Below, piece by piece: positions 1 to 64,000 of a stretch of DNA of 64,000 nt (its first letter is position 1; every line of letters begins with the position of its first letter). A program made the translations under genes and the position numbers. Under the pieces are notes generated by a model that was not told the origin of the DNA, ran no database searches, and saw only the letters and a program-made list of their open reading frames with translations. This DNA comes from Chitinophaga pinensis (GTDB lineage: Bacteria; Bacteroidota; Bacteroidia; NS11-12g; UBA955), in the NCBI GenBank assembly GCA_945877575.1, contig CAMDUE010000001.1, positions 124,001 to 188,000 on the forward strand, in the 5' to 3' direction.

Positions 1-940
1 CTATAGCCGCTTCTAATGAATCGTTTTTTAACGTAAATGAAATCATTCCTCCAAAGTCTTTCATTTGTTTTTTTGCAACCAAATGATTGGGATGTGTTTC
101 AAATCCAGGCCAATAAACTTCGCCAACAAGTGGATGAGACTGCAAAAATTGGGCGATTTCTCTTCCGTTTTGACAGTGGCGTTCCATACGAATATGCAAA
201 GTTTTTATGCCTCGTAAAACCAAAAAACAATCCATAGGTCCTGGTGTTGCACCACAAGTGTTTTGTAGAAATGCTAGCCTTGAATGAGTTTCATCGTCAT
301 TTACGCATAAAACTCCCATGACCACATCAGAGTGGCCATTTATATATTTAGTAGCGGAGTGCATAATAATATCTGCACCAAAACTAGCAGGTTGTTGAAG
401 GTAAGGAGATGAAAAAGTGTTATCAACTACCACCAATGCCCCGTATTCATGTCCAATTTTAGACATGAGTTCAATATCAATAATTTTCAATAGTGGGTTA
501 GTTGGAGTCTCAACCCAAATCATTTTAGTATTTTCATTCATCGCAGATCGAACTTCTTGTTCGTTGGCCATGTCAACAAAATGAAATTTTATACCCATTT
601 TTTGGAAAACTGTTGTAAATATTCGGTAAGTGCCTCCGTATAAATCGTTTGTTGAAACCACTTCATCGCCGGGTGAAAGTAACTTAATGCAGGCATCTAC
701 AGCACCCATACCCGTTGAAAAACATAACGCATGATTCATGTTCTCAAGAGCCGCAAGATTTTTTTGTAACGCATCTCTTGTTGGGTTTTGAGTGCGAGCG
801 TATTCATATCCCTTATGTTCACCTGGAGCTGACTGTACATAAGTACTCGTTTGGTAAATAGGTGTCATGATTGCTCCTGTGCTAGGATCTGGTTCAATGC
901 CAGCATGCAAAACTTTGGTTTCTATATGATTACTTTTCAT
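1..940 (-). CDS. metB: Cystathionine gamma-synthase / trans-sulfuration PLP enzyme, 3' end cut by window edge
   Basis: Own translation of minus strand from ATG at 940: MKSNHIETKVLHAGIEPDPSTGAIMTPIYQTSTYVQSAPGEHKGYEYARTQNPTRDALQ...; PLP-Lys context SATKYINGHSD. No stop inside the window, so absent from the ORF track. Confidence 0.93.
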   Translation of the reverse strand, partial: MKSNHIETKVLHAGIEPDPSTGAIMTPIYQTSTYVQSAPGEHKGYEYARTQNPTRDALQKNLAALENMNHALCFSTGMGAVDACIKLLSPGDEVVSTNDLYGGTYRIFTTVFQKMGIKFHFVDMANEQEVRSAMNENTKMIWVETPTNPLLKIIDIELMSKIGHEYGALVVVDNTFSSPYLQQPASFGADIIMHSATKYINGHSDVVMGVLCVNDDETHSRLAFLQNTCGATPGPMDCFLVLRGIKTLHIRMERHCQNGREIAQFLQSHPLVGEVYWPGFETHPNHLVAKKQMKDFGGMISFTLKNDSLEAAI

Positions 941-1487
941 TTTCAATCTCTTTAAGTATGATTTCTGGAAAATATTGGTATTCTAATTCATGAATTTTAT
1001 TTGCCAATGATTCAGGCGTTTCACCTTTTGCTATTTTAATAGCTGCTTGAAATAAAACTTCGCCTTCATCATAATGCTCGTTAACAAGATGGATGGTAAT
1101 TCCTGACTCTTTTTCTTGATTATCAATAACAGCTTGGTGAACATTAATACCATACATCCCTTTACCTCCAAATTTTGGCAGTAAGCTAGGGTGTATATTT
1201 ATAATTCTATTGAAGGAACTAATGAAATCTGAAGGTATTTTCCATAGGAATCCTGCTAGAATGATTAAATCAGGATTTAGTTCCTTAATGGACGTTATAA
1301 CTTCATTCCATTCGTTTCGTTTGAATAATTTCAAAGGAATCTTTAAGCGATTAGCTCTTTCAATGACCCCCGCAAATTCATTGTTGCAAAAAATAGCTTC
1401 AACCGTATAAAATTTATTGTGATGTAATTGAATTAAGTTTTCAGCATTACTGCCACTACCTGAAGCAAAAATGACCACCTTTTTCAT
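930..1487 (-). CDS. purN: Phosphoribosylglycinamide formyltransferase
   Basis: KVVIFASGSGSNAENL start, NIHPSLLPKFGGKGMYG motif. Confidence 0.95.
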   Translation of the reverse strand: MKKVVIFASGSGSNAENLIQLHHNKFYTVEAIFCNNEFAGVIERANRLKIPLKLFKRNEWNEVITSIKELNPDLIILAGFLWKIPSDFISSFNRIINIHPSLLPKFGGKGMYGINVHQAVIDNQEKESGITIHLVNEHYDEGEVLFQAAIKIAKGETPESLANKIHELEYQYFPEIILKEIENEK

Positions 1488-2503
1488 GGTACAAAACTAA
1501 CGGTTTTGATTAAGTGTTTGAGAAACTCAACATCATTTGACATGTTGTCTGATTCAGTGCAAAAAACATCAATCAACAAGGTGTGTTTTTCTCGCGGGTT
1601 AAAAATATATTTCGTAAAATATGGACCTCTTCTTGTAGTTGCTTCTTCCGTGTACCATCCTTGAAATAAATTATTTTCAATTTCTTTAGATTGGTAGATA
1701 GGTATTTCACTTATAACCATTTTGGTGCCTTCGTCATTGTGGAAGTAGTTTTTAGTAGCGCTGTTTCTCAACGAAAAATGCTCATTTAAATTAACGCGGT
1801 CTTTGGTTTGCGCAATCTTGGTAATCCACAAACTGGAGAATCCTCCAGTAGGATTTAATTTACCTAACCATAAAAATCCTGAATCAGTACCAAATATTTT
1901 CCAATCATTGGGAATTTGAACTGATATGCCCCAAATTGATTCAATTTCAGATTGGATGGATCTAACGTAATCGGTAGGGTGATTTCTTTCAAAATATCCT
2001 TCAAGACCTAAGTTATCGCTAAGATTTTGGATGAAGTTTTTTATTTGTACCCAATCTAATTTTGACAAGGAGTTCACATCTGTATTTCCAATATCGATCA
2101 ACCATTGTCCCGTTGCGCACGGATTTTTGTAGGCTATCAAATTATATTTACCCAACTGTAAATTGACGGTTGAATCAAAGTGAGATGGTTTGTAATTTTC
2201 AATAAATCCAATTCGAATAGAAGACAGTTGAGAAATATCCAAAGATGCACTGGAATGAAGAACAAACGAATGCGCAGATAAATATCGATTTTGAAAAAAT
2301 ATATTTGAATCTAATGGATAATATTTGATGAGTTGATTCATCCAATTTTGACTAGAAGCACTGTCAACATAAAGGTGTATTGCACCTTGAGCATCAACTA
2401 CTGATTTTCTATTGTTTTTTTCTAAGCTTAAATCTGAAGGATTATTGCATGAGACCAATAATGCAATTGCTATTAAAATGTTGAAATGTAAATATTTATA
2501 CAT
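1484..2503 (-). CDS. DUF4837-like lipoprotein; start refined to MYKYLHF (ORF track begins upstream)
   Basis: Lipobox-like ALLVSCNN; adjacent to LysM transglycosylase as is common in Bacteroidota. Confidence 0.7.
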   Translation of the reverse strand: MYKYLHFNILIAIALLVSCNNPSDLSLEKNNRKSVVDAQGAIHLYVDSASSQNWMNQLIKYYPLDSNIFFQNRYLSAHSFVLHSSASLDISQLSSIRIGFIENYKPSHFDSTVNLQLGKYNLIAYKNPCATGQWLIDIGNTDVNSLSKLDWVQIKNFIQNLSDNLGLEGYFERNHPTDYVRSIQSEIESIWGISVQIPNDWKIFGTDSGFLWLGKLNPTGGFSSLWITKIAQTKDRVNLNEHFSLRNSATKNYFHNDEGTKMVISEIPIYQSKEIENNLFQGWYTEEATTRRGPYFTKYIFNPREKHTLLIDVFCTESDNMSNDVEFLKHLIKTVSFVP

Positions 2504-2516
2504 TTTAATTTGAAGA

Positions 2517-3791
2517 TTACCTGTAATTCCGCTGATGGTTTTGTCCATTTTTGACAATCAATCTTTGTCCAACTCCTATTCGTGAATTGCGCAAATTATT
2601 CATTTGCATTATTTTATCTACGGAAGTACCGTATTTTCTAGCAATAGAGGATATTGTTTCACCTGATCTGACTACATGAACTGTTTTTGATTGGCCAGTA
2701 GCCGTTGTTACAGTTTTCTTAGGCTTTGAATTGGATCCAGAGTAGTGTTTACTCGCATTTTGTGATGAAACCACTTCATAGGAGGACAATAAGGTATTTT
2801 GAATTAAAGAGTCGTTGTCTCTCCAATAGCACATAGAATATTGATAGGGCAGTAGTATCGTATTATTTGTAGCTAATTGGGTGTTTGGCTTTATGAACTC
2901 GCGATTTAACTTTAACAAATCTTCTTGATCAGGGCCTGCGATATAATTACACATTTTAACCAAATGGAAACTTGTATCAACTCTGGTTGGAATTAACACT
3001 TCTGAAATACTGTTGTATTTATCTCTTTTGGCGTGTTTGGTAAAATTCAAAACATAGGCTGCCGCAATGAATTTTGGCACATAATACTGAGTCTCTTTGG
3101 GTAAATATTTTAAAATTGCCCAAAAATCTTTGGTTTTTCCACCAGCTCTTCTCATGGCCTTCATTACATTGCCTGCACCGCAGTTGTAAGAAGCTATACT
3201 CAGTAACCAATTGTCAAAAATATTCTGCGAGTTCTGAAAGTATTCACATGCCTTTTCAGTAGATGCCATGATACTTTTTCTTTCATCAACTGAATAGTTA
3301 ATTTTCATACCCATCAATTTGCCAGTATAGGGCATGAATTGCCATAGTCCGGTTGCACCGCACCAAGAAACAGCATTAGGATTTAGCGCTGATTCAATAA
3401 CAGAGACGTATTTCAATTCAGTTGGCATGGAGTTTTTATCCAGAATTTCTTCGAAAATGGGGAAATATAAACTCATTCTCTGGTGAATTCTATCAAAATA
3501 TGCATCAGGCAATGCCATGAAATATTGAATTTGCTGCCTTACTAGATTATGGTATTCGAATGGTATCTCGCTTCCTAATTGAGCGAAATTATCTGTAAAA
3601 TCTTTCTCATTAAATTCAAAACCGTTATTCAATAATGGTTTATGACTCGGAATCTCTCGGTAAAATTGCATAGTCAGACTATCAATCCTTGAGAGGCTAT
3701 TTTCTGATTGGTTGGGCGGCAAAGGAGCTTGCGCTCCAGAATTGTAAATAGATGATAATAATATAACTAACCCTGCAGCAAATCTTTTCAT
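2517..3791 (-). CDS. LysM-containing lytic transglycosylase (MltD-like); start refined to MKRFAAG
   Basis: SLT motif ESALNPNAVSWCGATGLWQFMP, C-terminal LysM VRSGETISSIARKYGTSVDKIMQMNNL. Confidence 0.92.
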   Translation of the reverse strand: MKRFAAGLVILLSSIYNSGAQAPLPPNQSENSLSRIDSLTMQFYREIPSHKPLLNNGFEFNEKDFTDNFAQLGSEIPFEYHNLVRQQIQYFMALPDAYFDRIHQRMSLYFPIFEEILDKNSMPTELKYVSVIESALNPNAVSWCGATGLWQFMPYTGKLMGMKINYSVDERKSIMASTEKACEYFQNSQNIFDNWLLSIASYNCGAGNVMKAMRRAGGKTKDFWAILKYLPKETQYYVPKFIAAAYVLNFTKHAKRDKYNSISEVLIPTRVDTSFHLVKMCNYIAGPDQEDLLKLNREFIKPNTQLATNNTILLPYQYSMCYWRDNDSLIQNTLLSSYEVVSSQNASKHYSGSNSKPKKTVTTATGQSKTVHVVRSGETISSIARKYGTSVDKIMQMNNLRNSRIGVGQRLIVKNGQNHQRNYR

Positions 3792-3951
3792 TATAACGTG
3801 TGTATCTTGTTGGAGCGTTAAAATTACTACTTTTTTCTGGTACAACCCGATTTTCGAAGGCATTTTTGTATCCATTATGTGGAAAAGACCTCTATTTTTC
3901 GTTCCATTTGAACTGAAAACTATCCATTTATTTTAGTTAAATTGCATCAAT

Positions 3952-5157
3952 ATGAACGGCCAGTCGCCTACCCAATTTTCCACTGAAACCCAAGTGCAAC
4001 TAAAACAGTTGACTAAAAACAACAATCATACAAGCATCGGAATACCAAAAGAAATAACCTTTCAAGAGAATAGGGTGCCCTTGACTCCATCAGCAGTTCA
4101 ATATTTAGTTAGTCAAGGAATTGAAATAAAAATTCAGTCTGGTTGTGGTGAAAATGCCAATTTCTCAGACCATTTATACAGTGAGGCAGGAGCTGAAATT
4201 GTTTACCAACCAGAACCCATTTTTCAGGCAGATATTATTCTCAAAATTGACCCGCCAACAGAATCAGAGATTGAATTAATGAAACCATCGCAGTTATTGA
4301 TTTCTGCTTTGCAAATGAACCAATTGGAAGAAGTCTTGCTTCGTAAACTTCAAAGCAAGAAGATTACGGCTTTGGCTTATGAATTCATTCAAGATGATTC
4401 CGGCGCTTTACCCATTATTAGGGCAATGAGCGAAATTGCAGGAACGGCCTCAATTCTTATTGCTGCCGAATACCTCAATAATACTCACATTGGTAAAGGA
4501 GAATTATTGGGCGGATTTGCGGGCGTTCCTCCCACTCAAGTGGTAGTAATCGGTGCCGGTGCCGTAGGAGAGTACGCCACCAAAGCAGCTCTCGGATTGG
4601 GTGCAAATGTTAAAATCTTTGATAATAACATCTACAGGCTACGTCGTATTCAAAAATCTTTTGGTTTGCATTTGTATACTTCAACGTTGCAGCCCAATGT
4701 ATTAGCATCGAGTATTGAAAAAGCGGATGTTGTGATTGGAGCTTATTCCGGCACCGGACATAGAAGTCCTATGGTAGTTTCAGAAGAAATGATCATGAAA
4801 ATGAAGCCTTACTCTGTTATAATTGATGTTGCAATTGATAGAGGAGGGAATTTTGAAACATCGGAGTTAACAAACCACGATAATCCCGTGTTTAAAAAAC
4901 ATGGTGTATTGCATTATTGTGTGCCCAATATACCTTCTCGGGTTAGTAGAACAGCATCTTATGCCCTTAGTAATATTTTCACCCCAATGATCGATGAAAT
5001 GGTGAAAGATGGAGGATTTTCAAATTCTCTCAGAAATCATGCATGGATTAGAAAAGGAACTTACCTCTTTAATGGAAATCTTACCAATAAAAGCCTTGCA
5101 GATAAATTCCAACTAAAATACCGTGATTTAGATTTATTGGTTGGTTTATTTAACTAA
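3952..5157 (+). CDS. ald: Alanine dehydrogenase
   Basis: GIPKEITFQENRVPLTPSAV and VVVIGAGAVGEYATKAALGLGANV Rossmann motif. Confidence 0.9.
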   Translation: MNGQSPTQFSTETQVQLKQLTKNNNHTSIGIPKEITFQENRVPLTPSAVQYLVSQGIEIKIQSGCGENANFSDHLYSEAGAEIVYQPEPIFQADIILKIDPPTESEIELMKPSQLLISALQMNQLEEVLLRKLQSKKITALAYEFIQDDSGALPIIRAMSEIAGTASILIAAEYLNNTHIGKGELLGGFAGVPPTQVVVIGAGAVGEYATKAALGLGANVKIFDNNIYRLRRIQKSFGLHLYTSTLQPNVLASSIEKADVVIGAYSGTGHRSPMVVSEEMIMKMKPYSVIIDVAIDRGGNFETSELTNHDNPVFKKHGVLHYCVPNIPSRVSRTASYALSNIFTPMIDEMVKDGGFSNSLRNHAWIRKGTYLFNGNLTNKSLADKFQLKYRDLDLLVGLFN

Positions 5158-6237
5158 TGTGAAGTGTTTCTGAGCCACATCGAAAGGATTAAAATGTTCT
5201 ATTATTCTTTCGGAATGAGTATCGCTTATAAAAATTTGCCCAAACTCGGTAGAGCACATTCTTTCCATTAATTTTTGGGATCGTTGTGAGTCAATCTTCT
5301 CGAAAATATCATCAAGTAATAGTATGGGATATTGTTGGCTATTCTGCTTGAAATATTGATATTGAGCAATTTTTAATGCGATGACAAAGCTTTTTATCTG
5401 TCCCTGAGATCCGAATTTCTTTAATGGCTGATTATTTAACAAGAACTCAATGTCGTCTTTGTGTATCCCCAATCCAGTTCTTTGACTTAGAAGATCACTA
5501 GTTCTATTTTCTTCTAAAACACTTAACATTGATTTATTGTTCAAGGGCGATAAATAATCTATATGGGGGACTTCGCTCGATTCTGATATGAATTTATAGT
5601 TTTCTTCAAATAAAGGTATAAACTCATCTATAAAGGCTTTTCGTGCTTTATGAATTTCGTCGGCAATCGGGCTAATTTTCACATCGAAACTTTCCAGAAT
5701 GAGTGAATCGATATTTCTTCCAAAATTGCTTTTAAGAAAAGCATTTCTTTGATCCAGATACTTTCGGTATTCAACTAAAGCGAATAAATAGTTTTTGTTT
5801 ATCTGACTTATAGTGAAATCAATGAATTTTCTTCGTTCTTCAGATCCCTCGAAAACAAGTGAAATATCATAGGGAGTTATAAAAACTGTTTGAATGGTTC
5901 CAATATGCTCCAATAACCGAGAATATGGCTTTCCATTTTTCTTCAATGACTTCTTCTTGTTCTGAAGAGTCAATAAAACTTGGAAGTCCAAATTTGAATC
6001 CGATTCATTGGCGCGAAACATCCCTTTCAAAGAATATTCATCTTTTCCAAATTGAATGAGTTGTTGATCAATGTGGTTGAAGTAAGATTTTGTATTTGAT
6101 AAAGTGTAAATTGCATCTAGGATATTGGTCTTCCCACTTCCGTTTGGACCACTAATACTATTGATTTTATCGCAAAAATCAAATGATGAATTTTCATGGT
6201 TTTTGAATTGATGTAAACGTAAATGCGACAATATCAC
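5146..6237 (-). CDS. recF: DNA replication and repair protein RecF (GTG start)
   Basis: Walker A GPNGSGKTNILDAIYTLS; LLLDDIFEKID; 3' end overlaps ald by 12 nt. Confidence 0.95.
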   Translation of the reverse strand: MILSHLRLHQFKNHENSSFDFCDKINSISGPNGSGKTNILDAIYTLSNTKSYFNHIDQQLIQFGKDEYSLKGMFRANESDSNLDFQVLLTLQNKKKSLKKNGKPYSRLLEHIGTIQTVFITPYDISLVFEGSEERRKFIDFTISQINKNYLFALVEYRKYLDQRNAFLKSNFGRNIDSLILESFDVKISPIADEIHKARKAFIDEFIPLFEENYKFISESSEVPHIDYLSPLNNKSMLSVLEENRTSDLLSQRTGLGIHKDDIEFLLNNQPLKKFGSQGQIKSFVIALKIAQYQYFKQNSQQYPILLLDDIFEKIDSQRSQKLMERMCSTEFGQIFISDTHSERIIEHFNPFDVAQKHFTLVK

Positions 6238-6337
6238 TCAACGAAAATAAACTTCATTCTCGGGTAACACTACCAATGTTTACAAATTGAGAATAAAACA
6301 GCATCTTTCCACCAACCCAAATGATTAAATTGCATGT

Positions 6338-6877
6338 ATGAAATTTCATAAGTATACATGGAAATTATTTGCAATATTTACATTGATAATCAGTGTTTTG
6401 TCTTGCAAAGAAAATATCAAGTTAACCAGATATCAACCTTATAAATTCGATATTCGCCCGCTTGATAGTTTAGTGAAATTAGGCCAGGTAATTCTTGATG
6501 AATCGTTTCGTCCCGATAGTACCCTCCAAGAGCAAAGATATTATTTGGGTGATACGGTAAAATACCACCTTACTTATAACAAAACCGGATATCTTCTTAA
6601 CGTAAGCAAGTTCGTGGGACCTGAAGAAGTTTGGACAGAAAACTACTGGCCAAATGGACAAAGAATGTCACACTTTGACAAAATGCTAGATCCAACTACT
6701 GGCGGTTCGTATTTTCATGGTCCATACAAAGCCTATTATGAATCCGGTTGGTTAAAAGAGGAAGGTGAATATAAATTGGATCAACCCACTTGGGTGGTGA
6801 ATTTTACAGAAGACGGTACAGGCGGCGATACCATAGTATATGTTTATAAAGACGGTGGATTTGAGGCTAGTAAATAA
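6338..6877 (+). CDS. Hypothetical lipoprotein with MORN-like segment
   Basis: Lipobox ISVLSCKE; GPYKAYYESGWLKEEGEYK. Confidence 0.7.
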   Translation: MKFHKYTWKLFAIFTLIISVLSCKENIKLTRYQPYKFDIRPLDSLVKLGQVILDESFRPDSTLQEQRYYLGDTVKYHLTYNKTGYLLNVSKFVGPEEVWTENYWPNGQRMSHFDKMLDPTTGGSYFHGPYKAYYESGWLKEEGEYKLDQPTWVVNFTEDGTGGDTIVYVYKDGGFEASK

Positions 6878-6879
6878 GT

Positions 6880-9800
6880 ATGCCTAAATTTTCGCATCTA
6901 CACGTTCATACTCAATATTCATTACTTGATGGAGCTGCCGAAATCAATAAATTAGTTCAAAAGGCAAAATCCGATGGAATGCCTGCCATGGCCATTACAG
7001 ATCATGGAAATATGTTCGGCGCTTTTGATTTTTATAAATCGGTTACCAAAGCAGGAATGCTCCCGGTGATTGGTTGCGAGTTCTATTTGGTGGAAAATCG
7101 TCATGAAAAATCCTTCGGACAAGGAAAAAAAGACAAACGATATCACCAACTCCTTTTAGCAAAAAATCAAAAAGGATATGAGAACCTCAGCAAACTTTGT
7201 TCCTTGGGTTATTTAGAAGGACTCTATTCCAAATATCCTCGAATTGATAAGGAATTATTGAAACAATATGGAGAAGGACTTATAGCAACTTCTTGTTGCA
7301 TTGGTGCTGAAATCCCTCAAGCCATCATTCATAAAGGAGAAGAAGAAGCAGAAAAGATTTTCTGTGAATGGCACCAAATGTTTGGAAATGATTTCTATGT
7401 CGAGTTACAAAGACATCATTTATGCAACATTGATAATACTGGAATTGATCAAGAAGATATCAATCAGACTTTGATCAAGTTTGCCCGAAAATATAATGTT
7501 CACATCATTGCAACCAACGATTCTCATTACGTTGAAAAAGACGATGCAAACGCCCACGATATTTTACTTTGCATCAATACCTCGGAGTTTCAATCTACTC
7601 CCAAAGCAACCAACGAAGAATCTGGTAAAGGCTTTAGATTTGGCTTTCCGAATGAAGAGTTTTATTTTAAATCTCAATCGGAAATGGAGAAACTATTTGA
7701 AGATATTCCCGAAGCACTTGATAATACCAATCGTTTAATTGACTCTATTCAAAGTCCTGAATTAGAGCGAGATATAGTTTTGCCTAATTACACTCTTCCC
7801 GATGGATTTTTATCTCAAAAAGATTATCTCACTCATCTATCTTATGAAGGATGTAGGCAAAAATTTGGGGGGGCAATTCCAACCGATGTCGAAGAGCGTC
7901 TAAAATTTGAATTAAATACTATTTGTAATTCGGGCTACGAAGGATATTTCTTGATTGTTCAAGATTTTACATCCGCAGCAAGAAAAATGGGAGTTTGGGT
8001 TGGACCAGGGCGCGGATCTGCAGCAGGATCATTAGTTGCTTACGCATTGGGAATTACCAATGTTGATCCAGTGAAATACGATTTGCTGTTTGAGCGTTTC
8101 CTCAATCCTGAACGAGTAAGTATGCCTGACGTTGATATTGACTTTGATGACCAAGGAAGAGATCGCGTCATTGAATATGTGGCAAAAAAATATGGAGAAC
8201 GCAGAATTGCTCAAATTATTACCTATGGTACAATGGCTGCAAAAAGTGCAATTAGAGATGTAGGTAGAGTACTTCAATACCCATTAAATCAGACAGTTGG
8301 ATTAACCAAGTTGGTTCCAGGGAATCTCAATTTGAAAACCATGCTTCATGCTGATATTGATAAATTGGCAAAAGATGATTCGGTCAATTTGAAGCCTGAA
8401 GAAATTGAGAATCTCAAAGAGCTACAGAATATTTATAAATCAAATGATGCCGCAAGTCAGGTTCTGAAAGATGCTGAGAAATTGGAGGGGTCAGTCAGAA
8501 ATACAGGTGTTCATGCTTGCGGAATCATTATAGCCCCTAAAGATATTGACGAGGTTGTTCCGGTGGCTCGATCAAAAGATTCGCCTTGGATGCAAGTTCA
8601 ATATGATGTAAATCAGATTGAAAAAGCGGGTTTATTGAAAATGGACTTTTTAGGATTATCTACACTGACAATTCTAAAAGATGCCATAGCAATCATTAAG
8701 GAAACAACCGGAGATGAAATAGATATTGATCAAATTCCGTTAGAAGATACACTTACCTATGAATTGTTTCAACGAGGCGATACCAATGGTATTTTCCAGT
8801 TCGAAAGTCCTGGAATGCAGAAGTATATGCGTGATTTGAAACCCACTCAATTTGGTGATTTGATAGCAATGAACGCACTTTATCGCCCAGGTCCGATGAA
8901 GTATATACCAGATTTTGTTGATAGAAAACACGGTCGTAAACCGGTAGAATATGACCTTCCTGAAATGGAAGAATATTTAAAAGAGACATACGGAATTACT
9001 GTTTACCAAGAGCAGGTAATGTTGCTAAGTCAAAAATTGGCGGGATTTTCTAAAGGTAAAGCCGATGTATTGCGTAAAGCAATGGGTAAGAAAAACAAAC
9101 AGCTTATCGATGAATTGAAATCCGACTTTATGGCAGGAGCTTTAGAAAAAGGATTTCCTGAAAAAGTGTTACATAAAATCTATTCGGATTGGGAAGAGTT
9201 TGCTCAATATGCGTTTAATAAAAGCCATTCTACCTGTTATGCGGTCATTGCCTTCCAAACGGCTTATCTCAAGGCGCATTATCCGGCTCAATTCATGTCT
9301 GCAGTTCTGAAAAGCAATATGGGTGATATTAAAAAAATCACCTTCTATATGGAAGAATGCAGAAGAATGGGTACAAAAGTACTTGGACCTGACCTTAATG
9401 AAAGTAGATCAGCCTTTACCGTTACTAAAAATGGAGAAATCAGATTTGGAATGAACGCTGTTAAAGGAGTTGGAGAAAATGCTGTAGATGAGATTTTATC
9501 TGAAAGAGATAAAAATGGCCCTTTTTCAAGCATTTTTAATTTGACTGGACGAGTAAATTTGAGGGCTGTAAACAAACGCAATTTGGAGAATTTAGCGAAA
9601 GCGGGAGTGTTTGATTTTGACCAAAGGTATCATAGAGCTCAGTATTTGGCAAGTGCCAATGATGGATTGATAGGCGTTGAGTTAGCGCTTAAATTTGGAC
9701 AAAAACTTCAAGCAGATAAGCAAAGTGGTCAAATGGGTTTATTTGGTGGAGGTGAAGCAACGGTTCCGCAAGAACCAAAACTTCCTGCAGTGGAAAAATT

Positions 9801-10461
9801 CACTTTGATGGATGAACTTAAAATTGAAGAAGAGTTGGTTGGGGTATTTCTGAGTAAACATCCGCTAGATGAATATAAATTCATACACAGTGTTCTTAAA
9901 CCCACTCCAGTGAGTGAATTTTCACAAGCAGTTGATCAGAATGAGCCTTTAAATTTCAAAATGATGGGCATTGTAACTTCTTTCAGAGAGGCAATGACTC
10001 AAAGAGGTGCTCCATTCGGAAAAATCAATTTTCTTGATTACACAGGTACCATAGAATTGGCACTTTTCAATAAGCAATATATTGACAACAAAAACTTATT
10101 GTCTCAAGACTACATCTTATGGATAACCGGTACGGTTAAGCCTGGAGTTGATGGAAACAGAGCTAGAGTTGATTATAACCAAGTAAAACTTATTGCAGAT
10201 ATCAATGTCAAATCATTGGTTAGAGCATTGAATGTCTATATGCATCCTAAGGAGCTCTTTGACGGAAAACATCAAACAGTTTCAACTGTATTAGAACAAT
10301 TTCCCGGTAATGTGCAATTATGGTTTCATTTCCAAGATCATGACGAAGATATGGGGGTCTCTTTAGTATCGAATTTCAAAGTTGATTTTAATGAAGAAGT
10401 GCAAGTGATTTTAGATGAGATGGAAGTGAGATTTCAGTTTCAATTGGAGGATAGAATTTGA
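6880..10461 (+). CDS. dnaE: DNA polymerase III alpha subunit
   Basis: PHP HVHTQYSLLDGA; polymerase PDVDIDFDD; 1193 aa. Confidence 0.97.
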   Translation: MPKFSHLHVHTQYSLLDGAAEINKLVQKAKSDGMPAMAITDHGNMFGAFDFYKSVTKAGMLPVIGCEFYLVENRHEKSFGQGKKDKRYHQLLLAKNQKGYENLSKLCSLGYLEGLYSKYPRIDKELLKQYGEGLIATSCCIGAEIPQAIIHKGEEEAEKIFCEWHQMFGNDFYVELQRHHLCNIDNTGIDQEDINQTLIKFARKYNVHIIATNDSHYVEKDDANAHDILLCINTSEFQSTPKATNEESGKGFRFGFPNEEFYFKSQSEMEKLFEDIPEALDNTNRLIDSIQSPELERDIVLPNYTLPDGFLSQKDYLTHLSYEGCRQKFGGAIPTDVEERLKFELNTICNSGYEGYFLIVQDFTSAARKMGVWVGPGRGSAAGSLVAYALGITNVDPVKYDLLFERFLNPERVSMPDVDIDFDDQGRDRVIEYVAKKYGERRIAQIITYGTMAAKSAIRDVGRVLQYPLNQTVGLTKLVPGNLNLKTMLHADIDKLAKDDSVNLKPEEIENLKELQNIYKSNDAASQVLKDAEKLEGSVRNTGVHACGIIIAPKDIDEVVPVARSKDSPWMQVQYDVNQIEKAGLLKMDFLGLSTLTILKDAIAIIKETTGDEIDIDQIPLEDTLTYELFQRGDTNGIFQFESPGMQKYMRDLKPTQFGDLIAMNALYRPGPMKYIPDFVDRKHGRKPVEYDLPEMEEYLKETYGITVYQEQVMLLSQKLAGFSKGKADVLRKAMGKKNKQLIDELKSDFMAGALEKGFPEKVLHKIYSDWEEFAQYAFNKSHSTCYAVIAFQTAYLKAHYPAQFMSAVLKSNMGDIKKITFYMEECRRMGTKVLGPDLNESRSAFTVTKNGEIRFGMNAVKGVGENAVDEILSERDKNGPFSSIFNLTGRVNLRAVNKRNLENLAKAGVFDFDQRYHRAQYLASANDGLIGVELALKFGQKLQADKQSGQMGLFGGGEATVPQEPKLPAVEKFTLMDELKIEEELVGVFLSKHPLDEYKFIHSVLKPTPVSEFSQAVDQNEPLNFKMMGIVTSFREAMTQRGAPFGKINFLDYTGTIELALFNKQYIDNKNLLSQDYILWITGTVKPGVDGNRARVDYNQVKLIADINVKSLVRALNVYMHPKELFDGKHQTVSTVLEQFPGNVQLWFHFQDHDEDMGVSLVSNFKVDFNEEVQVILDEMEVRFQFQLEDRI

Positions 10462-11339
10462 TGAAGGTTTCAGGATTTGCCATTGCACGTAATGTAATCA
10501 AAGCTGATTATCCCATAGGAGAATCCTTGAAATCAATAGAGCCTTTGTGTGATGAAATTGTTGTAGCAATTGGTGCGTCAGATGATGGAACACGTGAATT
10601 CATCGCGAATTTAGGATTAAAAAATCTTAAAATTATTGACACTATTTGGGATGATCAATTAAGAGTGGGAGGGAAAGTACTTGCAGATGAAACAAATAAA
10701 GCTTTAGCTGGTATATCTTCTGATTCAGATTGGTGTTTTTATATTCAGGCAGATGAATGCATCCACGAGGACGATATACCCATAATAAAGAATGCACTCC
10801 TTCAACATAAAGACAACCCCAATATAGAAGGATTATTGTTTAATTACAGGCACTTTTATGGAAGTTATGATTATATAGGAGATTCTCGACGTTGGTATAG
10901 AAAGGAAATCAGAATCATTAAAAATACCGGTAAAATTAAAAGCTGGAAAGATGCCCAAGGATTTAGAACAATCCAAAATGAGAAGTTAAAAGTTGTTCCA
11001 ATTAAGGCTCGTATTTTTCATTATGGCTGGGTTAAACATCCCAAGGAACAACAAATAAAACAAGAGCAATTTCATAGACTTTGGCATGACGATCAATACA
11101 TGCAAAAGAATGTTTATCAACAACAAGAATTCAATTATTCAGGAATAGACTCATTGGTTAAATTCACAGAGACTCACCCGCAAATAATGAAAGACCGTAT
11201 AAATCGAATCAATTGGAAATTTGATTTCGATGTGAGTAGAAAGAATTTCAACCTCAAAACGTTTTTTCTCTATTGGTTTGAAAAATTCACTGGAAAACGA
11301 ATTGGGGAATACAAAAACTACAAAGTTGTCAATCCATGA
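10458..11339 (+). CDS. Glycosyltransferase, family 2-like
   Basis: DEIVVAIGASDDGT; DWCFYIQADE (DxD-like region). Confidence 0.75.
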   Translation: MMKVSGFAIARNVIKADYPIGESLKSIEPLCDEIVVAIGASDDGTREFIANLGLKNLKIIDTIWDDQLRVGGKVLADETNKALAGISSDSDWCFYIQADECIHEDDIPIIKNALLQHKDNPNIEGLLFNYRHFYGSYDYIGDSRRWYRKEIRIIKNTGKIKSWKDAQGFRTIQNEKLKVVPIKARIFHYGWVKHPKEQQIKQEQFHRLWHDDQYMQKNVYQQQEFNYSGIDSLVKFTETHPQIMKDRINRINWKFDFDVSRKNFNLKTFFLYWFEKFTGKRIGEYKNYKVVNP

Positions 11340-12577
11340 TAGATGTTGCTGTCATTGGTGGTGGTGCATCAGGATTTTATTGCGCCATTCGAATAAAGGA
11401 ACTCGCACCCCATTTATCGGTTGCCATTTTTGAAAAAACAGGGAAAACCTTGACAAAAGTGAGGGTTAGTGGCGGTGGTCGTTGCAATGTTACCCATGAC
11501 TGCAGTAAAACTTCAGAATTAATTGCAAACTATCCGCGTGGAGCATCATTTTTAAAGAAAGTTTTTCAGGAGTTTGGGGTAGATCAGTTTCTTGATTGGT
11601 TACACTCCCATAATGTTCAAACCAAGATTGAGACAGATGGACGTATTTTTCCTACAACCAATTCATCAGAAACAATTGCTGGACTTTTTGAATATTTGGC
11701 CAATAAATATAAAATCGACATTCATAAAAATCATGAATGGCTTGGATTCACCCGTATTGACAATCAATTTCATCAAGAATTTAACGATAGATTAGATTCG
11801 AAAAAAGTTAATGTGATTTCAAAACTCATCGTTATTGCAACGGGTGGAATTCCAGATTTGGGTAAAATCATTTGGAAATCATCTTTTGAGTGGGTCAATC
11901 CTGTACCGTCTCTATTTTCTTTCAATGCCGATAAATCAGACTTGAATAAATTAAAACCGCTGTCAGGGGTTTCTGTATCCAATTGTAAAATTAAAATAAT
12001 GGGAGAGAAGGAAGCTTTTCAAGGACCTTTATTAATCACTCATTGGGGAATTAGTGGTCCGGCAGTATTGAAAACGAGTGCTTGGATGGCGCGTAAATTA
12101 TTTGATCAACAATATAAATTCAAAGTACTCATTTCTTGGGTGGGTGATTTTACAGAGGATCAAGTTAGAGAAATGGTTTACAAAGAGATCGATAACAATC
12201 CCAAGAAACTGTGGAAGAACATTTCCATATTTGAACTTCCAAATAGGTTATGGGAGTTGATTTTGAACGAAAGCGGAATTGATTTGAATTCAGTAGGAAG
12301 TAGTCTAAATAAAAAGTTAGTTAACAAACTTACTGAAAATGTAATGAGGTTTCCGATAGAGATTTCTGGAAAAACCACCTTCAAAGAAGAATTTGTTACA
12401 GCGGGTGGTATATCCACTGATAGTATTTCTTTTAAAAGTATGGAAGTTAAAAATCAATCGGGTATCTATGCCTGCGGTGAGGTTTTAGATATAGACGGAA
12501 TAACTGGCGGATTTAATTTCCAAGGAGCATGGAGTACAGCAGAAATTGCTGCTCGAGCTATTTCGAAATTGAATTAA
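11336..12577 (+). CDS. NAD(P)/FAD-dependent oxidoreductase, HI0933/BaiN-like
   Basis: VAVIGGGASGFYCAI; KVRVSGGGRCNVTH; GITGGFNFQGAWSTA. Confidence 0.9.
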   Translation: MIDVAVIGGGASGFYCAIRIKELAPHLSVAIFEKTGKTLTKVRVSGGGRCNVTHDCSKTSELIANYPRGASFLKKVFQEFGVDQFLDWLHSHNVQTKIETDGRIFPTTNSSETIAGLFEYLANKYKIDIHKNHEWLGFTRIDNQFHQEFNDRLDSKKVNVISKLIVIATGGIPDLGKIIWKSSFEWVNPVPSLFSFNADKSDLNKLKPLSGVSVSNCKIKIMGEKEAFQGPLLITHWGISGPAVLKTSAWMARKLFDQQYKFKVLISWVGDFTEDQVREMVYKEIDNNPKKLWKNISIFELPNRLWELILNESGIDLNSVGSSLNKKLVNKLTENVMRFPIEISGKTTFKEEFVTAGGISTDSISFKSMEVKNQSGIYACGEVLDIDGITGGFNFQGAWSTAEIAARAISKLN

Positions 12578-13272
12578 TCTTCTTCAGTATACTTATAACC
12601 AACACCTCTAAGGCTTAAAAAGTACTTTGGATTTTTAGCATCTTCTTCAAAATATTTCCTGAAAGCCAGAATGAAATTATCAATGGTTCTAGTACTTGGG
12701 AAAACGGTATATCCCCAAACTGTTTTTAAGATTTCTTCGCGGGTCACAACCAAATTTTTCTTTTCAATAAGCAACTTTAATAACTGAGCTTCCTTTTTGG
12801 TCAATTTGAATTCTCCAGATTTCCCAACCGCCCTATATGAATTGAAATCTATCGTGTTTCCACCAAAGCTGTATTCTTGTAGAGTTAATCTAGGAGTGTT
12901 TTGCTGGGTTCTACGAATCAACTTCTGCACCCTCAACATCATTTCCTCTAATTCAAATGGTTTGGCCAAATAATCATCGGCACCTGCTTTTAAACCACCT
13001 ATACGATCTTTACTACTATTGCTTGCAGAGAGTATCATGATAGGTATATCGTTATTTGACAATCGAATGTGTTGAGTAGCGGTTATTCCATCCATAGACG
13101 GCATCATAATATCCATGATGACCAGATCAAAGCTTTCAGATTTTAACTTTTGGATAGCTATAGCTCCGTGACCGGCAACGGCAACTTTATAACCCTCCAT
13201 TTCAAGATTAATTCTAATCAATTCTGCTAAATCTGCTTCATCTTCAACCAAAAGAATTCGATGGGACTTCAT
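12574..13272 (-). CDS. OmpR-family response regulator (receiver + winged helix)
   Basis: ILLVEDEADLAELI, LVIMDIMMPSMDG, DYLAKPF, C-terminal wHTH. Confidence 0.95.
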   Translation of the reverse strand: MKSHRILLVEDEADLAELIRINLEMEGYKVAVAGHGAIAIQKLKSESFDLVIMDIMMPSMDGITATQHIRLSNNDIPIMILSASNSSKDRIGGLKAGADDYLAKPFELEEMMLRVQKLIRRTQQNTPRLTLQEYSFGGNTIDFNSYRAVGKSGEFKLTKKEAQLLKLLIEKKNLVVTREEILKTVWGYTVFPSTRTIDNFILAFRKYFEEDAKNPKYFLSLRGVGYKYTEED

Positions 13273-13273
13273 A

Positions 13274-14491
13274 TTATTTAGTTTGTTGTTGTTTGTTGAT
13301 TTTTAAAATAAAAACGGCGCCTTGTGGTTTATTGTCAAGGATTGATACTTTTCCGCCATGCATTTCGGTAATTTGCTTGACCAAATAAAGACCTAAACCA
13401 GACCCCGGCTGTGAACGAGTTTTTTCTTCACCCACTCTGTAAAACTTCTCAAAAACCCTTTTTTTATCAGAATCTAAAATACCAATACCTTGGTCTATTA
13501 CTTGGATTTGATATTGGGACATTGAATCGGTTAAAATTATTTCTACCACCGATTCATCTTCAGAATATTTAAATGCATTGGTTATGAGGTTTTTAATAAC
13601 CGTTTTGAGCATTTTTTCATCAACCTCTCCAATGATTCCATCAGGGGTGTTAGTTAATAATCTACCTTTCCTTTCAGCAGTAAGCTCCAAAGAGATAATG
13701 GCTTCTTGAATTAATTCACTGATGTTTTTTTCGGAAAAAACAGGATCTACAAATTTGCTTTCGAAGCGAGTAGCCATCAAAATTTGCTCTACCATGTTTG
13801 ACAATCTCAGTAGGTTTGAGTTAGCCATTTCCAACATTTTTGGTAGCAGTTTTAGTGATGTATCCTTCTTAACTGTTTGAAGGGCTAAACGCGCTGCAGA
13901 TATGGGTGTCTTTAATTCATGCGTAACTGCCAACAAGAAATTATTCTGTTGGGCATTTAACCGAAGAATTTTATCTACATATACAAACATGCCACCTCCA
14001 ATGATTAAAGTTATGATTCCAAGAGTAATACCTTCATAAATCCACGCTTTCTTTTTATTTAAAAGGGTGTTGTTTACTTCTAATGTTATCTCTTCACGAA
14101 GAGATAGACCAATTTCTACATAATTTCGTTGCCTATTTGTCACAAAAAAAACACGAAAATCTTTAAACTCTTGATTTACAATTGATTTAATTTTTACTGA
14201 ATCGCAAATCCCCATGGTTTTGTTGATTTTATAAACTTCACCTATGGTATTTCCAGGTTTTCCGGTCTTAAGCATTTTTGAGAGTCCCACATTTTGATGT
14301 AGAAGCAAATAATTCTCAATTTTAACCTCAACGAGCTGCTTTTTTAAGTCAAGTTTCTCAATTTGAGATTCATAATTTCTCTCTTGAAAGCGCACCAATG
14401 CAAATGCCCACCAAACCAAGGCGCTCAACATGTACAAATTGATTGCCCCAATGGCCAACATTATTTTTATCCTATTATTTACCATTGTCAA
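13274..14491 (-). CDS. Sensor histidine kinase (HisKA/HATPase)
   Basis: AVTHELKTPISAARLAL; ATPase motifs DQGIGI, GSGLGLYLVKQI; two TM segments. Confidence 0.95.
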   Translation of the reverse strand: MTMVNNRIKIMLAIGAINLYMLSALVWWAFALVRFQERNYESQIEKLDLKKQLVEVKIENYLLLHQNVGLSKMLKTGKPGNTIGEVYKINKTMGICDSVKIKSIVNQEFKDFRVFFVTNRQRNYVEIGLSLREEITLEVNNTLLNKKKAWIYEGITLGIITLIIGGGMFVYVDKILRLNAQQNNFLLAVTHELKTPISAARLALQTVKKDTSLKLLPKMLEMANSNLLRLSNMVEQILMATRFESKFVDPVFSEKNISELIQEAIISLELTAERKGRLLTNTPDGIIGEVDEKMLKTVIKNLITNAFKYSEDESVVEIILTDSMSQYQIQVIDQGIGILDSDKKRVFEKFYRVGEEKTRSQPGSGLGLYLVKQITEMHGGKVSILDNKPQGAVFILKINKQQQTK

Positions 14492-14498
14492 TATTAAA

Positions 14499-14506
14499 TA
14501 CCTTTG
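14499..14506 (+). promoter_or_regulatory. -7-like box TACCTTTG, 8 nt before GlcD-like gene ATG
   Basis: Exact TAnnTTTG. Confidence 0.45.
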
Positions 14507-14514
14507 CTAACGAT

Positions 14515-15915
14515 ATGGTCCAAAAACAAACTTTTATTCAAAACCATGTTCAATGGTTTATTGAACTTCTGGGTCACGCGAATGTAAGTCAAAATTTGAA
14601 TGACTTAGAATCCGTCTCAACAGATTACACTGAGGATCTATCATTTTTACCCGATTTATTGTTGATTCCATCGAATACTGAGCAATTATCACATATCTTA
14701 AAATATTGCAACAGTCATAAGATTTCCGTCTATACCAGAGGAGCTGGAACCGGTCTGTCCGGTGCTTGTTTACCCGTTCATGGTGGGGTGGTTATTTCTA
14801 TGAAGAAATTCAATAAAATTTTACACATTGATAAAGAGAATTTTCAAGTGACGGTTGAATCTGGGGTTGTAAATGCTGAGTTAAAAGAAATTTTGAAGCC
14901 CTTCGGATTGACTTATCCACCAGATCCAGCAAGTATGGGATCTTCCACTATTGGCGGCAATATTGCTCACGGTGCCGGCGGACCTAAAGCCGTAAAATAT
15001 GGAACTACCAGAGATTATGTACTTAATTTAGAAGTGGTGCTTCCTACCGGAGATGTAATTTGGACAGGTGCAAATACCTTAAAAAACTCCACTGGATTTT
15101 CTTTAACCCATTTGATGATTGGGAGCGAAGGACTTCTTGGCATTGTCACAAAGGCTGTTTTGAAGTTGATTCCATTAAAAACCCAAGAATTGTTGATGCT
15201 CGCTTCATTCGATGATGCTTCTAAAGCGGCCTCATGTGTAAACTCAATATTAATCAATGGATTCGAGCCAGCGGGTATTGAGCTTATGGAAGTTTCAGGG
15301 GTTGATATTGCTATGGATATTTTGAAAATACCCTTTCCCAAACCAGCAAATACGGCATTCTACCTTCTTATCATTTTAGATGGTAATAACATGGATGAAT
15401 TGAACTTGACCGCCGAGAATTTATATCCATTTCTGGAGGAAGAAGGAGCTATTGAAGTCTATTTACCCAATAATTCCGAAATGTCTGCTGATTGGTGGAA
15501 AATTAGAAGATCATTAGGTGAATTGGTAAAACAACAGAGTGTTTATAAAGAAGAAGATACTGTTGTCCCTCGTTCGAAACTTCCGGAATTATTGAGTGGA
15601 GTTAAAGGAATAGGCAATAAATATGGATTTCGAAGTGTTTGTTATGGTCACGCTGGAGATGGAAATCTGCATGTAAATATCCTAAAAGATCAAATGACAG
15701 AAGATCAATGGAAAAATGAAGTTCCAATGGGAATTGTCGAAATTTTTGAACTTTGTAAATCCTTAGGGGGAACCATTAGCGGAGAACATGGCATAGGACT
15801 CGTGCAAGCGCCTTATTTAAAGATTGTACTCAGTGATGTGCATCTAAATATCATGAAGGGAATAAAACAATCATTTGATCCCAACGGAATATTGAATCCT
15901 GGTAAATGGCTTTGA
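14515..15915 (+). CDS. FAD-linked oxidase (glycolate oxidase GlcD-like); start refined to MVQKQTF
   Basis: RGAGTGLSGACLPVHGGVVISMKKFNKI; GHAGDGNLHVNI; SGEHGIG. Confidence 0.9.
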   Translation: MVQKQTFIQNHVQWFIELLGHANVSQNLNDLESVSTDYTEDLSFLPDLLLIPSNTEQLSHILKYCNSHKISVYTRGAGTGLSGACLPVHGGVVISMKKFNKILHIDKENFQVTVESGVVNAELKEILKPFGLTYPPDPASMGSSTIGGNIAHGAGGPKAVKYGTTRDYVLNLEVVLPTGDVIWTGANTLKNSTGFSLTHLMIGSEGLLGIVTKAVLKLIPLKTQELLMLASFDDASKAASCVNSILINGFEPAGIELMEVSGVDIAMDILKIPFPKPANTAFYLLIILDGNNMDELNLTAENLYPFLEEEGAIEVYLPNNSEMSADWWKIRRSLGELVKQQSVYKEEDTVVPRSKLPELLSGVKGIGNKYGFRSVCYGHAGDGNLHVNILKDQMTEDQWKNEVPMGIVEIFELCKSLGGTISGEHGIGLVQAPYLKIVLSDVHLNIMKGIKQSFDPNGILNPGKWL

Positions 15916-15925
15916 GAAAACCTAC

Positions 15926-16225
15926 TTATAATCGGTAAATTACGTTAAACGTATTGGTCTGAGCCTTTTCCTTAAAATGGATTTTAGTTTTTCTCCAAGT
16001 TTGGATGAATAGTTCGCTATTTCTGTAATTTTCCAAATCTTCAATGGCTCGCCAAATACTTGAGGTATATATGATACTAGAGTCTTCGAAATCTACAATT
16101 AAATTGAGCGCTAAGCAACCTGGGAAATTTCTTATTTTCTCTTTTGAATCTTCAAATACTTCCATAAAATCAGAAATGCGATCAGTTTGGAAACTCATTC
16201 TCACAAGACGTTGTATTTCGCTCAT
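15926..16225 (-). CDS. Antibiotic biosynthesis monooxygenase-like (ABM) small protein
   Basis: 99 aa, FPGCLALNLIVDFEDSSIIYTSSIWRAIEDLENYRNSELF. Confidence 0.6.
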   Translation of the reverse strand: MSEIQRLVRMSFQTDRISDFMEVFEDSKEKIRNFPGCLALNLIVDFEDSSIIYTSSIWRAIEDLENYRNSELFIQTWRKTKIHFKEKAQTNTFNVIYRL

Positions 16226-16229
16226 ATAT

Positions 16230-17036
16230 TTAATCTAAAAATTCTACAATTATCTGGGAATTCGGTTCAATTGCAAGAGCATGAGCAACATTTCCGGCAT
16301 TTTGTGCAATTTGAAATATATCTCCATGTCCAAATAAACACAATATTTGCCCTTCAGGAACATCATCATAGTCAGTTGAAATACGATCAAAGGTTTCAAA
16401 AAGGGTTTTAATTCTGAACTTTCGGTTGTTACATAATTCGTAGAATTCAGATTTATGAATGTTAAAAAAAGCATTGCCGCCATTGTCAACATAGGTACAA
16501 GTTAATCTGATGGTATTTCTTGCAATGGTAGGATTTAATGCTAATGGCTTGACCATGTGTACCTTGGGCTCATAAACAGTGTCAATACTATCAAAAAGGT
16601 TATTATCTAAAATACGTTTAACTGCAGGAATATAAATATCTGTCAATGCTTTTATGGGTAATTGTATTCCGTGTGTTGGAATGATATAATAAGAAACATC
16701 ATCTTGAGGAAAAGCCAAATAGAAAAATCCATTGTCTGGTCCTAAAAATAATTGATTGTTGTATTTAGCAATGATATAACGTTTGGTTTGAATGGCAATA
16801 AATGAAAGATTGCATATGTGAATGGTTCCGGAAGGAAACTCATTCATAAATTGGCGCAATACCACACTTTGGTATACAGAGTGTCCTTTTTTGATATCTG
16901 ATGGACTTAATGCTATCGAATATTCGCTAAAGTTGGAAAATAATTTAGACTGTGCAATGGTGAAATCCACCGAATCAAACCGGTTGTCAGACCAATAATG
17001 AATGATTTTTGGCTTATTTCCATGGGCGCTTTCCAT
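16230..17036 (-). CDS. Divergent SAM hydroxide adenosyltransferase (DUF62/duorsomycin-type fold); start refined to MESAHG
   Basis: FLGPDNGFFYLAF and C-terminal VPEGQILCLFGHGDIFQIAQNAGNVAHAL match the family; canonical N-terminal TTDFG motif is not visible. Confidence 0.75.
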   Translation of the reverse strand: MESAHGNKPKIIHYWSDNRFDSVDFTIAQSKLFSNFSEYSIALSPSDIKKGHSVYQSVVLRQFMNEFPSGTIHICNLSFIAIQTKRYIIAKYNNQLFLGPDNGFFYLAFPQDDVSYYIIPTHGIQLPIKALTDIYIPAVKRILDNNLFDSIDTVYEPKVHMVKPLALNPTIARNTIRLTCTYVDNGGNAFFNIHKSEFYELCNNRKFRIKTLFETFDRISTDYDDVPEGQILCLFGHGDIFQIAQNAGNVAHALAIEPNSQIIVEFLD

Positions 17037-17063
17037 ATATTTGTAAAAATAATCCAAAAGAGT

Positions 17064-18020
17064 TTGACGGAGTTAATCTATACCCTCGAAATTATCAACC
17101 CACAGTTATTTTATGGGCCAAATAATCAACATTTGAATCTCATAAAATCAAAATATCCCAAACTCCAATTTGTAGCTAGAGGAGATGAAATCAAGGTGTT
17201 TGGCGACCAAGAAAGCCTCGTTAATTTCAGAAGTGGGATGGGAGTGTTAGAAAAATTGTACATCAACACTGGAGAGTTAAATGAAAGAACCATTTCCGAT
17301 GCTTTGGAAATTCCCGAAGGTTCAGAACCTGAAGCCCGTGAACTAAACGATGATGTATTATTTATCGGAACTCGCGGACAAAAAATCAAGGCTAAAACAC
17401 GCAATCAAAGAAAAATGCTCGATGCGTGTAAATCAAACGATGTTCTTTTTGCCATTGGCCCAGCGGGAACCGGAAAAACCTATACTGCTGTGGCTCTTGC
17501 AGTATTGGCGTTAAAAAATAGAGAAATTAGAAAGATCATTCTGACCAGGCCGGCAGTTGAAGCTGGTGAAAACCTCGGTTTTCTTCCCGGTGATTTAAAG
17601 GAAAAAATTGATCCGTATTTGAGGCCACTTTACGACGCTCTAGAAGATATGATTCCTCTAGATAAACTCAAAAGCATGATTGAGAGTCGAACCGTTGAAA
17701 TTGCTCCGCTAGCCTTCATGAGAGGAAGAACTTTAGACAATTGTTTTGTTATTTTGGATGAAGCTCAAAATGCCACAGAACTGCAATTGAAAATGTTCTT
17801 AACCCGAATGGGACCTAATGCAAAAATGATCATTACTGGCGACATGAGCCAAATAGATTTACCCAGAAAGCACATGAGCGGCTTATTTAAAGCGCTTAGA
17901 ATTTTAACAAATATTGAAGGAATTAGTATCATTGAACTTGATACATCTGACGTTGTAAGACATAAACTAGTCAGAGAAATTATAAAAGCATATGAAAAAT
18001 CCGAGGATCAAAATCAATAA
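17064..18020 (+). CDS. PhoH family protein (PhoH2/YbeZ-like); probable TTG start
   Basis: AIGPAGTGKTYTAVALAV, RPAVEAGENLGFLPGDLKEKIDPY, FVILDEAQNAT. ORF-track start at 16998 would overlap the opposite-strand gene. Confidence 0.93.
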   Translation: MTELIYTLEIINPQLFYGPNNQHLNLIKSKYPKLQFVARGDEIKVFGDQESLVNFRSGMGVLEKLYINTGELNERTISDALEIPEGSEPEARELNDDVLFIGTRGQKIKAKTRNQRKMLDACKSNDVLFAIGPAGTGKTYTAVALAVLALKNREIRKIILTRPAVEAGENLGFLPGDLKEKIDPYLRPLYDALEDMIPLDKLKSMIESRTVEIAPLAFMRGRTLDNCFVILDEAQNATELQLKMFLTRMGPNAKMIITGDMSQIDLPRKHMSGLFKALRILTNIEGISIIELDTSDVVRHKLVREIIKAYEKSEDQNQ

Positions 18021-18023
18021 ACA

Positions 18024-18980
18024 ATGGAAACACAAGCACTCACATCTACCAATTTTTATTTTCATAACCAAACGTCTTTTTACCGTGGAAAAGTAAGAGA
18101 TGTATACGGTATTGGAAAAGATAAACTCGTAATTGTTGCAACAGATCGTATATCTGCATTTGACCATGTCCTACCCAAAAGTATTCCGTTTAAAGGGCAG
18201 GTACTAACCCATGTTGCTAACTTATTTTTAGATTTAACTTCTGATATTATACCCAATTGGAAAATCTCAAACCCAGATCCACATGTTACAATAGGTTGGA
18301 AATGCGATGCTATTCCTATAGAATTTGTTGTAAGAAATTATCTTACCGGGCATGCTTGGAGGGTTTATAAGTCTGGAGGAAGAGTTCTTTGCGGTGTTCC
18401 TCTTCCCGAAGGATTGAAAGAAAACGACAAATTCCCTCTTCCCATAATAACTCCGGCAACAAAAGCCACTTCGGGACATGACGAGGACACATCTTATGAT
18501 GAAATTTTAGCTAAAAACATCATTTCAAAAGAACATCTTGATTATTTGTATCAAAAATCAATTGAACTATTCAACTTTGGAACTCAATACGCCGAAAAGC
18601 AAGGTTTAATCTTGGTTGATACTAAATATGAATTTGGGATTAAAGATGGCCAACCCATGTTGATTGATGAAATTCACACACCTGATAGTAGCCGATTTTT
18701 CTACATTGATTCATACGATCAATTACAAGCCGAAGGAAAGCCCCAAAAACAGTTATCTAAAGAATTTGTCAGAGAATGGCTCATGGAAAATGGTTTTCAA
18801 GGGCTTGAAGGTCAGTTAATTCCAACAATGTCTGATGAATGGTTGTTGAATATATCCTCAAGATACTTAGAATTATACAAAGCCATGATTGGTAAGGACT
18901 TGGAAAAACGTTCGTATTCCGACATTTACAACAAAATAGAACAAACCATCTTGTTGGGGATAAGTAGTTTAGGGAATTAA
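18024..18980 (+). CDS. purC: Phosphoribosylaminoimidazole-succinocarboxamide synthase
   Basis: YRGKVRDVYGIG; ATDRISAFDHVLPKSIP; LVDTKYEFG; DEIHTPDSSRF. Confidence 0.96.
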   Translation: METQALTSTNFYFHNQTSFYRGKVRDVYGIGKDKLVIVATDRISAFDHVLPKSIPFKGQVLTHVANLFLDLTSDIIPNWKISNPDPHVTIGWKCDAIPIEFVVRNYLTGHAWRVYKSGGRVLCGVPLPEGLKENDKFPLPIITPATKATSGHDEDTSYDEILAKNIISKEHLDYLYQKSIELFNFGTQYAEKQGLILVDTKYEFGIKDGQPMLIDEIHTPDSSRFFYIDSYDQLQAEGKPQKQLSKEFVREWLMENGFQGLEGQLIPTMSDEWLLNISSRYLELYKAMIGKDLEKRSYSDIYNKIEQTILLGISSLGN

Positions 18981-19004
18981 ATAATTATTAATTTATTTCG
19001 GATC

Positions 19005-20846
19005 ATGCAAAGATCCTTTCTTTACACGGGCCTTTTATTGGGTTTAACTTTTTCGAATTTCGAATTAGAAGCTCAAACCGTTTCAACTATTGCAGGTATC
19101 CAATACACGGATTCGGCAAAGTTTAATGCCACTGCTGCAAATGATGTTACTCAAGAATACTATAGTAGACCTTTGGGCGTGGCTATTGATACAAACAATA
19201 GAATTTACGTAACCGATGAGCACAATGTGATGCTAATTATCGGAAATATTTCAAGAAATAGAGGAGGATTTAGAGGTGATCCAACTGATTTTCAAGCCCT
19301 TGGAAGTACTGATGGCACTGGTTTAATCTCCAGATTCTCAACTCCAGCAGGCTGTGCGGTTCATCCCAAAACCAATGATATATACATAGCAGACAAAAAT
19401 AATTGCCTTATCAGAAAAGGAATGAGATACGTAAATTCATCCAATGAAGCAGTTTGGTCTACTATTTCTGGAAAAGTCTCTTTTCTTGGAGGATATAAAG
19501 ACGGTGCTTTGAGTGATGCTGAATTCGCTTCACCCGAAGATTTGGAATTTGATTCTAAAGGCAGACTATTTGTATGTGACTTTGATAACCATGCCATTCG
19601 CATGATTAATGGAAGCAATGTATCAACCATTGCTGGTAATGGTTCATTAGGTTTCAAAAATGGAACTGGATCTAATGCTCAATTCTCATATCCCGCCGGA
19701 ATAGGACTTGAAAGCGATTCTTTTTTATTAGTCGCAGATAGAAACAATGAAGCTATTAGGAGAGTCAATACTTATACTGGTGAAGTTACCACCATCATTT
19801 CTCAAGGATTGGATTATCCATTAGATGTAATTAAAGTTGAAAATGTCATCTATATACTTGAAGCTCAATGCATAAAAATGTATATCAACGGAAAACTCTC
19901 TGTTTACACTGGTAAAGAAGGTGTTTCTGGTTATGTTAACGGCGATATATCAATTGCCCGCTTTGGACGGATGTATCATTTTGCTTACATGAAGGCCCAA
20001 AAGAGTTTCTATATTCCTGATAATTATAACAATGTCATTCGAAGAGTTCCTTTATTGTTAAGTGTTAATTCAACTTTTACTGCTAACAACACCACTCCAA
20101 TTGTTGATCAAACCGTTGCAATAAAAAGTTCCACTGAATATGCTACAAGTTTAAATTGGGAAATCACCCCTTCTACATACACTTTGCAAGCAGGCTCAAA
20201 ATTGACCGATTCAATTATTTATGTTTCGTTCAATTCTGCTGGTTCATATTCAGTAAAATTAAAAGCAAGTAATTCATCCTCATCTGACGAAGAATTGAAG
20301 AATAACTATATCAATGTTTCAACCAATAGCACGGCAAAACCTGTAGTTGATTTTACAGCAACTAAAACCAAGCCAATGGTTAATGAGAACATAACTCTTA
20401 TTGATTTAACAGCAAACAATCCTACATCTTACACTTGGACAATCACTCCTAACACATACTCGTTGCAAAATTCAACAACACTTACATCTAGGAACCCACA
20501 AGTAAAATTCACTGAAACAGGCCAGTATACGGTTAAATTAGATGCAAGCAATGCATTTGGAAGTCATTCTATTTCAAAAACTTCTTATATCCAAGTGGTA
20601 TTAACTTCTGTAATTAATGATCTTCAGAAGTCAATTTCTTTGAAATTATATCCCAATCCAAGCGATGGAACTGTGAACATTGATGGATTACCTGAATCTT
20701 CAATAATAACAGTGTATGATGCTGCGGGTCGTAATATATTAAACACTACAAACCCTCAGTTTGAATTAAATCCTGGGGCCTACTTTATTTCGGTGCATAA
20801 CAACGAAAATCGTTGGTCACTCGGAAAAATAATCGTCATTGATTAA
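19005..20846 (+). CDS. Secreted NHL-repeat protein with two PKD-like domains and T9SS type A sorting domain
   Basis: NHL-like AGNGSLGFKNGTGSNAQFSYPAGIGL; two ITPxTYxLQ PKD repeats; C-terminal LKLYPNPSDGTVNI. Confidence 0.88.
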   Translation: MQRSFLYTGLLLGLTFSNFELEAQTVSTIAGIQYTDSAKFNATAANDVTQEYYSRPLGVAIDTNNRIYVTDEHNVMLIIGNISRNRGGFRGDPTDFQALGSTDGTGLISRFSTPAGCAVHPKTNDIYIADKNNCLIRKGMRYVNSSNEAVWSTISGKVSFLGGYKDGALSDAEFASPEDLEFDSKGRLFVCDFDNHAIRMINGSNVSTIAGNGSLGFKNGTGSNAQFSYPAGIGLESDSFLLVADRNNEAIRRVNTYTGEVTTIISQGLDYPLDVIKVENVIYILEAQCIKMYINGKLSVYTGKEGVSGYVNGDISIARFGRMYHFAYMKAQKSFYIPDNYNNVIRRVPLLLSVNSTFTANNTTPIVDQTVAIKSSTEYATSLNWEITPSTYTLQAGSKLTDSIIYVSFNSAGSYSVKLKASNSSSSDEELKNNYINVSTNSTAKPVVDFTATKTKPMVNENITLIDLTANNPTSYTWTITPNTYSLQNSTTLTSRNPQVKFTETGQYTVKLDASNAFGSHSISKTSYIQVVLTSVINDLQKSISLKLYPNPSDGTVNIDGLPESSIITVYDAAGRNILNTTNPQFELNPGAYFISVHNNENRWSLGKIIVID

Positions 20847-22726
20847 TGTTATCACACCTGATTAAATCACTAAAGAAAAACCTGCTTTCGAGTAGGTTTT
20901 TCTTGTTTTATGGTACACTGTGGTTTGTTTTTATTTTGACACAAGGCATCTTGAGAATCACCCTTAGTCTGTCATTTCCCGATGTGAAATTCATTGAACT
21001 TTGGTATTCTGGATTATCGCAAGATATATCATGGAGTTCTTACGGCTTAATTCTTGTGCTGATCATTGGGTTGGTTTCAGGAAGATTAGGTGAGAAGTTA
21101 GTATTGTTTTCATGGTTGTTAATAACAGTTTTGACCAACTTCGCTGACTTCATTTTATTGCGACAATGGGGTAGTAGAATCAATTCTCAGGCACTATTTT
21201 ACCTGAAAAATCCATCGGAAGCATTTGCTTCATTGAGTTTCTCACATTGGATTATATTAATGATTATAATCTTTTTAGTTTTCGGATTTGCTTTTTGGGG
21301 ATATTCTCAATTATCAAACTTTATAAATCCTGAGAAAAAATTTGCGCCATTTAAAATGGTTATTTTATGTGCGTTTCTTGCTGTTACCGCCAGGGGTGGT
21401 TTAGGGAAAAGTCCATTAACCATTGAAAATGCAATGCGCTTTGATTCGAATATTGAAAATCAACTCGCCATAAATAGCAGTTGGAATTTTATGTATTCCC
21501 TGATACAGGGAAATCAAATTCCCGATGTATCTCATTTCAGGGATTCTAGTTTTTTTGATTCCAACTATTATCATAAATTATTTCCAAAATCAGAAAATGA
21601 TTCACATTCATTACAGAAAACTAGACCGCATATCATTCTGATAGTTCTAGAAGGACTTTCTGCGGAATTATCTCATTTTTTTAATGGAAAAATTGCTGCG
21701 GTCACTCCCAATTTAGATCAGATTGCCCAAGAAGGACTTGCTTTCACCCGGGCATATGCCACCGGCGATCGAACTGATAAAGGTTTAGTGTCAATTTTCA
21801 GTGGTTGGCCTGGACAACCTTGGCAGGGGATGTTGGCATTTCCAGAGAAATCATCACAATTGCCAAACATAGTTTCTGATTTGAAATCACTGAAATATCA
21901 TACATCCTTTTATTACGGTTCTGATCTTCATTTTGCAAATCAGAGATTTTACTTTGAACAATCTGGAATAGATGAAATTCACGATATAAATTCACTGTCG
22001 GATAATACTAAATACAAAACAGGCAGCTGGGGTATTCAAGACGCTGATATGCTGCAAATCATTTCAAAACGCTATTTAACATCTTCTAAAGATGAAAATC
22101 CACAATTTATTAGTTTATTGACATTAAGCACTCACGATCCTTATGATGCGGTGCCTGGAAATAGAGGTTCAGATCTACAAAAGATGATTAGAACGGTTAA
22201 GTATTTGGATCATGAGTTGGGCGAGTTTTTTAGTAAAATAAAAAAATCCGATAAATATCGAAATACGTTGGTTATACTAGTTTCTGACCACGGAAAGAAT
22301 TTGGGGTCAAACCATACCAATTTTGGTCAAAAAGACTTCTTTCATATTCCAATAATTTTCACCGGTGGAGCTTTGGAGTCAACATATAGAAATAGAAGAA
22401 TAGATTATACGGTTTCACAGACGGATATATATTCAACGATGTTTCATCTGATGGGATGGAGCCAAAATGAAATTAGAAATGAAAAGTTATTTCCTAAAGG
22501 CAATCGAAGTTTACTTAGATATTCTAGACCGGCGCTTGAGGCAAATCACCCGAGATTTGCTTGGTTTAATATTCCCGGAGTTACCGGATTGATACATGAT
22601 GATGGTGCCTTTTGGCTAGGGACTGACAAAGTGTCAATTGACGCTGAAAAGCCATTAAATAAAGAAGATTCGAGCATTTTGAACTTATCAACAGTTATTG
22701 TTAATGATTTTTTTAACCTGAAATGA
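20846..22726 (+). CDS. LTA synthase-like sulfatase/alkaline-phosphatase superfamily membrane protein
   Basis: Five N-terminal TM stretches; IILIVLEGLSAE; RAYATGDRTDKGLVSIFSGWP; VILVSDHGK. Confidence 0.88.
   Translation: MLSHLIKSLKKNLLSSRFFLFYGTLWFVFILTQGILRITLSLSFPDVKFIELWYSGLSQDISWSSYGLILVLIIGLVSGRLGEKLVLFSWLLITVLTNFADFILLRQWGSRINSQALFYLKNPSEAFASLSFSHWIILMIIIFLVFGFAFWGYSQLSNFINPEKKFAPFKMVILCAFLAVTARGGLGKSPLTIENAMRFDSNIENQLAINSSWNFMYSLIQGNQIPDVSHFRDSSFFDSNYYHKLFPKSENDSHSLQKTRPHIILIVLEGLSAELSHFFNGKIAAVTPNLDQIAQEGLAFTRAYATGDRTDKGLVSIFSGWPGQPWQGMLAFPEKSSQLPNIVSDLKSLKYHTSFYYGSDLHFANQRFYFEQSGIDEIHDINSLSDNTKYKTGSWGIQDADMLQIISKRYLTSSKDENPQFISLLTLSTHDPYDAVPGNRGSDLQKMIRTVKYLDHELGEFFSKIKKSDKYRNTLVILVSDHGKNLGSNHTNFGQKDFFHIPIIFTGGALESTYRNRRIDYTVSQTDIYSTMFHLMGWSQNEIRNEKLFPKGNRSLLRYSRPALEANHPRFAWFNIPGVTGLIHDDGAFWLGTDKVSIDAEKPLNKEDSSILNLSTVIVNDFFNLK
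20873..20904 (+). terminator. Perfect hairpin AAGAAAAACCTGCT-TTCG-AGTAGGTTTTTCTT, terminator-like
   Basis: 13 Watson-Crick pairs plus one G-T, TTCG tetraloop, followed by gtttta; inside first codons of the LTAS-like ORF. Confidence 0.75.
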
Positions 22727-22793
22727 AACATTTTGTCACTTAAATACGTCTAACACTCAATTGGCATAAATATTGATTATAGATATTTTAATT

Positions 22794-23015
22794 ATGGCAC
22801 AGAAAGTAAATAAGAAATTCATCATATTGATCGGCCTGCTTGTCATTAATTTGGTCGGTTACATAGCAGCTAGTTATTATTTTGCAGACAGCAACACTCC
22901 AAAGTTATTTTCATTGGATTTTCTGCATTCAGCGGCACATTCTAGTACAAGAATTTTAAATACCGAAAGAATTTTAAACATTGGTTTAGAGTTGTTTAGA
23001 AATATCGGTAATTAA
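22794..23015 (+). CDS. Small single-TM hypothetical protein; start refined to MAQKVNKK
   Basis: 73 aa with one TM (FIILIGLLVINLVGYIAASYYF), between LTAS-like and LytS genes. Confidence 0.5.
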   Translation: MAQKVNKKFIILIGLLVINLVGYIAASYYFADSNTPKLFSLDFLHSAAHSSTRILNTERILNIGLELFRNIGN

Positions 23016-23019
23016 TCGT

Positions 23020-24063
23020 TTGCCACATCGTCAAAAAACATACCTTCAAAGACTTGAACATAACTTTCTGAGTTGGAAGTTAGACCATTTATTGTTCTGG
23101 ACTTTCTATGCATGGGTTTATAGTTTTGTATTGCCATTGGGAGTGAATTCTTTTGAGTCATTTATCATTGCTAACGGGATTTTAGTGTTGCATGCTGTAA
23201 TTGCCTATTTCAATAATGATTTCTTAATTCCGAGGTTTCTACTAAATAGGCATTATTTGATTTATCTTGTTAGCTTATCATTGGGAATTCTGAGTGTATG
23301 CTTTCCCCTGAGTATTTTAGTTCACATGGTAATTAATAATGCCGAACTTCAAAATCTTGTTTGGTCGGATACATTTTTCTTGTTCCTAGTTATCAATGTG
23401 ATTTTTTCGGTCATACTAACAATGGTGCTCAAATTAGTAAAGCAGTGGTATGGCGATCAAAAAATAAATAAAGATCTTAGGCAAATTCAATTGCAAACGG
23501 AATTGAAATTTTTAAAATCTCAGATTAACCCTCATTTCTTGTTTAATTCCTTGAATAATCTGTATGCTCTAACCTTGTCAAAATCAGATGCGGCTCCGGA
23601 GGTGGTTTTAAGATTGTCAAATATTCTTCGATACATTCTTTATGAAAGTAACCAAGGAAAAGTATCTATAAAGAAAGAAATGGCACACGTTGAAGATTAC
23701 GTATCTATTGAAAGACTTCGACTGGGTGAAAAAGTTAAAATTGACGTGAATATTGAAGAGAATTTGAATGACGAACCTGTTGAACCTATGTTATTTCTAA
23801 CGTTGGTAGAAAATGCTTTCAAACATTCAGAGTCTGTATTGCCTGATCATAGATTCATTAGATTGTTTGCCAACAAAACTCCCAAAGGTTTTCGATTTCT
23901 TATCGAAAATTCTTTCATCCCGTCGAAGAAAAACGAAGAATTAGGGGGTATCGGATTGCAAAACATAAAAAAACGACTTAATTTAATATATCCAAACGAA
24001 CATGATCTAAAATCATCTGCAAAAGATGGCGTGTATCGAGTGGATCTTATAATAAATATTTAA
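23020..24063 (+). CDS. LytS/YehU-type sensor histidine kinase (TTG start)
   Basis: His_kinase LKSQINPHFLFNSLNNLYAL; four N-terminal TMs. Confidence 0.93.
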   Translation: MPHRQKTYLQRLEHNFLSWKLDHLLFWTFYAWVYSFVLPLGVNSFESFIIANGILVLHAVIAYFNNDFLIPRFLLNRHYLIYLVSLSLGILSVCFPLSILVHMVINNAELQNLVWSDTFFLFLVINVIFSVILTMVLKLVKQWYGDQKINKDLRQIQLQTELKFLKSQINPHFLFNSLNNLYALTLSKSDAAPEVVLRLSNILRYILYESNQGKVSIKKEMAHVEDYVSIERLRLGEKVKIDVNIEENLNDEPVEPMLFLTLVENAFKHSESVLPDHRFIRLFANKTPKGFRFLIENSFIPSKKNEELGGIGLQNIKKRLNLIYPNEHDLKSSAKDGVYRVDLIINI

Positions 24064-24064
24064 C

Positions 24065-24799
24065 ATGAACAATCAAATTAAAGCTGTTATCATCGATGAC
24101 GAACCATTGGCAATTACCGTATTGGAAAGTCTTTTAAAATCATATTCTAATATTCAAATTGTTGGTGTGTTTTCTTCTACTCAAGGTCTATCGGAGCAAT
24201 TGTCATCACTCGCTCCAGATGTTGTTTTTACAGACATTCAAATGCCTGGTGAGACTGGGTTAGACTTTGTTAAAAGTCAATATCCCATGCCTTACGCAGT
24301 GATTTTTACAACAGCATTTTCAGACTATGCTGCAGAAGCCTTTGAATTTGAAGCATTAGACTACATGCTTAAGCCTATTTCACCAGACAGGTTAAATAAA
24401 GCCATTAAAAGATTAGAAGAATATCTCGAGTACAGATCTTCTATTACCGTTGAACCCGCGAATACCGAAAATGATTACGTTTATGTTAAAGTTGATGGTG
24501 AATTTCAAAAAATATTTTTTCAAGATATTCATCATATTGAAGCCTTCGCTGATTATGTAAAAATTTGGGTTTCAGCCGATAAAAGAATTGTAACCCTCCA
24601 AACGATGAGGAATATGGAAGCTGGACTGCCTAAAGACCAATTTATAAGAATTCACAGAAGTTTTATTATTGCATTAAACAAAATAAAAGCCATTCAGAAT
24701 TCAACCATTATTCTCGAAGATGGAGTAGAAGTGCCCATCGGTAAAAACTACAAAGAGGCAGTTAATTCAATATTGAGCAAGAATAGAATTAAAAACTAG
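24065..24799 (+). CDS. LytTR-family response regulator
   Basis: AVIIDDEPLAITVLESLL; DVVFTDIQMPGETG; LytTR domain IRIHRSFIIALNKI. Confidence 0.95.
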   Translation: MNNQIKAVIIDDEPLAITVLESLLKSYSNIQIVGVFSSTQGLSEQLSSLAPDVVFTDIQMPGETGLDFVKSQYPMPYAVIFTTAFSDYAAEAFEFEALDYMLKPISPDRLNKAIKRLEEYLEYRSSITVEPANTENDYVYVKVDGEFQKIFFQDIHHIEAFADYVKIWVSADKRIVTLQTMRNMEAGLPKDQFIRIHRSFIIALNKIKAIQNSTIILEDGVEVPIGKNYKEAVNSILSKNRIKN

Positions 24800-24950
24800 A
24801 TAGTAATTATTGATAATTTTAATTTTAGTCCAATTATTGTCATAAAGAAATTTTCTTATTTCCTTATAAAATAAAAACGCAAAAAGCAAGTTTATACATT
24901 ATGCTGATAAATGCATAAGTACAATATGATAAACTAATACCAAAAAGGAA

Positions 24951-25274
24951 GTGAGTAAATTAGATTACAACAAGATTAAAAATCTTGCTGCGGCGAAGAG
25001 AATCCCGATTAAAGAGTTAGCAAGATTATGTGGGTTGAGCGAACAAGGTTTTCACTACATGCTGAAAAAGCAGTCCATGAGAGTAGACACCATGGAAAAA
25101 ATATGTGAAGCCTTGGGAATATCTCCTTTTGATTTATTTGAAAATGAGGATTCCGAGAATCAATCAAATCCTTCATCAATCATTATCAGAGCAAAAGAAT
25201 CAGATTACAACGATTCTATCTTGCAAAAATTAGATGTAATCATTGAATTATTAAGATACCAGAAGGTACATTAA
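24951..25274 (+). CDS. XRE-family HTH regulator (GTG start)
   Basis: IPIKELARLCGLSEQGFHYMLKKQSMRVDTMEKICEALGISPFDLF; RBS-like aaggaag. Confidence 0.85.
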   Translation: MSKLDYNKIKNLAAAKRIPIKELARLCGLSEQGFHYMLKKQSMRVDTMEKICEALGISPFDLFENEDSENQSNPSSIIIRAKESDYNDSILQKLDVIIELLRYQKVH

Positions 25275-25282
25275 TCAATGAA

Positions 25283-26137
25283 TTAAAAACTACTGTATGT
25301 TTTGGCCGCCTCTTCCAGTAAGTCGCGGCCAATTTTTTTTCCTAATTTTTCAATGATCAACTCTGTAGGTACGTTACCTACTAGAACATCTTTGGCGAAC
25401 GGACATCCCCCGAAACCTAAAATTGCACCGTCTAACCTTCTACAGCCTCCTTTTAAAGCTGCATCTATTTTTTCATAAGATTCATCGAGGGTAGCATGAA
25501 AATGGCCTCCAATTTTCACATGAGGAAGATGCGGAATGAGTTTTTTATAAGTAGTTTCTATTTGATCTGGAGTTGCAAGGCCTGTTGTATCAGCCAAGCT
25601 GATTACCCTGATTCCTAGTCCTGCAATCTTCTCAGCCCACTCCCGAATCATTTCATTGGTGTAATCATCTCCATATGGATTTCCAAAAGCCATACTGATA
25701 TATGCAACCACTTGTTTACCCGAGGCCAAGGCAATTTCTTGTATTTTGGCCAATTGTAAAAATGCATCCTGTCGTGATTGATTGGTATTTCTCCTTTGAA
25801 AGGTTTCACTGATTGAAAAAGGATATCCCAAATATTTGATTTTGGGATAAGCAGCTGCTCTAATTGCTCCTCTTTCGTTGGCAACAATAACCAATAATTC
25901 TGTGGAGGTTTCAATTTTACTGATAGCGTCTATTACTTCGGCAGTGTCAGCCATTTGAGGCACTGCTGCCGGACTCACAAAACTTCCACAATCTAGAAAG
26001 TCAAATCCTTCGGAAAGTAACTTAGTGATGTACTTTATTTTTATTTCAGTTGGTATAAATTGCTTTATGCCTTGCATGGCATCCCTTGGGCATTCAACCA
26101 CCTCTACATTCTCACCGTTGTAATTGAAATTGCCCAT
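25283..26137 (-). CDS. Hydroxymethylglutaryl-CoA lyase
   Basis: VEVVECPRDAMQGIKQFIPTEIKIKYI; AFGNPYG; GCRRLDGAILGFGGCPFAKD. Confidence 0.92.
   Translation of the reverse strand: MGNFNYNGENVEVVECPRDAMQGIKQFIPTEIKIKYITKLLSEGFDFLDCGSFVSPAAVPQMADTAEVIDAISKIETSTELLVIVANERGAIRAAAYPKIKYLGYPFSISETFQRRNTNQSRQDAFLQLAKIQEIALASGKQVVAYISMAFGNPYGDDYTNEMIREWAEKIAGLGIRVISLADTTGLATPDQIETTYKKLIPHLPHVKIGGHFHATLDESYEKIDAALKGGCRRLDGAILGFGGCPFAKDVLVGNVPTELIIEKLGKKIGRDLLEEAAKTYSSF
25302..25340 (+). terminator. Intrinsic terminator TTGGCCGC-N15-GCGGCCAA-TTTTTTTT after the HTH gene
   Basis: 8-bp GC-rich stem followed by T8; lies in the 3' coding end of the opposing HMG-CoA lyase gene. Confidence 0.75.
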
Positions 26138-26142
26138 ATTAA

Positions 26143-28449
26143 TTATAAATGATCGAAGAAATATTGGCTAACCTTTTTGTATAAGTGAATCCTATCACGC
26201 CCTGAAACATTGTGTTTATGTCCTGGGTAGACAAAATAATCTAGATTAGGATTAGATAATTCAACTGATTTTTTAACAAACATCATACTGTGCTGCCAAA
26301 CTACAACATCGTCATCAGCTCCATGGATTTGCAACAATCTACCCTTGAGTTTTCCTGTATGGTTTAAAAGATTGTTTGCTTCATATCCTTCAGGATTTTC
26401 TTCAGGTCTATCCATGTAACGCTCTGTGTACATGATTTCGTAGTACTTCCAATCAATAACCGGCCCACCAGCAACTCCTACCTTATATTTACCTGCTTGT
26501 CTCGTCATTAAACTTGTAGTCATAAATCCGCCGAAGCTCCAACCATGAACGCCAATTCTCGATGAATCTACAAATGACTGAGATTTCAACCATTCTAGTC
26601 CTGCCAATTGATCAGACATTTCTAGAGTTCCCAATTGTCTGTGTACTGAACTTTCAAACTCAAATCCACGATGAGAAGAACCTCTATTGTCAAGGGTAAA
26701 AACAATATAACCTTGTGAAGCCATATATGCCATCCATAAGTTTCCGCCACCTAACCAAGAATTAGTCACCATTTGCGCATGAGGGCCTCCATAAACATAT
26801 ACTACCACTGGATACTTCTTTGTAGCATCAAAATTAGGAGGGTAGAAGGTTCTTGTAAACAAGGTAACCTTGTCTGTTGTATTCTCAATGCTGTTTAATT
26901 CTATTTTTCCGATATTGAAATCTTCGATGGGGTTTTTGTTTTCATAAAGCAATGAGGGAATGGAATAAACCTTTTGATCCATTTTCTCGGTCCAGTTAAT
27001 GGCAATGATTTCTCGATTGACATTGATTTGACTGCAAGTAGCCACAATAAAAGGGTTCATATTATGAAATACCAATGAAGGTGTTCCGCCCAAATTATAA
27101 TTTATCAACTCACTTTTATTCTTGGTGATATCAATTTTGAAAACGGCTCTATTCAAAGCAGTATTATATGTTCCCAAACAAATAATCGTTTTTTCATCTG
27201 GAGATAGGCCCAAAACTTCAGTTACTTCGTAAATACCTTCAGGAAGTTGAAGTTTGGTTACTTTTCCGTTTGAGTACAAATACAACTTATTGAAACCGTC
27301 AAGTTCGCTTTGCCAAATGAATTTATTTGTACTTCCAAGAAATATGGGTCCGTTTTCTGGTTCTACGTATTTAGAATCTGATTCTGAAAAATGATATTTT
27401 AACAGTTCACCAGTCTCAGAGGAGTACTCTAATAGGTCCATTTTGTTTTGATCACGATTTACACGAGCAATGAAAATGGATTTTGAATCGGGAGACCAAG
27501 TTACATTCGTTAAATATTGATCGTATTCGCCGTCTGTCTTTAAGTAAACACTTTTTCCTGTGTAAGGGTCATAAACTCCTATGGACACTGTATGACTGCT
27601 GTCTCCAGCCATGGGATATCTTATCTCTGTAGGCTTCGCAGGACGTTCGTTGATAGAAAACATTGGGTACTTTGTGACCCTACGCTCGTCCATTCGGTAA
27701 AAAGCCAATTTGTGAGCATTGGGTGACCAAAACAATCCCTTGGTGATGCCGAATTCATTTCTATGAACAGATTGTCCGTAAACAATACCTTCTTGCCCGT
27801 CAAATGTGATTTGAGTGGTTTTCTCAAAATCTGATACGTAAATATTGTGATTTTCCACATAAGCCGCCATTCTGCAGGTGGTTTTTCCCTTGGGATAAAT
27901 ACAAGCTTGGTCGGTTGTAGAGATTTCTTCGGCTACGCGGTCTTTGGATAACTTCAACATGGGGTAGGCTTCAAAACGTCCTCCGGGACGGAGAAAAAAA
28001 TTGAAAACCTGATCTCCTGCCACGAACCAGCCTGCATCTTCGGTGTCAAAATGGAAGCTTAAAAATCCAACAGTTACATCTTTTAATTTCATGGTTGCTT
28101 GCACTGAATCAAAATGAACCAAAATTTGTTCAGAATTCTTCAATTCACCCATTCCTGGATTGGCTATATAAATATGATTTCCTTTCTCCTTATTTCTAAT
28201 GTATTGATATGCAACAAACTTTGAAGAGGGGTAAGACGTGAATATGGGGCCAGAAGGGTAGTTCTTTGGATTGAATGCGTCTTCGATGGTTAAATTTCTG
28301 CCTCCTTTTTGTTCTAAGAAAACCGTATTTCTCGATTTTTCCTGCCAGTTAGGGGTTGACAATTGTCCGAAAAGAGGGAAAATGGATGTGGCTAAAAGGC
28401 ACAGACCTAAATTTTTGTTAATTACTCTCATATATCTCTTCAAAAACAT
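26143..28449 (-). CDS. DPP4-type S9 family prolyl peptidase; start refined to MFLKRYM
   Basis: Catalytic GWSFGGFMT; YVYGGPHAQ; HGADDDVV; PGHKHNV. Confidence 0.93.
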   Translation of the reverse strand: MFLKRYMRVINKNLGLCLLATSIFPLFGQLSTPNWQEKSRNTVFLEQKGGRNLTIEDAFNPKNYPSGPIFTSYPSSKFVAYQYIRNKEKGNHIYIANPGMGELKNSEQILVHFDSVQATMKLKDVTVGFLSFHFDTEDAGWFVAGDQVFNFFLRPGGRFEAYPMLKLSKDRVAEEISTTDQACIYPKGKTTCRMAAYVENHNIYVSDFEKTTQITFDGQEGIVYGQSVHRNEFGITKGLFWSPNAHKLAFYRMDERRVTKYPMFSINERPAKPTEIRYPMAGDSSHTVSIGVYDPYTGKSVYLKTDGEYDQYLTNVTWSPDSKSIFIARVNRDQNKMDLLEYSSETGELLKYHFSESDSKYVEPENGPIFLGSTNKFIWQSELDGFNKLYLYSNGKVTKLQLPEGIYEVTEVLGLSPDEKTIICLGTYNTALNRAVFKIDITKNKSELINYNLGGTPSLVFHNMNPFIVATCSQINVNREIIAINWTEKMDQKVYSIPSLLYENKNPIEDFNIGKIELNSIENTTDKVTLFTRTFYPPNFDATKKYPVVVYVYGGPHAQMVTNSWLGGGNLWMAYMASQGYIVFTLDNRGSSHRGFEFESSVHRQLGTLEMSDQLAGLEWLKSQSFVDSSRIGVHGWSFGGFMTTSLMTRQAGKYKVGVAGGPVIDWKYYEIMYTERYMDRPEENPEGYEANNLLNHTGKLKGRLLQIHGADDDVVVWQHSMMFVKKSVELSNPNLDYFVYPGHKHNVSGRDRIHLYKKVSQYFFDHL

Positions 28450-28488
28450 TTCGCAACTTTGCGATTCAATTTTGTTGCAATTTAAGAA

Positions 28489-29310
28489 ATGACAATGGAA
28501 AAGCACCGTAAACTCATCGAGGAAATTTGGGAAAACAGAGAACTTTTAAAAGAACAGACCAATGTTCTTGTGATTGAAGAGATTATTGAGTCATTAGACA
28601 AGGGCCAATTGAGAGTGGCAGAACCTTTGGATGACGGCAGTTGGCAAGTAAATGACTGGGTTAAAAAAGCCGTAATTATGTACTTTCCAACCAGGCAGAT
28701 GGAGAAATTTAATGCAGGTCCATTGGAGTTTTACGATAAAATGCCGTTAAAGAAGAATTACGATGAATTGGGTATTAGAGTAGTTCCACATGCCGTTGCA
28801 AGACATGGAGCTTTTATTGCCCCTGGTGTGATTCTTATGCCGTCTTATGTGAATATTGGAGCCTACGTAGATTCTGGAACTATGGTTGATACTTGGGCAA
28901 CAGTAGGAAGCTGCGCTCAAATTGGAAAAAATGTGCATTTGTCTGGTGGAGTAGGAATTGGCGGTGTTTTAGAACCTGTTCAAGCAGCTCCAGTAATCAT
29001 TGAAGATGGTTGCTTTGTAGGGTCTAGATGCATTGTCGTTGAAGGCGTGCATGTAGGTAAGGAGGCAGTTCTTGGTGCTGGATTGACTCTTACAATGAGT
29101 ACTAAGATTATAGATGCCAACACAGGTGAAGAATTGCCGAAAGGATACATACCTCCAAGGTCTGTGGTTATTCCTTCGAGCATCAAGAAAGAATTTAAAG
29201 GAGGTGAATTTTATGTGCCCATCGCTTTGATCATTGGTCAAAGAAAAGAAAGCACTGACCAAAAAACCACTTTGAATGATGCTTTAAGAGACTACGGGGT
29301 ATCTGTTTAA
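28489..29310 (+). CDS. dapD: 2,3,4,5-tetrahydropyridine-2,6-dicarboxylate N-succinyltransferase
   Basis: Left-handed beta helix GAYVDSGTMVDTWATVGSCAQIGKNVHLSGGVGIGGVLEP. Confidence 0.96.
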   Translation: MTMEKHRKLIEEIWENRELLKEQTNVLVIEEIIESLDKGQLRVAEPLDDGSWQVNDWVKKAVIMYFPTRQMEKFNAGPLEFYDKMPLKKNYDELGIRVVPHAVARHGAFIAPGVILMPSYVNIGAYVDSGTMVDTWATVGSCAQIGKNVHLSGGVGIGGVLEPVQAAPVIIEDGCFVGSRCIVVEGVHVGKEAVLGAGLTLTMSTKIIDANTGEELPKGYIPPRSVVIPSSIKKEFKGGEFYVPIALIIGQRKESTDQKTTLNDALRDYGVSV

Positions 29311-29322
29311 AAAGATTGTTCC

Positions 29323-30363
29323 ATGAAAATTGCTTTCGACGCAAAAAGATATTTTCACAATTCATCAGGGCTCGGGAACTACTCCCGAACCTTGGTGGAT
29401 GGTTTAAAATCAAAGTATGCATCGGAGCTTGAGTTGAATTTATTGGATAAACCCAAGGGTGCATTTCCCTGGTGGAGATCTTACGGACTTGGAAAGGCAG
29501 CCTCAAAATGGGGAGCAGATATATTTCACGGATTATCGAATGAACTGCCATTTGATTTGCCTAGATCGGTAAAAAAGGTGGTTACCATTCATGACGTCCT
29601 GTTTAAAAGCCGACCAGATGATTATCCGTTTTTTGACTCTTTGATTTATGACTTTAAAACTCAAGATGCATTAAAACGAGCGGATATCGTTATTGCTACT
29701 AGTGAATTTACCGCCTCTCAAATCAAGAAGTATTACACATCAGAGCTCGATAAGTATTACTTTCGAAAAAGATTGAATATTAAAGTTTTATATCAATCTA
29801 TTTCAACAAAATATTTAAGTGACTCTTGGGTGCCAGATTTGGAATTTCCTTATTTCATATATCACTCATCATTTGTTTCTAGGAAGAACCATTTGAATTT
29901 GATTAATGCCTTTTCCAAAGTCTGTCATTTGTTTCCACATAACCTAATTTTAGCAGGAAAAGGCAATTTGGAGCAAGATCTAAGAAAGCTTGTTGAAGGT
30001 TTGAATTTAACTGATCGAGTGCTTTTTTATCAATATCCCTCAGATGAACAACTAGAGAAATTATTGATACAGAGTTCAGGATTTATTTATCCATCTTTTT
30101 CTGAGGGATTTGGAATTCCGTTAGTAGAAGCGGCAACCATTGGAATTCCAATGGCTATTTCAAAAATCCCAGTATTTCAAGAGTTGATAAATGGCGTAGA
30201 ATCGGTTATTTGGTTTGATCCAAAAAATGTGACAGATATTTCCCAGTCTATTTTACAACTCGTACAATCAAAACATCCCGACTATACTAAATTACTGACC
30301 AAAATGGATGCGACAAACATCAGTAATCAGTATTACGAACTGTATCAATCGCTCCTAGACTAA
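29323..30363 (+). CDS. Glycosyltransferase family 4/group 1
   Basis: FDAKRYFHNSSGLGNYSRTL; YPSFSEGFGIPLVEAATIGIPMAIS. Confidence 0.9.
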   Translation: MKIAFDAKRYFHNSSGLGNYSRTLVDGLKSKYASELELNLLDKPKGAFPWWRSYGLGKAASKWGADIFHGLSNELPFDLPRSVKKVVTIHDVLFKSRPDDYPFFDSLIYDFKTQDALKRADIVIATSEFTASQIKKYYTSELDKYYFRKRLNIKVLYQSISTKYLSDSWVPDLEFPYFIYHSSFVSRKNHLNLINAFSKVCHLFPHNLILAGKGNLEQDLRKLVEGLNLTDRVLFYQYPSDEQLEKLLIQSSGFIYPSFSEGFGIPLVEAATIGIPMAISKIPVFQELINGVESVIWFDPKNVTDISQSILQLVQSKHPDYTKLLTKMDATNISNQYYELYQSLLD

Positions 30364-30367
30364 AGTC

Positions 30368-30931
30368 TTAAAGATTGGTTTTAAAGAGTTTAACGGCAAT
30401 TGCCAATAGAATTATTCCGAAGAATTTTCGCATCACCATCATTCCTGATTTTCCAATTTTACGCTCAAACCATCCGGTTGCATTCAGAACAATAAAAATC
30501 AATACCACATTTAGTATAATACCACTTAAAATAGTGGTTTTATCGTAAATCGCCTTTAATGATAATATAGTGGTAAGGGTTCCTGATCCTGCAATAATGG
30601 GGAAGGCTACAGGTACAATACTTCCAGCTTGAGTGTCAGGGTCATTTCTGAAAATATCAACACCTAGAACCATTTCAAGTCCCAAGATAAACATCACAAT
30701 GCTACCTGCTAAAGCAAAAGATGCCAGATCAATTCCCAAATATTTCAAGAAATATTCACCAATGAAAAGAAATCCAATCATCAGTGCCGAACTAGCTAAC
30801 GTAACCTTTCCAGGATGAATGTCAGGTATTTTTCTTTTTAAACTCACTAAAATTGGCACTGCACCGAGAATATCTATTACCGCAAATAGGGTAAAAAACA
30901 CAGTAATCACTTCATTGATATTTATATTCAT
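30368..30931 (-). CDS. MarC family membrane protein
   Basis: Six TM pattern; VVFFTLFAVIDILGAVP; VPVAFPIIAGSGTLTTILSL. Confidence 0.9.
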   Translation of the reverse strand: MNININEVITVFFTLFAVIDILGAVPILVSLKRKIPDIHPGKVTLASSALMIGFLFIGEYFLKYLGIDLASFALAGSIVMFILGLEMVLGVDIFRNDPDTQAGSIVPVAFPIIAGSGTLTTILSLKAIYDKTTILSGIILNVVLIFIVLNATGWFERKIGKSGMMVMRKFFGIILLAIAVKLFKTNL

Positions 30932-30934
30932 GGC

Positions 30935-31744
30935 TTATTTGAATGGGCTATCGGGTTCTTTAGAAATTACATTATAGGTCAATCTATCTGCAAGTTTTGG
31001 AAACCATTTATTGATAAATACGGCTAATTTCCCTTGAAGAGTCATGATGATGTACCAACGTTTTTGTTTTATTCCATTCCAAATTTCAACGGCAACAGCT
31101 TCAGAACTCATCAATTTAGTTTCATTTAAAGGTGTTTCACCTTGGGCCACACCTTGAGAATTCAGAGCTGACTTTCTGATATTTGATTCAGTATAGCCAG
31201 GACAAGCAATCATCACATGGAGTCCAGTTTTTAAATTCTCATTCCGCAGACTTTCTAAAAATCCTTGCAATGCAAATTTACTTGCGCTGTATCCTGTTCT
31301 AGCTGGCAAACCTTTAAAACCTGCGATAGAAGAAACCCCAACAATAGACCCTTTAGATTGTAATATGAATGGCAAAGCGAACTTGGTACAATAAACAGAT
31401 CCCCAAAAATTGATATTCATAAGTTCTTTTAGAACAGGAATTTCAGTTTCATTGAAAAGGCCCCTCATAGATATCCCAGCATTGTTGATTAACACATCAA
31501 TATGTTGGTGTTTAGAAATGCCTTCTTCAATAAAAAGTTTACAATCGGATTCTTGACTTACATCGGTCACAGAATAGGTTGAAAGGATACCAAATTGGGT
31601 ATTTATTTTTTGGCAAATTTCTCTGAGAGCACTTTCATTACGTGCGGCAAGATGGGTGGCATATCCTTCATGAGCAGCCCTAAAAGCCAACGCCTTACCA
31701 ATACCACTAGAGGCACCTGTGATGAAAGCAACTTTTACTTCCAT
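30935..31744 (-). CDS. Short-chain dehydrogenase/reductase
   Basis: AFITGASSGIGKALA; INNAGIS; YSASKFAL. Confidence 0.93.
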   Translation of the reverse strand: MEVKVAFITGASSGIGKALAFRAAHEGYATHLAARNESALREICQKINTQFGILSTYSVTDVSQESDCKLFIEEGISKHQHIDVLINNAGISMRGLFNETEIPVLKELMNINFWGSVYCTKFALPFILQSKGSIVGVSSIAGFKGLPARTGYSASKFALQGFLESLRNENLKTGLHVMIACPGYTESNIRKSALNSQGVAQGETPLNETKLMSSEAVAVEIWNGIKQKRWYIIMTLQGKLAVFINKWFPKLADRLTYNVISKEPDSPFK

Positions 31745-32259
31745 TTAACTGAGCAGCCAACTGCAGGTACTTCAGGATAGTCAATATCTACACCATCAAG
31801 AGCGTATTCGATGGCATCTTCCAAGTAAACAGATGTTACAGTTGCTTCATTTTCCCAGCTATCATCAATGGCACCTTTGTAAACGAGTTCTCTTTTTGAG
31901 TTGAACAAGAAAACCTCAGGAGTTCTTTCTGCTCCCAATGCTTTTAGTACAGCTTGGTTTTCATCATGTAGATATTCAAAAGGAAATTGATGTTGAGTGG
32001 CTATGTCAACCATATTTGAAAAGCCATCTTGAGGATATTGAACCGCGTCATTTCCGCAAATAGCTACTATACCTAAATTATCTTCTTCGTATTTATGAGC
32101 TAACTTGATGATTCTATTCCAATAGGATTGTGAGTATTTGCAATGATTACACGTAACAATAACCAATAAAGCTGATTTGTCAGCATAATCAAACGAACTT
32201 ACATTTTTGCCCGAAACCGAAGGCAATTCAAACGGATTTAACACGTCTCCAATTATCAT
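31735..32259 (-). CDS. Thioredoxin-fold / AhpC-TSA-like protein
   Basis: VTCNHCKYSQSYW (CxxC), GAERTPEVFLFN. Confidence 0.8.
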   Translation of the reverse strand: MIIGDVLNPFELPSVSGKNVSSFDYADKSALLVIVTCNHCKYSQSYWNRIIKLAHKYEEDNLGIVAICGNDAVQYPQDGFSNMVDIATQHQFPFEYLHDENQAVLKALGAERTPEVFLFNSKRELVYKGAIDDSWENEATVTSVYLEDAIEYALDGVDIDYPEVPAVGCSVKWK

Positions 32260-32369
32260 GATAAGTCAAATTTAAAGAGTAATTCCTTAATTTATCAGCA
32301 ATGGGGATAAATCCTGCATTCGGTGTATAAAATGGGGTTGTTTTGATTGTTGGATTAAAATACTTCGTT

Positions 32370-32377
32370 TTAATTTG
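32370..32377 (+). promoter_or_regulatory. -7-like box TTAATTTG, 4 nt before dnaX GTG; TTG 20 nt upstream
   Basis: TTG (32347-32349) - N20 - TTAATTTG. Confidence 0.5.
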
Positions 32378-32381
32378 CAGT

Positions 32382-34043
32382 GTGCAACAATTTATAGTTT
32401 CTGCTCGAAAATACCGTCCAATGTCGTTTGACGATGTTGTTGGGCAAAAGCATGTAGCTGAAACGCTCATGCACGAGATCAAGAACAATAAATTAGCGCA
32501 AGCCTTTTTATTTACCGGGCCTAGAGGAGTTGGAAAAACTACCTGTGCGAGAATCTTAGCGAAGGTGATCAATACCACCGATGTGGTAAATGAAAACCAT
32601 GATTTTGCTTTTAATGTTTTCGAATTAGATGCTGCCTCGAATAATTCAGTTGATGACATGCGTCATTTGATGGATCAAGTTCGTATTCCACCGCAAGTTG
32701 GAAAATACAAAGTGTATATTATTGACGAGGTTCATATGTTATCTACAGCGGCATTCAATGCTTTCTTGAAGACATTAGAAGAGCCTCCGAGCTATGCAAT
32801 TTTTATTCTGGCCACAACAGAAAGACACAAAATTCTTCCAACCATATTAAGCAGGTGCCAAGTCTTTAATTTTAACCGAATTTTAGTAACCGATATGGTG
32901 AAACATTTGGTTGGAATTGCTGATAAGGAAGGAATTAAAGTTAGCGAAGACGCACTTCACCTCATTGCACGAAAAGCAGATGGTGGATTGAGAGATGCTC
33001 TAAGTATGTTTGATCAGTTGGTGAGCTTTTCTGGAGGTGAAATCACCTATGAGAAAGCCGTAGAAATGTTGAGTATTCTTGATATGGATACGTATTTTTC
33101 GTTGGCAGACAATATGCTCAACAATGATTCATCCTCTGCTTTATTAACCATCAATTCGGTACTTAATCAAGGATTTGACGCTTCTCTGATTACCAGTGGA
33201 ATGTCTCAGCATTTCAGAAATCTGATAGTTAGTCTCGACCCAATGACGAATTCATTATTGGATGTTTCTGAGTCATTCAAAGAAAAATATAAAGATCAAT
33301 CAAGCAAATTCGATATTCATTTCTTGCTCAATGCTTTAAATATTTCAAATGAAGCAGATGAGAAATATAGAATATCCCGAAATCATCGCCTTCTCATTGA
33401 ATTGATGATTTTGAAATTGGTGAATCTTCGTTCTTTCATGAAAGATATTCCCAATCTAAATGATCTAAAAAAAAAACTAGCTGATACATCAGCAACTCCA
33501 TCAACAAAATCACCTCAGACAGCTTCATTTAAAACAGCTCCATCCATAAAAGAAGATGTAGTAAAAAAAGTTGAGTCCACTCGAATGGGAATACTCAGTA
33601 GGGAAGCATTCAAACAAAAAAAGCAATCTTCTGTTGAAAATTCTCAAGATTCCATAGAAGAACTCCCCATACTTTTAGAAGCAGATTCCAAGCCAATCGA
33701 ACAGTTAGATATAGGTAAGATTATAGCTGAAATTGTAAAGAAACAAGGTCCAAGAATCGCTGGTTTGTTGAATTCAATTAAAACGGAATTACACGATGAA
33801 ACTTTGAAATTCATAGTTAGTTCCAAAATGCATATTCATACAATTGAAGAAATAAGACTTGAGTTACTTAAGGAGCTCAATCTACTTTCCAATGGTAGAA
33901 TCAAACAAATATTAGTAGAAATGGGAGAGGTGGAAGCCGTATCCCGAAAACCCTATACAGACAAAGAAAAATTGGAGTTTTTAATGTCCAAACACCCTCT
34001 GCTTCAAGAAGCAATTGAAAAACTTCAATTGCGATTGCCTTAA
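32382..34043 (+). CDS. dnaX: DNA polymerase III gamma/tau subunit (likely GTG start; ORF-track start 32343)
   Basis: VQQFIVSARKYRPMSFDDVVGQKHV; GPRGVGKTTCARI; IIDEVHMLSTAAFNAFLKTLEEPP. Contains A10 run at 33467-33476 (see findings). Confidence 0.95.
   Translation: MQQFIVSARKYRPMSFDDVVGQKHVAETLMHEIKNNKLAQAFLFTGPRGVGKTTCARILAKVINTTDVVNENHDFAFNVFELDAASNNSVDDMRHLMDQVRIPPQVGKYKVYIIDEVHMLSTAAFNAFLKTLEEPPSYAIFILATTERHKILPTILSRCQVFNFNRILVTDMVKHLVGIADKEGIKVSEDALHLIARKADGGLRDALSMFDQLVSFSGGEITYEKAVEMLSILDMDTYFSLADNMLNNDSSSALLTINSVLNQGFDASLITSGMSQHFRNLIVSLDPMTNSLLDVSESFKEKYKDQSSKFDIHFLLNALNISNEADEKYRISRNHRLLIELMILKLVNLRSFMKDIPNLNDLKKKLADTSATPSTKSPQTASFKTAPSIKEDVVKKVESTRMGILSREAFKQKKQSSVENSQDSIEELPILLEADSKPIEQLDIGKIIAEIVKKQGPRIAGLLNSIKTELHDETLKFIVSSKMHIHTIEEIRLELLKELNLLSNGRIKQILVEMGEVEAVSRKPYTDKEKLEFLMSKHPLLQEAIEKLQLRLP
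33467..33493 (+). other. Candidate dnaX frameshift/slippage element: A10 run plus hairpin GCTGA-TACA-TCAGC
   Basis: Codons cta aaa aaa aaa cta gct gat aca tca gca; A AAA AAA heptamer in zero-frame phase; stem at 33480-33493. Confidence 0.75.
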
Positions 34044-34079
34044 GTCGGTCTTTTTATCGTTATTTTGTATCAAATTAGT

Positions 34080-35252
34080 ATGAAGGAGGGGTTAAATATT
34101 TCCTTTGAAAACACTGAAATTGCCTTCAATGGCAAGTCTCTCAGTGACTTGAAGAAAGCTAAAACACTGTTTAAATCATTTGATTACCCAATTCTATTGA
34201 AATGGGGGCCTGCCTTGGCGCAAATTGCTGTTCGCTTGGGATTTAAATTTGTTATAAAGAATACCATCTTTGAGCAGTTTTGTGGTGGTGAAAATATCCA
34301 AGAATGCAATCAAGCCATTTCTTCCCTTTCGTCTAGGAATGTAGGTACCATTCTAGATTATTCTGTTGAAGGAGAAGATAATGAAACCGTATTCAATGAA
34401 ACTTGTGCGGAAATCATTAAAACCATTGAAAAAGCAAAGAATAACAAAGACATTCCTTTTTCGGTATTTAAGGTTACCGGAATAGTTTCATCTAAAATTC
34501 TTGAAAAAGTATCCTCTTCCCAAGAATTATCAAAATCTGAACAATCAGAATGGAATGATGGTATAGAAAGATTCTACAAAATTTGTAAAACTGCATTTGA
34601 CTTGAAAGTAAGACTTTTTGTGGACGCAGAAGAATCTTGGATTCAAAAAGCCATTGATGATTTGGCGGAAGATGCTATGAGATCTTACAATCAAGATCAA
34701 TGCATCATTTATAACACACTCCAAATGTATAGACATGATCGTCTACAATATTTAAAAAATCAACTTTCCTCTGGTAATCATTATCTCGGATTCAAATTGG
34801 TTCGTGGAGCATATATGGAAAAAGAACGTTCTAGAGCCATTGAATTTAATTATCCAAGTCCTATTCAACCCAACAAAGAAGCAACAGATAAAGATTATAA
34901 TGAAGCTGTTGATCTGTGTATTCAAAAAATCAATCGTGTTTCAATCTGTATTGGCACTCATAATGAGCTTAGTTCCATTTTGGGAGCAAAGAAAATGAGT
35001 GAACTAAACATAGACCCAACAGATACCCGTGTTTTCTTCTCGCAATTATTAGGTATGAGTGATCACATTAGTTTTAATCTATCAAATTCAGGTTATAAAG
35101 TGGCTAAATATGTACCTTATGGTCCTGTTTTAGCAGTTATTCCTTATTTGACGCGAAGAGCTCAAGAAAACTCTGGAATGGCCGGCCAAATGGGCAGAGA
35201 ATTAGGACTTATCAATCAAGAAATTCAAAGAAGGTCAAATCTAAAATCTTGA
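34080..35252 (+). CDS. Proline dehydrogenase
   Basis: LFVDAEESWIQ; LGFKLVRGAYMEKER; RRAQENSGMAGQMGRE. Confidence 0.92.
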   Translation: MKEGLNISFENTEIAFNGKSLSDLKKAKTLFKSFDYPILLKWGPALAQIAVRLGFKFVIKNTIFEQFCGGENIQECNQAISSLSSRNVGTILDYSVEGEDNETVFNETCAEIIKTIEKAKNNKDIPFSVFKVTGIVSSKILEKVSSSQELSKSEQSEWNDGIERFYKICKTAFDLKVRLFVDAEESWIQKAIDDLAEDAMRSYNQDQCIIYNTLQMYRHDRLQYLKNQLSSGNHYLGFKLVRGAYMEKERSRAIEFNYPSPIQPNKEATDKDYNEAVDLCIQKINRVSICIGTHNELSSILGAKKMSELNIDPTDTRVFFSQLLGMSDHISFNLSNSGYKVAKYVPYGPVLAVIPYLTRRAQENSGMAGQMGRELGLINQEIQRRSNLKS

Positions 35253-36340
35253 AACACTTAAATAAATATCGAATCTTATTCTTTTTCGCGTCGGCTTTGG
35301 TGCTGTATTCTTTAATTGGTGGTCTAACCATAAAATTAAAGCCTGGTATCTCTGCTGTTGATAAAACATTGATTAAATCTGACTCAATACAATTTTTGGG
35401 AATTGAACTTTATAATTGTCCTGAAGAAATAAAGATCAATAGACTAGTAGTAGTAAAAAAAGATCTACTTTGGGAAACTCCCGGAAGTCAGCTTATTCGT
35501 AAAGATAAGACTCTAACTTCTCCAATTAGTATCAATTTAGGAAAGGCTTCATCTGGCTTATGCGATGTATTGCTGGAGGTAGAAACCAAAGAAAATACTC
35601 CATCATGGATGTATTTTCCACAAGCATTTTGGATTGAAAAATCAATGAGCGATACATTGTCAATAGGAAATGGCAAGGTCGCTACGTTGGAAGAGATTTC
35701 TAGTTCGGGGGAGCTTAAATTGATTGATGAAGTGGAATTTGGCTTTCCAAACAGAACCATTTTAAACGAAAGTATTCGCAATCTTCTGTATCATGTACCC
35801 ATGTGGTTCAGTATGATTTTCTTGTTAGGTGTTTCAGCTATAGCTTCAATACTTTATTTAAGAAAAGGCGACATGTTCTATGATTTACTGTCAGATAGCT
35901 TTTTAAAAATAGGAATATTAAACGGCATTTTGGGATGTTTGACGGGTGCTGCATGGGCAAGGGTAACTTGGCAAAGTTGGTGGCCAGCCGAAGATCCTAA
36001 GTTAAATGGAGTTGCAATAGGTTTGTCTATGTACCTTGCATATTTGATATTAAGATCTTCCATTCAAGACCCATACCAAAAGGCGAGAATTTCTTCTGTA
36101 TATAGTGTCTTGATTTATCCAATTTTTATGGCATTGATTGCCATAATGCCCAAGCTTACTGAGGGTTCACTTCATCCTGGTTCTGGTGGATCTGTTGGTT
36201 TTAATCAATACGATCTTGACAATACCTTGAGAATGTTCTTTTATCCCGCTATTTTGGGTTGGATAGGAGTATTTAGTTGGATAGCCATTATGCGGATTAG
36301 AATTAAAAAACTCGAAGAATTAACCTTAGAACAAGACTAG
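35249..36340 (+). CDS. CcmC/CcsA-like cytochrome c maturation protein with large extracytoplasmic insertion (TTG start)
   Basis: RNLLYHVPMWFSMIFLLG; LTGAAWARVTWQSWWPAEDPKLNG; upstream of ccmD/ccmE/ccmF-like genes. Confidence 0.8.
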   Translation: MKHLNKYRILFFFASALVLYSLIGGLTIKLKPGISAVDKTLIKSDSIQFLGIELYNCPEEIKINRLVVVKKDLLWETPGSQLIRKDKTLTSPISINLGKASSGLCDVLLEVETKENTPSWMYFPQAFWIEKSMSDTLSIGNGKVATLEEISSSGELKLIDEVEFGFPNRTILNESIRNLLYHVPMWFSMIFLLGVSAIASILYLRKGDMFYDLLSDSFLKIGILNGILGCLTGAAWARVTWQSWWPAEDPKLNGVAIGLSMYLAYLILRSSIQDPYQKARISSVYSVLIYPIFMALIAIMPKLTEGSLHPGSGGSVGFNQYDLDNTLRMFFYPAILGWIGVFSWIAIMRIRIKKLEELTLEQD

Positions 36341-36341
36341 A

Positions 36342-36503
36342 ATGAATATTTTCCAAACATCAGATAAAGCAGCAAAATTGCTCGCTAACAATGCTAAGTT
36401 TAACGTGGTTATTGCCGTTCTGTCGATTATCTTCATTGGCATAGTCATTTATTTAGTAAAATTGGACCGAAAAGTTTCCAAACTAGAAAAGAACCAAAAA
36501 TGA
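36342..36503 (+). CDS. CcmD-like small membrane protein (53 aa), missing from the ORF track
   Basis: Own translation: MNIFQTSDKAAKLLANNAKFNVVIAVLSIIFIGIVIYLVKLDRKVSKLEKNQK; stop overlaps the ccmE start (ATGA). Confidence 0.75.
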   Translation: MNIFQTSDKAAKLLANNAKFNVVIAVLSIIFIGIVIYLVKLDRKVSKLEKNQK

Positions 36504-36910
36504 AACCATTACAAATTGCTTTAATCGTTATTGCTGGGCTTGGTGTTGCAAGCGTTGTAAGTTTATACGGCAATACCACAAAATACGTTTCATTCAAAGA
36601 AGCCGATCAACTTAAAGTTGAAAATCCAAATAAAAGTTACCACATTGCTTGCAAATTAAACAAGGCGAAACCCATAGTTTACGACGCTCAAAAAGATGCA
36701 AATCATTTGGAATTTACCGCTATAGATTCTTTGAATTTCGAAAAAAAGGTGATTTTTCTGCAACCAAAGCCCCAAGATTTAGAAAGAACAGAAACCATCG
36801 TAATTATTGGTAAAAGCCAAGGTGATTATTTTCTAGCAGAAACTATATTGAGCAAATGTCCTTCAAAATATGAAGACGCTCCTGTTAAACAAGCCTCTGT
36901 TTTAAACTGA
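36500..36910 (+). CDS. CcmE-like cytochrome c maturation protein
   Basis: N-terminal TM, CcmE position in the ccm cluster. Confidence 0.75.
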   Translation: MKPLQIALIVIAGLGVASVVSLYGNTTKYVSFKEADQLKVENPNKSYHIACKLNKAKPIVYDAQKDANHLEFTAIDSLNFEKKVIFLQPKPQDLERTETIVIIGKSQGDYFLAETILSKCPSKYEDAPVKQASVLN

Positions 36911-36911
36911 T

Positions 36912-39569
36912 ATGCTGACAATTTTATCGTCATTGCCCGTTAATAATAAGATGCCAGCATTTATCAACGAATGGCTTTGGCTCGGAAATCTTGGACATTC
37001 ATTTGTTGTTATTAGCTTCATCGCTACATTGCTATTTAGTTATTTTTATTTCCAAGATGCGCGTTCAGAAAATATCACATTGAAAAAATGGGCTAGAAAT
37101 TTTCTGTATTTGCATTCTTTCTCTATCGTTGCAGTATTCTCAATTTTATTCGCCATCATATTTTTTCATCGGTATGAATTCTTCTACGCTTGGAGACATT
37201 CAAGCAATGCACTTCCAGTGTATTACATGATTTCATGTTTTTGGGAAGGACAGGAAGGGTCATTTTTGTTGTGGATTTTTTGGAATTCTATCATTGCACT
37301 TATTTTAAGACGCTCCGCAGGAAAATGGGAGAGCCCGGTCATCGCCATTATTGGATTAGGACAAATTGCATTAGGTTCCATGCTTCTAGGTTTTCATTGG
37401 GGTGACCTCAAAATAGGTAGCAGCCCGTTTGACTTATTAAGAGATGTTAGACCCGAATTCTTGAATATTCCTATCCTTGGTAGTATTGGCGTTGAAAATT
37501 ATTTACAAGTATTTAAAGACGGTAATGGCCTAAACAAGTTGCTACAAAACTATTGGATGGTCATTCATCCGCCCACATTGTTCCTTGGATTTGCATTGGC
37601 CATTGTGCCTTTTGCATACAGTGTTGCGGCTCTTTGGAAAAGAGATCAAAGATCTTGGATACATCCTGCAATCATTTGGAGTATCGCTTGTGTAGGTATT
37701 CTGGGTGCCGGAATTATTATGGGTGGATTTTGGGCATACGAGAGTTTATCTTTCGGGGGATATTGGGCCTGGGATCCTGTTGAGAATGCATCTTTATTGC
37801 CCTGGTTGATCATGACATCTGCTTTGCATATGTTGCTAATCAGCAAAAACACAGGAAGACATTTATTTACTTCTCATTTATTGACACAAATTTCGTTTTG
37901 GCTTGTTCTTTACGCCACTTTTTTAACCAGAAGCGGAATATTAGGAGAGGCAAGCGTTCACTCGTTTACTGATTTGGGACTCAGCGGACAATTACTGTTG
38001 TTTTTGTTTGGATTTATTGGACTATCAACGGCAGTATCTTTCGTAAATACTGATAAACGATTAAAATTCACGATTGCAATATTAGCATTTTTTGCGTTAG
38101 TCGTTATAGCATCTTATTCAATACCTGCAAGTTGGAAAGATAATTACACAACGGCAATTAAATACATTGGCATTGGACTATTCGTAGCTGTTTTGGGTTT
38201 GTATTTGAAAAACTTGTATAAATCTCAAAAAACCGAATTAGCAGATGAACACTTATTGAGCCGTGAATTTTGGATATTTCTAGGTTCATTGTTCATCATA
38301 TTGTCACTGGTTCAAGTTTTTAGCGCTACTTCCATTCCAGTTTTCAATAAATTGTTTGGGTTAATAAATGCAGTGCCTCAAGCACAAGATTACAACAACA
38401 TCCAACTTTGGATGGCGATGCCCATCATGTTGTTAATGTCGGTTGGACAATATTTCAGATATAAAGAAACTCAATGGACCGATCTTTTGCGTGATTTAAA
38501 ATGGCCAGCAATCATCAGTATCATTGCCTTCGGTGCGCTTACTTGGGGTTTTGAAATTGAAGAATTTCCATTTATTCTCTTTTTGTTCTTTGGAGTTTTA
38601 CTTAGTGGATTGAATTTTGCATTTCTATTTAGAAAAAGAAAAAATCAAGTACTAAGATGGGGAGCATCAATCTCCCATTTTGGATTTGGTGTTTTGTTAA
38701 TCGGTGTTTTGGTTTCATCTGTTAAGAAGAACGTTCTTACAACTTCACAAGAAGGCATTAATCTTGCGCCGGAACACGATCAATCGGGGAAAATCGATGA
38801 AAAAGGCATCCAATTCAACAGAGAAAATAAAATTCTTTATCAAGGTGAGCCCGTGGATTTGATTGGTTATAAAGCAGTTTATTTGGGATCTAAAAAAGGG
38901 ATTCATTACGATTCATTGGATGAATTCTTTACGGTGTCATTTGTATCGAAAACCAATCCGAAAGATTCATTTAAACTTGTCCCCAAAACTCAGAATAATC
39001 CTCAAATGGGCCTATTGGCTGAGCCATCTACCAAGCATTACTTGCACAAAGATGTTTTTACGCATGTCAATTATCAAAGCGGGATGGATAAGACAGAACC
39101 TTACAGTTCTTTCAAGTTAGACACTCTTTATGTAGGACAAAAAGGGACTAGTTCTTCTGGTAAATGCCAATATATTGTGAAAGCAATTGAAAAAGCTAGC
39201 CGTGAAAATGGATTAGCATTGAGGTTGGAAGTAGAAGTTGAGAGATTGAATGAAAAGGAAATCATTCATCCCGAAATTCTAATTAATGAGCAAACTGGAA
39301 GTTTAGAATCATTACCGGTACAACTAGATAAACTTGGATTTTTCATGACCATCAATAGTTTTGATATTCAAGATCCAGATCCTTCAAAACAAAAAATAGC
39401 CTTTGTAGTTCAAACTGGCGAAAAGACTCCAGTCAAGAATTATATTGTTGTAAAGATTATTGAATTTCCATGGATAAACTTAGTTTGGTTTGGAACCATT
39501 ATCATGGTTATTGGTTTTGCATTCGCAATAATCGATAGAATCTTAGCTCAAAAAAGAGTCATGGCCTAA
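36912..39569 (+). CDS. CcmF-like heme lyase / CcsA domain protein
   Basis: GQEGSFLLW; HPPTLFLGF; GGYWAWDPVENASLLPWL; TRSGILGEASVHSF. Confidence 0.93.
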   Translation: MLTILSSLPVNNKMPAFINEWLWLGNLGHSFVVISFIATLLFSYFYFQDARSENITLKKWARNFLYLHSFSIVAVFSILFAIIFFHRYEFFYAWRHSSNALPVYYMISCFWEGQEGSFLLWIFWNSIIALILRRSAGKWESPVIAIIGLGQIALGSMLLGFHWGDLKIGSSPFDLLRDVRPEFLNIPILGSIGVENYLQVFKDGNGLNKLLQNYWMVIHPPTLFLGFALAIVPFAYSVAALWKRDQRSWIHPAIIWSIACVGILGAGIIMGGFWAYESLSFGGYWAWDPVENASLLPWLIMTSALHMLLISKNTGRHLFTSHLLTQISFWLVLYATFLTRSGILGEASVHSFTDLGLSGQLLLFLFGFIGLSTAVSFVNTDKRLKFTIAILAFFALVVIASYSIPASWKDNYTTAIKYIGIGLFVAVLGLYLKNLYKSQKTELADEHLLSREFWIFLGSLFIILSLVQVFSATSIPVFNKLFGLINAVPQAQDYNNIQLWMAMPIMLLMSVGQYFRYKETQWTDLLRDLKWPAIISIIAFGALTWGFEIEEFPFILFLFFGVLLSGLNFAFLFRKRKNQVLRWGASISHFGFGVLLIGVLVSSVKKNVLTTSQEGINLAPEHDQSGKIDEKGIQFNRENKILYQGEPVDLIGYKAVYLGSKKGIHYDSLDEFFTVSFVSKTNPKDSFKLVPKTQNNPQMGLLAEPSTKHYLHKDVFTHVNYQSGMDKTEPYSSFKLDTLYVGQKGTSSSGKCQYIVKAIEKASRENGLALRLEVEVERLNEKEIIHPEILINEQTGSLESLPVQLDKLGFFMTINSFDIQDPDPSKQKIAFVVQTGEKTPVKNYIVVKIIEFPWINLVWFGTIIMVIGFAFAIIDRILAQKRVMA

Positions 39570-39575
39570 AAATCT

Positions 39576-40310
39576 ATGAAAAACCATCCTATTTATATCA
39601 TTGGTAAAGGTAATTTAGGGTGGCATTTAGCTCAGTTATTTGAAATCAATCAAATAGAATCCAAAGGATGGTTGTCATCCAGAGAATCTTTGGAATGTTT
39701 TGATTTGACTAACGAAGCCATTCTATTTTTAACAGTATCAGATAGTGTGATTGAGAAAATCGTATGTGAATTACTCAATAAAAATAATCGGTTAATCATT
39801 GTTTACTGTAGTGGTTCGATTGATATTGTATCAAAATATCCAGAAAATGTAATTTGTTGGTATCCATTGTACTCCTTTACTAAAGGAATACCCGTTGACT
39901 GGAATAAAGTACCTGTATTTACTGAAATTGGAGATTCCTCAATTCAACAGATGATTGGGAATATAAATAAGCAGTTAAATATAAAATCAGTAGAGATTTC
40001 GGCAGAAATTCGTAAAAGACTTCATTTGTCAGCGGTTTTTATAAATAATTTTACCACGGCTTGTGCAATTGCTGCTAACACAGTACTAAATGATTCAAAA
40101 TTATTTACCTATTTATTGCCAATACTAAATCAAACCGTAGAAAAAATTTCAGACTACAACAGGGATGAATTGGTGAATATTCAAACGGGACCAGCAAAGA
40201 GAAGAGATGAAATTGTAATTGAAGAACATTTGGCATTATTAAAATCTTTAGCATCCGAACGTCAACTTTATGACGCTGTTTCTAAATATATTAAACAAAA
40301 AACAAAATAA
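39576..40310 (+). CDS. DUF2520 Rossmann-like protein
   Basis: IIGKGNLGWHLAQLF; C-terminal KISDYNRDELVNIQTGPAKRRDEIVIEEHLALL. Confidence 0.85.
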   Translation: MKNHPIYIIGKGNLGWHLAQLFEINQIESKGWLSSRESLECFDLTNEAILFLTVSDSVIEKIVCELLNKNNRLIIVYCSGSIDIVSKYPENVICWYPLYSFTKGIPVDWNKVPVFTEIGDSSIQQMIGNINKQLNIKSVEISAEIRKRLHLSAVFINNFTTACAIAANTVLNDSKLFTYLLPILNQTVEKISDYNRDELVNIQTGPAKRRDEIVIEEHLALLKSLASERQLYDAVSKYIKQKTK

Positions 40311-40322
40311 TTACTTGTTTTG

Positions 40323-40349
40323 TTAAACAAATTGTGTTAATTTGTTTAA
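40323..40349. promoter_or_regulatory. 11-bp perfect inverted repeat TTAAACAAATT-GTGTT-AATTTGTTTAA overlapping a -7-like TTAATTTG
   Basis: Read directly; TTG (40315-40317) - N19 - TTAATTTG (40337-40344) upstream of ATG 40362. Confidence 0.6.
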
Positions 40350-40361
40350 TAATTCAACAAA

Positions 40362-40721
40362 ATGTCTCCTGTAGCTGGTTATTTATCAAACGAAAAGCAT
40401 CTTTTCGAATATTTGGGCCTCGAAATATATTTGAGTACCCGCAATCAGCAACCTCTGGTTATTTATGGAAGATCTGAAGATCAACTATCTACTGTTGTCA
40501 TCAATTTTGAAGATGGAGTATATAAAGGGATCGAGTTGCAGCATGTTCCTGATTTTCAAGAATTATCACCTAAAGACAAGGAAAAACTTCTTGAGATTAT
40601 TGATTATAACCTCCCCGATATTATTAAGTTTTGGATTGATGTTTTTGTTTACAATAAGAAAGTGCCGTTTGAAAAAGTCCTAAAACCCATTCAAACGACA
40701 CAATCATCTCAAACTCGTTAG
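40362..40721 (+). CDS. Hypothetical protein, 119 aa
   Basis: Intact ORF with plausible promoter; family not recognised. Confidence 0.65.
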   Translation: MSPVAGYLSNEKHLFEYLGLEIYLSTRNQQPLVIYGRSEDQLSTVVINFEDGVYKGIELQHVPDFQELSPKDKEKLLEIIDYNLPDIIKFWIDVFVYNKKVPFEKVLKPIQTTQSSQTR

Positions 40722-42838
40722 ATAATATCATATCTCAATCCAATGTAGATCATTCTACCATTGGCCGGAGCCCAGTTAAAAGCCGCATCAAAGATTCGAT
40801 CTCCACCAACTGGAGGAAGTGTTATCAGTGGCATATTTAAAATGGGGTCATTTTGCATAAAGTTAAACACATTTTCAATTCCTAAATAAGTCTCAAACTT
40901 CTTACTGAATGATTTTCTCGTTTGAAAATTAAATATAGTGAACCAAGGACTATTGTTAACTTGCTCGTTGAAAGGCACGAGATTGATTAACCTCTTTGGG
41001 CCATTCAACTGAAATACGCCATCAAAATACCAATTGTTTCTAGTTTTATGGTGTAAGGTAATTAATCCACGGTGTGCGCTTTGAAAAGGATTCATTCTTA
41101 ATTGTCCAGCGATGAATTTTTGATTATCAATAAACCTGTAAGCGAATTTGACATCCGTCCGTTTTAATGGCGTAAAAGACCATTCTAAATGTACACTTCT
41201 AGTATATCCTGCTTGATTTTTTGACCTTCCTGAAATGTTGATCTCATATGGATGTGTTTCTCTATCAATGACTATTTGATAATCAAATAATGTTTGAAAT
41301 ACATCAATTGTAATGCTTGAAGGATATTCCATAAACATGAAATTCTTGTAATAAGATATACCCATATTCCAACCTCTCTCTTGTTCAAGTCCAAAAGTGG
41401 GAGAACTTAAACTTGCATCTTTTACATTCATTGAATTGATGTACAACGATCTATTGCTGATTAAATTGGGCAGATGCTCTGCAAAAACATAGGGTGACCT
41501 TCTGGCATAACCACCTTGAAAAAATAACTTATTGTTGGAATTGAATTCCCATTTACCATGAAGTCGGGGAGTGGCATACCAACCAAAAAGATTGTGATAA
41601 TCAGTGCGAATACCACCAACCATGGTAAGATTGCCTGAATTATAAACCCATTCTGCAAATGCACCCAACTGAATTTCATTGAATTCGTTATTTACTTTAG
41701 TTGAACTTGGCACATAAAACCAACTGTCTACATCAGTAAATTCCTCAGCCAATTGAGTAAACAGGGTAGATATTCCCGTTTTAAGTCCCCAATTTTCAGT
41801 TAATTCAGCCTGGTAAAGACCAGAATAGCTAAAACGCATCTCACGAGCTTGATACTTTCTATCTAATACATCCCCAGAAACCTTAAAAGGCATTAGATTA
41901 TAATCCATATTGTGAACGGATAGATTTAAGATATTCCCAAAAGTGTTTTCCGAGTTTGATGGTATAATTCCGAGCTTCGCGTAAACATCGAGTCTTGATT
42001 CATTGCTTTTAAAGTTAAAAACATCAGAATTGGGATCTATTTGCGTTCCACCGATAGAATTCGTTACACCGGCCACTTTTTGATCGTTCCAAAAAGTAGC
42101 ACCTAGTTTACCTTCCAAATTCTTTGTTTGAAAATCACTGTGATTGCCTAGATATATTCTATCTGTCATTGGCATATCAGAGAAACCATCTTTATTTCTA
42201 TCTGTAGTCATCCATTGCTGTCCTGAATGCAGATAGGTGAAGTTTTTCCAGTTCTTTTTATTTGCTGTGTAAATAATTGAATTGACTTCCGTTCGGCCTT
42301 GGTCATTTTGATATACATTAAAATGGAATCGAGGTTCGTTGTGTTTGGATTTAAGTGCATAATCAATACCACCTATAATTCCTTCAAATCCAAGTGTTGC
42401 AGAACCAACCCCTTTGGCGATTCTCACATCACTTACAAAATCACCGGGAATATTCGATAATCCATTTAAAGTAACTATCCCATTAAATTGAGGTAAGTTA
42501 TCTCTAGTCAATAGTATGTATTTACTGTTTAGTCCCATCATTTCAACTTGTTTGATGCCTGTAATTCCATCGCTGTTAGAAACTTCAACAGCATTACTCA
42601 GCTCAAAACTCTCGGATAAAGTGCAACATGCCGCCTTTTTAAATTCATTTTCAGACATGAGTGTCTTCAACTGCGCTCCGTGATGATCATGAGAGGTTCC
42701 TTCATCTTCAACGGTTACATCAACTTGTTCAATCTTTGCGGTATCAGCAGATTGCGCTTTCAAGTTACCGGCTTGAGTAGCGCAAATCAATAATACCAAA
42801 GCTATTTTCAATAGCAATTTGAGAATGTTGTTCATCAA
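40718..42838 (-). CDS. TonB-dependent receptor, probably for metal uptake
   Basis: Plug ELSNAVEVSNSDGITGIKQVEMMGLNSKYILLTRDNLP preceded by DHHGAQ and AACC; beta-barrel C-terminus. Confidence 0.9.
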   Translation of the reverse strand: MMNNILKLLLKIALVLLICATQAGNLKAQSADTAKIEQVDVTVEDEGTSHDHHGAQLKTLMSENEFKKAACCTLSESFELSNAVEVSNSDGITGIKQVEMMGLNSKYILLTRDNLPQFNGIVTLNGLSNIPGDFVSDVRIAKGVGSATLGFEGIIGGIDYALKSKHNEPRFHFNVYQNDQGRTEVNSIIYTANKKNWKNFTYLHSGQQWMTTDRNKDGFSDMPMTDRIYLGNHSDFQTKNLEGKLGATFWNDQKVAGVTNSIGGTQIDPNSDVFNFKSNESRLDVYAKLGIIPSNSENTFGNILNLSVHNMDYNLMPFKVSGDVLDRKYQAREMRFSYSGLYQAELTENWGLKTGISTLFTQLAEEFTDVDSWFYVPSSTKVNNEFNEIQLGAFAEWVYNSGNLTMVGGIRTDYHNLFGWYATPRLHGKWEFNSNNKLFFQGGYARRSPYVFAEHLPNLISNRSLYINSMNVKDASLSSPTFGLEQERGWNMGISYYKNFMFMEYPSSITIDVFQTLFDYQIVIDRETHPYEINISGRSKNQAGYTRSVHLEWSFTPLKRTDVKFAYRFIDNQKFIAGQLRMNPFQSAHRGLITLHHKTRNNWYFDGVFQLNGPKRLINLVPFNEQVNNSPWFTIFNFQTRKSFSKKFETYLGIENVFNFMQNDPILNMPLITLPPVGGDRIFDAAFNWAPANGRMIYIGLRYDII

Positions 42839-42841
42839 CCG

Positions 42842-43210
42842 TTAAAAATCATCGTCAGATCTGTACTTGCAACAACCCGGTAAATTGTTGTATACTAAAT
42901 CATCAGCTTTAACTTGTTCGGTGTCGTGACCTGCGCTAGCAATAATATTATGTAATTGAATTTCCTTAAATTGTGCAGCATTATATACAATAAAAATCTT
43001 TTTATTGTTGAGGTCATAGATGGCTTGATAGACACCTTTCACATCCAGTGCGTTTTCAATGCGCTTCTTACACATGTCACAATTACCACCAACACCAAAG
43101 GTGATTTGGACTTTTATTTTTTTTGTTTTCGATGCTCCACATTGGGTGAATGACACCAATGCAAGCGCTGCTGCAAAAAGAGCTTTTATAATGTTTTTTA
43201 CTTTTTTCAT
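42842..43210 (-). CDS. Heavy-metal-associated (HMA) domain lipoprotein-like
   Basis: GVGGNCDMCKKRIENAL (CxxC); C-terminal CC. Confidence 0.85.
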   Translation of the reverse strand: MKKVKNIIKALFAAALALVSFTQCGASKTKKIKVQITFGVGGNCDMCKKRIENALDVKGVYQAIYDLNNKKIFIVYNAAQFKEIQLHNIIASAGHDTEQVKADDLVYNNLPGCCKYRSDDDF

Positions 43211-43235
43211 TTGTATTTTATTTGAATTAATTTAA

Positions 43236-43259
43236 ATTTATCGAAGGAAAGCGATAAAT
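43236..43259. repeat. Hairpin/dyad ATTTATCG-AAGGAAAG-CGATAAAT between two genes of the metal cassette
   Basis: 8-bp perfect arms, 8-nt spacer, outer TTTA/TAAA also pairs after one mismatch. Confidence 0.7.
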
Positions 43260-43664
43260 CTAAATTACCCAAACATCATACTGAACCAACAACGAAGGTG
43301 GGACTTTTTTTCTCAGCCGATGCTGAGTAAGGAATTTATTAGAACAATTATGAAAATGACCAAAATCAAACTGGGGAAATTGAGGGCGATGGCTGGCTAA
43401 ATCAATTTGAACCGTTGATTTAGAATTTTCCAACTTTTCTGTATTTTGGAATTTTGCTGTAAAATAGTAAAAATGACTTTCGGATTCCGTGCAGCAGCAG
43501 CCATTGGAAAATAACTGATCTGATGAATTTGTTATATTATTTTTAACGGCAGGAAGACAGCAATTAATCTCATCATTTTCGCAACAACTATCAATGGCAA
43601 ACTCAACCAAACCTGAACTTATCAGATTGACGAAAACCAACAATATTGCGGCGATTTGCCTCAT
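43260..43664 (-). CDS. Cys-rich secreted/periplasmic hypothetical protein
   Basis: Signal-like N-terminus, then DSCCENDEINCCLP...GCCCTESESHFYYF. Confidence 0.7.
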   Translation of the reverse strand: MRQIAAILLVFVNLISSGLVEFAIDSCCENDEINCCLPAVKNNITNSSDQLFSNGCCCTESESHFYYFTAKFQNTEKLENSKSTVQIDLASHRPQFPQFDFGHFHNCSNKFLTQHRLRKKVPPSLLVQYDVWVI

Positions 43665-43731
43665 TTCATACGAATATACAAGTTAATTTGTTGTACTCAT
43701 AAATCATGGTTAATATCGTAGGTAATTCCAC

Positions 43732-45432
43732 ATGATTTCTCAACTTTTTCGACGAAAAACTGACTTTTCTATTCAATCAGGTCATCAATTGCCTAGAATT
43801 CTTTCAGTTAGGGATTTGACTTTTTTTGGTATTGCCGCAATTATTGGAGGAGGTATTTTTTCTTCTATAGGAAAGGCTTGTGTAGCGGGAGGTCCGGGAG
43901 TAATTTGGCTATTTGTGATTAGTGCAATTGCCTGCGGTTTTGCTGCACTAAGTTATGCCGAATTTGCAGGAAGAATACCCGTTTCTGGTAGTGCATACAC
44001 CTATGCATATGCATCTTTTGGAGAATTATTTGCTTGGATTATTGGTTGGGCGCTATTAATGGAATACGCCATTGGGAACATTTATATTGCGTATTCCTGG
44101 TCAGGTTATTTTACTCATTTATTAGATGCTATTGGATTGGAATTACCGAGATGGTTGATAACAGATTATTCATCGGTAAAGTTATTTGTTTCCAATAAGA
44201 ATTTGGAACTTTTAACAAACATTCAAAAATCAGAATTGGGTCAATTATGGGCAAACTCAAATTTAATAGGCGAGGAACTTGATTTTTATCAAGCCTGGGT
44301 AAATGCACCTGTGATTTTGGGGCAGAGAATCATATTTGACCTACCAGCTGTTTTAATCAATATTCTGATTACCATTTTAGTATACCGTGGAATCAGCGAA
44401 AGCAGAAAGGCTAGTAATGCCATGGTAATTTTGAAAGTTATCATCATTTTATTGGTGATTGTGGTTGGGGCTTTTTACATTGACTTTGATAATTTCACCC
44501 CATTTAATCCTAATGGAATGTCTGGAATTATGACAGGGGTTTCAGCGGTTTTCTTTACTTATATCGGATTTGATGCCGTGAGTACCTTAGCTGAAGAAAG
44601 TAAAAATCCTAAAAGAGACCTCCCAAGAGGTATGTTTTATTCGCTGTTGATTTGTACGGTCCTATACATATTGATTTCTCTAGTTCTTACTGGAATGGTA
44701 CCCTTTAATTTACTCGGTGTTGATGATCCGTTGGCTTTTGCATTAAATTATAAAGGAATACATTGGCTTGAATACATTGTATCTGTGTCTGCCATTGTTG
44801 CCATGACTTCAGTTTTATTGGTATTCCAAATGGGTCAACCTCGAATTTGGATGTCTATGAGCAGAGATGGTCTTCTGCCTGAAAAATTTTCCCAAATTCA
44901 TCCAAAATTCAAAACGCCTGGTTTCGCAACAATTATTACTGGTTTAGTAGTAGGCGTTCCTATCTTTTTTACCAATGAAACATTCGTTTTAGATTTTACT
45001 TCCATTGGAACCATAGTTGCTTTTGTACTAGTTTGTGGTGGTGTGTTATTATTGCCACCAAGGAAAGATTCACAGGAAACAGGATTCAAATTGATTCACA
45101 TAAATGCACAGTACTTATTTCCTGCGTTGGTTATACTTTCAGGTGTTTTAACGAACTTATACATTCCAGATTATTTTAGGAGTTTGTTAGCACTAGATTT
45201 TTATGGAATCAGCCATATAATTATGTGGGTGTTTTTAATAGCGCTATCCATTTTTGCATTTTTTAGAAAATGGAATATTATACCTTTAATGGGTGTTTCG
45301 ACGTGCATGTTTTTGTTAACTGGAATGACATTAGATAATTGGAAATGGTTTGGTTTGTGGTTTCTCTTGGGACTAATACTCTACTTTAGTTACGGATTTA
45401 AACACAGTAAACTTAAAAACGTCCAAAGTTAA
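43732..45432 (+). CDS. APC-family amino acid permease
   Basis: Multi-TM; IAAIIGGGIFSSIGKACVAGGPGVIWLF. Confidence 0.93.
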   Translation: MISQLFRRKTDFSIQSGHQLPRILSVRDLTFFGIAAIIGGGIFSSIGKACVAGGPGVIWLFVISAIACGFAALSYAEFAGRIPVSGSAYTYAYASFGELFAWIIGWALLMEYAIGNIYIAYSWSGYFTHLLDAIGLELPRWLITDYSSVKLFVSNKNLELLTNIQKSELGQLWANSNLIGEELDFYQAWVNAPVILGQRIIFDLPAVLINILITILVYRGISESRKASNAMVILKVIIILLVIVVGAFYIDFDNFTPFNPNGMSGIMTGVSAVFFTYIGFDAVSTLAEESKNPKRDLPRGMFYSLLICTVLYILISLVLTGMVPFNLLGVDDPLAFALNYKGIHWLEYIVSVSAIVAMTSVLLVFQMGQPRIWMSMSRDGLLPEKFSQIHPKFKTPGFATIITGLVVGVPIFFTNETFVLDFTSIGTIVAFVLVCGGVLLLPPRKDSQETGFKLIHINAQYLFPALVILSGVLTNLYIPDYFRSLLALDFYGISHIIMWVFLIALSIFAFFRKWNIIPLMGVSTCMFLLTGMTLDNWKWFGLWFLLGLILYFSYGFKHSKLKNVQS

Positions 45433-45434
45433 AA

Positions 45435-45731
45435 ATGAAAAAAGAAAAAAAAGACAACCACATCAGCTCTGTGATTCAAGCTATGTATAAGCGTTATCAT
45501 CTTGATTCCAAACTGGATGAAATGAGCATTGAAAAAGATTGGGAACAGATAGTGGGCAAGTTAATTGCAAAATACACGACCGATATTACTTTAAAGTCAA
45601 AGACCCTATACATAAAAGTGGATAATCCTGTACTCAAGAACGAAGTATTTCTGCAACGTAATGAGTTATTGGGAAAGGTTAACGAATATTATCAGAAGGT
45701 AGTTGCTGAGAAGATATTTGTTTCTTCTTGA
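45435..45731 (+). CDS. DUF721 domain protein
   Basis: DWEQIVGKLIAKYTTDITLKSKTLYIKVDNPVLKNEVFLQRNELLGKVNE. Confidence 0.85.
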   Translation: MKKEKKDNHISSVIQAMYKRYHLDSKLDEMSIEKDWEQIVGKLIAKYTTDITLKSKTLYIKVDNPVLKNEVFLQRNELLGKVNEYYQKVVAEKIFVSS

Positions 45732-46704
45732 TTCGAACTCGCGCAATTTCAGCCTTATCAATACTTGTGTTTAGCTCAAATCCAATAATCATAGAGAACG
45801 TGTTGATATAAATCAATACCATCAATGCAATGATGGCCCCAATTGAACCATAAACCTTATTGTAACTATCAAAATTATTTACGTATAAAGTGAAACCGAA
45901 GGTGGCAATTATGGATAATGCACCTGCTAAAAGGGCTCCAATAGAAAAAAACCTCCAACGTTCAGTTTTGGATGGGGCGAAGAAATAAATGGAAGAAATA
46001 GTAAAGACAAAAACAGCTGCAACTAATAAATATTCAATTAATACAATCAAAAAACTGTACAAACTCACCAAGGGCCAGTCGTTTTCTATCATATAAGTTT
46101 CAATTTGAACTGAAACAGTAACAATCGCCAAGAAGAGTATGATTAGAACAGTTAATAAGAATGTTAAAAATATCGCCCTGGCCCTGATTATAAACCAATT
46201 CTGTTTGGCTCGCATATCAGTTCCTGCTAATCGTCGATTGAATGTGTTGATTAGAATATGAAATGCATTGGATGCGAAATAAATGGTCAACAAAAATCCG
46301 AAAGATAATAAACTCGAATTTTGCTTTCTTAAAATTTCGAGAATGGTTTGACTAATTTCTTCATAGGTACGCTCTGGAAGTATCAAAGACAATTGCTCTA
46401 TCAATTGAGTCTTCATTCCATGAAAGGGTAAATAGGCAATTAATGTAAGTAAAAAAAGCAAGGCAGGGAATAGCGCCAAAAAGAAATTAAAACTAAGTGA
46501 TGAAGCACTAAGGCTGATATTCTCCATGAAAATGGATCTTAAAAAATATCTACCAACCTCATAAAATGACAATCCCTTAAAACCTCGAATTGTTTTCTTT
46601 TGAAGATACTCCCTTAATTTCCGAGCAAGGAAATGCTCCTTGTCGGTTGAAATTTCTTCAATCAATTCATGATTCTGAGGGGTTTCTGATTTCATTGGAA
46701 TCAA
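45679..46704 (-). CDS. YihY/BrkB family membrane protein
   Basis: Six TM pattern; SASSLSFNFFLALFPALLFLLTLIAYLP; GSIGAIIALMVLIYI. Confidence 0.92.
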   Translation of the reverse strand: MIPMKSETPQNHELIEEISTDKEHFLARKLREYLQKKTIRGFKGLSFYEVGRYFLRSIFMENISLSASSLSFNFFLALFPALLFLLTLIAYLPFHGMKTQLIEQLSLILPERTYEEISQTILEILRKQNSSLLSFGFLLTIYFASNAFHILINTFNRRLAGTDMRAKQNWFIIRARAIFLTFLLTVLIILFLAIVTVSVQIETYMIENDWPLVSLYSFLIVLIEYLLVAAVFVFTISSIYFFAPSKTERWRFFSIGALLAGALSIIATFGFTLYVNNFDSYNKVYGSIGAIIALMVLIYINTFSMIIGFELNTSIDKAEIARVRIKKKQISSQQLPSDNIR

Positions 46705-47105
46705 TACATTTTATTCAAGAATTTTTCGGGAAGAGCGATCGGTCTCATATTTGATTTATTAACAAAAAATAATTCAGTTTCGGCGTCAGACAAAAAATCG
46801 CCATTTTCATTATAAATCTCATATTTGAATGTCATTCTAACTTTAGGCTCACCTAAAATTGATACTCGAACTGTAAGAAGATCATCATAAATGGCCGCTT
46901 TTTTGAATAAAAACTTCATTGATCTAACTGGCATAATGATTCCTTCGTCTTCCATTTCTTTGTATGTAATGCCACGCGATCTTAAAATTTCAGTGCGTGC
47001 TTCTTCGAAGTAAACAGCATAAACACTATGATGCAAAAACCCCATCCGATCACATTCGTGATATCTAACTCTAATTTTGTGTTCGTAAAAGGGTAGCGAT
47101 GACAT
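46701..47105 (-). CDS. Acyl-CoA thioesterase, 4HBT family
   Basis: IRVRYHECDRMGFLHHSVYAVYFEEARTEILR. Confidence 0.92.
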   Translation of the reverse strand: MSSLPFYEHKIRVRYHECDRMGFLHHSVYAVYFEEARTEILRSRGITYKEMEDEGIIMPVRSMKFLFKKAAIYDDLLTVRVSILGEPKVRMTFKYEIYNENGDFLSDAETELFFVNKSNMRPIALPEKFLNKMY

Positions 47106-47126
47106 AATTCAAATGTATGATATCTT

Positions 47127-47888
47127 TCAGTATCTAAGTTGAAAATGTTCTTTAACTTGTTGTGTACGTTTAATTGCAATTCCCAAATAAAAGCAATCAA
47201 TAGTTACGTGGAAATCTGGCTGATTCACAATTCGTTGCCAGTTCAAACGTGAAGTTTCATTGTGATAGGGATGTGTAAAAACAAAGAAATCTTGATTGGT
47301 TGAATCCAATAACTCACGATCAAGAGAATTCCAAAAATCAGAATCTCTATCTAATCTATGAAATAATAACAGCTTTTTTATTGGACTCCCGGATGCAAAG
47401 TGTTCACCATCTAGAGCTTCTTCATGATCGGTTTTTTGGGAAAATACCTTATCAAACTCTTTTTGGCTTTTATTGAAAAGAGAAGTATAAGGCTCTAATT
47501 TATCAGTTGAAAATAACTTAAGATTGGGAGCCAAATCAGTAGAAGACAAATATCGTATATAATTGTATTCCAAACCAGTAGAAGGACCTATTTCATTTAC
47601 TAGTTTAATATTATAAAAAAGTACAATACGTTGTAGTAACTCACAATACTTGGATGGTAAGGTGTAAGTATTTACATATTCAGACAAAGAAACACCATCA
47701 TAGCCTATACTTTTACTTTGAACCATCAAAGTTCGTTGATATTCCAAGAATTCATTTTTTGATGGCGCACTATTATACAAGACTTTGTCGACAAATTCAT
47801 AAACAAACGGAGAATGAACTCCGTGTCTATTGGTTGAATACAATAAATAAGATAGGTAATCGAACCACTTTCCGATTCGGTTAATCAT
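47127..47888 (-). CDS. Methyltransferase-like hypothetical protein
   Basis: N-terminal RHGVHSPFVYEFVDKVLY typical of a Bacteroidota SAM-methyltransferase-like family; NEIGPSTGLEY. Confidence 0.6.
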   Translation of the reverse strand: MINRIGKWFDYLSYLLYSTNRHGVHSPFVYEFVDKVLYNSAPSKNEFLEYQRTLMVQSKSIGYDGVSLSEYVNTYTLPSKYCELLQRIVLFYNIKLVNEIGPSTGLEYNYIRYLSSTDLAPNLKLFSTDKLEPYTSLFNKSQKEFDKVFSQKTDHEEALDGEHFASGSPIKKLLLFHRLDRDSDFWNSLDRELLDSTNQDFFVFTHPYHNETSRLNWQRIVNQPDFHVTIDCFYLGIAIKRTQQVKEHFQLRY

Positions 47889-47889
47889 A

Positions 47890-49689
47890 CTAGAGGGCTT
47901 TCTCTACTATTCCTAATTCTGTTTTTAATCTATCTTTTTGCTGATTCAATTTGTTGATTTTGTCATCAAACTGCTTTAAAACAGCATCGGCATTTTTCGA
48001 TAAAGCAAAGAAAGACTTATTATTGTCAATAGTTGAAATTTCTTCCTCTAGTTTCTTGATAGTTTCTTTTAATCTTCTTTGTTCAGATTTTAACTTTGAC
48101 TTACCATCAGAAGATTGATTGAGGTTCTCAACATAATCTGACATTGTTTTTTTACGGTCTTCATTGTTTTGCTCTCGCAACGATTGAAACAACGGGTCGA
48201 TTAAATTTTGAAATTTCGTATTTAAAGTATGAAATCTTTTTCCTGAAACAAAACCACTGTTATTCCATTCGGTCTGAATTTGTTTTAAATCGGCGAAAGT
48301 GAAATTCTTTTCAGCCTGAGCAATTAAACCTTCAAGTTTTTTAACAACTGCTTCTCTGGCTTGAACTGCACCAGATTCTTGAGTTTTTCTCTCATCGAAC
48401 CACTGATTTCTTCTTTGATAAAAATGATCAAATGCGGCTCTAAATCGCTTCCAAATTAGCTCATTTTGTTCTTCAGGAACAGGACCAATCTTTTTCCACT
48501 CTTCTTGAAGACTCTGGAACTTATCAGCTGTTTTATTGAATTCAGATGCATCCTTTAAACTTTCGGCTTTTTCGCAAAGTTCAAGTTTCAATTTAAGATT
48601 ATCTTTCTTATTGGATTGTAATTCTTTAAAGAATAACTTTCTTTCAGAATAATACGAGTTTCTAGCGGTTTGGAATTTATTCCAAGTTTCCTCGTTTAAA
48701 GCAGTAGGAACAGGACCAATTTTTTTCCATTCTTCAAATAATTGATCTAATTCAGTGCCTAATTTTTGCCAATCTTTATTGTTTACTGGCCAAACTGAAA
48801 TCGCCGCTTCGGCTTTTTCAATAAGAACCACTTTCTTTTCTAAATTGGCTTTCCTTTTTTCATCCAATTCATTTTGAACTGCCTTGATGGCGTTTAAGAT
48901 TTCATCACTAGCGCCTTTAAATCTAGACCAAATTTCTTCAGAAATGTCTTTTCTTACTGGCCCAGCATTTTTCCAATCTTCATGGTATTTATGCAGAGCA
49001 ATATAAGATTTTCGGATGTTTTGTTCGTTATTTAGAGCTTCAACCTTTTTGATCAATTCTATTTTAATCTCGAGATTTTTTTCTCTATCTAAATCTTTTA
49101 GCTCATTGTAAATGGTAAGGTTATCATAAAACCTATCAATCAAAGCTTTATATTGAGAAGATACTTCGTCTTGAAATTCTTTGGGTATAATTCTGATCTC
49201 TCTCCATTCCCGCATACAATCACGAATATGTCCAAGGCTGGCCTCAGTTTCTTCGCTCTCAACCAAAGTCTTTATTTTATCTAGAATGGCTTTTTTCTTA
49301 ACCAAATTTGCCAATTTCTCTTCCTCAGCACGTTTTTTTTCTTCTTCTCTTAGCTTTTGAAATTGATTGAATATGTCTAATAATTTAGTTTTGAGTTCAT
49401 CTTGAGGAGGAACAAATTCACGGACATCATTTCCTGCATCAATCCAAGCTTTAATTTGGGCTGGTTTCTCAGCAGAAACTAATGCTTCAAAAATTGATTT
49501 TAGTTCTAGCAATTTCTGATAAGAAGCTTTCACATCAGCAGTCTGAATCAGAGATTCTGCTTCTTTGATAATTTCTTCTTTGCTAAGTTTACTGTATTGG
49601 TCTCGAAAAGTACTTGACTCTTCTTGACTGTGAATCAGTTTCTCAGCCTCGCTCAATTGCTCGTGATAATTTTCAGTAAACATATTCAA
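47890..49689 (-). CDS. DUF349 repeat protein
   Basis: At least five repeats of W+xxGPVP...W.+F+.A.D.F. Confidence 0.93.
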   Translation of the reverse strand: MNMFTENYHEQLSEAEKLIHSQEESSTFRDQYSKLSKEEIIKEAESLIQTADVKASYQKLLELKSIFEALVSAEKPAQIKAWIDAGNDVREFVPPQDELKTKLLDIFNQFQKLREEEKKRAEEEKLANLVKKKAILDKIKTLVESEETEASLGHIRDCMREWREIRIIPKEFQDEVSSQYKALIDRFYDNLTIYNELKDLDREKNLEIKIELIKKVEALNNEQNIRKSYIALHKYHEDWKNAGPVRKDISEEIWSRFKGASDEILNAIKAVQNELDEKRKANLEKKVVLIEKAEAAISVWPVNNKDWQKLGTELDQLFEEWKKIGPVPTALNEETWNKFQTARNSYYSERKLFFKELQSNKKDNLKLKLELCEKAESLKDASEFNKTADKFQSLQEEWKKIGPVPEEQNELIWKRFRAAFDHFYQRRNQWFDERKTQESGAVQAREAVVKKLEGLIAQAEKNFTFADLKQIQTEWNNSGFVSGKRFHTLNTKFQNLIDPLFQSLREQNNEDRKKTMSDYVENLNQSSDGKSKLKSEQRRLKETIKKLEEEISTIDNNKSFFALSKNADAVLKQFDDKINKLNQQKDRLKTELGIVEKAL

Positions 49690-49703
49690 TAGGAATGAAT
49701 TTT

Positions 49704-50189
49704 TTATAACTTGTAGAATTCTGTAAGCATATGAACTGCCGTATGGGCAGCCTCTTTGCCTTTGTGTCCATGACTGCCACCAATCCGATCTAAGGCTTGT
49801 TGCTCAGTTAGTGTAGTAATCAAACCGTAAATACACGGCTTACTATATTTTAAACCAACATTCATAATGCCATCTGTGGCTCCTTGACAAACGAAATCGA
49901 AATGAGGGGTATCGCCCTTAATGACGGCACCTAAGCATATTACAGCATCAACTTGTGCAAGTTCAAATAATTTTTGAGCTCCCAATGGCAATTCAAATGC
50001 CCCAGGAACATCAGACTGTACAATTTGTTCAAGAGAAAAACCGAGATTCACTAATTCAGAAATACATCCATGTTTCAAAGCATGAGTAATATGTTCATTC
50101 CAAACCGAAGTAACTACCCCAATTTTAAGGTTGTTAAATGGTATATCTGATGGAGTAGGTGGAGAGTAATGGAATCCGGCGTTCGACAC
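49704..50189 (-). CDS. ribH: 6,7-dimethyl-8-ribityllumazine synthase
   Basis: IGVVTSVWNEHIT; VPGAFELPLGAQKL; CLGAVIKGDTPHFDFVCQGATDGIM. Confidence 0.96.
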   Translation of the reverse strand: MSNAGFHYSPPTPSDIPFNNLKIGVVTSVWNEHITHALKHGCISELVNLGFSLEQIVQSDVPGAFELPLGAQKLFELAQVDAVICLGAVIKGDTPHFDFVCQGATDGIMNVGLKYSKPCIYGLITTLTEQQALDRIGGSHGHKGKEAAHTAVHMLTEFYKL

Positions 50190-50199
50190 AAAACTGGAC

Positions 50200-50877
50200 T
50201 TATGGATTGAATTCGCCTAATTTGGCTTTCATCTTACCGATATATTTTTCAATATCAGTACCTTCAGATGAAGTTGAATATTTTTGTGCAATTTCCTGGT
50301 AACAACTTAATGCGCTGCTGAAATCTTCAGTCATTTCATAATGGATACCTGCTTTCTTCAAGTACATCGCAGAGAAGTCGTTCTCATCGATTCTAGCAGC
50401 CTGCTCATAAAGACTTGCTGCTTCTTTAATATCACCCAATTCAGCATTACATACTGCTTTCATCGCTATGATAGAGGCACTTAAGATTTTATCGTTTGCT
50501 TTTGTTTTTCCAAGATACTTTAATGCTTCTTCAAACTTCTTTTCTTTCATCAAGGCAATTGATGCACACAATGCTGCTTCTCTTCCTTTAACGGTAGATC
50601 CGAACTCGTCAGCAATTCTTGTTGCTGACCAAATATTTCTCTTTGCATCACCTTTTAAAACTACAGGTGTAGAATCTGTTTTAAAATAGTAGTACATAGA
50701 AGCGAATTTTTCAGATGCCTTTATTTCTTGTGTTGGTTTATAACTAAGAGTGTAGAATAAAATTCCACCAACCACAGCAACAACAGATAATCCAATTATG
50801 TTGTAATTTCTTTTGTTGTTCGCGTATTTCTCTGAAAAATCAGTTTTGAATGCGTTCCAAGAATGTCTAATATCCAT
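50200..50877 (-). CDS. TPR-containing membrane-anchored protein
   Basis: Single N-terminal TM and TPR-like repeats (EEALKYLGKTKANDK, AASLYEQAARID). Confidence 0.8.
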   Translation of the reverse strand: MDIRHSWNAFKTDFSEKYANNKRNYNIIGLSVVAVVGGILFYTLSYKPTQEIKASEKFASMYYYFKTDSTPVVLKGDAKRNIWSATRIADEFGSTVKGREAALCASIALMKEKKFEEALKYLGKTKANDKILSASIIAMKAVCNAELGDIKEAASLYEQAARIDENDFSAMYLKKAGIHYEMTEDFSSALSCYQEIAQKYSTSSEGTDIEKYIGKMKAKLGEFNP

Positions 50878-50920
50878 AATAAGGGGGCGAATATACTATA
50901 ATTGATTTAAGTTTGGACAA

Positions 50921-51907
50921 TTAGTCCATAATGAAAGGATAATCATTTTCTACATATACCTCAGTAAACAATTTAGAGGCGTCTGGATAAGGAGAAGATT
51001 CAGCGAAATCAACACTCTCTTGAACCAACTTAATAAGTTCCTCTTCCATAGCATCTAACTCAGCCTCGGTCGCATATTTTTTCTTCAAAATAGTTGACTT
51101 GGTTGTTTCAATAGGATCTTTTTCCTTGTAATCAGCAAGCTCCTCTTTTGTGCGATAAGTTGCAGGATCACTCATTGAATGGCCTCTATATCTGTATGTT
51201 TTTATTTCTAAAAATGTTGGACCATCTCCGCGTCTAGCTCTATCAGCAGCTTCCGCAATGGCTTCGTGAACAGTTTCACACTTCATGCCATCAACTTGAA
51301 AACTGGGCATATCGTATGCAAGTCCAATTTTGTAAATATCTAACATATTAGTAGTTCTCGCAACACTAGTTCCCATTGCGTACTCATTGTTTTCACAAAT
51401 AAAAATTGCAGGCAACTTCCAAAGCATTGCCATATTGAATGTTTCGTGCAAGGCTCCCTGTCTAGCAGCGCCATCGCCAAAGAAAGTTAAGCTGATATTC
51501 TGAGTTCCTTGATATTGTTCAGCCAAAGCCAAACCAGCACCCATAGGTATTTGAGCGCCAACTATACCATGTCCTCCAAAAAAGTTATGTTCTTTTGAAA
51601 ACATGTGCATACTTCCGCCTTTTCCGCCTGAACAACCTGTAGCCTTACCATATAGTTCAGCCATTACTTCATTTGCAGAAACACCCATGGCTAATGCATG
51701 TCCGTGGTCACGATAAGCAGTAATAACTTTATCTTCTTTCGTAATCGCTGACATCATACCAGCAACGAGTGCCTCTTGACCAATATACAGGTGACAAAAT
51801 CCTTTTATTTTTTGTTGTCCGTACAACTGTGCTGACTTCTCTTCAAATCGACGAATCAATAGCATGGATCTGTACCACTCCAAATATGTTTCTTTGTTGA
51901 ATTTCAT
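50921..51907 (-). CDS. pdhA: Pyruvate dehydrogenase E1 alpha subunit; start refined to MKFNKETY
   Basis: GKGGSMHMF; GDGAARQGALHE; YRYRGHSMSDPATYRTKEE. Confidence 0.95.
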   Translation of the reverse strand: MKFNKETYLEWYRSMLLIRRFEEKSAQLYGQQKIKGFCHLYIGQEALVAGMMSAITKEDKVITAYRDHGHALAMGVSANEVMAELYGKATGCSGGKGGSMHMFSKEHNFFGGHGIVGAQIPMGAGLALAEQYQGTQNISLTFFGDGAARQGALHETFNMAMLWKLPAIFICENNEYAMGTSVARTTNMLDIYKIGLAYDMPSFQVDGMKCETVHEAIAEAADRARRGDGPTFLEIKTYRYRGHSMSDPATYRTKEELADYKEKDPIETTKSTILKKKYATEAELDAMEEELIKLVQESVDFAESSPYPDASKLFTEVYVENDYPFIMD

Positions 51908-51969
51908 AGAAAATGATTTCTTCGGCTGCGAAGATAATAAGGACAACCCAAAATGTTAATGAGAGTTTG

Positions 51970-52791
51970 TCAAATTTTATCTTCAATATTCTTCACTTTA
52001 TCTTTAATAAAGCCAATTTCCCTTTGTATCATGCGTAAAGTTGGCCCAACATTGTCATTGTCACTTTGTTGTGGTTCTTCGAATTTGGGATTTATATAGT
52101 TCACAAATTTCCAAATTTCTAAGATATCTTGAACTTTGAGCGGATATGGCTGGTACAAAGAATTGGTACTACATAAAAGAAAAGTACCATCTTCCTCAAT
52201 ACGATTGTAAAGAATTTTGAATACAATTCCTTCATCTTTTGATACCACAATATACGGATGTCCATTTCTGACCATATTCCAATCTTGTAAATATTCACCA
52301 GTAACGAATGCACCATCAACTACGGGTGGCATACTGTCGCCCGAAATAGGAAAGGTTCTATACTTTTTATTAGGCGATAAAAAAGGAAGATTGAATGCAG
52401 GTAAGACCTTTATATAATTAGGATCTGCATATCCGGTGGTATATCCAGCTTTGGCTTTTATTGGAACCAATTCAATATTCTCTTCATTGTCAAGACTCAC
52501 AGAAGTGGCTAAAATCCGCAATCTCGTACCTGTAACATCTAAATCAAATCCTTTTTCAAGTTGTATTAATTGATTTTCTGGGATTTCATTAAGGTCAACA
52601 CGTATAAGTTTATCAATATTGATTTGAAAAAAATCAGAAAACTTAATTAAGATATTTATCCCAGGTTCTGCAACACCGTTTTCATAACTATTATATGCAG
52701 AACGTGTAATACCTAAACTAGCAGAGACTTCTTCTTGACTGCGTTTTTTTCGTTTTCTCAATAATTTGATATTTTCCTTCAAATACATCAT
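51970..52791 (-). CDS. XRE HTH + S24 (LexA/CI-like) repressor
   Basis: N-terminal HTH; KAGYTTG cleavage-like AG; PISGDSMPPV Ser; VFKILYNR Lys. Confidence 0.88.
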   Translation of the reverse strand: MMYLKENIKLLRKRKKRSQEEVSASLGITRSAYNSYENGVAEPGINILIKFSDFFQINIDKLIRVDLNEIPENQLIQLEKGFDLDVTGTRLRILATSVSLDNEENIELVPIKAKAGYTTGYADPNYIKVLPAFNLPFLSPNKKYRTFPISGDSMPPVVDGAFVTGEYLQDWNMVRNGHPYIVVSKDEGIVFKILYNRIEEDGTFLLCSTNSLYQPYPLKVQDILEIWKFVNYINPKFEEPQQSDNDNVGPTLRMIQREIGFIKDKVKNIEDKI

Positions 52792-52819
52792 GCCGTGAAA
52801 TTAATGCATTTCTCTCATA

Positions 52820-52847
52820 TGTCAAATATATTACCAATAAATTGACA
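52820..52847. promoter_or_regulatory. Inverted repeat TGTCAA-N16-TTGACA in the S24 repressor / EVE divergent region
   Basis: Read directly; 6-bp arms. Confidence 0.4.
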
Positions 52848-52905
52848 CATTAATTATCAAACATCGATTAAGAATCAAGAATTATATAAGTGAAGCGAAT
52901 TTGTT

Positions 52906-52913
52906 TAAATTTG
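52906..52913 (+). promoter_or_regulatory. -7-like box TAAATTTG, 5 nt before EVE-domain gene ATG
   Basis: Exact TAnnTTTG. Confidence 0.5.
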
Positions 52914-52918
52914 CATTA

Positions 52919-53332
52919 ATGAACTATTGGTTGATCAAATCAGAACCCTTTAAATATAGTTGGGAACAATTTGAAAAAGATCAGCAAACATTTTGGGATG
53001 GAGTAAGAAATTACCAAGCTCGAAACAATCTGCGTGAAATGAAATTTGGCGATCTTTGTCTTTTCTATCATTCAAATGAAGGAAAAGAAGTGGTTGGAAT
53101 TGCAGAAGTAATTAAAGAATCATATCAAGACCCAACAACAACTGACCAACAATGGGTGGTTGTAGAAGTTAGGCCACATTCTAAATTGAAAAACACAGTT
53201 ACTTTGAGCCAAATGAAATCAGATGAACGATTATCTCAAATGGGATTAGTTAAACAACCTAGGCTATCAGTAATTAAATTAACATCTCAAGAATTTGAGG
53301 CCATCTTAGAAATGTCAAACAATGCCCAATAA
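52919..53332 (+). CDS. EVE domain protein; start refined to MNYWLIKSEP
   Basis: MNYWLIKSEPFKYSWEQFEKD...FWDGVRNYQARNNLREMKFGDLCLFYHS. Confidence 0.93.
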   Translation: MNYWLIKSEPFKYSWEQFEKDQQTFWDGVRNYQARNNLREMKFGDLCLFYHSNEGKEVVGIAEVIKESYQDPTTTDQQWVVVEVRPHSKLKNTVTLSQMKSDERLSQMGLVKQPRLSVIKLTSQEFEAILEMSNNAQ

Positions 53333-53873
53333 AGGTAAAATATTGCTCAGTTTGGATCATACAAAATTGATCCTGAAACGATTTGCATTAGAATTAATTG
53401 AAAAACATCACTCTTTTGATGATACTGCCATTATAGGACTTCAACCAAGAGGAATAGAATTGGCAAATGCGTTAAGACTCGAAATTGAAAATTTGATTGG
53501 TCACAACATTAAATACGGTCAATTGGATCACACGTTTTTTAGAGATGATATTGGAAGAGGTGAAATCCACATCCCAAAACCGTCTAAAATTGACTTTTCA
53601 ACTGAAAATCTAAACATCATTATTGTTGATGATGTGTTGTTTACTGGAAGAAGCGTTCGTTCGGCCATTGATGCAGTCATGAGTTTTGGTCGGCCTAAAA
53701 GAATTGAATTGTTGGTTTTAGTAGAGCGGTTATTTGAACGTGAATTACCAATAAAGCCAGATTATTACGGAGTACTTGTTGATAGTAGAAATACCAATAA
53801 TTACGTTAGAGTGGAATGGGAGGCTTCAAATGAAGTACAAGTTTGGCTTTTAGAAAATAAAGAACATGAGTAA
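53322..53873 (+). CDS. pyrR: PyrR-like bifunctional regulator/uracil phosphoribosyltransferase
   Basis: IIGLQPRGIELA; IIIVDDVLFTGRSVRSAID (PRPP site). Confidence 0.93.
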   Translation: MPNKGKILLSLDHTKLILKRFALELIEKHHSFDDTAIIGLQPRGIELANALRLEIENLIGHNIKYGQLDHTFFRDDIGRGEIHIPKPSKIDFSTENLNIIIVDDVLFTGRSVRSAIDAVMSFGRPKRIELLVLVERLFERELPIKPDYYGVLVDSRNTNNYVRVEWEASNEVQVWLLENKEHE

Positions 53874-54789
53874 AAATGTGCATCATTTACTTGGTATCAA
53901 AGGCTTAGAAAAAGGTCAAATTGAAACCATTTTAGATACAGCCACCAATTTTTCAGAGTTATTACAGGCGCCGGTGAAAAAAACTCCCGCGCTCAGAGAT
54001 ATAACCATTGCCAATTTATTCTTTGAAAATTCTACAAGAACCAGGGTCTCATTTGAACTTGCAGAGAAAAGATTGGGTGCTGATATTATCAATTTTTCCT
54101 CTTCATCATCAAGCGTAAAAAAAGGAGAAACTCTCATTGATACAGTTAACAACATTTTATCAATGAAGGTTGATATGGTTGTAATGCGACACCCAGCTCC
54201 AGGTGCTTGTTTGTTTCTATCTAAGCATATTGATGCTCAAATAGTAAATGCAGGAGATGGCACTCATGAACATCCAACACAAGCTTTGTTAGACGCATTC
54301 TCAATCAAGCAAAAATTAGGAGATGTTGCAGGTAAAAAAGTAGTAATTGTAGGCGACATCAAACATTCAAGAGTAGCACTTAGTAATATTTATTGTTTGC
54401 AACTTCTTGGTGCCGAAGTGATGGTATGTGGTCCCGCAACTTTGATTCCCAAACATATTGAAAAATTAGGTGTTAAAGTATCGCACAATATCGATGAAGC
54501 CCTTAAATGGTGTGATGTGGCAAATATGTTGCGAATACAACTTGAAAGACAAGATCAACGATTCTTTCCATCACTCAGAGAATATTCAACGTTATATGGC
54601 TTGGATCTGAATCGTTTAAATAGATTAGATAAAGAAATTACTATCATGCACCCTGGACCCATAAATCGTGGAGTTGAAATTAGCAGTGATATAGCTGATA
54701 GTGAACACAGTATCATACTTCAACAAGTCGAAAATGGGGTAGCAGTCAGAATGTCGGTTTTATTTTTGTTGGCTCAACACAAATTATAA
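53866..54789 (+). CDS. pyrB: Aspartate carbamoyltransferase catalytic subunit
   Basis: FFENSTRTRVSFELAEKRLGAD; MHPGPINRGVEI. Confidence 0.97.
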   Translation: MSKNVHHLLGIKGLEKGQIETILDTATNFSELLQAPVKKTPALRDITIANLFFENSTRTRVSFELAEKRLGADIINFSSSSSSVKKGETLIDTVNNILSMKVDMVVMRHPAPGACLFLSKHIDAQIVNAGDGTHEHPTQALLDAFSIKQKLGDVAGKKVVIVGDIKHSRVALSNIYCLQLLGAEVMVCGPATLIPKHIEKLGVKVSHNIDEALKWCDVANMLRIQLERQDQRFFPSLREYSTLYGLDLNRLNRLDKEITIMHPGPINRGVEISSDIADSEHSIILQQVENGVAVRMSVLFLLAQHKL

Positions 54790-54796
54790 TTAAAAA

Positions 54797-55798
54797 GTGA
54801 ATCCTATTTTAGTAGAGTTATACAGAGGTGAGGTGAATGAGAGTTTTCACCGTGGAGTAGTTTGTGTGGTAAACGGCACGAATGAAATTGAATTTTCGAG
54901 AGGTGATATAAAACAAGTTTGTTATCCGCGAAGCGCAATGAAACTCTTTCAACACATCCCATTGATTGTTTCAGGTGCGTTTGATCATTTTAAATTCACC
55001 CTTCAAGAGCTCGCGGTTATGTGCGGTTCTCACAATGGGGAACACATGCATATGGAAGTAGTGGATGCCATTTTAAAGAAAATTGGACTTTCCGAATCTA
55101 ATCTTAAATGCGGAGCTCAAGCACCTACGCTAAAATCAGATTTATACCAACTAATCAAAAATGATTTAAAGCCCAGACAATTACATAATAACTGTAGTGG
55201 CAAGCACGCTGGCTTTCTTGCTTATTGTACTTTTAAAGGATTAGATTTCAATGATTATATTTCTACTAATTCTGAATTGCAAAAAGAAATAAAAAAAGTA
55301 GTGTCGGTTTTCTATGAATTTCCTGAGGACGAATTGAAATGTGGTATGGATGGTTGCAGTGCTCCAACATTTGCAATGCCTATTGTAAATCAAGCCATTG
55401 CATTTAAAAATCTAATAAGTCCAGCAGCGCATATCCCAGAAGAATATATAAAAGCAGCTGAAATCATTGTTAGTGCTTGCTCCGAATTTCCTGAAATGTT
55501 GGCGGGAACCAACAGATATTGTACGGATTTAATCAAAATCACTGAAGGCAGGATCATTGGTAAAACAGGCGCCGACGGGGTCTATTGTATTGCGGACAAA
55601 CAGAAGAATCTTGGAATATCCATTAAAATTGATGACGGCAAAATGGGTCCACAATATCAGGTTGCTCAAGAATTATTAAGCCATCTTGATTTGATATCCC
55701 CAGAAGAAATAAAACAACTTGAACCTTACCATGAATTCGAATTAAGTAATTTTTCAGGAAACATTGTAGGTAAATCAGTTGCGGTAAATTTTGAATGA
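54797..55798 (+). CDS. Asparaginase (R. etli-type/Asparaginase_II family); GTG start
   Basis: YPRSAMKLFQHIPLIVSGA; MCGSHNGE; HNNCSGKHAGFLA. Confidence 0.9.
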   Translation: MNPILVELYRGEVNESFHRGVVCVVNGTNEIEFSRGDIKQVCYPRSAMKLFQHIPLIVSGAFDHFKFTLQELAVMCGSHNGEHMHMEVVDAILKKIGLSESNLKCGAQAPTLKSDLYQLIKNDLKPRQLHNNCSGKHAGFLAYCTFKGLDFNDYISTNSELQKEIKKVVSVFYEFPEDELKCGMDGCSAPTFAMPIVNQAIAFKNLISPAAHIPEEYIKAAEIIVSACSEFPEMLAGTNRYCTDLIKITEGRIIGKTGADGVYCIADKQKNLGISIKIDDGKMGPQYQVAQELLSHLDLISPEEIKQLEPYHEFELSNFSGNIVGKSVAVNFE

Positions 55799-57498
55799 CT
55801 ATTTTAAGGCATCTTGCCATTGTTGCTGCGACAATGAGCCAGAGTTTATACTCGCAGTATCGATTAATAAAGGCGCATTCAATTATTGAAGATCGTTTGA
55901 TTTCTTCGAACTTAGAGGAATTTAATTCCATGAGATTTCATGTGCAATCTCCTGATTTACTTGCAAAATTGGCCCATTTAACGCCGTTAGATTCTATCAA
56001 GCACCTCAAGCATTTTTCAAATCAAGAATATCATTTTTTTGAATGGAACAATCCTGAGTACTTCGGAAATACCAGACAAGGTTTCGGAAATTGGAAATTG
56101 ACCCAAAAATTAGGCGAGCATTTTTTTTCGTCTCCCAATCGTGCATATTGCTGGGAATCAGAAGATAAATTAGATTACGTTGTTATTAATCCTATTTTAG
56201 ATCTACTATATAGCCCTAAAATGGGAAAAGCATTTGATACAACAGTGGTAAATGGGCGAGGAATTGAAGTTCAAGCGCAATTTTCCGATAAAATCACTCT
56301 TTACAGTCAGGCTTTTGTAAACCAATTTAATTACACTCAGAATTTAGATGATTTTTACACTCAGAATAAAGTTTACCAAGGCGTTACTTATTACCAAAGA
56401 TCTAAATATGGTTTAATATCGAATTTTTATGCAACCGGTTATATTCAAGCGAAAATCATTGAGAAGAAAAATTCTTACAATATTTCTTCTACTTTCGGTC
56501 ATGATCGACAATTCGTTGGTTCAGGGTATAGAAGTCTAATTTTGAGCAACTTTGCTCCACCTAGTTTATTTTTACAAGTAAATTATTCATTAGGACCTTT
56601 CAAATATCAGAATTTATTTAAAGAACTAGTTAGAGATATGACAGAGGACTCTTTTAGAGTGCTAAATAAAAAATTCCTAGCGATTCACAGAGGTTCATTG
56701 GAATTTAAAAAATTGAATTTCGAATTGGGTTTTTCTGAAATGATTATACATTCACGCACAAACAACCAATTTGATGCAAATTATTTTAATCCTATTATTC
56801 TGTATAGATCGGTTGAAAGAGATTTAGGTTCCCCAGACAATGCAATGTTGGCATTAGATTTTAAGTGGACGCCCAAAAAACAATGGTTAGTATATGGTCA
56901 ACTTCTTCTAGATGAATTAACCATGGGGAAAGTGATTAACCAAAAAAATTATTACGGCAATAAATTCGGTCAACAATTCGGTATATATTATTCTACGAAT
57001 TCTCGCAATACACAAATAAAAGACCAAGCATACGTGCAATTGGAATACAATAGAGTTCGTCCTCATACATATTCACACTTTAGCAGCAGTTATTACAGTC
57101 ATTTTAGTCATGCCTTGGCACATCCTTTAGAAAGTAATTTTAGAGAAATTGCATTGCGTGCATTTTGGATACCCGCTAAAATCCAAAAATTAGAAATAAA
57201 ATGTGTGGGTATTTTTGCTCAAAAAGGGCAGGATACCGCTGGATTGAATTTCGGGGGAAGTTTATTTAAATCATACAGAACAGCATATGATCGACAAAAC
57301 GCGATAATGCTTCAAGGTGCAAAGCAATCTATAATACAAACTCAATTAACGGCAAGATATTATTTGTTTCCAGGTGGAAGCATTGAATTAAACTATCAAC
57401 TAATGAAGAATGTTGGCTTCAATGCTTATACCAGAAACTATTTAGGATTTGGAATTAGATGGAATTTCTACGATCAACGAGATAATACCCTAAGATGA
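55795..57498 (+). CDS. Predicted outer-membrane beta-barrel protein (possibly Wzi/capsule-assembly-like)
   Basis: Signal-like N-terminus; alternating aromatic strands; GRGIEVQAQFSDKITLYSQAFVNQF; ends in GFGIRWNF-type strand. Confidence 0.6.
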   Translation: MTILRHLAIVAATMSQSLYSQYRLIKAHSIIEDRLISSNLEEFNSMRFHVQSPDLLAKLAHLTPLDSIKHLKHFSNQEYHFFEWNNPEYFGNTRQGFGNWKLTQKLGEHFFSSPNRAYCWESEDKLDYVVINPILDLLYSPKMGKAFDTTVVNGRGIEVQAQFSDKITLYSQAFVNQFNYTQNLDDFYTQNKVYQGVTYYQRSKYGLISNFYATGYIQAKIIEKKNSYNISSTFGHDRQFVGSGYRSLILSNFAPPSLFLQVNYSLGPFKYQNLFKELVRDMTEDSFRVLNKKFLAIHRGSLEFKKLNFELGFSEMIIHSRTNNQFDANYFNPIILYRSVERDLGSPDNAMLALDFKWTPKKQWLVYGQLLLDELTMGKVINQKNYYGNKFGQQFGIYYSTNSRNTQIKDQAYVQLEYNRVRPHTYSHFSSSYYSHFSHALAHPLESNFREIALRAFWIPAKIQKLEIKCVGIFAQKGQDTAGLNFGGSLFKSYRTAYDRQNAIMLQGAKQSIIQTQLTARYYLFPGGSIELNYQLMKNVGFNAYTRNYLGFGIRWNFYDQRDNTLR

Positions 57499-57513
57499 TA
57501 GGGTAAACCATCA

Positions 57514-59079
57514 TCATTCAATCTTTCTGAAAATACGATCCCATCTAATAAAGCTCATTGAATTATCGCTCTTCGCTTTTGTTTCGTAGATCATATTATT
57601 TCCTTCAATGAGTGGCTCTCCAATGTCATTAATACCAATCACTTTTCTCAAAGAGAAGAAAGTAAACAATGGTTTTCCTAAAATGTGATCTTCGGGCACA
57701 TAACCCCACATTCTAGAATCATAACTATTGTAACGATTATCTCCCATCATCCAGTAATATCCATATTTAAATGTGTATTCTGAGATTTCAATTGTACCTC
57801 CATTTTTGTAAAAACGACCGTCCTGTTCGCTGATGTCCGCTTTTTCGTAAACATTAATTGCCGCTTTAAACCAATCCCAATTACCTTTTGTCAAGCGAAT
57901 TTTATCGCCTCTTTTAGGAAGATAGAACGGTCCAAAATTATTTAAATCCCAATTGTGCTTCAAATAAGCAGTATTCATGGTGTCTGGGAATAAATGACGG
58001 TTATAACCCTCATCAATGATATCTTCGAATAAACCACGAACACTCTTAACATTTCTGATTTTATCGGCATTTTCAGGCCAAGTATAAATATGGTAAGGAA
58101 TCAACATTTCACCTTGTTTTTTGGTGGATTCCAATATTTCAGGTGCTACTCGGTAAGGTATGGTATAATCTCCCAAATCGTTATTGACTAAAAAGTCTTG
58201 TGAAATAAACTCGTTCATCAATAATAGGTACCTTTTTTGTTGCTTTTTTACAGATGGCAGAGCTTTTCCATTCACATAAACCACAGCATCATTTATATAA
58301 ATAGAATCGCCTGGAATTCCTATGCAACGCTTTACATAATTATCTTTCTTATCAATTGGGAATCCTGCATCAGCTGGCCAGTTAAATACGATGACATCGT
58401 TATTTTTGATTTTGTACCAACCGGGTAGTCTCATGTATGGAAATTCCACTAATTCCGAATATGCTTTTAGTCCCATAATTTCTTTAGGAGCTAAAACTGG
58501 CACAGAGACTGGAGTCAAGGGTATTCTCATTCCTATGTTGGTTCTTGAAACAACTAAATAATCACCCACCATTAAATTAGATTCCATAGAAGGTGTTGGA
58601 ATTTGATATAAATCAAAAAATAAAGCGCGCATTCCACCAGCTACATAGGCAGCAAATAACAAGGCATCTGCCCACTCACGTCCGCCAGAAGATTTTTTAA
58701 GATTCTCGGTTCTCCAATCTTTATTTCCAGCAGCACCTACAAAGGCTAAGTTTTTATCAAACAATAAATAAGGGAAGTACGCAAACGTCAAAACAATACC
58801 TGCAAATTGTTCCCAGAATGTATTCTTTCCAAAGCTTCTGAGTAAGTCAAGTTTTATATTGAAACTAAATAGAATATTTAAACCCGGTATAACCATCCCC
58901 AACATATACCATTTGGGTCGATCAACTAATTTGATCCAAAACCACCAGTTCAGGATGGGAATCCATGCCAACAGTGGGTTTAACCCTGCAAGCTTGAACA
59001 TTCTTGAAAGTCCTAAACGAGTAAGAATGAAGGCTGCCGCCCAAATGGCGATAAATATCTGGAGATTAAAACTATCCAT
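57514..59079 (-). CDS. lepB: Signal peptidase I with DUF5684-like N-terminal membrane extension
   Basis: Catalytic IPTPSMESNLMVGDYLVVSR; YVKRCIGIPGDSI; MGDNRYNSYDSRMWGYVPEDHI. Confidence 0.93.
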   Translation of the reverse strand: MDSFNLQIFIAIWAAAFILTRLGLSRMFKLAGLNPLLAWIPILNWWFWIKLVDRPKWYMLGMVIPGLNILFSFNIKLDLLRSFGKNTFWEQFAGIVLTFAYFPYLLFDKNLAFVGAAGNKDWRTENLKKSSGGREWADALLFAAYVAGGMRALFFDLYQIPTPSMESNLMVGDYLVVSRTNIGMRIPLTPVSVPVLAPKEIMGLKAYSELVEFPYMRLPGWYKIKNNDVIVFNWPADAGFPIDKKDNYVKRCIGIPGDSIYINDAVVYVNGKALPSVKKQQKRYLLLMNEFISQDFLVNNDLGDYTIPYRVAPEILESTKKQGEMLIPYHIYTWPENADKIRNVKSVRGLFEDIIDEGYNRHLFPDTMNTAYLKHNWDLNNFGPFYLPKRGDKIRLTKGNWDWFKAAINVYEKADISEQDGRFYKNGGTIEISEYTFKYGYYWMMGDNRYNSYDSRMWGYVPEDHILGKPLFTFFSLRKVIGINDIGEPLIEGNNMIYETKAKSDNSMSFIRWDRIFRKIE

Positions 59080-59085
59080 AAGTTA

Positions 59086-59093
59086 CAAATGTA
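59086..59093 (-). promoter_or_regulatory. -7-like box TACATTTG, 6 nt before lepB ATG
   Basis: Exact TAnnTTTG on minus strand. Confidence 0.5.
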
Positions 59094-59121
59094 AATTCAA
59101 ATTTTATTAATTCGCTAATGT

Positions 59122-59841
59122 TCAAAGTTTGAGAAGGTCATTCATCGAAAAAACGCCTTTTTTACCAAACAAAAACTTGGCGGCATAGACCGCTCCTTGA
59201 GCAAAGCCCAATCGACTTTTTGCTTCATGTTTGATTTCAATAAAGTCAATGGCACTGTCCCATTTCACAATATGAGTTCCAGGTACATGCGGTTCTCTTA
59301 ATGCCTCAATGTATAACTCACCATTAGGTTCTAATGAAGTATTTGAATGCACTGTCCACTTATCGTAGTTGTGATTATTGGCACAAATTTGATTTGCTAA
59401 AGAGATCGCGGTTCCACTGGGTGCATCTTTTTTTTCTGTGTGATGGATTTCCTGCATTGAAGCAGAATATGGTGTTTGTTGATCCATCAATTTGGCTAGT
59501 AGTGCATTAATTTGAAAAAATATGTTAACACCAACTGAAAAATTTGAAGCGTAGAAAAGGCTTCCATTTTTTGAAATGGTCTGTTGTTTAACTTCATCAA
59601 ATTCATCATACCAACCTGTGGTTCCAACTATAATGGGTAATCCTAAATTATGTGCATGAAAAATGTGCTTAACGGCTAACTCAGGGATTGAAAATTCAAT
59701 TGCTACATCGGCATTTGTAGATGAACATTCTAAAAACGGATTGTGGGAATTATATCTCTCAACAACTTCAAAACCCATCTGGGAAGATAAACTTTCAATG
59801 GTTTTACCCATTTTACCAGCTCCAATAATTGCTACTTTCAC
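59122..59841 (-). CDS. dapB: 4-hydroxy-tetrahydrodipicolinate reductase (GTG start)
   Basis: KVAIIGAGKMGKTIE; HHTEKKDAPSGTAISLA. Confidence 0.95.
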   Translation of the reverse strand: MKVAIIGAGKMGKTIESLSSQMGFEVVERYNSHNPFLECSSTNADVAIEFSIPELAVKHIFHAHNLGLPIIVGTTGWYDEFDEVKQQTISKNGSLFYASNFSVGVNIFFQINALLAKLMDQQTPYSASMQEIHHTEKKDAPSGTAISLANQICANNHNYDKWTVHSNTSLEPNGELYIEALREPHVPGTHIVKWDSAIDFIEIKHEAKSRLGFAQGAVYAAKFLFGKKGVFSMNDLLKL

Positions 59842-59845
59842 CTCG

Positions 59846-59853
59846 CAAAAATA
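59846..59853 (-). promoter_or_regulatory. -7-like box TATTTTTG, 4 nt before dapB GTG
   Basis: Exact TAnnTTTG on minus strand. Confidence 0.5.
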
Positions 59854-59915
59854 CGGTTCAAAAAATTAAACTCTTTGATTTGAGAAAAAAGTTGATTTTT
59901 GCGTTTTGTAAAAGT

Positions 59916-60926
59916 ATGAAGAAAAGCAAAAAGTGGGTAATTCTCTTGGTGTTAAGTGTAGTATTAATGGCAATAATTGCCATCTTTTTTTTACAAACTT
60001 CCAGCAATAAAAACCACCAAGAGGTTATAATTAAAAACAATTGGAATTCAGATAGTTTGAATAACTACTTCAATCAAAACTTTAATGTTGAGATGCCTTT
60101 AGGATTGTCATTTTGGGCCGAAAAAGCCGGATACAAAATCACACCGTGCAAGTTTTTTCTACCACCTAACAGTACTCCATTTAAAATTATTCGCTCATTG
60201 CGGGAAAACAGAAATCAAACCGTAAATCTTGTAATTATTCCTGGAATTTGGGCCGAAAGTTTGTGTGAAAGGGTTTCATCAAAATTGATATTAAACTATG
60301 GTGAATTACATCGTGAGTTGATCTCACCACAATTACTTTTAAACTACGGTTTTAGCGACACCACATGGCCAGCATTGTTTGTACCCAATACTTACAATAT
60401 ATCTGTGGGTGTATCAGTAGAAGGATTCTTTGATCGAATGAAAGCAGAACAAGAATTATTTTGGGATAGCATTCGAACTTCGAAATTGAAGAGTCAAGAT
60501 TTAACTCTTATCCAAGCGGTTACTATCGCTAGTTTGGTACAAAAAGAAAGTAATAAAAAAGCTGAATACATTCAGATTGCCGGTGTTTACATGAATCGAT
60601 TCAGAAAAGGCATGAAATTGCAAGCCGATCCTACAATTGTATTTGCAAAAGGTAAGGCTGAGCGGGTTAGGGGCAGAGAAGACTTATTTATCAATTCGCC
60701 TTATAACACATACATTCATAAAGGCTTACCTCCAGGACCTATATGTATTCCATCTGTAGAAGCTATTGATGCTGTTTTAAATTATACAGATCATGATTAT
60801 TTGTATTTCTGTGCCAAGTCTGACTTCTCAGGCTATCATATTTTCGAATCAGATTACAACAAACACAAAAAAAACGCCTCTGCTTTTCACAGGGCGTTGA
60901 ATAAAGAGGAGAAAAGACGTAAATAA
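59916..60926 (+). CDS. mltG: Endolytic transglycosylase MltG; start refined to MKKSKKW
   Basis: IASLVQKESNKKAEYIQIAGVYMNRFRKGMKLQADPTI; YNTYIHKGLPPGPICIPS. Confidence 0.95.
   Translation: MKKSKKWVILLVLSVVLMAIIAIFFLQTSSNKNHQEVIIKNNWNSDSLNNYFNQNFNVEMPLGLSFWAEKAGYKITPCKFFLPPNSTPFKIIRSLRENRNQTVNLVIIPGIWAESLCERVSSKLILNYGELHRELISPQLLLNYGFSDTTWPALFVPNTYNISVGVSVEGFFDRMKAEQELFWDSIRTSKLKSQDLTLIQAVTIASLVQKESNKKAEYIQIAGVYMNRFRKGMKLQADPTIVFAKGKAERVRGREDLFINSPYNTYIHKGLPPGPICIPSVEAIDAVLNYTDHDYLYFCAKSDFSGYHIFESDYNKHKKNASAFHRALNKEEKRRK
60865..60898 (-). terminator. Intrinsic terminator for the minus-strand T9SS gene, inside the mltG 3' coding end
   Basis: Minus strand: AACGCC-CTG-TGAAAAG-CAG-A-GGCGTT followed by a T-run. 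Confidence 0.7.
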
Positions 60927-61724
60927 CTACTCGATTACTGAGAATTGTTCAGAAAATCGATTGCCCATTTGATCAATTCCTTGAAGGATGTAATTTCCAG
61001 ATTGCAATTGTGAAATATTCAAGCTGTTACAATTAGTTTGTTTATAAACAACTTGACCATTCAAATTCCAAACAACGGCTAATTTCAACGTTTGATTTAT
61101 AAACAATTCATTTCCTTTGGAAATTGGATTTCCCAAAATTTTCACGCCTGTCTGTGAAAGCACTGTTGTTGAATTTGAATTCGCTTTCAACTGTTGAACG
61201 GCGGTTTTAACATCGTCACCGTTATCTGAACCGTTTCCATTTGAAATTACAGATGCTGCGTATATATTCAGGTTTCCAGTAATTGAACTTGGAGCTTGCC
61301 AATCAATTTCCCATACATTTTGTCCGTTTGACGTTCCTGGGGATGTATGTCCCCAAACTTTTGATGAGCTCACGTTGGTTTTAGATGGAGCAGTACCAAA
61401 AGTTCCAGCCGCTGCATTTGATGCGTCCAAAATTACCGCTTGAAATCCCATTTTTGAAGAATTTCCTTTGGATGTAATTCGAAGAGTGTAATTTGTTGAT
61501 GGAATTATGTCAGTTACTGCAGTATTTAATGATTTGTCAATTAACTCAGCAGTTAATGACGAGGCTAAATTATTATTAGACCCATGACAAGATGTACAAG
61601 TACCTGAACTCCCGGGTGAACCGGTTCTATTTCCTCCGGGACCAGAGGAATTTGAGGTAAGAACAACAGTTAGTCCCGCCATTGCTAAAATTGAAGTAAT
61701 TCCGAGTATTTTTCTTTGTTTCAT
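60927..61724 (-). CDS. Choice-of-anchor V-like secreted protein with CxxCH motif and probable T9SS C-terminus
   Basis: GGNRTGSPGSSGTCTSCHG; C-terminal sorting-domain-like LQSGNYILQGIDQMGNRFSEQFSVIE. Confidence 0.85.
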   Translation of the reverse strand: MKQRKILGITSILAMAGLTVVLTSNSSGPGGNRTGSPGSSGTCTSCHGSNNNLASSLTAELIDKSLNTAVTDIIPSTNYTLRITSKGNSSKMGFQAVILDASNAAAGTFGTAPSKTNVSSSKVWGHTSPGTSNGQNVWEIDWQAPSSITGNLNIYAASVISNGNGSDNGDDVKTAVQQLKANSNSTTVLSQTGVKILGNPISKGNELFINQTLKLAVVWNLNGQVVYKQTNCNSLNISQLQSGNYILQGIDQMGNRFSEQFSVIE

Positions 61725-61853
61725 AATTTAAATCTGATGCAATTTCAGTCAAATTGTCTGATAAATCCATCAGTGATTCGAAAATGTGATAAAACTTGGA
61801 TATTTTTTTACACAAAAGGTCAATCATTGAACAATTCATATAGTGCGTTGTAT

Positions 61854-61861
61854 TATTTTTG
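61854..61861 (+). promoter_or_regulatory. -7-like box TATTTTTG, 9 nt before nuoA ATG
   Basis: Exact TAnnTTTG. Confidence 0.5.
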
Positions 61862-61870
61862 TCGCAAGTC

Positions 61871-62236
61871 ATGAATAGTCCAGAAAGTTACATTCCGATA
61901 TTGATCCAATTGGGTTTTTCCATTGGGTTTGTAGTTTTAGCCTTGTTTTTATCGCAGCTGTTGGGTCCTAAGAAAAAGACTGTCAAAAAAATAGAAACTT
62001 TTGAATGTGGAATTGAGTCTCAAGGAGATGCTAGATTTCCTGTTTCGGTAAAGTACTTTCTATCGGCAATTCTGTTTGTCTTGTTTGACGTGGAAGTGAT
62101 ATTCTTTTACCCTTATGCAGTCAATTTTAAAGAAATGGGTTGGGAAGGATTCATGGCAGTTGTCACTTTTGTGGGATTTTTCTTGACTGGATTCATATAT
62201 GTGTGGAAAAAAGGCGCCCTGGAATGGGAACGTTAA
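61871..62236 (+). CDS. nuoA: NADH-quinone oxidoreductase subunit A; start refined to MNSPES
   Basis: FECGIESQGDARFPVSVKYFLSAILFVLFDVEVIFFYP. Confidence 0.96.
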   Translation: MNSPESYIPILIQLGFSIGFVVLALFLSQLLGPKKKTVKKIETFECGIESQGDARFPVSVKYFLSAILFVLFDVEVIFFYPYAVNFKEMGWEGFMAVVTFVGFFLTGFIYVWKKGALEWER

Positions 62237-62259
62237 TCAATTAAAATTGTTGTATAGTT

Positions 62260-62805
62260 ATGGTTAAAGTAGTTGAAGCACCAGAAGGATTCGAAGGACA
62301 AGGTTTCTTCGCAACTTCATTGGATAAAGTTATAGGAATGGCAAGAGCCAACTCTTTGTGGCCATTGCCTTTTGCGACTTCATGTTGTGGAATTGAGTTT
62401 ATGGCAACTATGGGTGCGAATTATGATTTGGCTCGTTTCGGGTCAGAACGTATGTCTTTCAGTCCAAGACAAGCAGACTTATTGATTGTAGCTGGAACTA
62501 TTTCTAAAAAATTAGGTCCTGTTTTAAAACAAGTATACGATCAAATGGCTGAACCTAAATGGGTTCTTTCTGTTGGAGCTTGTGCTTCTAGCGGAGGAAT
62601 ATTTGATACTTATAGTGTTCTTCAGGGTATTGATCACGTAATTCCAGTAGACGTTTACGTTCCTGGTTGCCCTCCAAGACCAGAACAAATCATTGAGGGT
62701 GTTTTGAAAATTCAGCACTTAGCGAAAAATGAAAGTTTGAGAAGAAGAGATTCTGATGAATACCGTAAAATGCTAGAAACTTACAACATCGAAACTACAA
62801 AATGA
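62260..62805 (+). CDS. nuoB: NADH-quinone oxidoreductase subunit B
   Basis: [36 protein letters not shown]. Confidence 0.97.
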
Positions 62806-63302
62806 GTACATCGTCTTTTTTAGATAAAACTATAGATGGATTGAATTCAAAAGGATTTATCCTCGAATATATTCTAGATTCTTACAACGAACACAACATT
62901 GTTATCGATGCAAATAACGCTCTAGAAGTTGTAAAATATCTTAACTCTGAATTGGGTTATAATTTCTTAGTTGATTTAACGGGGTCACATTATCCTGATA
63001 AAGAAAACCAAGAGTATCAAGTGGTATTCCATATTCAGAACTTGGTAGAAAATACCCGATTGAGATTTAAATCTAACTTGAGTAAAGATCAAATGGAGTT
63101 TCCTTCGTTGACACCTGTTTTCTCTGCTTCAAATTGGATGGAACGAGAAACTTTTGATTTTTTTGGAATTCAATTTACAGGACATCCAGATCTACGCAGA
63201 ATTTTGAATGTCGATGATATGGATTATCATCCCATGAGAAAAGAATACGCACTTGAAGACGAAACACGTAGAGATAAAAACGATACATTTTTTGGAAGAT
63301 GA
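62802..63302 (+). CDS. nuoC: NADH-quinone oxidoreductase subunit C
   Basis: [24 protein letters not shown]. Confidence 0.95.
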
Positions 63303-64000
63303 GCGAATTAGAGGTAAACAAAAAATACAACGTCCAAGTCAGCACAGAAACGATCGATGGCGAAATCGCTACGCTGAATTTGGGTCCAACGCACCCAGCA
63401 ACACACGGTATTTTCCAAAACGTGTTGAAAGTGGATGGAGAACGCATTTTACATGCTGAACAAACTGTGGGATATATCCACCGCGCTTTCGAGAAATTGG
63501 CTGAGCGGAGACCATACAATCAAATAACTCCAATCACTGACCGACTAAACTATTGTTCGTCACCCATAAATAATATGGGATGGCATATGACCGTAGAAAA
63601 ACTCATTGGCGCTGAAATGCCAAAGCGTGTTGACTACATGCGAGTAATTGTTATGGAGCTATCGAGAATAGCTGACCATTTGGTTTGCAATTCGGTTATT
63701 GGTGTTGATACAGGCGCCTTGACTGGATTCACATACATGTTCCAAGAACGTGAAAAAATCTACGATATATTTGAGGAAATATGTGGAGCCCGTCTTACTA
63801 CTAACGTAGGAAGAATTGGTGGTTTTGATCGTGATTTTAGTCCAGAATTCTTTAGCAAGCTAAATACATTTTTAAAAGAATTCCCCAAGAATTTTGATGA
63901 ATTTGGGAGTTTATTGGAAAGAAATAGAATCTTTATGGATCGTACAATAGGCGCGGGTCCAATTTCTGCAGAAAGGGCATTGAATTATTCTTTCGCAGGT
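63299..64000 (+). CDS. nuoD: NADH-quinone oxidoreductase subunit D, truncated by window end
   Basis: Own translation from ATG 63299: [50 protein letters not shown]... Confidence 0.95.
   Translation, partial: MSELEVNKKYNVQVSTETIDGEIATLNLGPTHPATHGIFQNVLKVDGERILHAEQTVGYIHRAFEKLAERRPYNQITPITDRLNYCSSPINNMGWHMTVEKLIGAEMPKRVDYMRVIVMELSRIADHLVCNSVIGVDTGALTGFTYMFQEREKIYDIFEEICGARLTTNVGRIGGFDRDFSPEFFSKLNTFLKEFPKNFDEFGSLLERNRIFMDRTIGAGPISAERALNYSFAG

Follow-up and report, generated by a model that had tools for sequence, protein, structure and literature searches.

A ten-adenine run in dnaX is a probable programmed transcriptional slippage site for tau and a gamma-like subunit in most Bacteroidota

The window, meaning the whole 64-kb stretch of DNA analyzed in this study, contains a dnaX gene that is open from the GTG at 32382 to the stop codon at 34041-34043 and whose protein begins with MQQFIVSARKYRP. 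The gene was identified by its TIGR02397 score of 394 bits (cut-off, 250), and its product also matched the E. coli gamma/tau chains in PDB structures. A run of ten A's begins eight residues past DnaX domain III, residue 362 being the Leu before the run, and the sequence at this point reads CTA AAA AAA AAA CTA GCT GAT ACA TCA GC. The features of the locus are as follows.

32382..34043, plus strand: dnaX, tau reading frame, 553 aa, GTG start (TIGR02397, PF12169, and PDB gamma/tau matches)
33045..33443, plus strand: DnaX domain III, residues 222-354 (Pfam PF12169)
33467..33476, plus strand: putative A10 slippery run, third base of codon 362 to codon 365 (sequence; a run of at least nine A's kept in 184 of 229 orthologues)
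33478..33480, plus strand: TAG that would end gamma at 365 aa if the mRNA run were one A short (sequence; closure of the frame conserved)
33482..33484, plus strand: TGA that would end gamma at 367 aa if the mRNA run were one A long or the ribosome slipped by -1 (sequence; closure of the frame conserved)
33480..33493, plus strand: 5-bp stem GCTGA-TACA-TCAGC, probably incidental (folding; within the genus common only to the sister species L004)
33477..34043, plus strand: tau-specific linker and C-terminal part (C-terminal HMM built from single-ORF genes)

Frame 0 does not end just past the run, and the window dnaX is therefore not a two-ORF gene. A net shift of -1 at the run would produce LKKN followed by the TAG, giving 365 aa in place of 553 aa, and a net shift of +1, or a -1 ribosomal slip, would produce LKKKTS followed by the TGA, giving 367 aa. 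When the sequence was re-read, the A10 run, the coordinates, the product lengths, and the stem given in the initial annotation all proved correct, as did the phased A_AAA_AAA heptamer. Its description of the run as the longest homopolymer in the window was also borne out, since no other homopolymer of nine or more bases occurs in the 64 kb.

A sense-strand run of at least nine A's, tau in one ORF, and TAG and TGA stops within three codons past the run are together the anatomy of Thermus thermophilus dnaX, a single ORF with an A9 run and stops in both frames for which transcriptional slippage has been established (Larsen et al. 2000, as described in PMC1088944 and PMC5009743). The run is A9 in Thermus, whereas it is A10 here; moreover, it lies approximately seven-eighths through the Thermus gene, whereas in the window it falls at residue 362 of 553, the end of domain III. 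Because of this earlier placement, gamma would be shorter here. Slippage was measured in Thermus, whereas for the window dnaX it is deduced from sequence.

We investigated how often runs of this length occur by combining the window, the flanks of the dnaX loci, and one pattern search, and the results revealed that long A runs are generally avoided yet retained at the dnaX site. The pattern search of the whole 2.5-Mb genome returned three A10 runs, dnaX included. Runs of at least nine A's were absent from the other ORFs of the window, compared with 4.3 expected under synonymous resampling, and in the ORFs flanking Bacteroidia dnaX loci there were 8 such runs versus 22 expected, with 1 versus 8 for runs of at least ten; elsewhere within 404 kb of dnaX, only five runs were as long. 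The run could have no function and merely reflect the use of AAA for Lys in a flexible linker encoded by an AT-rich genome, and AAA is indeed the commoner Lys codon in Bacteroidia dnaX (4403 AAA vs 1758 AAG). However, synonymous codon choice would leave at least nine A's in approximately 43% of the Bacteroidia genes having the run (24% expected under the same null in the genes other than these). This null, the avoidance of long runs elsewhere, and the closed frames and out-of-frame tau described below all argue against an absence of function, which the two-ORF relatives already contradict; we consider it very improbable.

Conservation was examined in 229 dnaX orthologues sampled at each rank from genus to phylum (genus, family, order, class, phylum). 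At the end of domain III, 184 of the 229 had a run of at least nine A's, comprising 155 of 169 from Bacteroidia versus 29 of 60 from other classes. Outside the genus, the run was found in 15/15 further genes of the family, 4/4 loci of the order's other family, and 125/139 further genes of the class. Run length was mostly exactly 10 across the orthologues, with codon phases 0, 1, and 2 all represented, and most run-length differences within the genus were edge substitutions that preserved the frame. A sequencing or assembly error is ruled out as the source of the window A10, because a 91%-identical relative (L004) has the run with identical frame and flanks and because all 11 dnaX genes recovered from the genus, the window included, carry 10 or 11 A's. 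Alignment of the relatives, which the initial annotation had proposed as a check, showed that they retain a run of at least nine A's rather than AAG codons and retain stops in both other frames. These findings suggest that decoding by slippage is the norm for dnaX in Bacteroidia, and not a peculiarity of Thermus and a few genera.

The alternative reading frames are closed far more often than expected. Of the 123 single-ORF genes that carry the run, 119 meet a stop within 15 codons in each of the other two frames, whereas a codon-shuffle null gave 55 ± 5 of 123 with a maximum of 75, and only 7 of the 39 single-ORF genes without the run have both frames closed within this distance. The frame that a -1 ribosomal slip never uses is closed within 6 codons in 103 of 123 genes, compared with 42 ± 5. 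Likewise, the third frame of the two-ORF genes is closed in 47 of 55, compared with 29 ± 3.5. In independent pairs on the tree, the run and the closed frames change together (six pairs for, none against; median p, 0.03).

The run-bearing genes were found in three architectures. Tau is in frame with the start in 123 genes, to which the window dnaX belongs. In another 55, the entering frame meets a stop after at most a few codons and the tau C-terminus is encoded at -1, and in three genes (L045, L059, and L142) tau lies at +1; among the same-family loci outside the genus, 9 of 15 are two-ORF genes with tau out of frame. Three run-bearing genes (L013, L110, and L220) could not be classified. In L013 (relative G007) and L220 (G236), the stop of frame 0 comes 72-79 codons past the run, and the last tau residues of L013 match in another frame. 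This may mean that the frame is broken a second time or that the assembly is in error.

The out-of-frame C-terminus has the properties of functional tau sequence. An HMM of the tau C-terminus built from the single-ORF genes matched 57 of 58 shifted ORFs and 0 of 116 wrong-frame controls, and the out-of-frame tau C-terminus had a dN/dS of 0.12 (median of 25 pairs), indicating purifying selection. In principle, this C-terminus could be made as a separate protein by re-initiation rather than as a fusion, since the two ORFs overlap or abut and translational coupling is possible. However, 37 of the 58 two-ORF genes have no ATG, GTG, or TTG between the upstream stop and 20 codons past the run, and the first ATG in the tau frame lies a median of 104 codons past it. 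The residues IIPPxYF right after the run are moreover the same in all three architectures of the Flavobacteriaceae-like genes. Since start codons are mostly missing and the residues at the run are conserved, tau must be read across the run, and re-initiation at ORF2 was ruled out, retaining a negligible probability. Frame 0 stops and the out-of-frame tau is under purifying selection; recoding is therefore required for tau in the 58 genes, and judged from sequence, the long subunit of approximately one-third of the run-bearing genes depends on slippage or recoding at the run. The initial annotation had proposed that slippage makes a short gamma in this organism; the runs of at least nine A's and closed frames kept by its relatives, nine of which within the family need recoding, support that proposal.

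A FastTree topology built from the N-terminal part requires no fewer than 23 changes of architecture, or 14 when only nodes with 95% support are kept. Slippage that supplies all three frames would account for this pattern, because the genomic frame of tau could then change repeatedly between 0, -1, and +1. Such changes could also be read as DNA-level slippage, with the run acting as a phase-variable contingency tract and the two-ORF species representing cells sequenced in the off state. Homopolymers do mutate by slipped-strand mispairing, and one locus differs from its close relatives by one A. Nevertheless, dnaX is a core replication gene, the architecture is constant within groups (e.g., all f10 and f5 loci), the run differences within the genus mostly keep the frame, and if the run were a contingency tract there would be no need for every species to close both other frames with stops. 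Phase variation is thus highly unlikely, although we rate it a little above an absence of function. The locus in question, L059, has nearly the same flanks as L133 and L060 (Flavobacterium) and carries A9 with tau at +1, whereas they carry A10 with tau at -1. The A9 sequence comes from a draft genome; it may reflect either a natural change of one A or an error of sequencing.

In E. coli, dnaX undergoes -1 ribosomal frameshifting at A_AAA_AAG, with a Shine-Dalgarno-like element and a stem-loop. The window gene resembles it in that gamma and tau would come from one gene, in its phased A heptamer, and in its near stop in the -1 frame (LKKKTS followed by TGA). In contrast to E. coli, the A_AAA_AAG shift site is absent from the window dnaX, where the site is A_AAA_AAA only, and no Shine-Dalgarno-like element precedes the run (upstream sequence, CCCAATCTAAATGATCT); a run of at least nine A's and a closed +1 frame are conserved instead of a stem-loop. 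The stem exists where the initial annotation placed it, starting 3 nt past the run and 6 nt past the first phased A_AAA_AAA. Its stability is low (-6.0 kcal/mol; z, -1.8) and was equaled in 12 of 200 shuffles of the downstream 50 nt, and within the genus the stem is missing from every relative except the sister species L004. Across the phylum, no downstream structure signal was detected in 183 relatives, and the mean folding z was -0.47 in single-ORF Bacteroidia versus -0.29 at control positions. The hairpin was consequently rejected as a frameshift stimulator for lack of conservation and of a phylum-wide signal, and the E. coli-style cassette that the initial annotation had read around it is unsupported. 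Read on the minus strand (33493-33467), the stem with the T10 looks like an intrinsic terminator; this was also rejected as a function, the stem not being conserved.

A -1 programmed ribosomal frameshift at A_AAA_AAA, with the hairpin as stimulator and transcription faithful, would nonetheless be compatible with the phased heptamer, with the 5-bp stem at its spacing, with the near -1 stop, and with the -1 position of tau in most two-ORF relatives, and phase-1 runs followed by G read A_AAA_AAG. Several results argue against it. Seven A's would be enough in phase 2, yet 75 of the 78 phase-2 runs of at least six A's are at least nine long; the stem is unconserved in the genus, and the sequence past the run folds no more stably than control positions do; stops close the +1 frame too, and three genes need the opposite direction; and the window lacks the upstream Shine-Dalgarno-like element. 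We therefore regard ribosomal frameshifting as the sole mechanism as unlikely, although it is the least improbable of the alternatives to transcriptional slippage.

A run length beyond ribosomal need, shifts in both directions, the closure of all frames other than that of tau, and the lack of structure favor transcriptional slippage, so that of the two precedents invoked by the initial annotation, the Thermus-like one is preferred and the E. coli-like one is not. On this basis, we propose that the A10 is very probably a programmed transcriptional slippage site that gives tau and a gamma-like subunit, and that it does so across most Bacteroidota. RNA polymerase copying the A10 would generate mRNAs with 9, 10, 11, or more A's. 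Those with 10 A's, or 10 plus or minus a multiple of three, would be translated into the 553-aa tau, and all other run lengths would bring translation to a stop no more than three codons past the run, yielding a gamma-like subunit of approximately 365-367 aa. This product would comprise domains I-III without the linker and the tau C-terminus and would serve as a clamp-loader subunit. The same slippery site would operate through most of the phylum. What the sequences record is selection for a slippery site, and from that selection we infer slippage in this organism, its transcriptional nature, and a function for gamma. Against the transcriptional reading, tau lies at -1 in 55 of the 58 two-ORF genes, the direction expected of ribosomal slipping, and of the three +1 cases, L059 may be a sequencing error. 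Because every A10 holds a phased A_AAA_AAA, and in one phase with a following G also A_AAA_AAG, ribosomal slipping can contribute, and it may add to transcriptional slippage particularly at runs that end in AAG.

The run is missing from L055, L067, L068, L069, L097, L100, L105, L107, and L111, which are mostly Bacteroidales, and from most loci of families f14-f23, f26, f31, f37, and f39. The run-less genes keep their other frames open longer (median later stop, 42 codons vs 5), a pattern that would fit loss of the two-product system in these lineages or its never having arisen in them. In-frame shift heptamers were found in four of them (L109, L170, L214, and L218), without a common pattern. 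These lineages, including many Bacteroidales, raise the question of whether and how gamma is made in them.

The other two A10 runs of the genome were also inspected. The second (contig C5, 153463-153472) splits a GldK-like gene with an FGE-sulfatase domain (L239:775-1895), in which ORF1 ends in PDKKKR just past the run and the rest of the domain lies at -1. In the sister species G011, the corresponding gene (L241) is one intact ORF without a run, and the split is thus lineage-specific; the split gene is slippage-rescued, phase-variable, or decaying. The third run (contig C4, L238:1501-1510) sits between two divergent genes.

Two-ORF dnaX genes with an A10 run are already known. Antonov et al. 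(2013) reported 17 two-ORF dnaX genes from 12 genera, nine of them with A10, and proposed transcriptional realignment; their argument that both shift directions in one gene family signify such realignment is the one followed here for the mechanism (PMC3711429). These genes share the run, the -1 direction, and the function with the genes analyzed here, and many relatives in the window's family are of this type, whereas the window gene is a single ORF and of the Thermus type by anatomy. A literature search, incomplete in coverage, found no paper on phylum-wide conservation or on switching between types. The spread over most of the phylum, the +1 examples, and the repeated switching of type are new here.

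For annotation, these findings mean that plain ORF calling would truncate DnaX, with loss of the tau C-terminus, in approximately one-third of the run-bearing genes. With three natural architectures available, some of them in closely related organisms, one can test directly how efficient slippage is, in which direction it goes, and whether gamma is needed. On a broader view, which we favor by a slight margin, a core replication gene would be free of the reading-frame rule at one point throughout the phylum: the A10 would supply all frames, single-base changes would let the tau frame drift among 0, -1, and +1 with little penalty, and RNA polymerase slippage would set the tau:gamma ratio.
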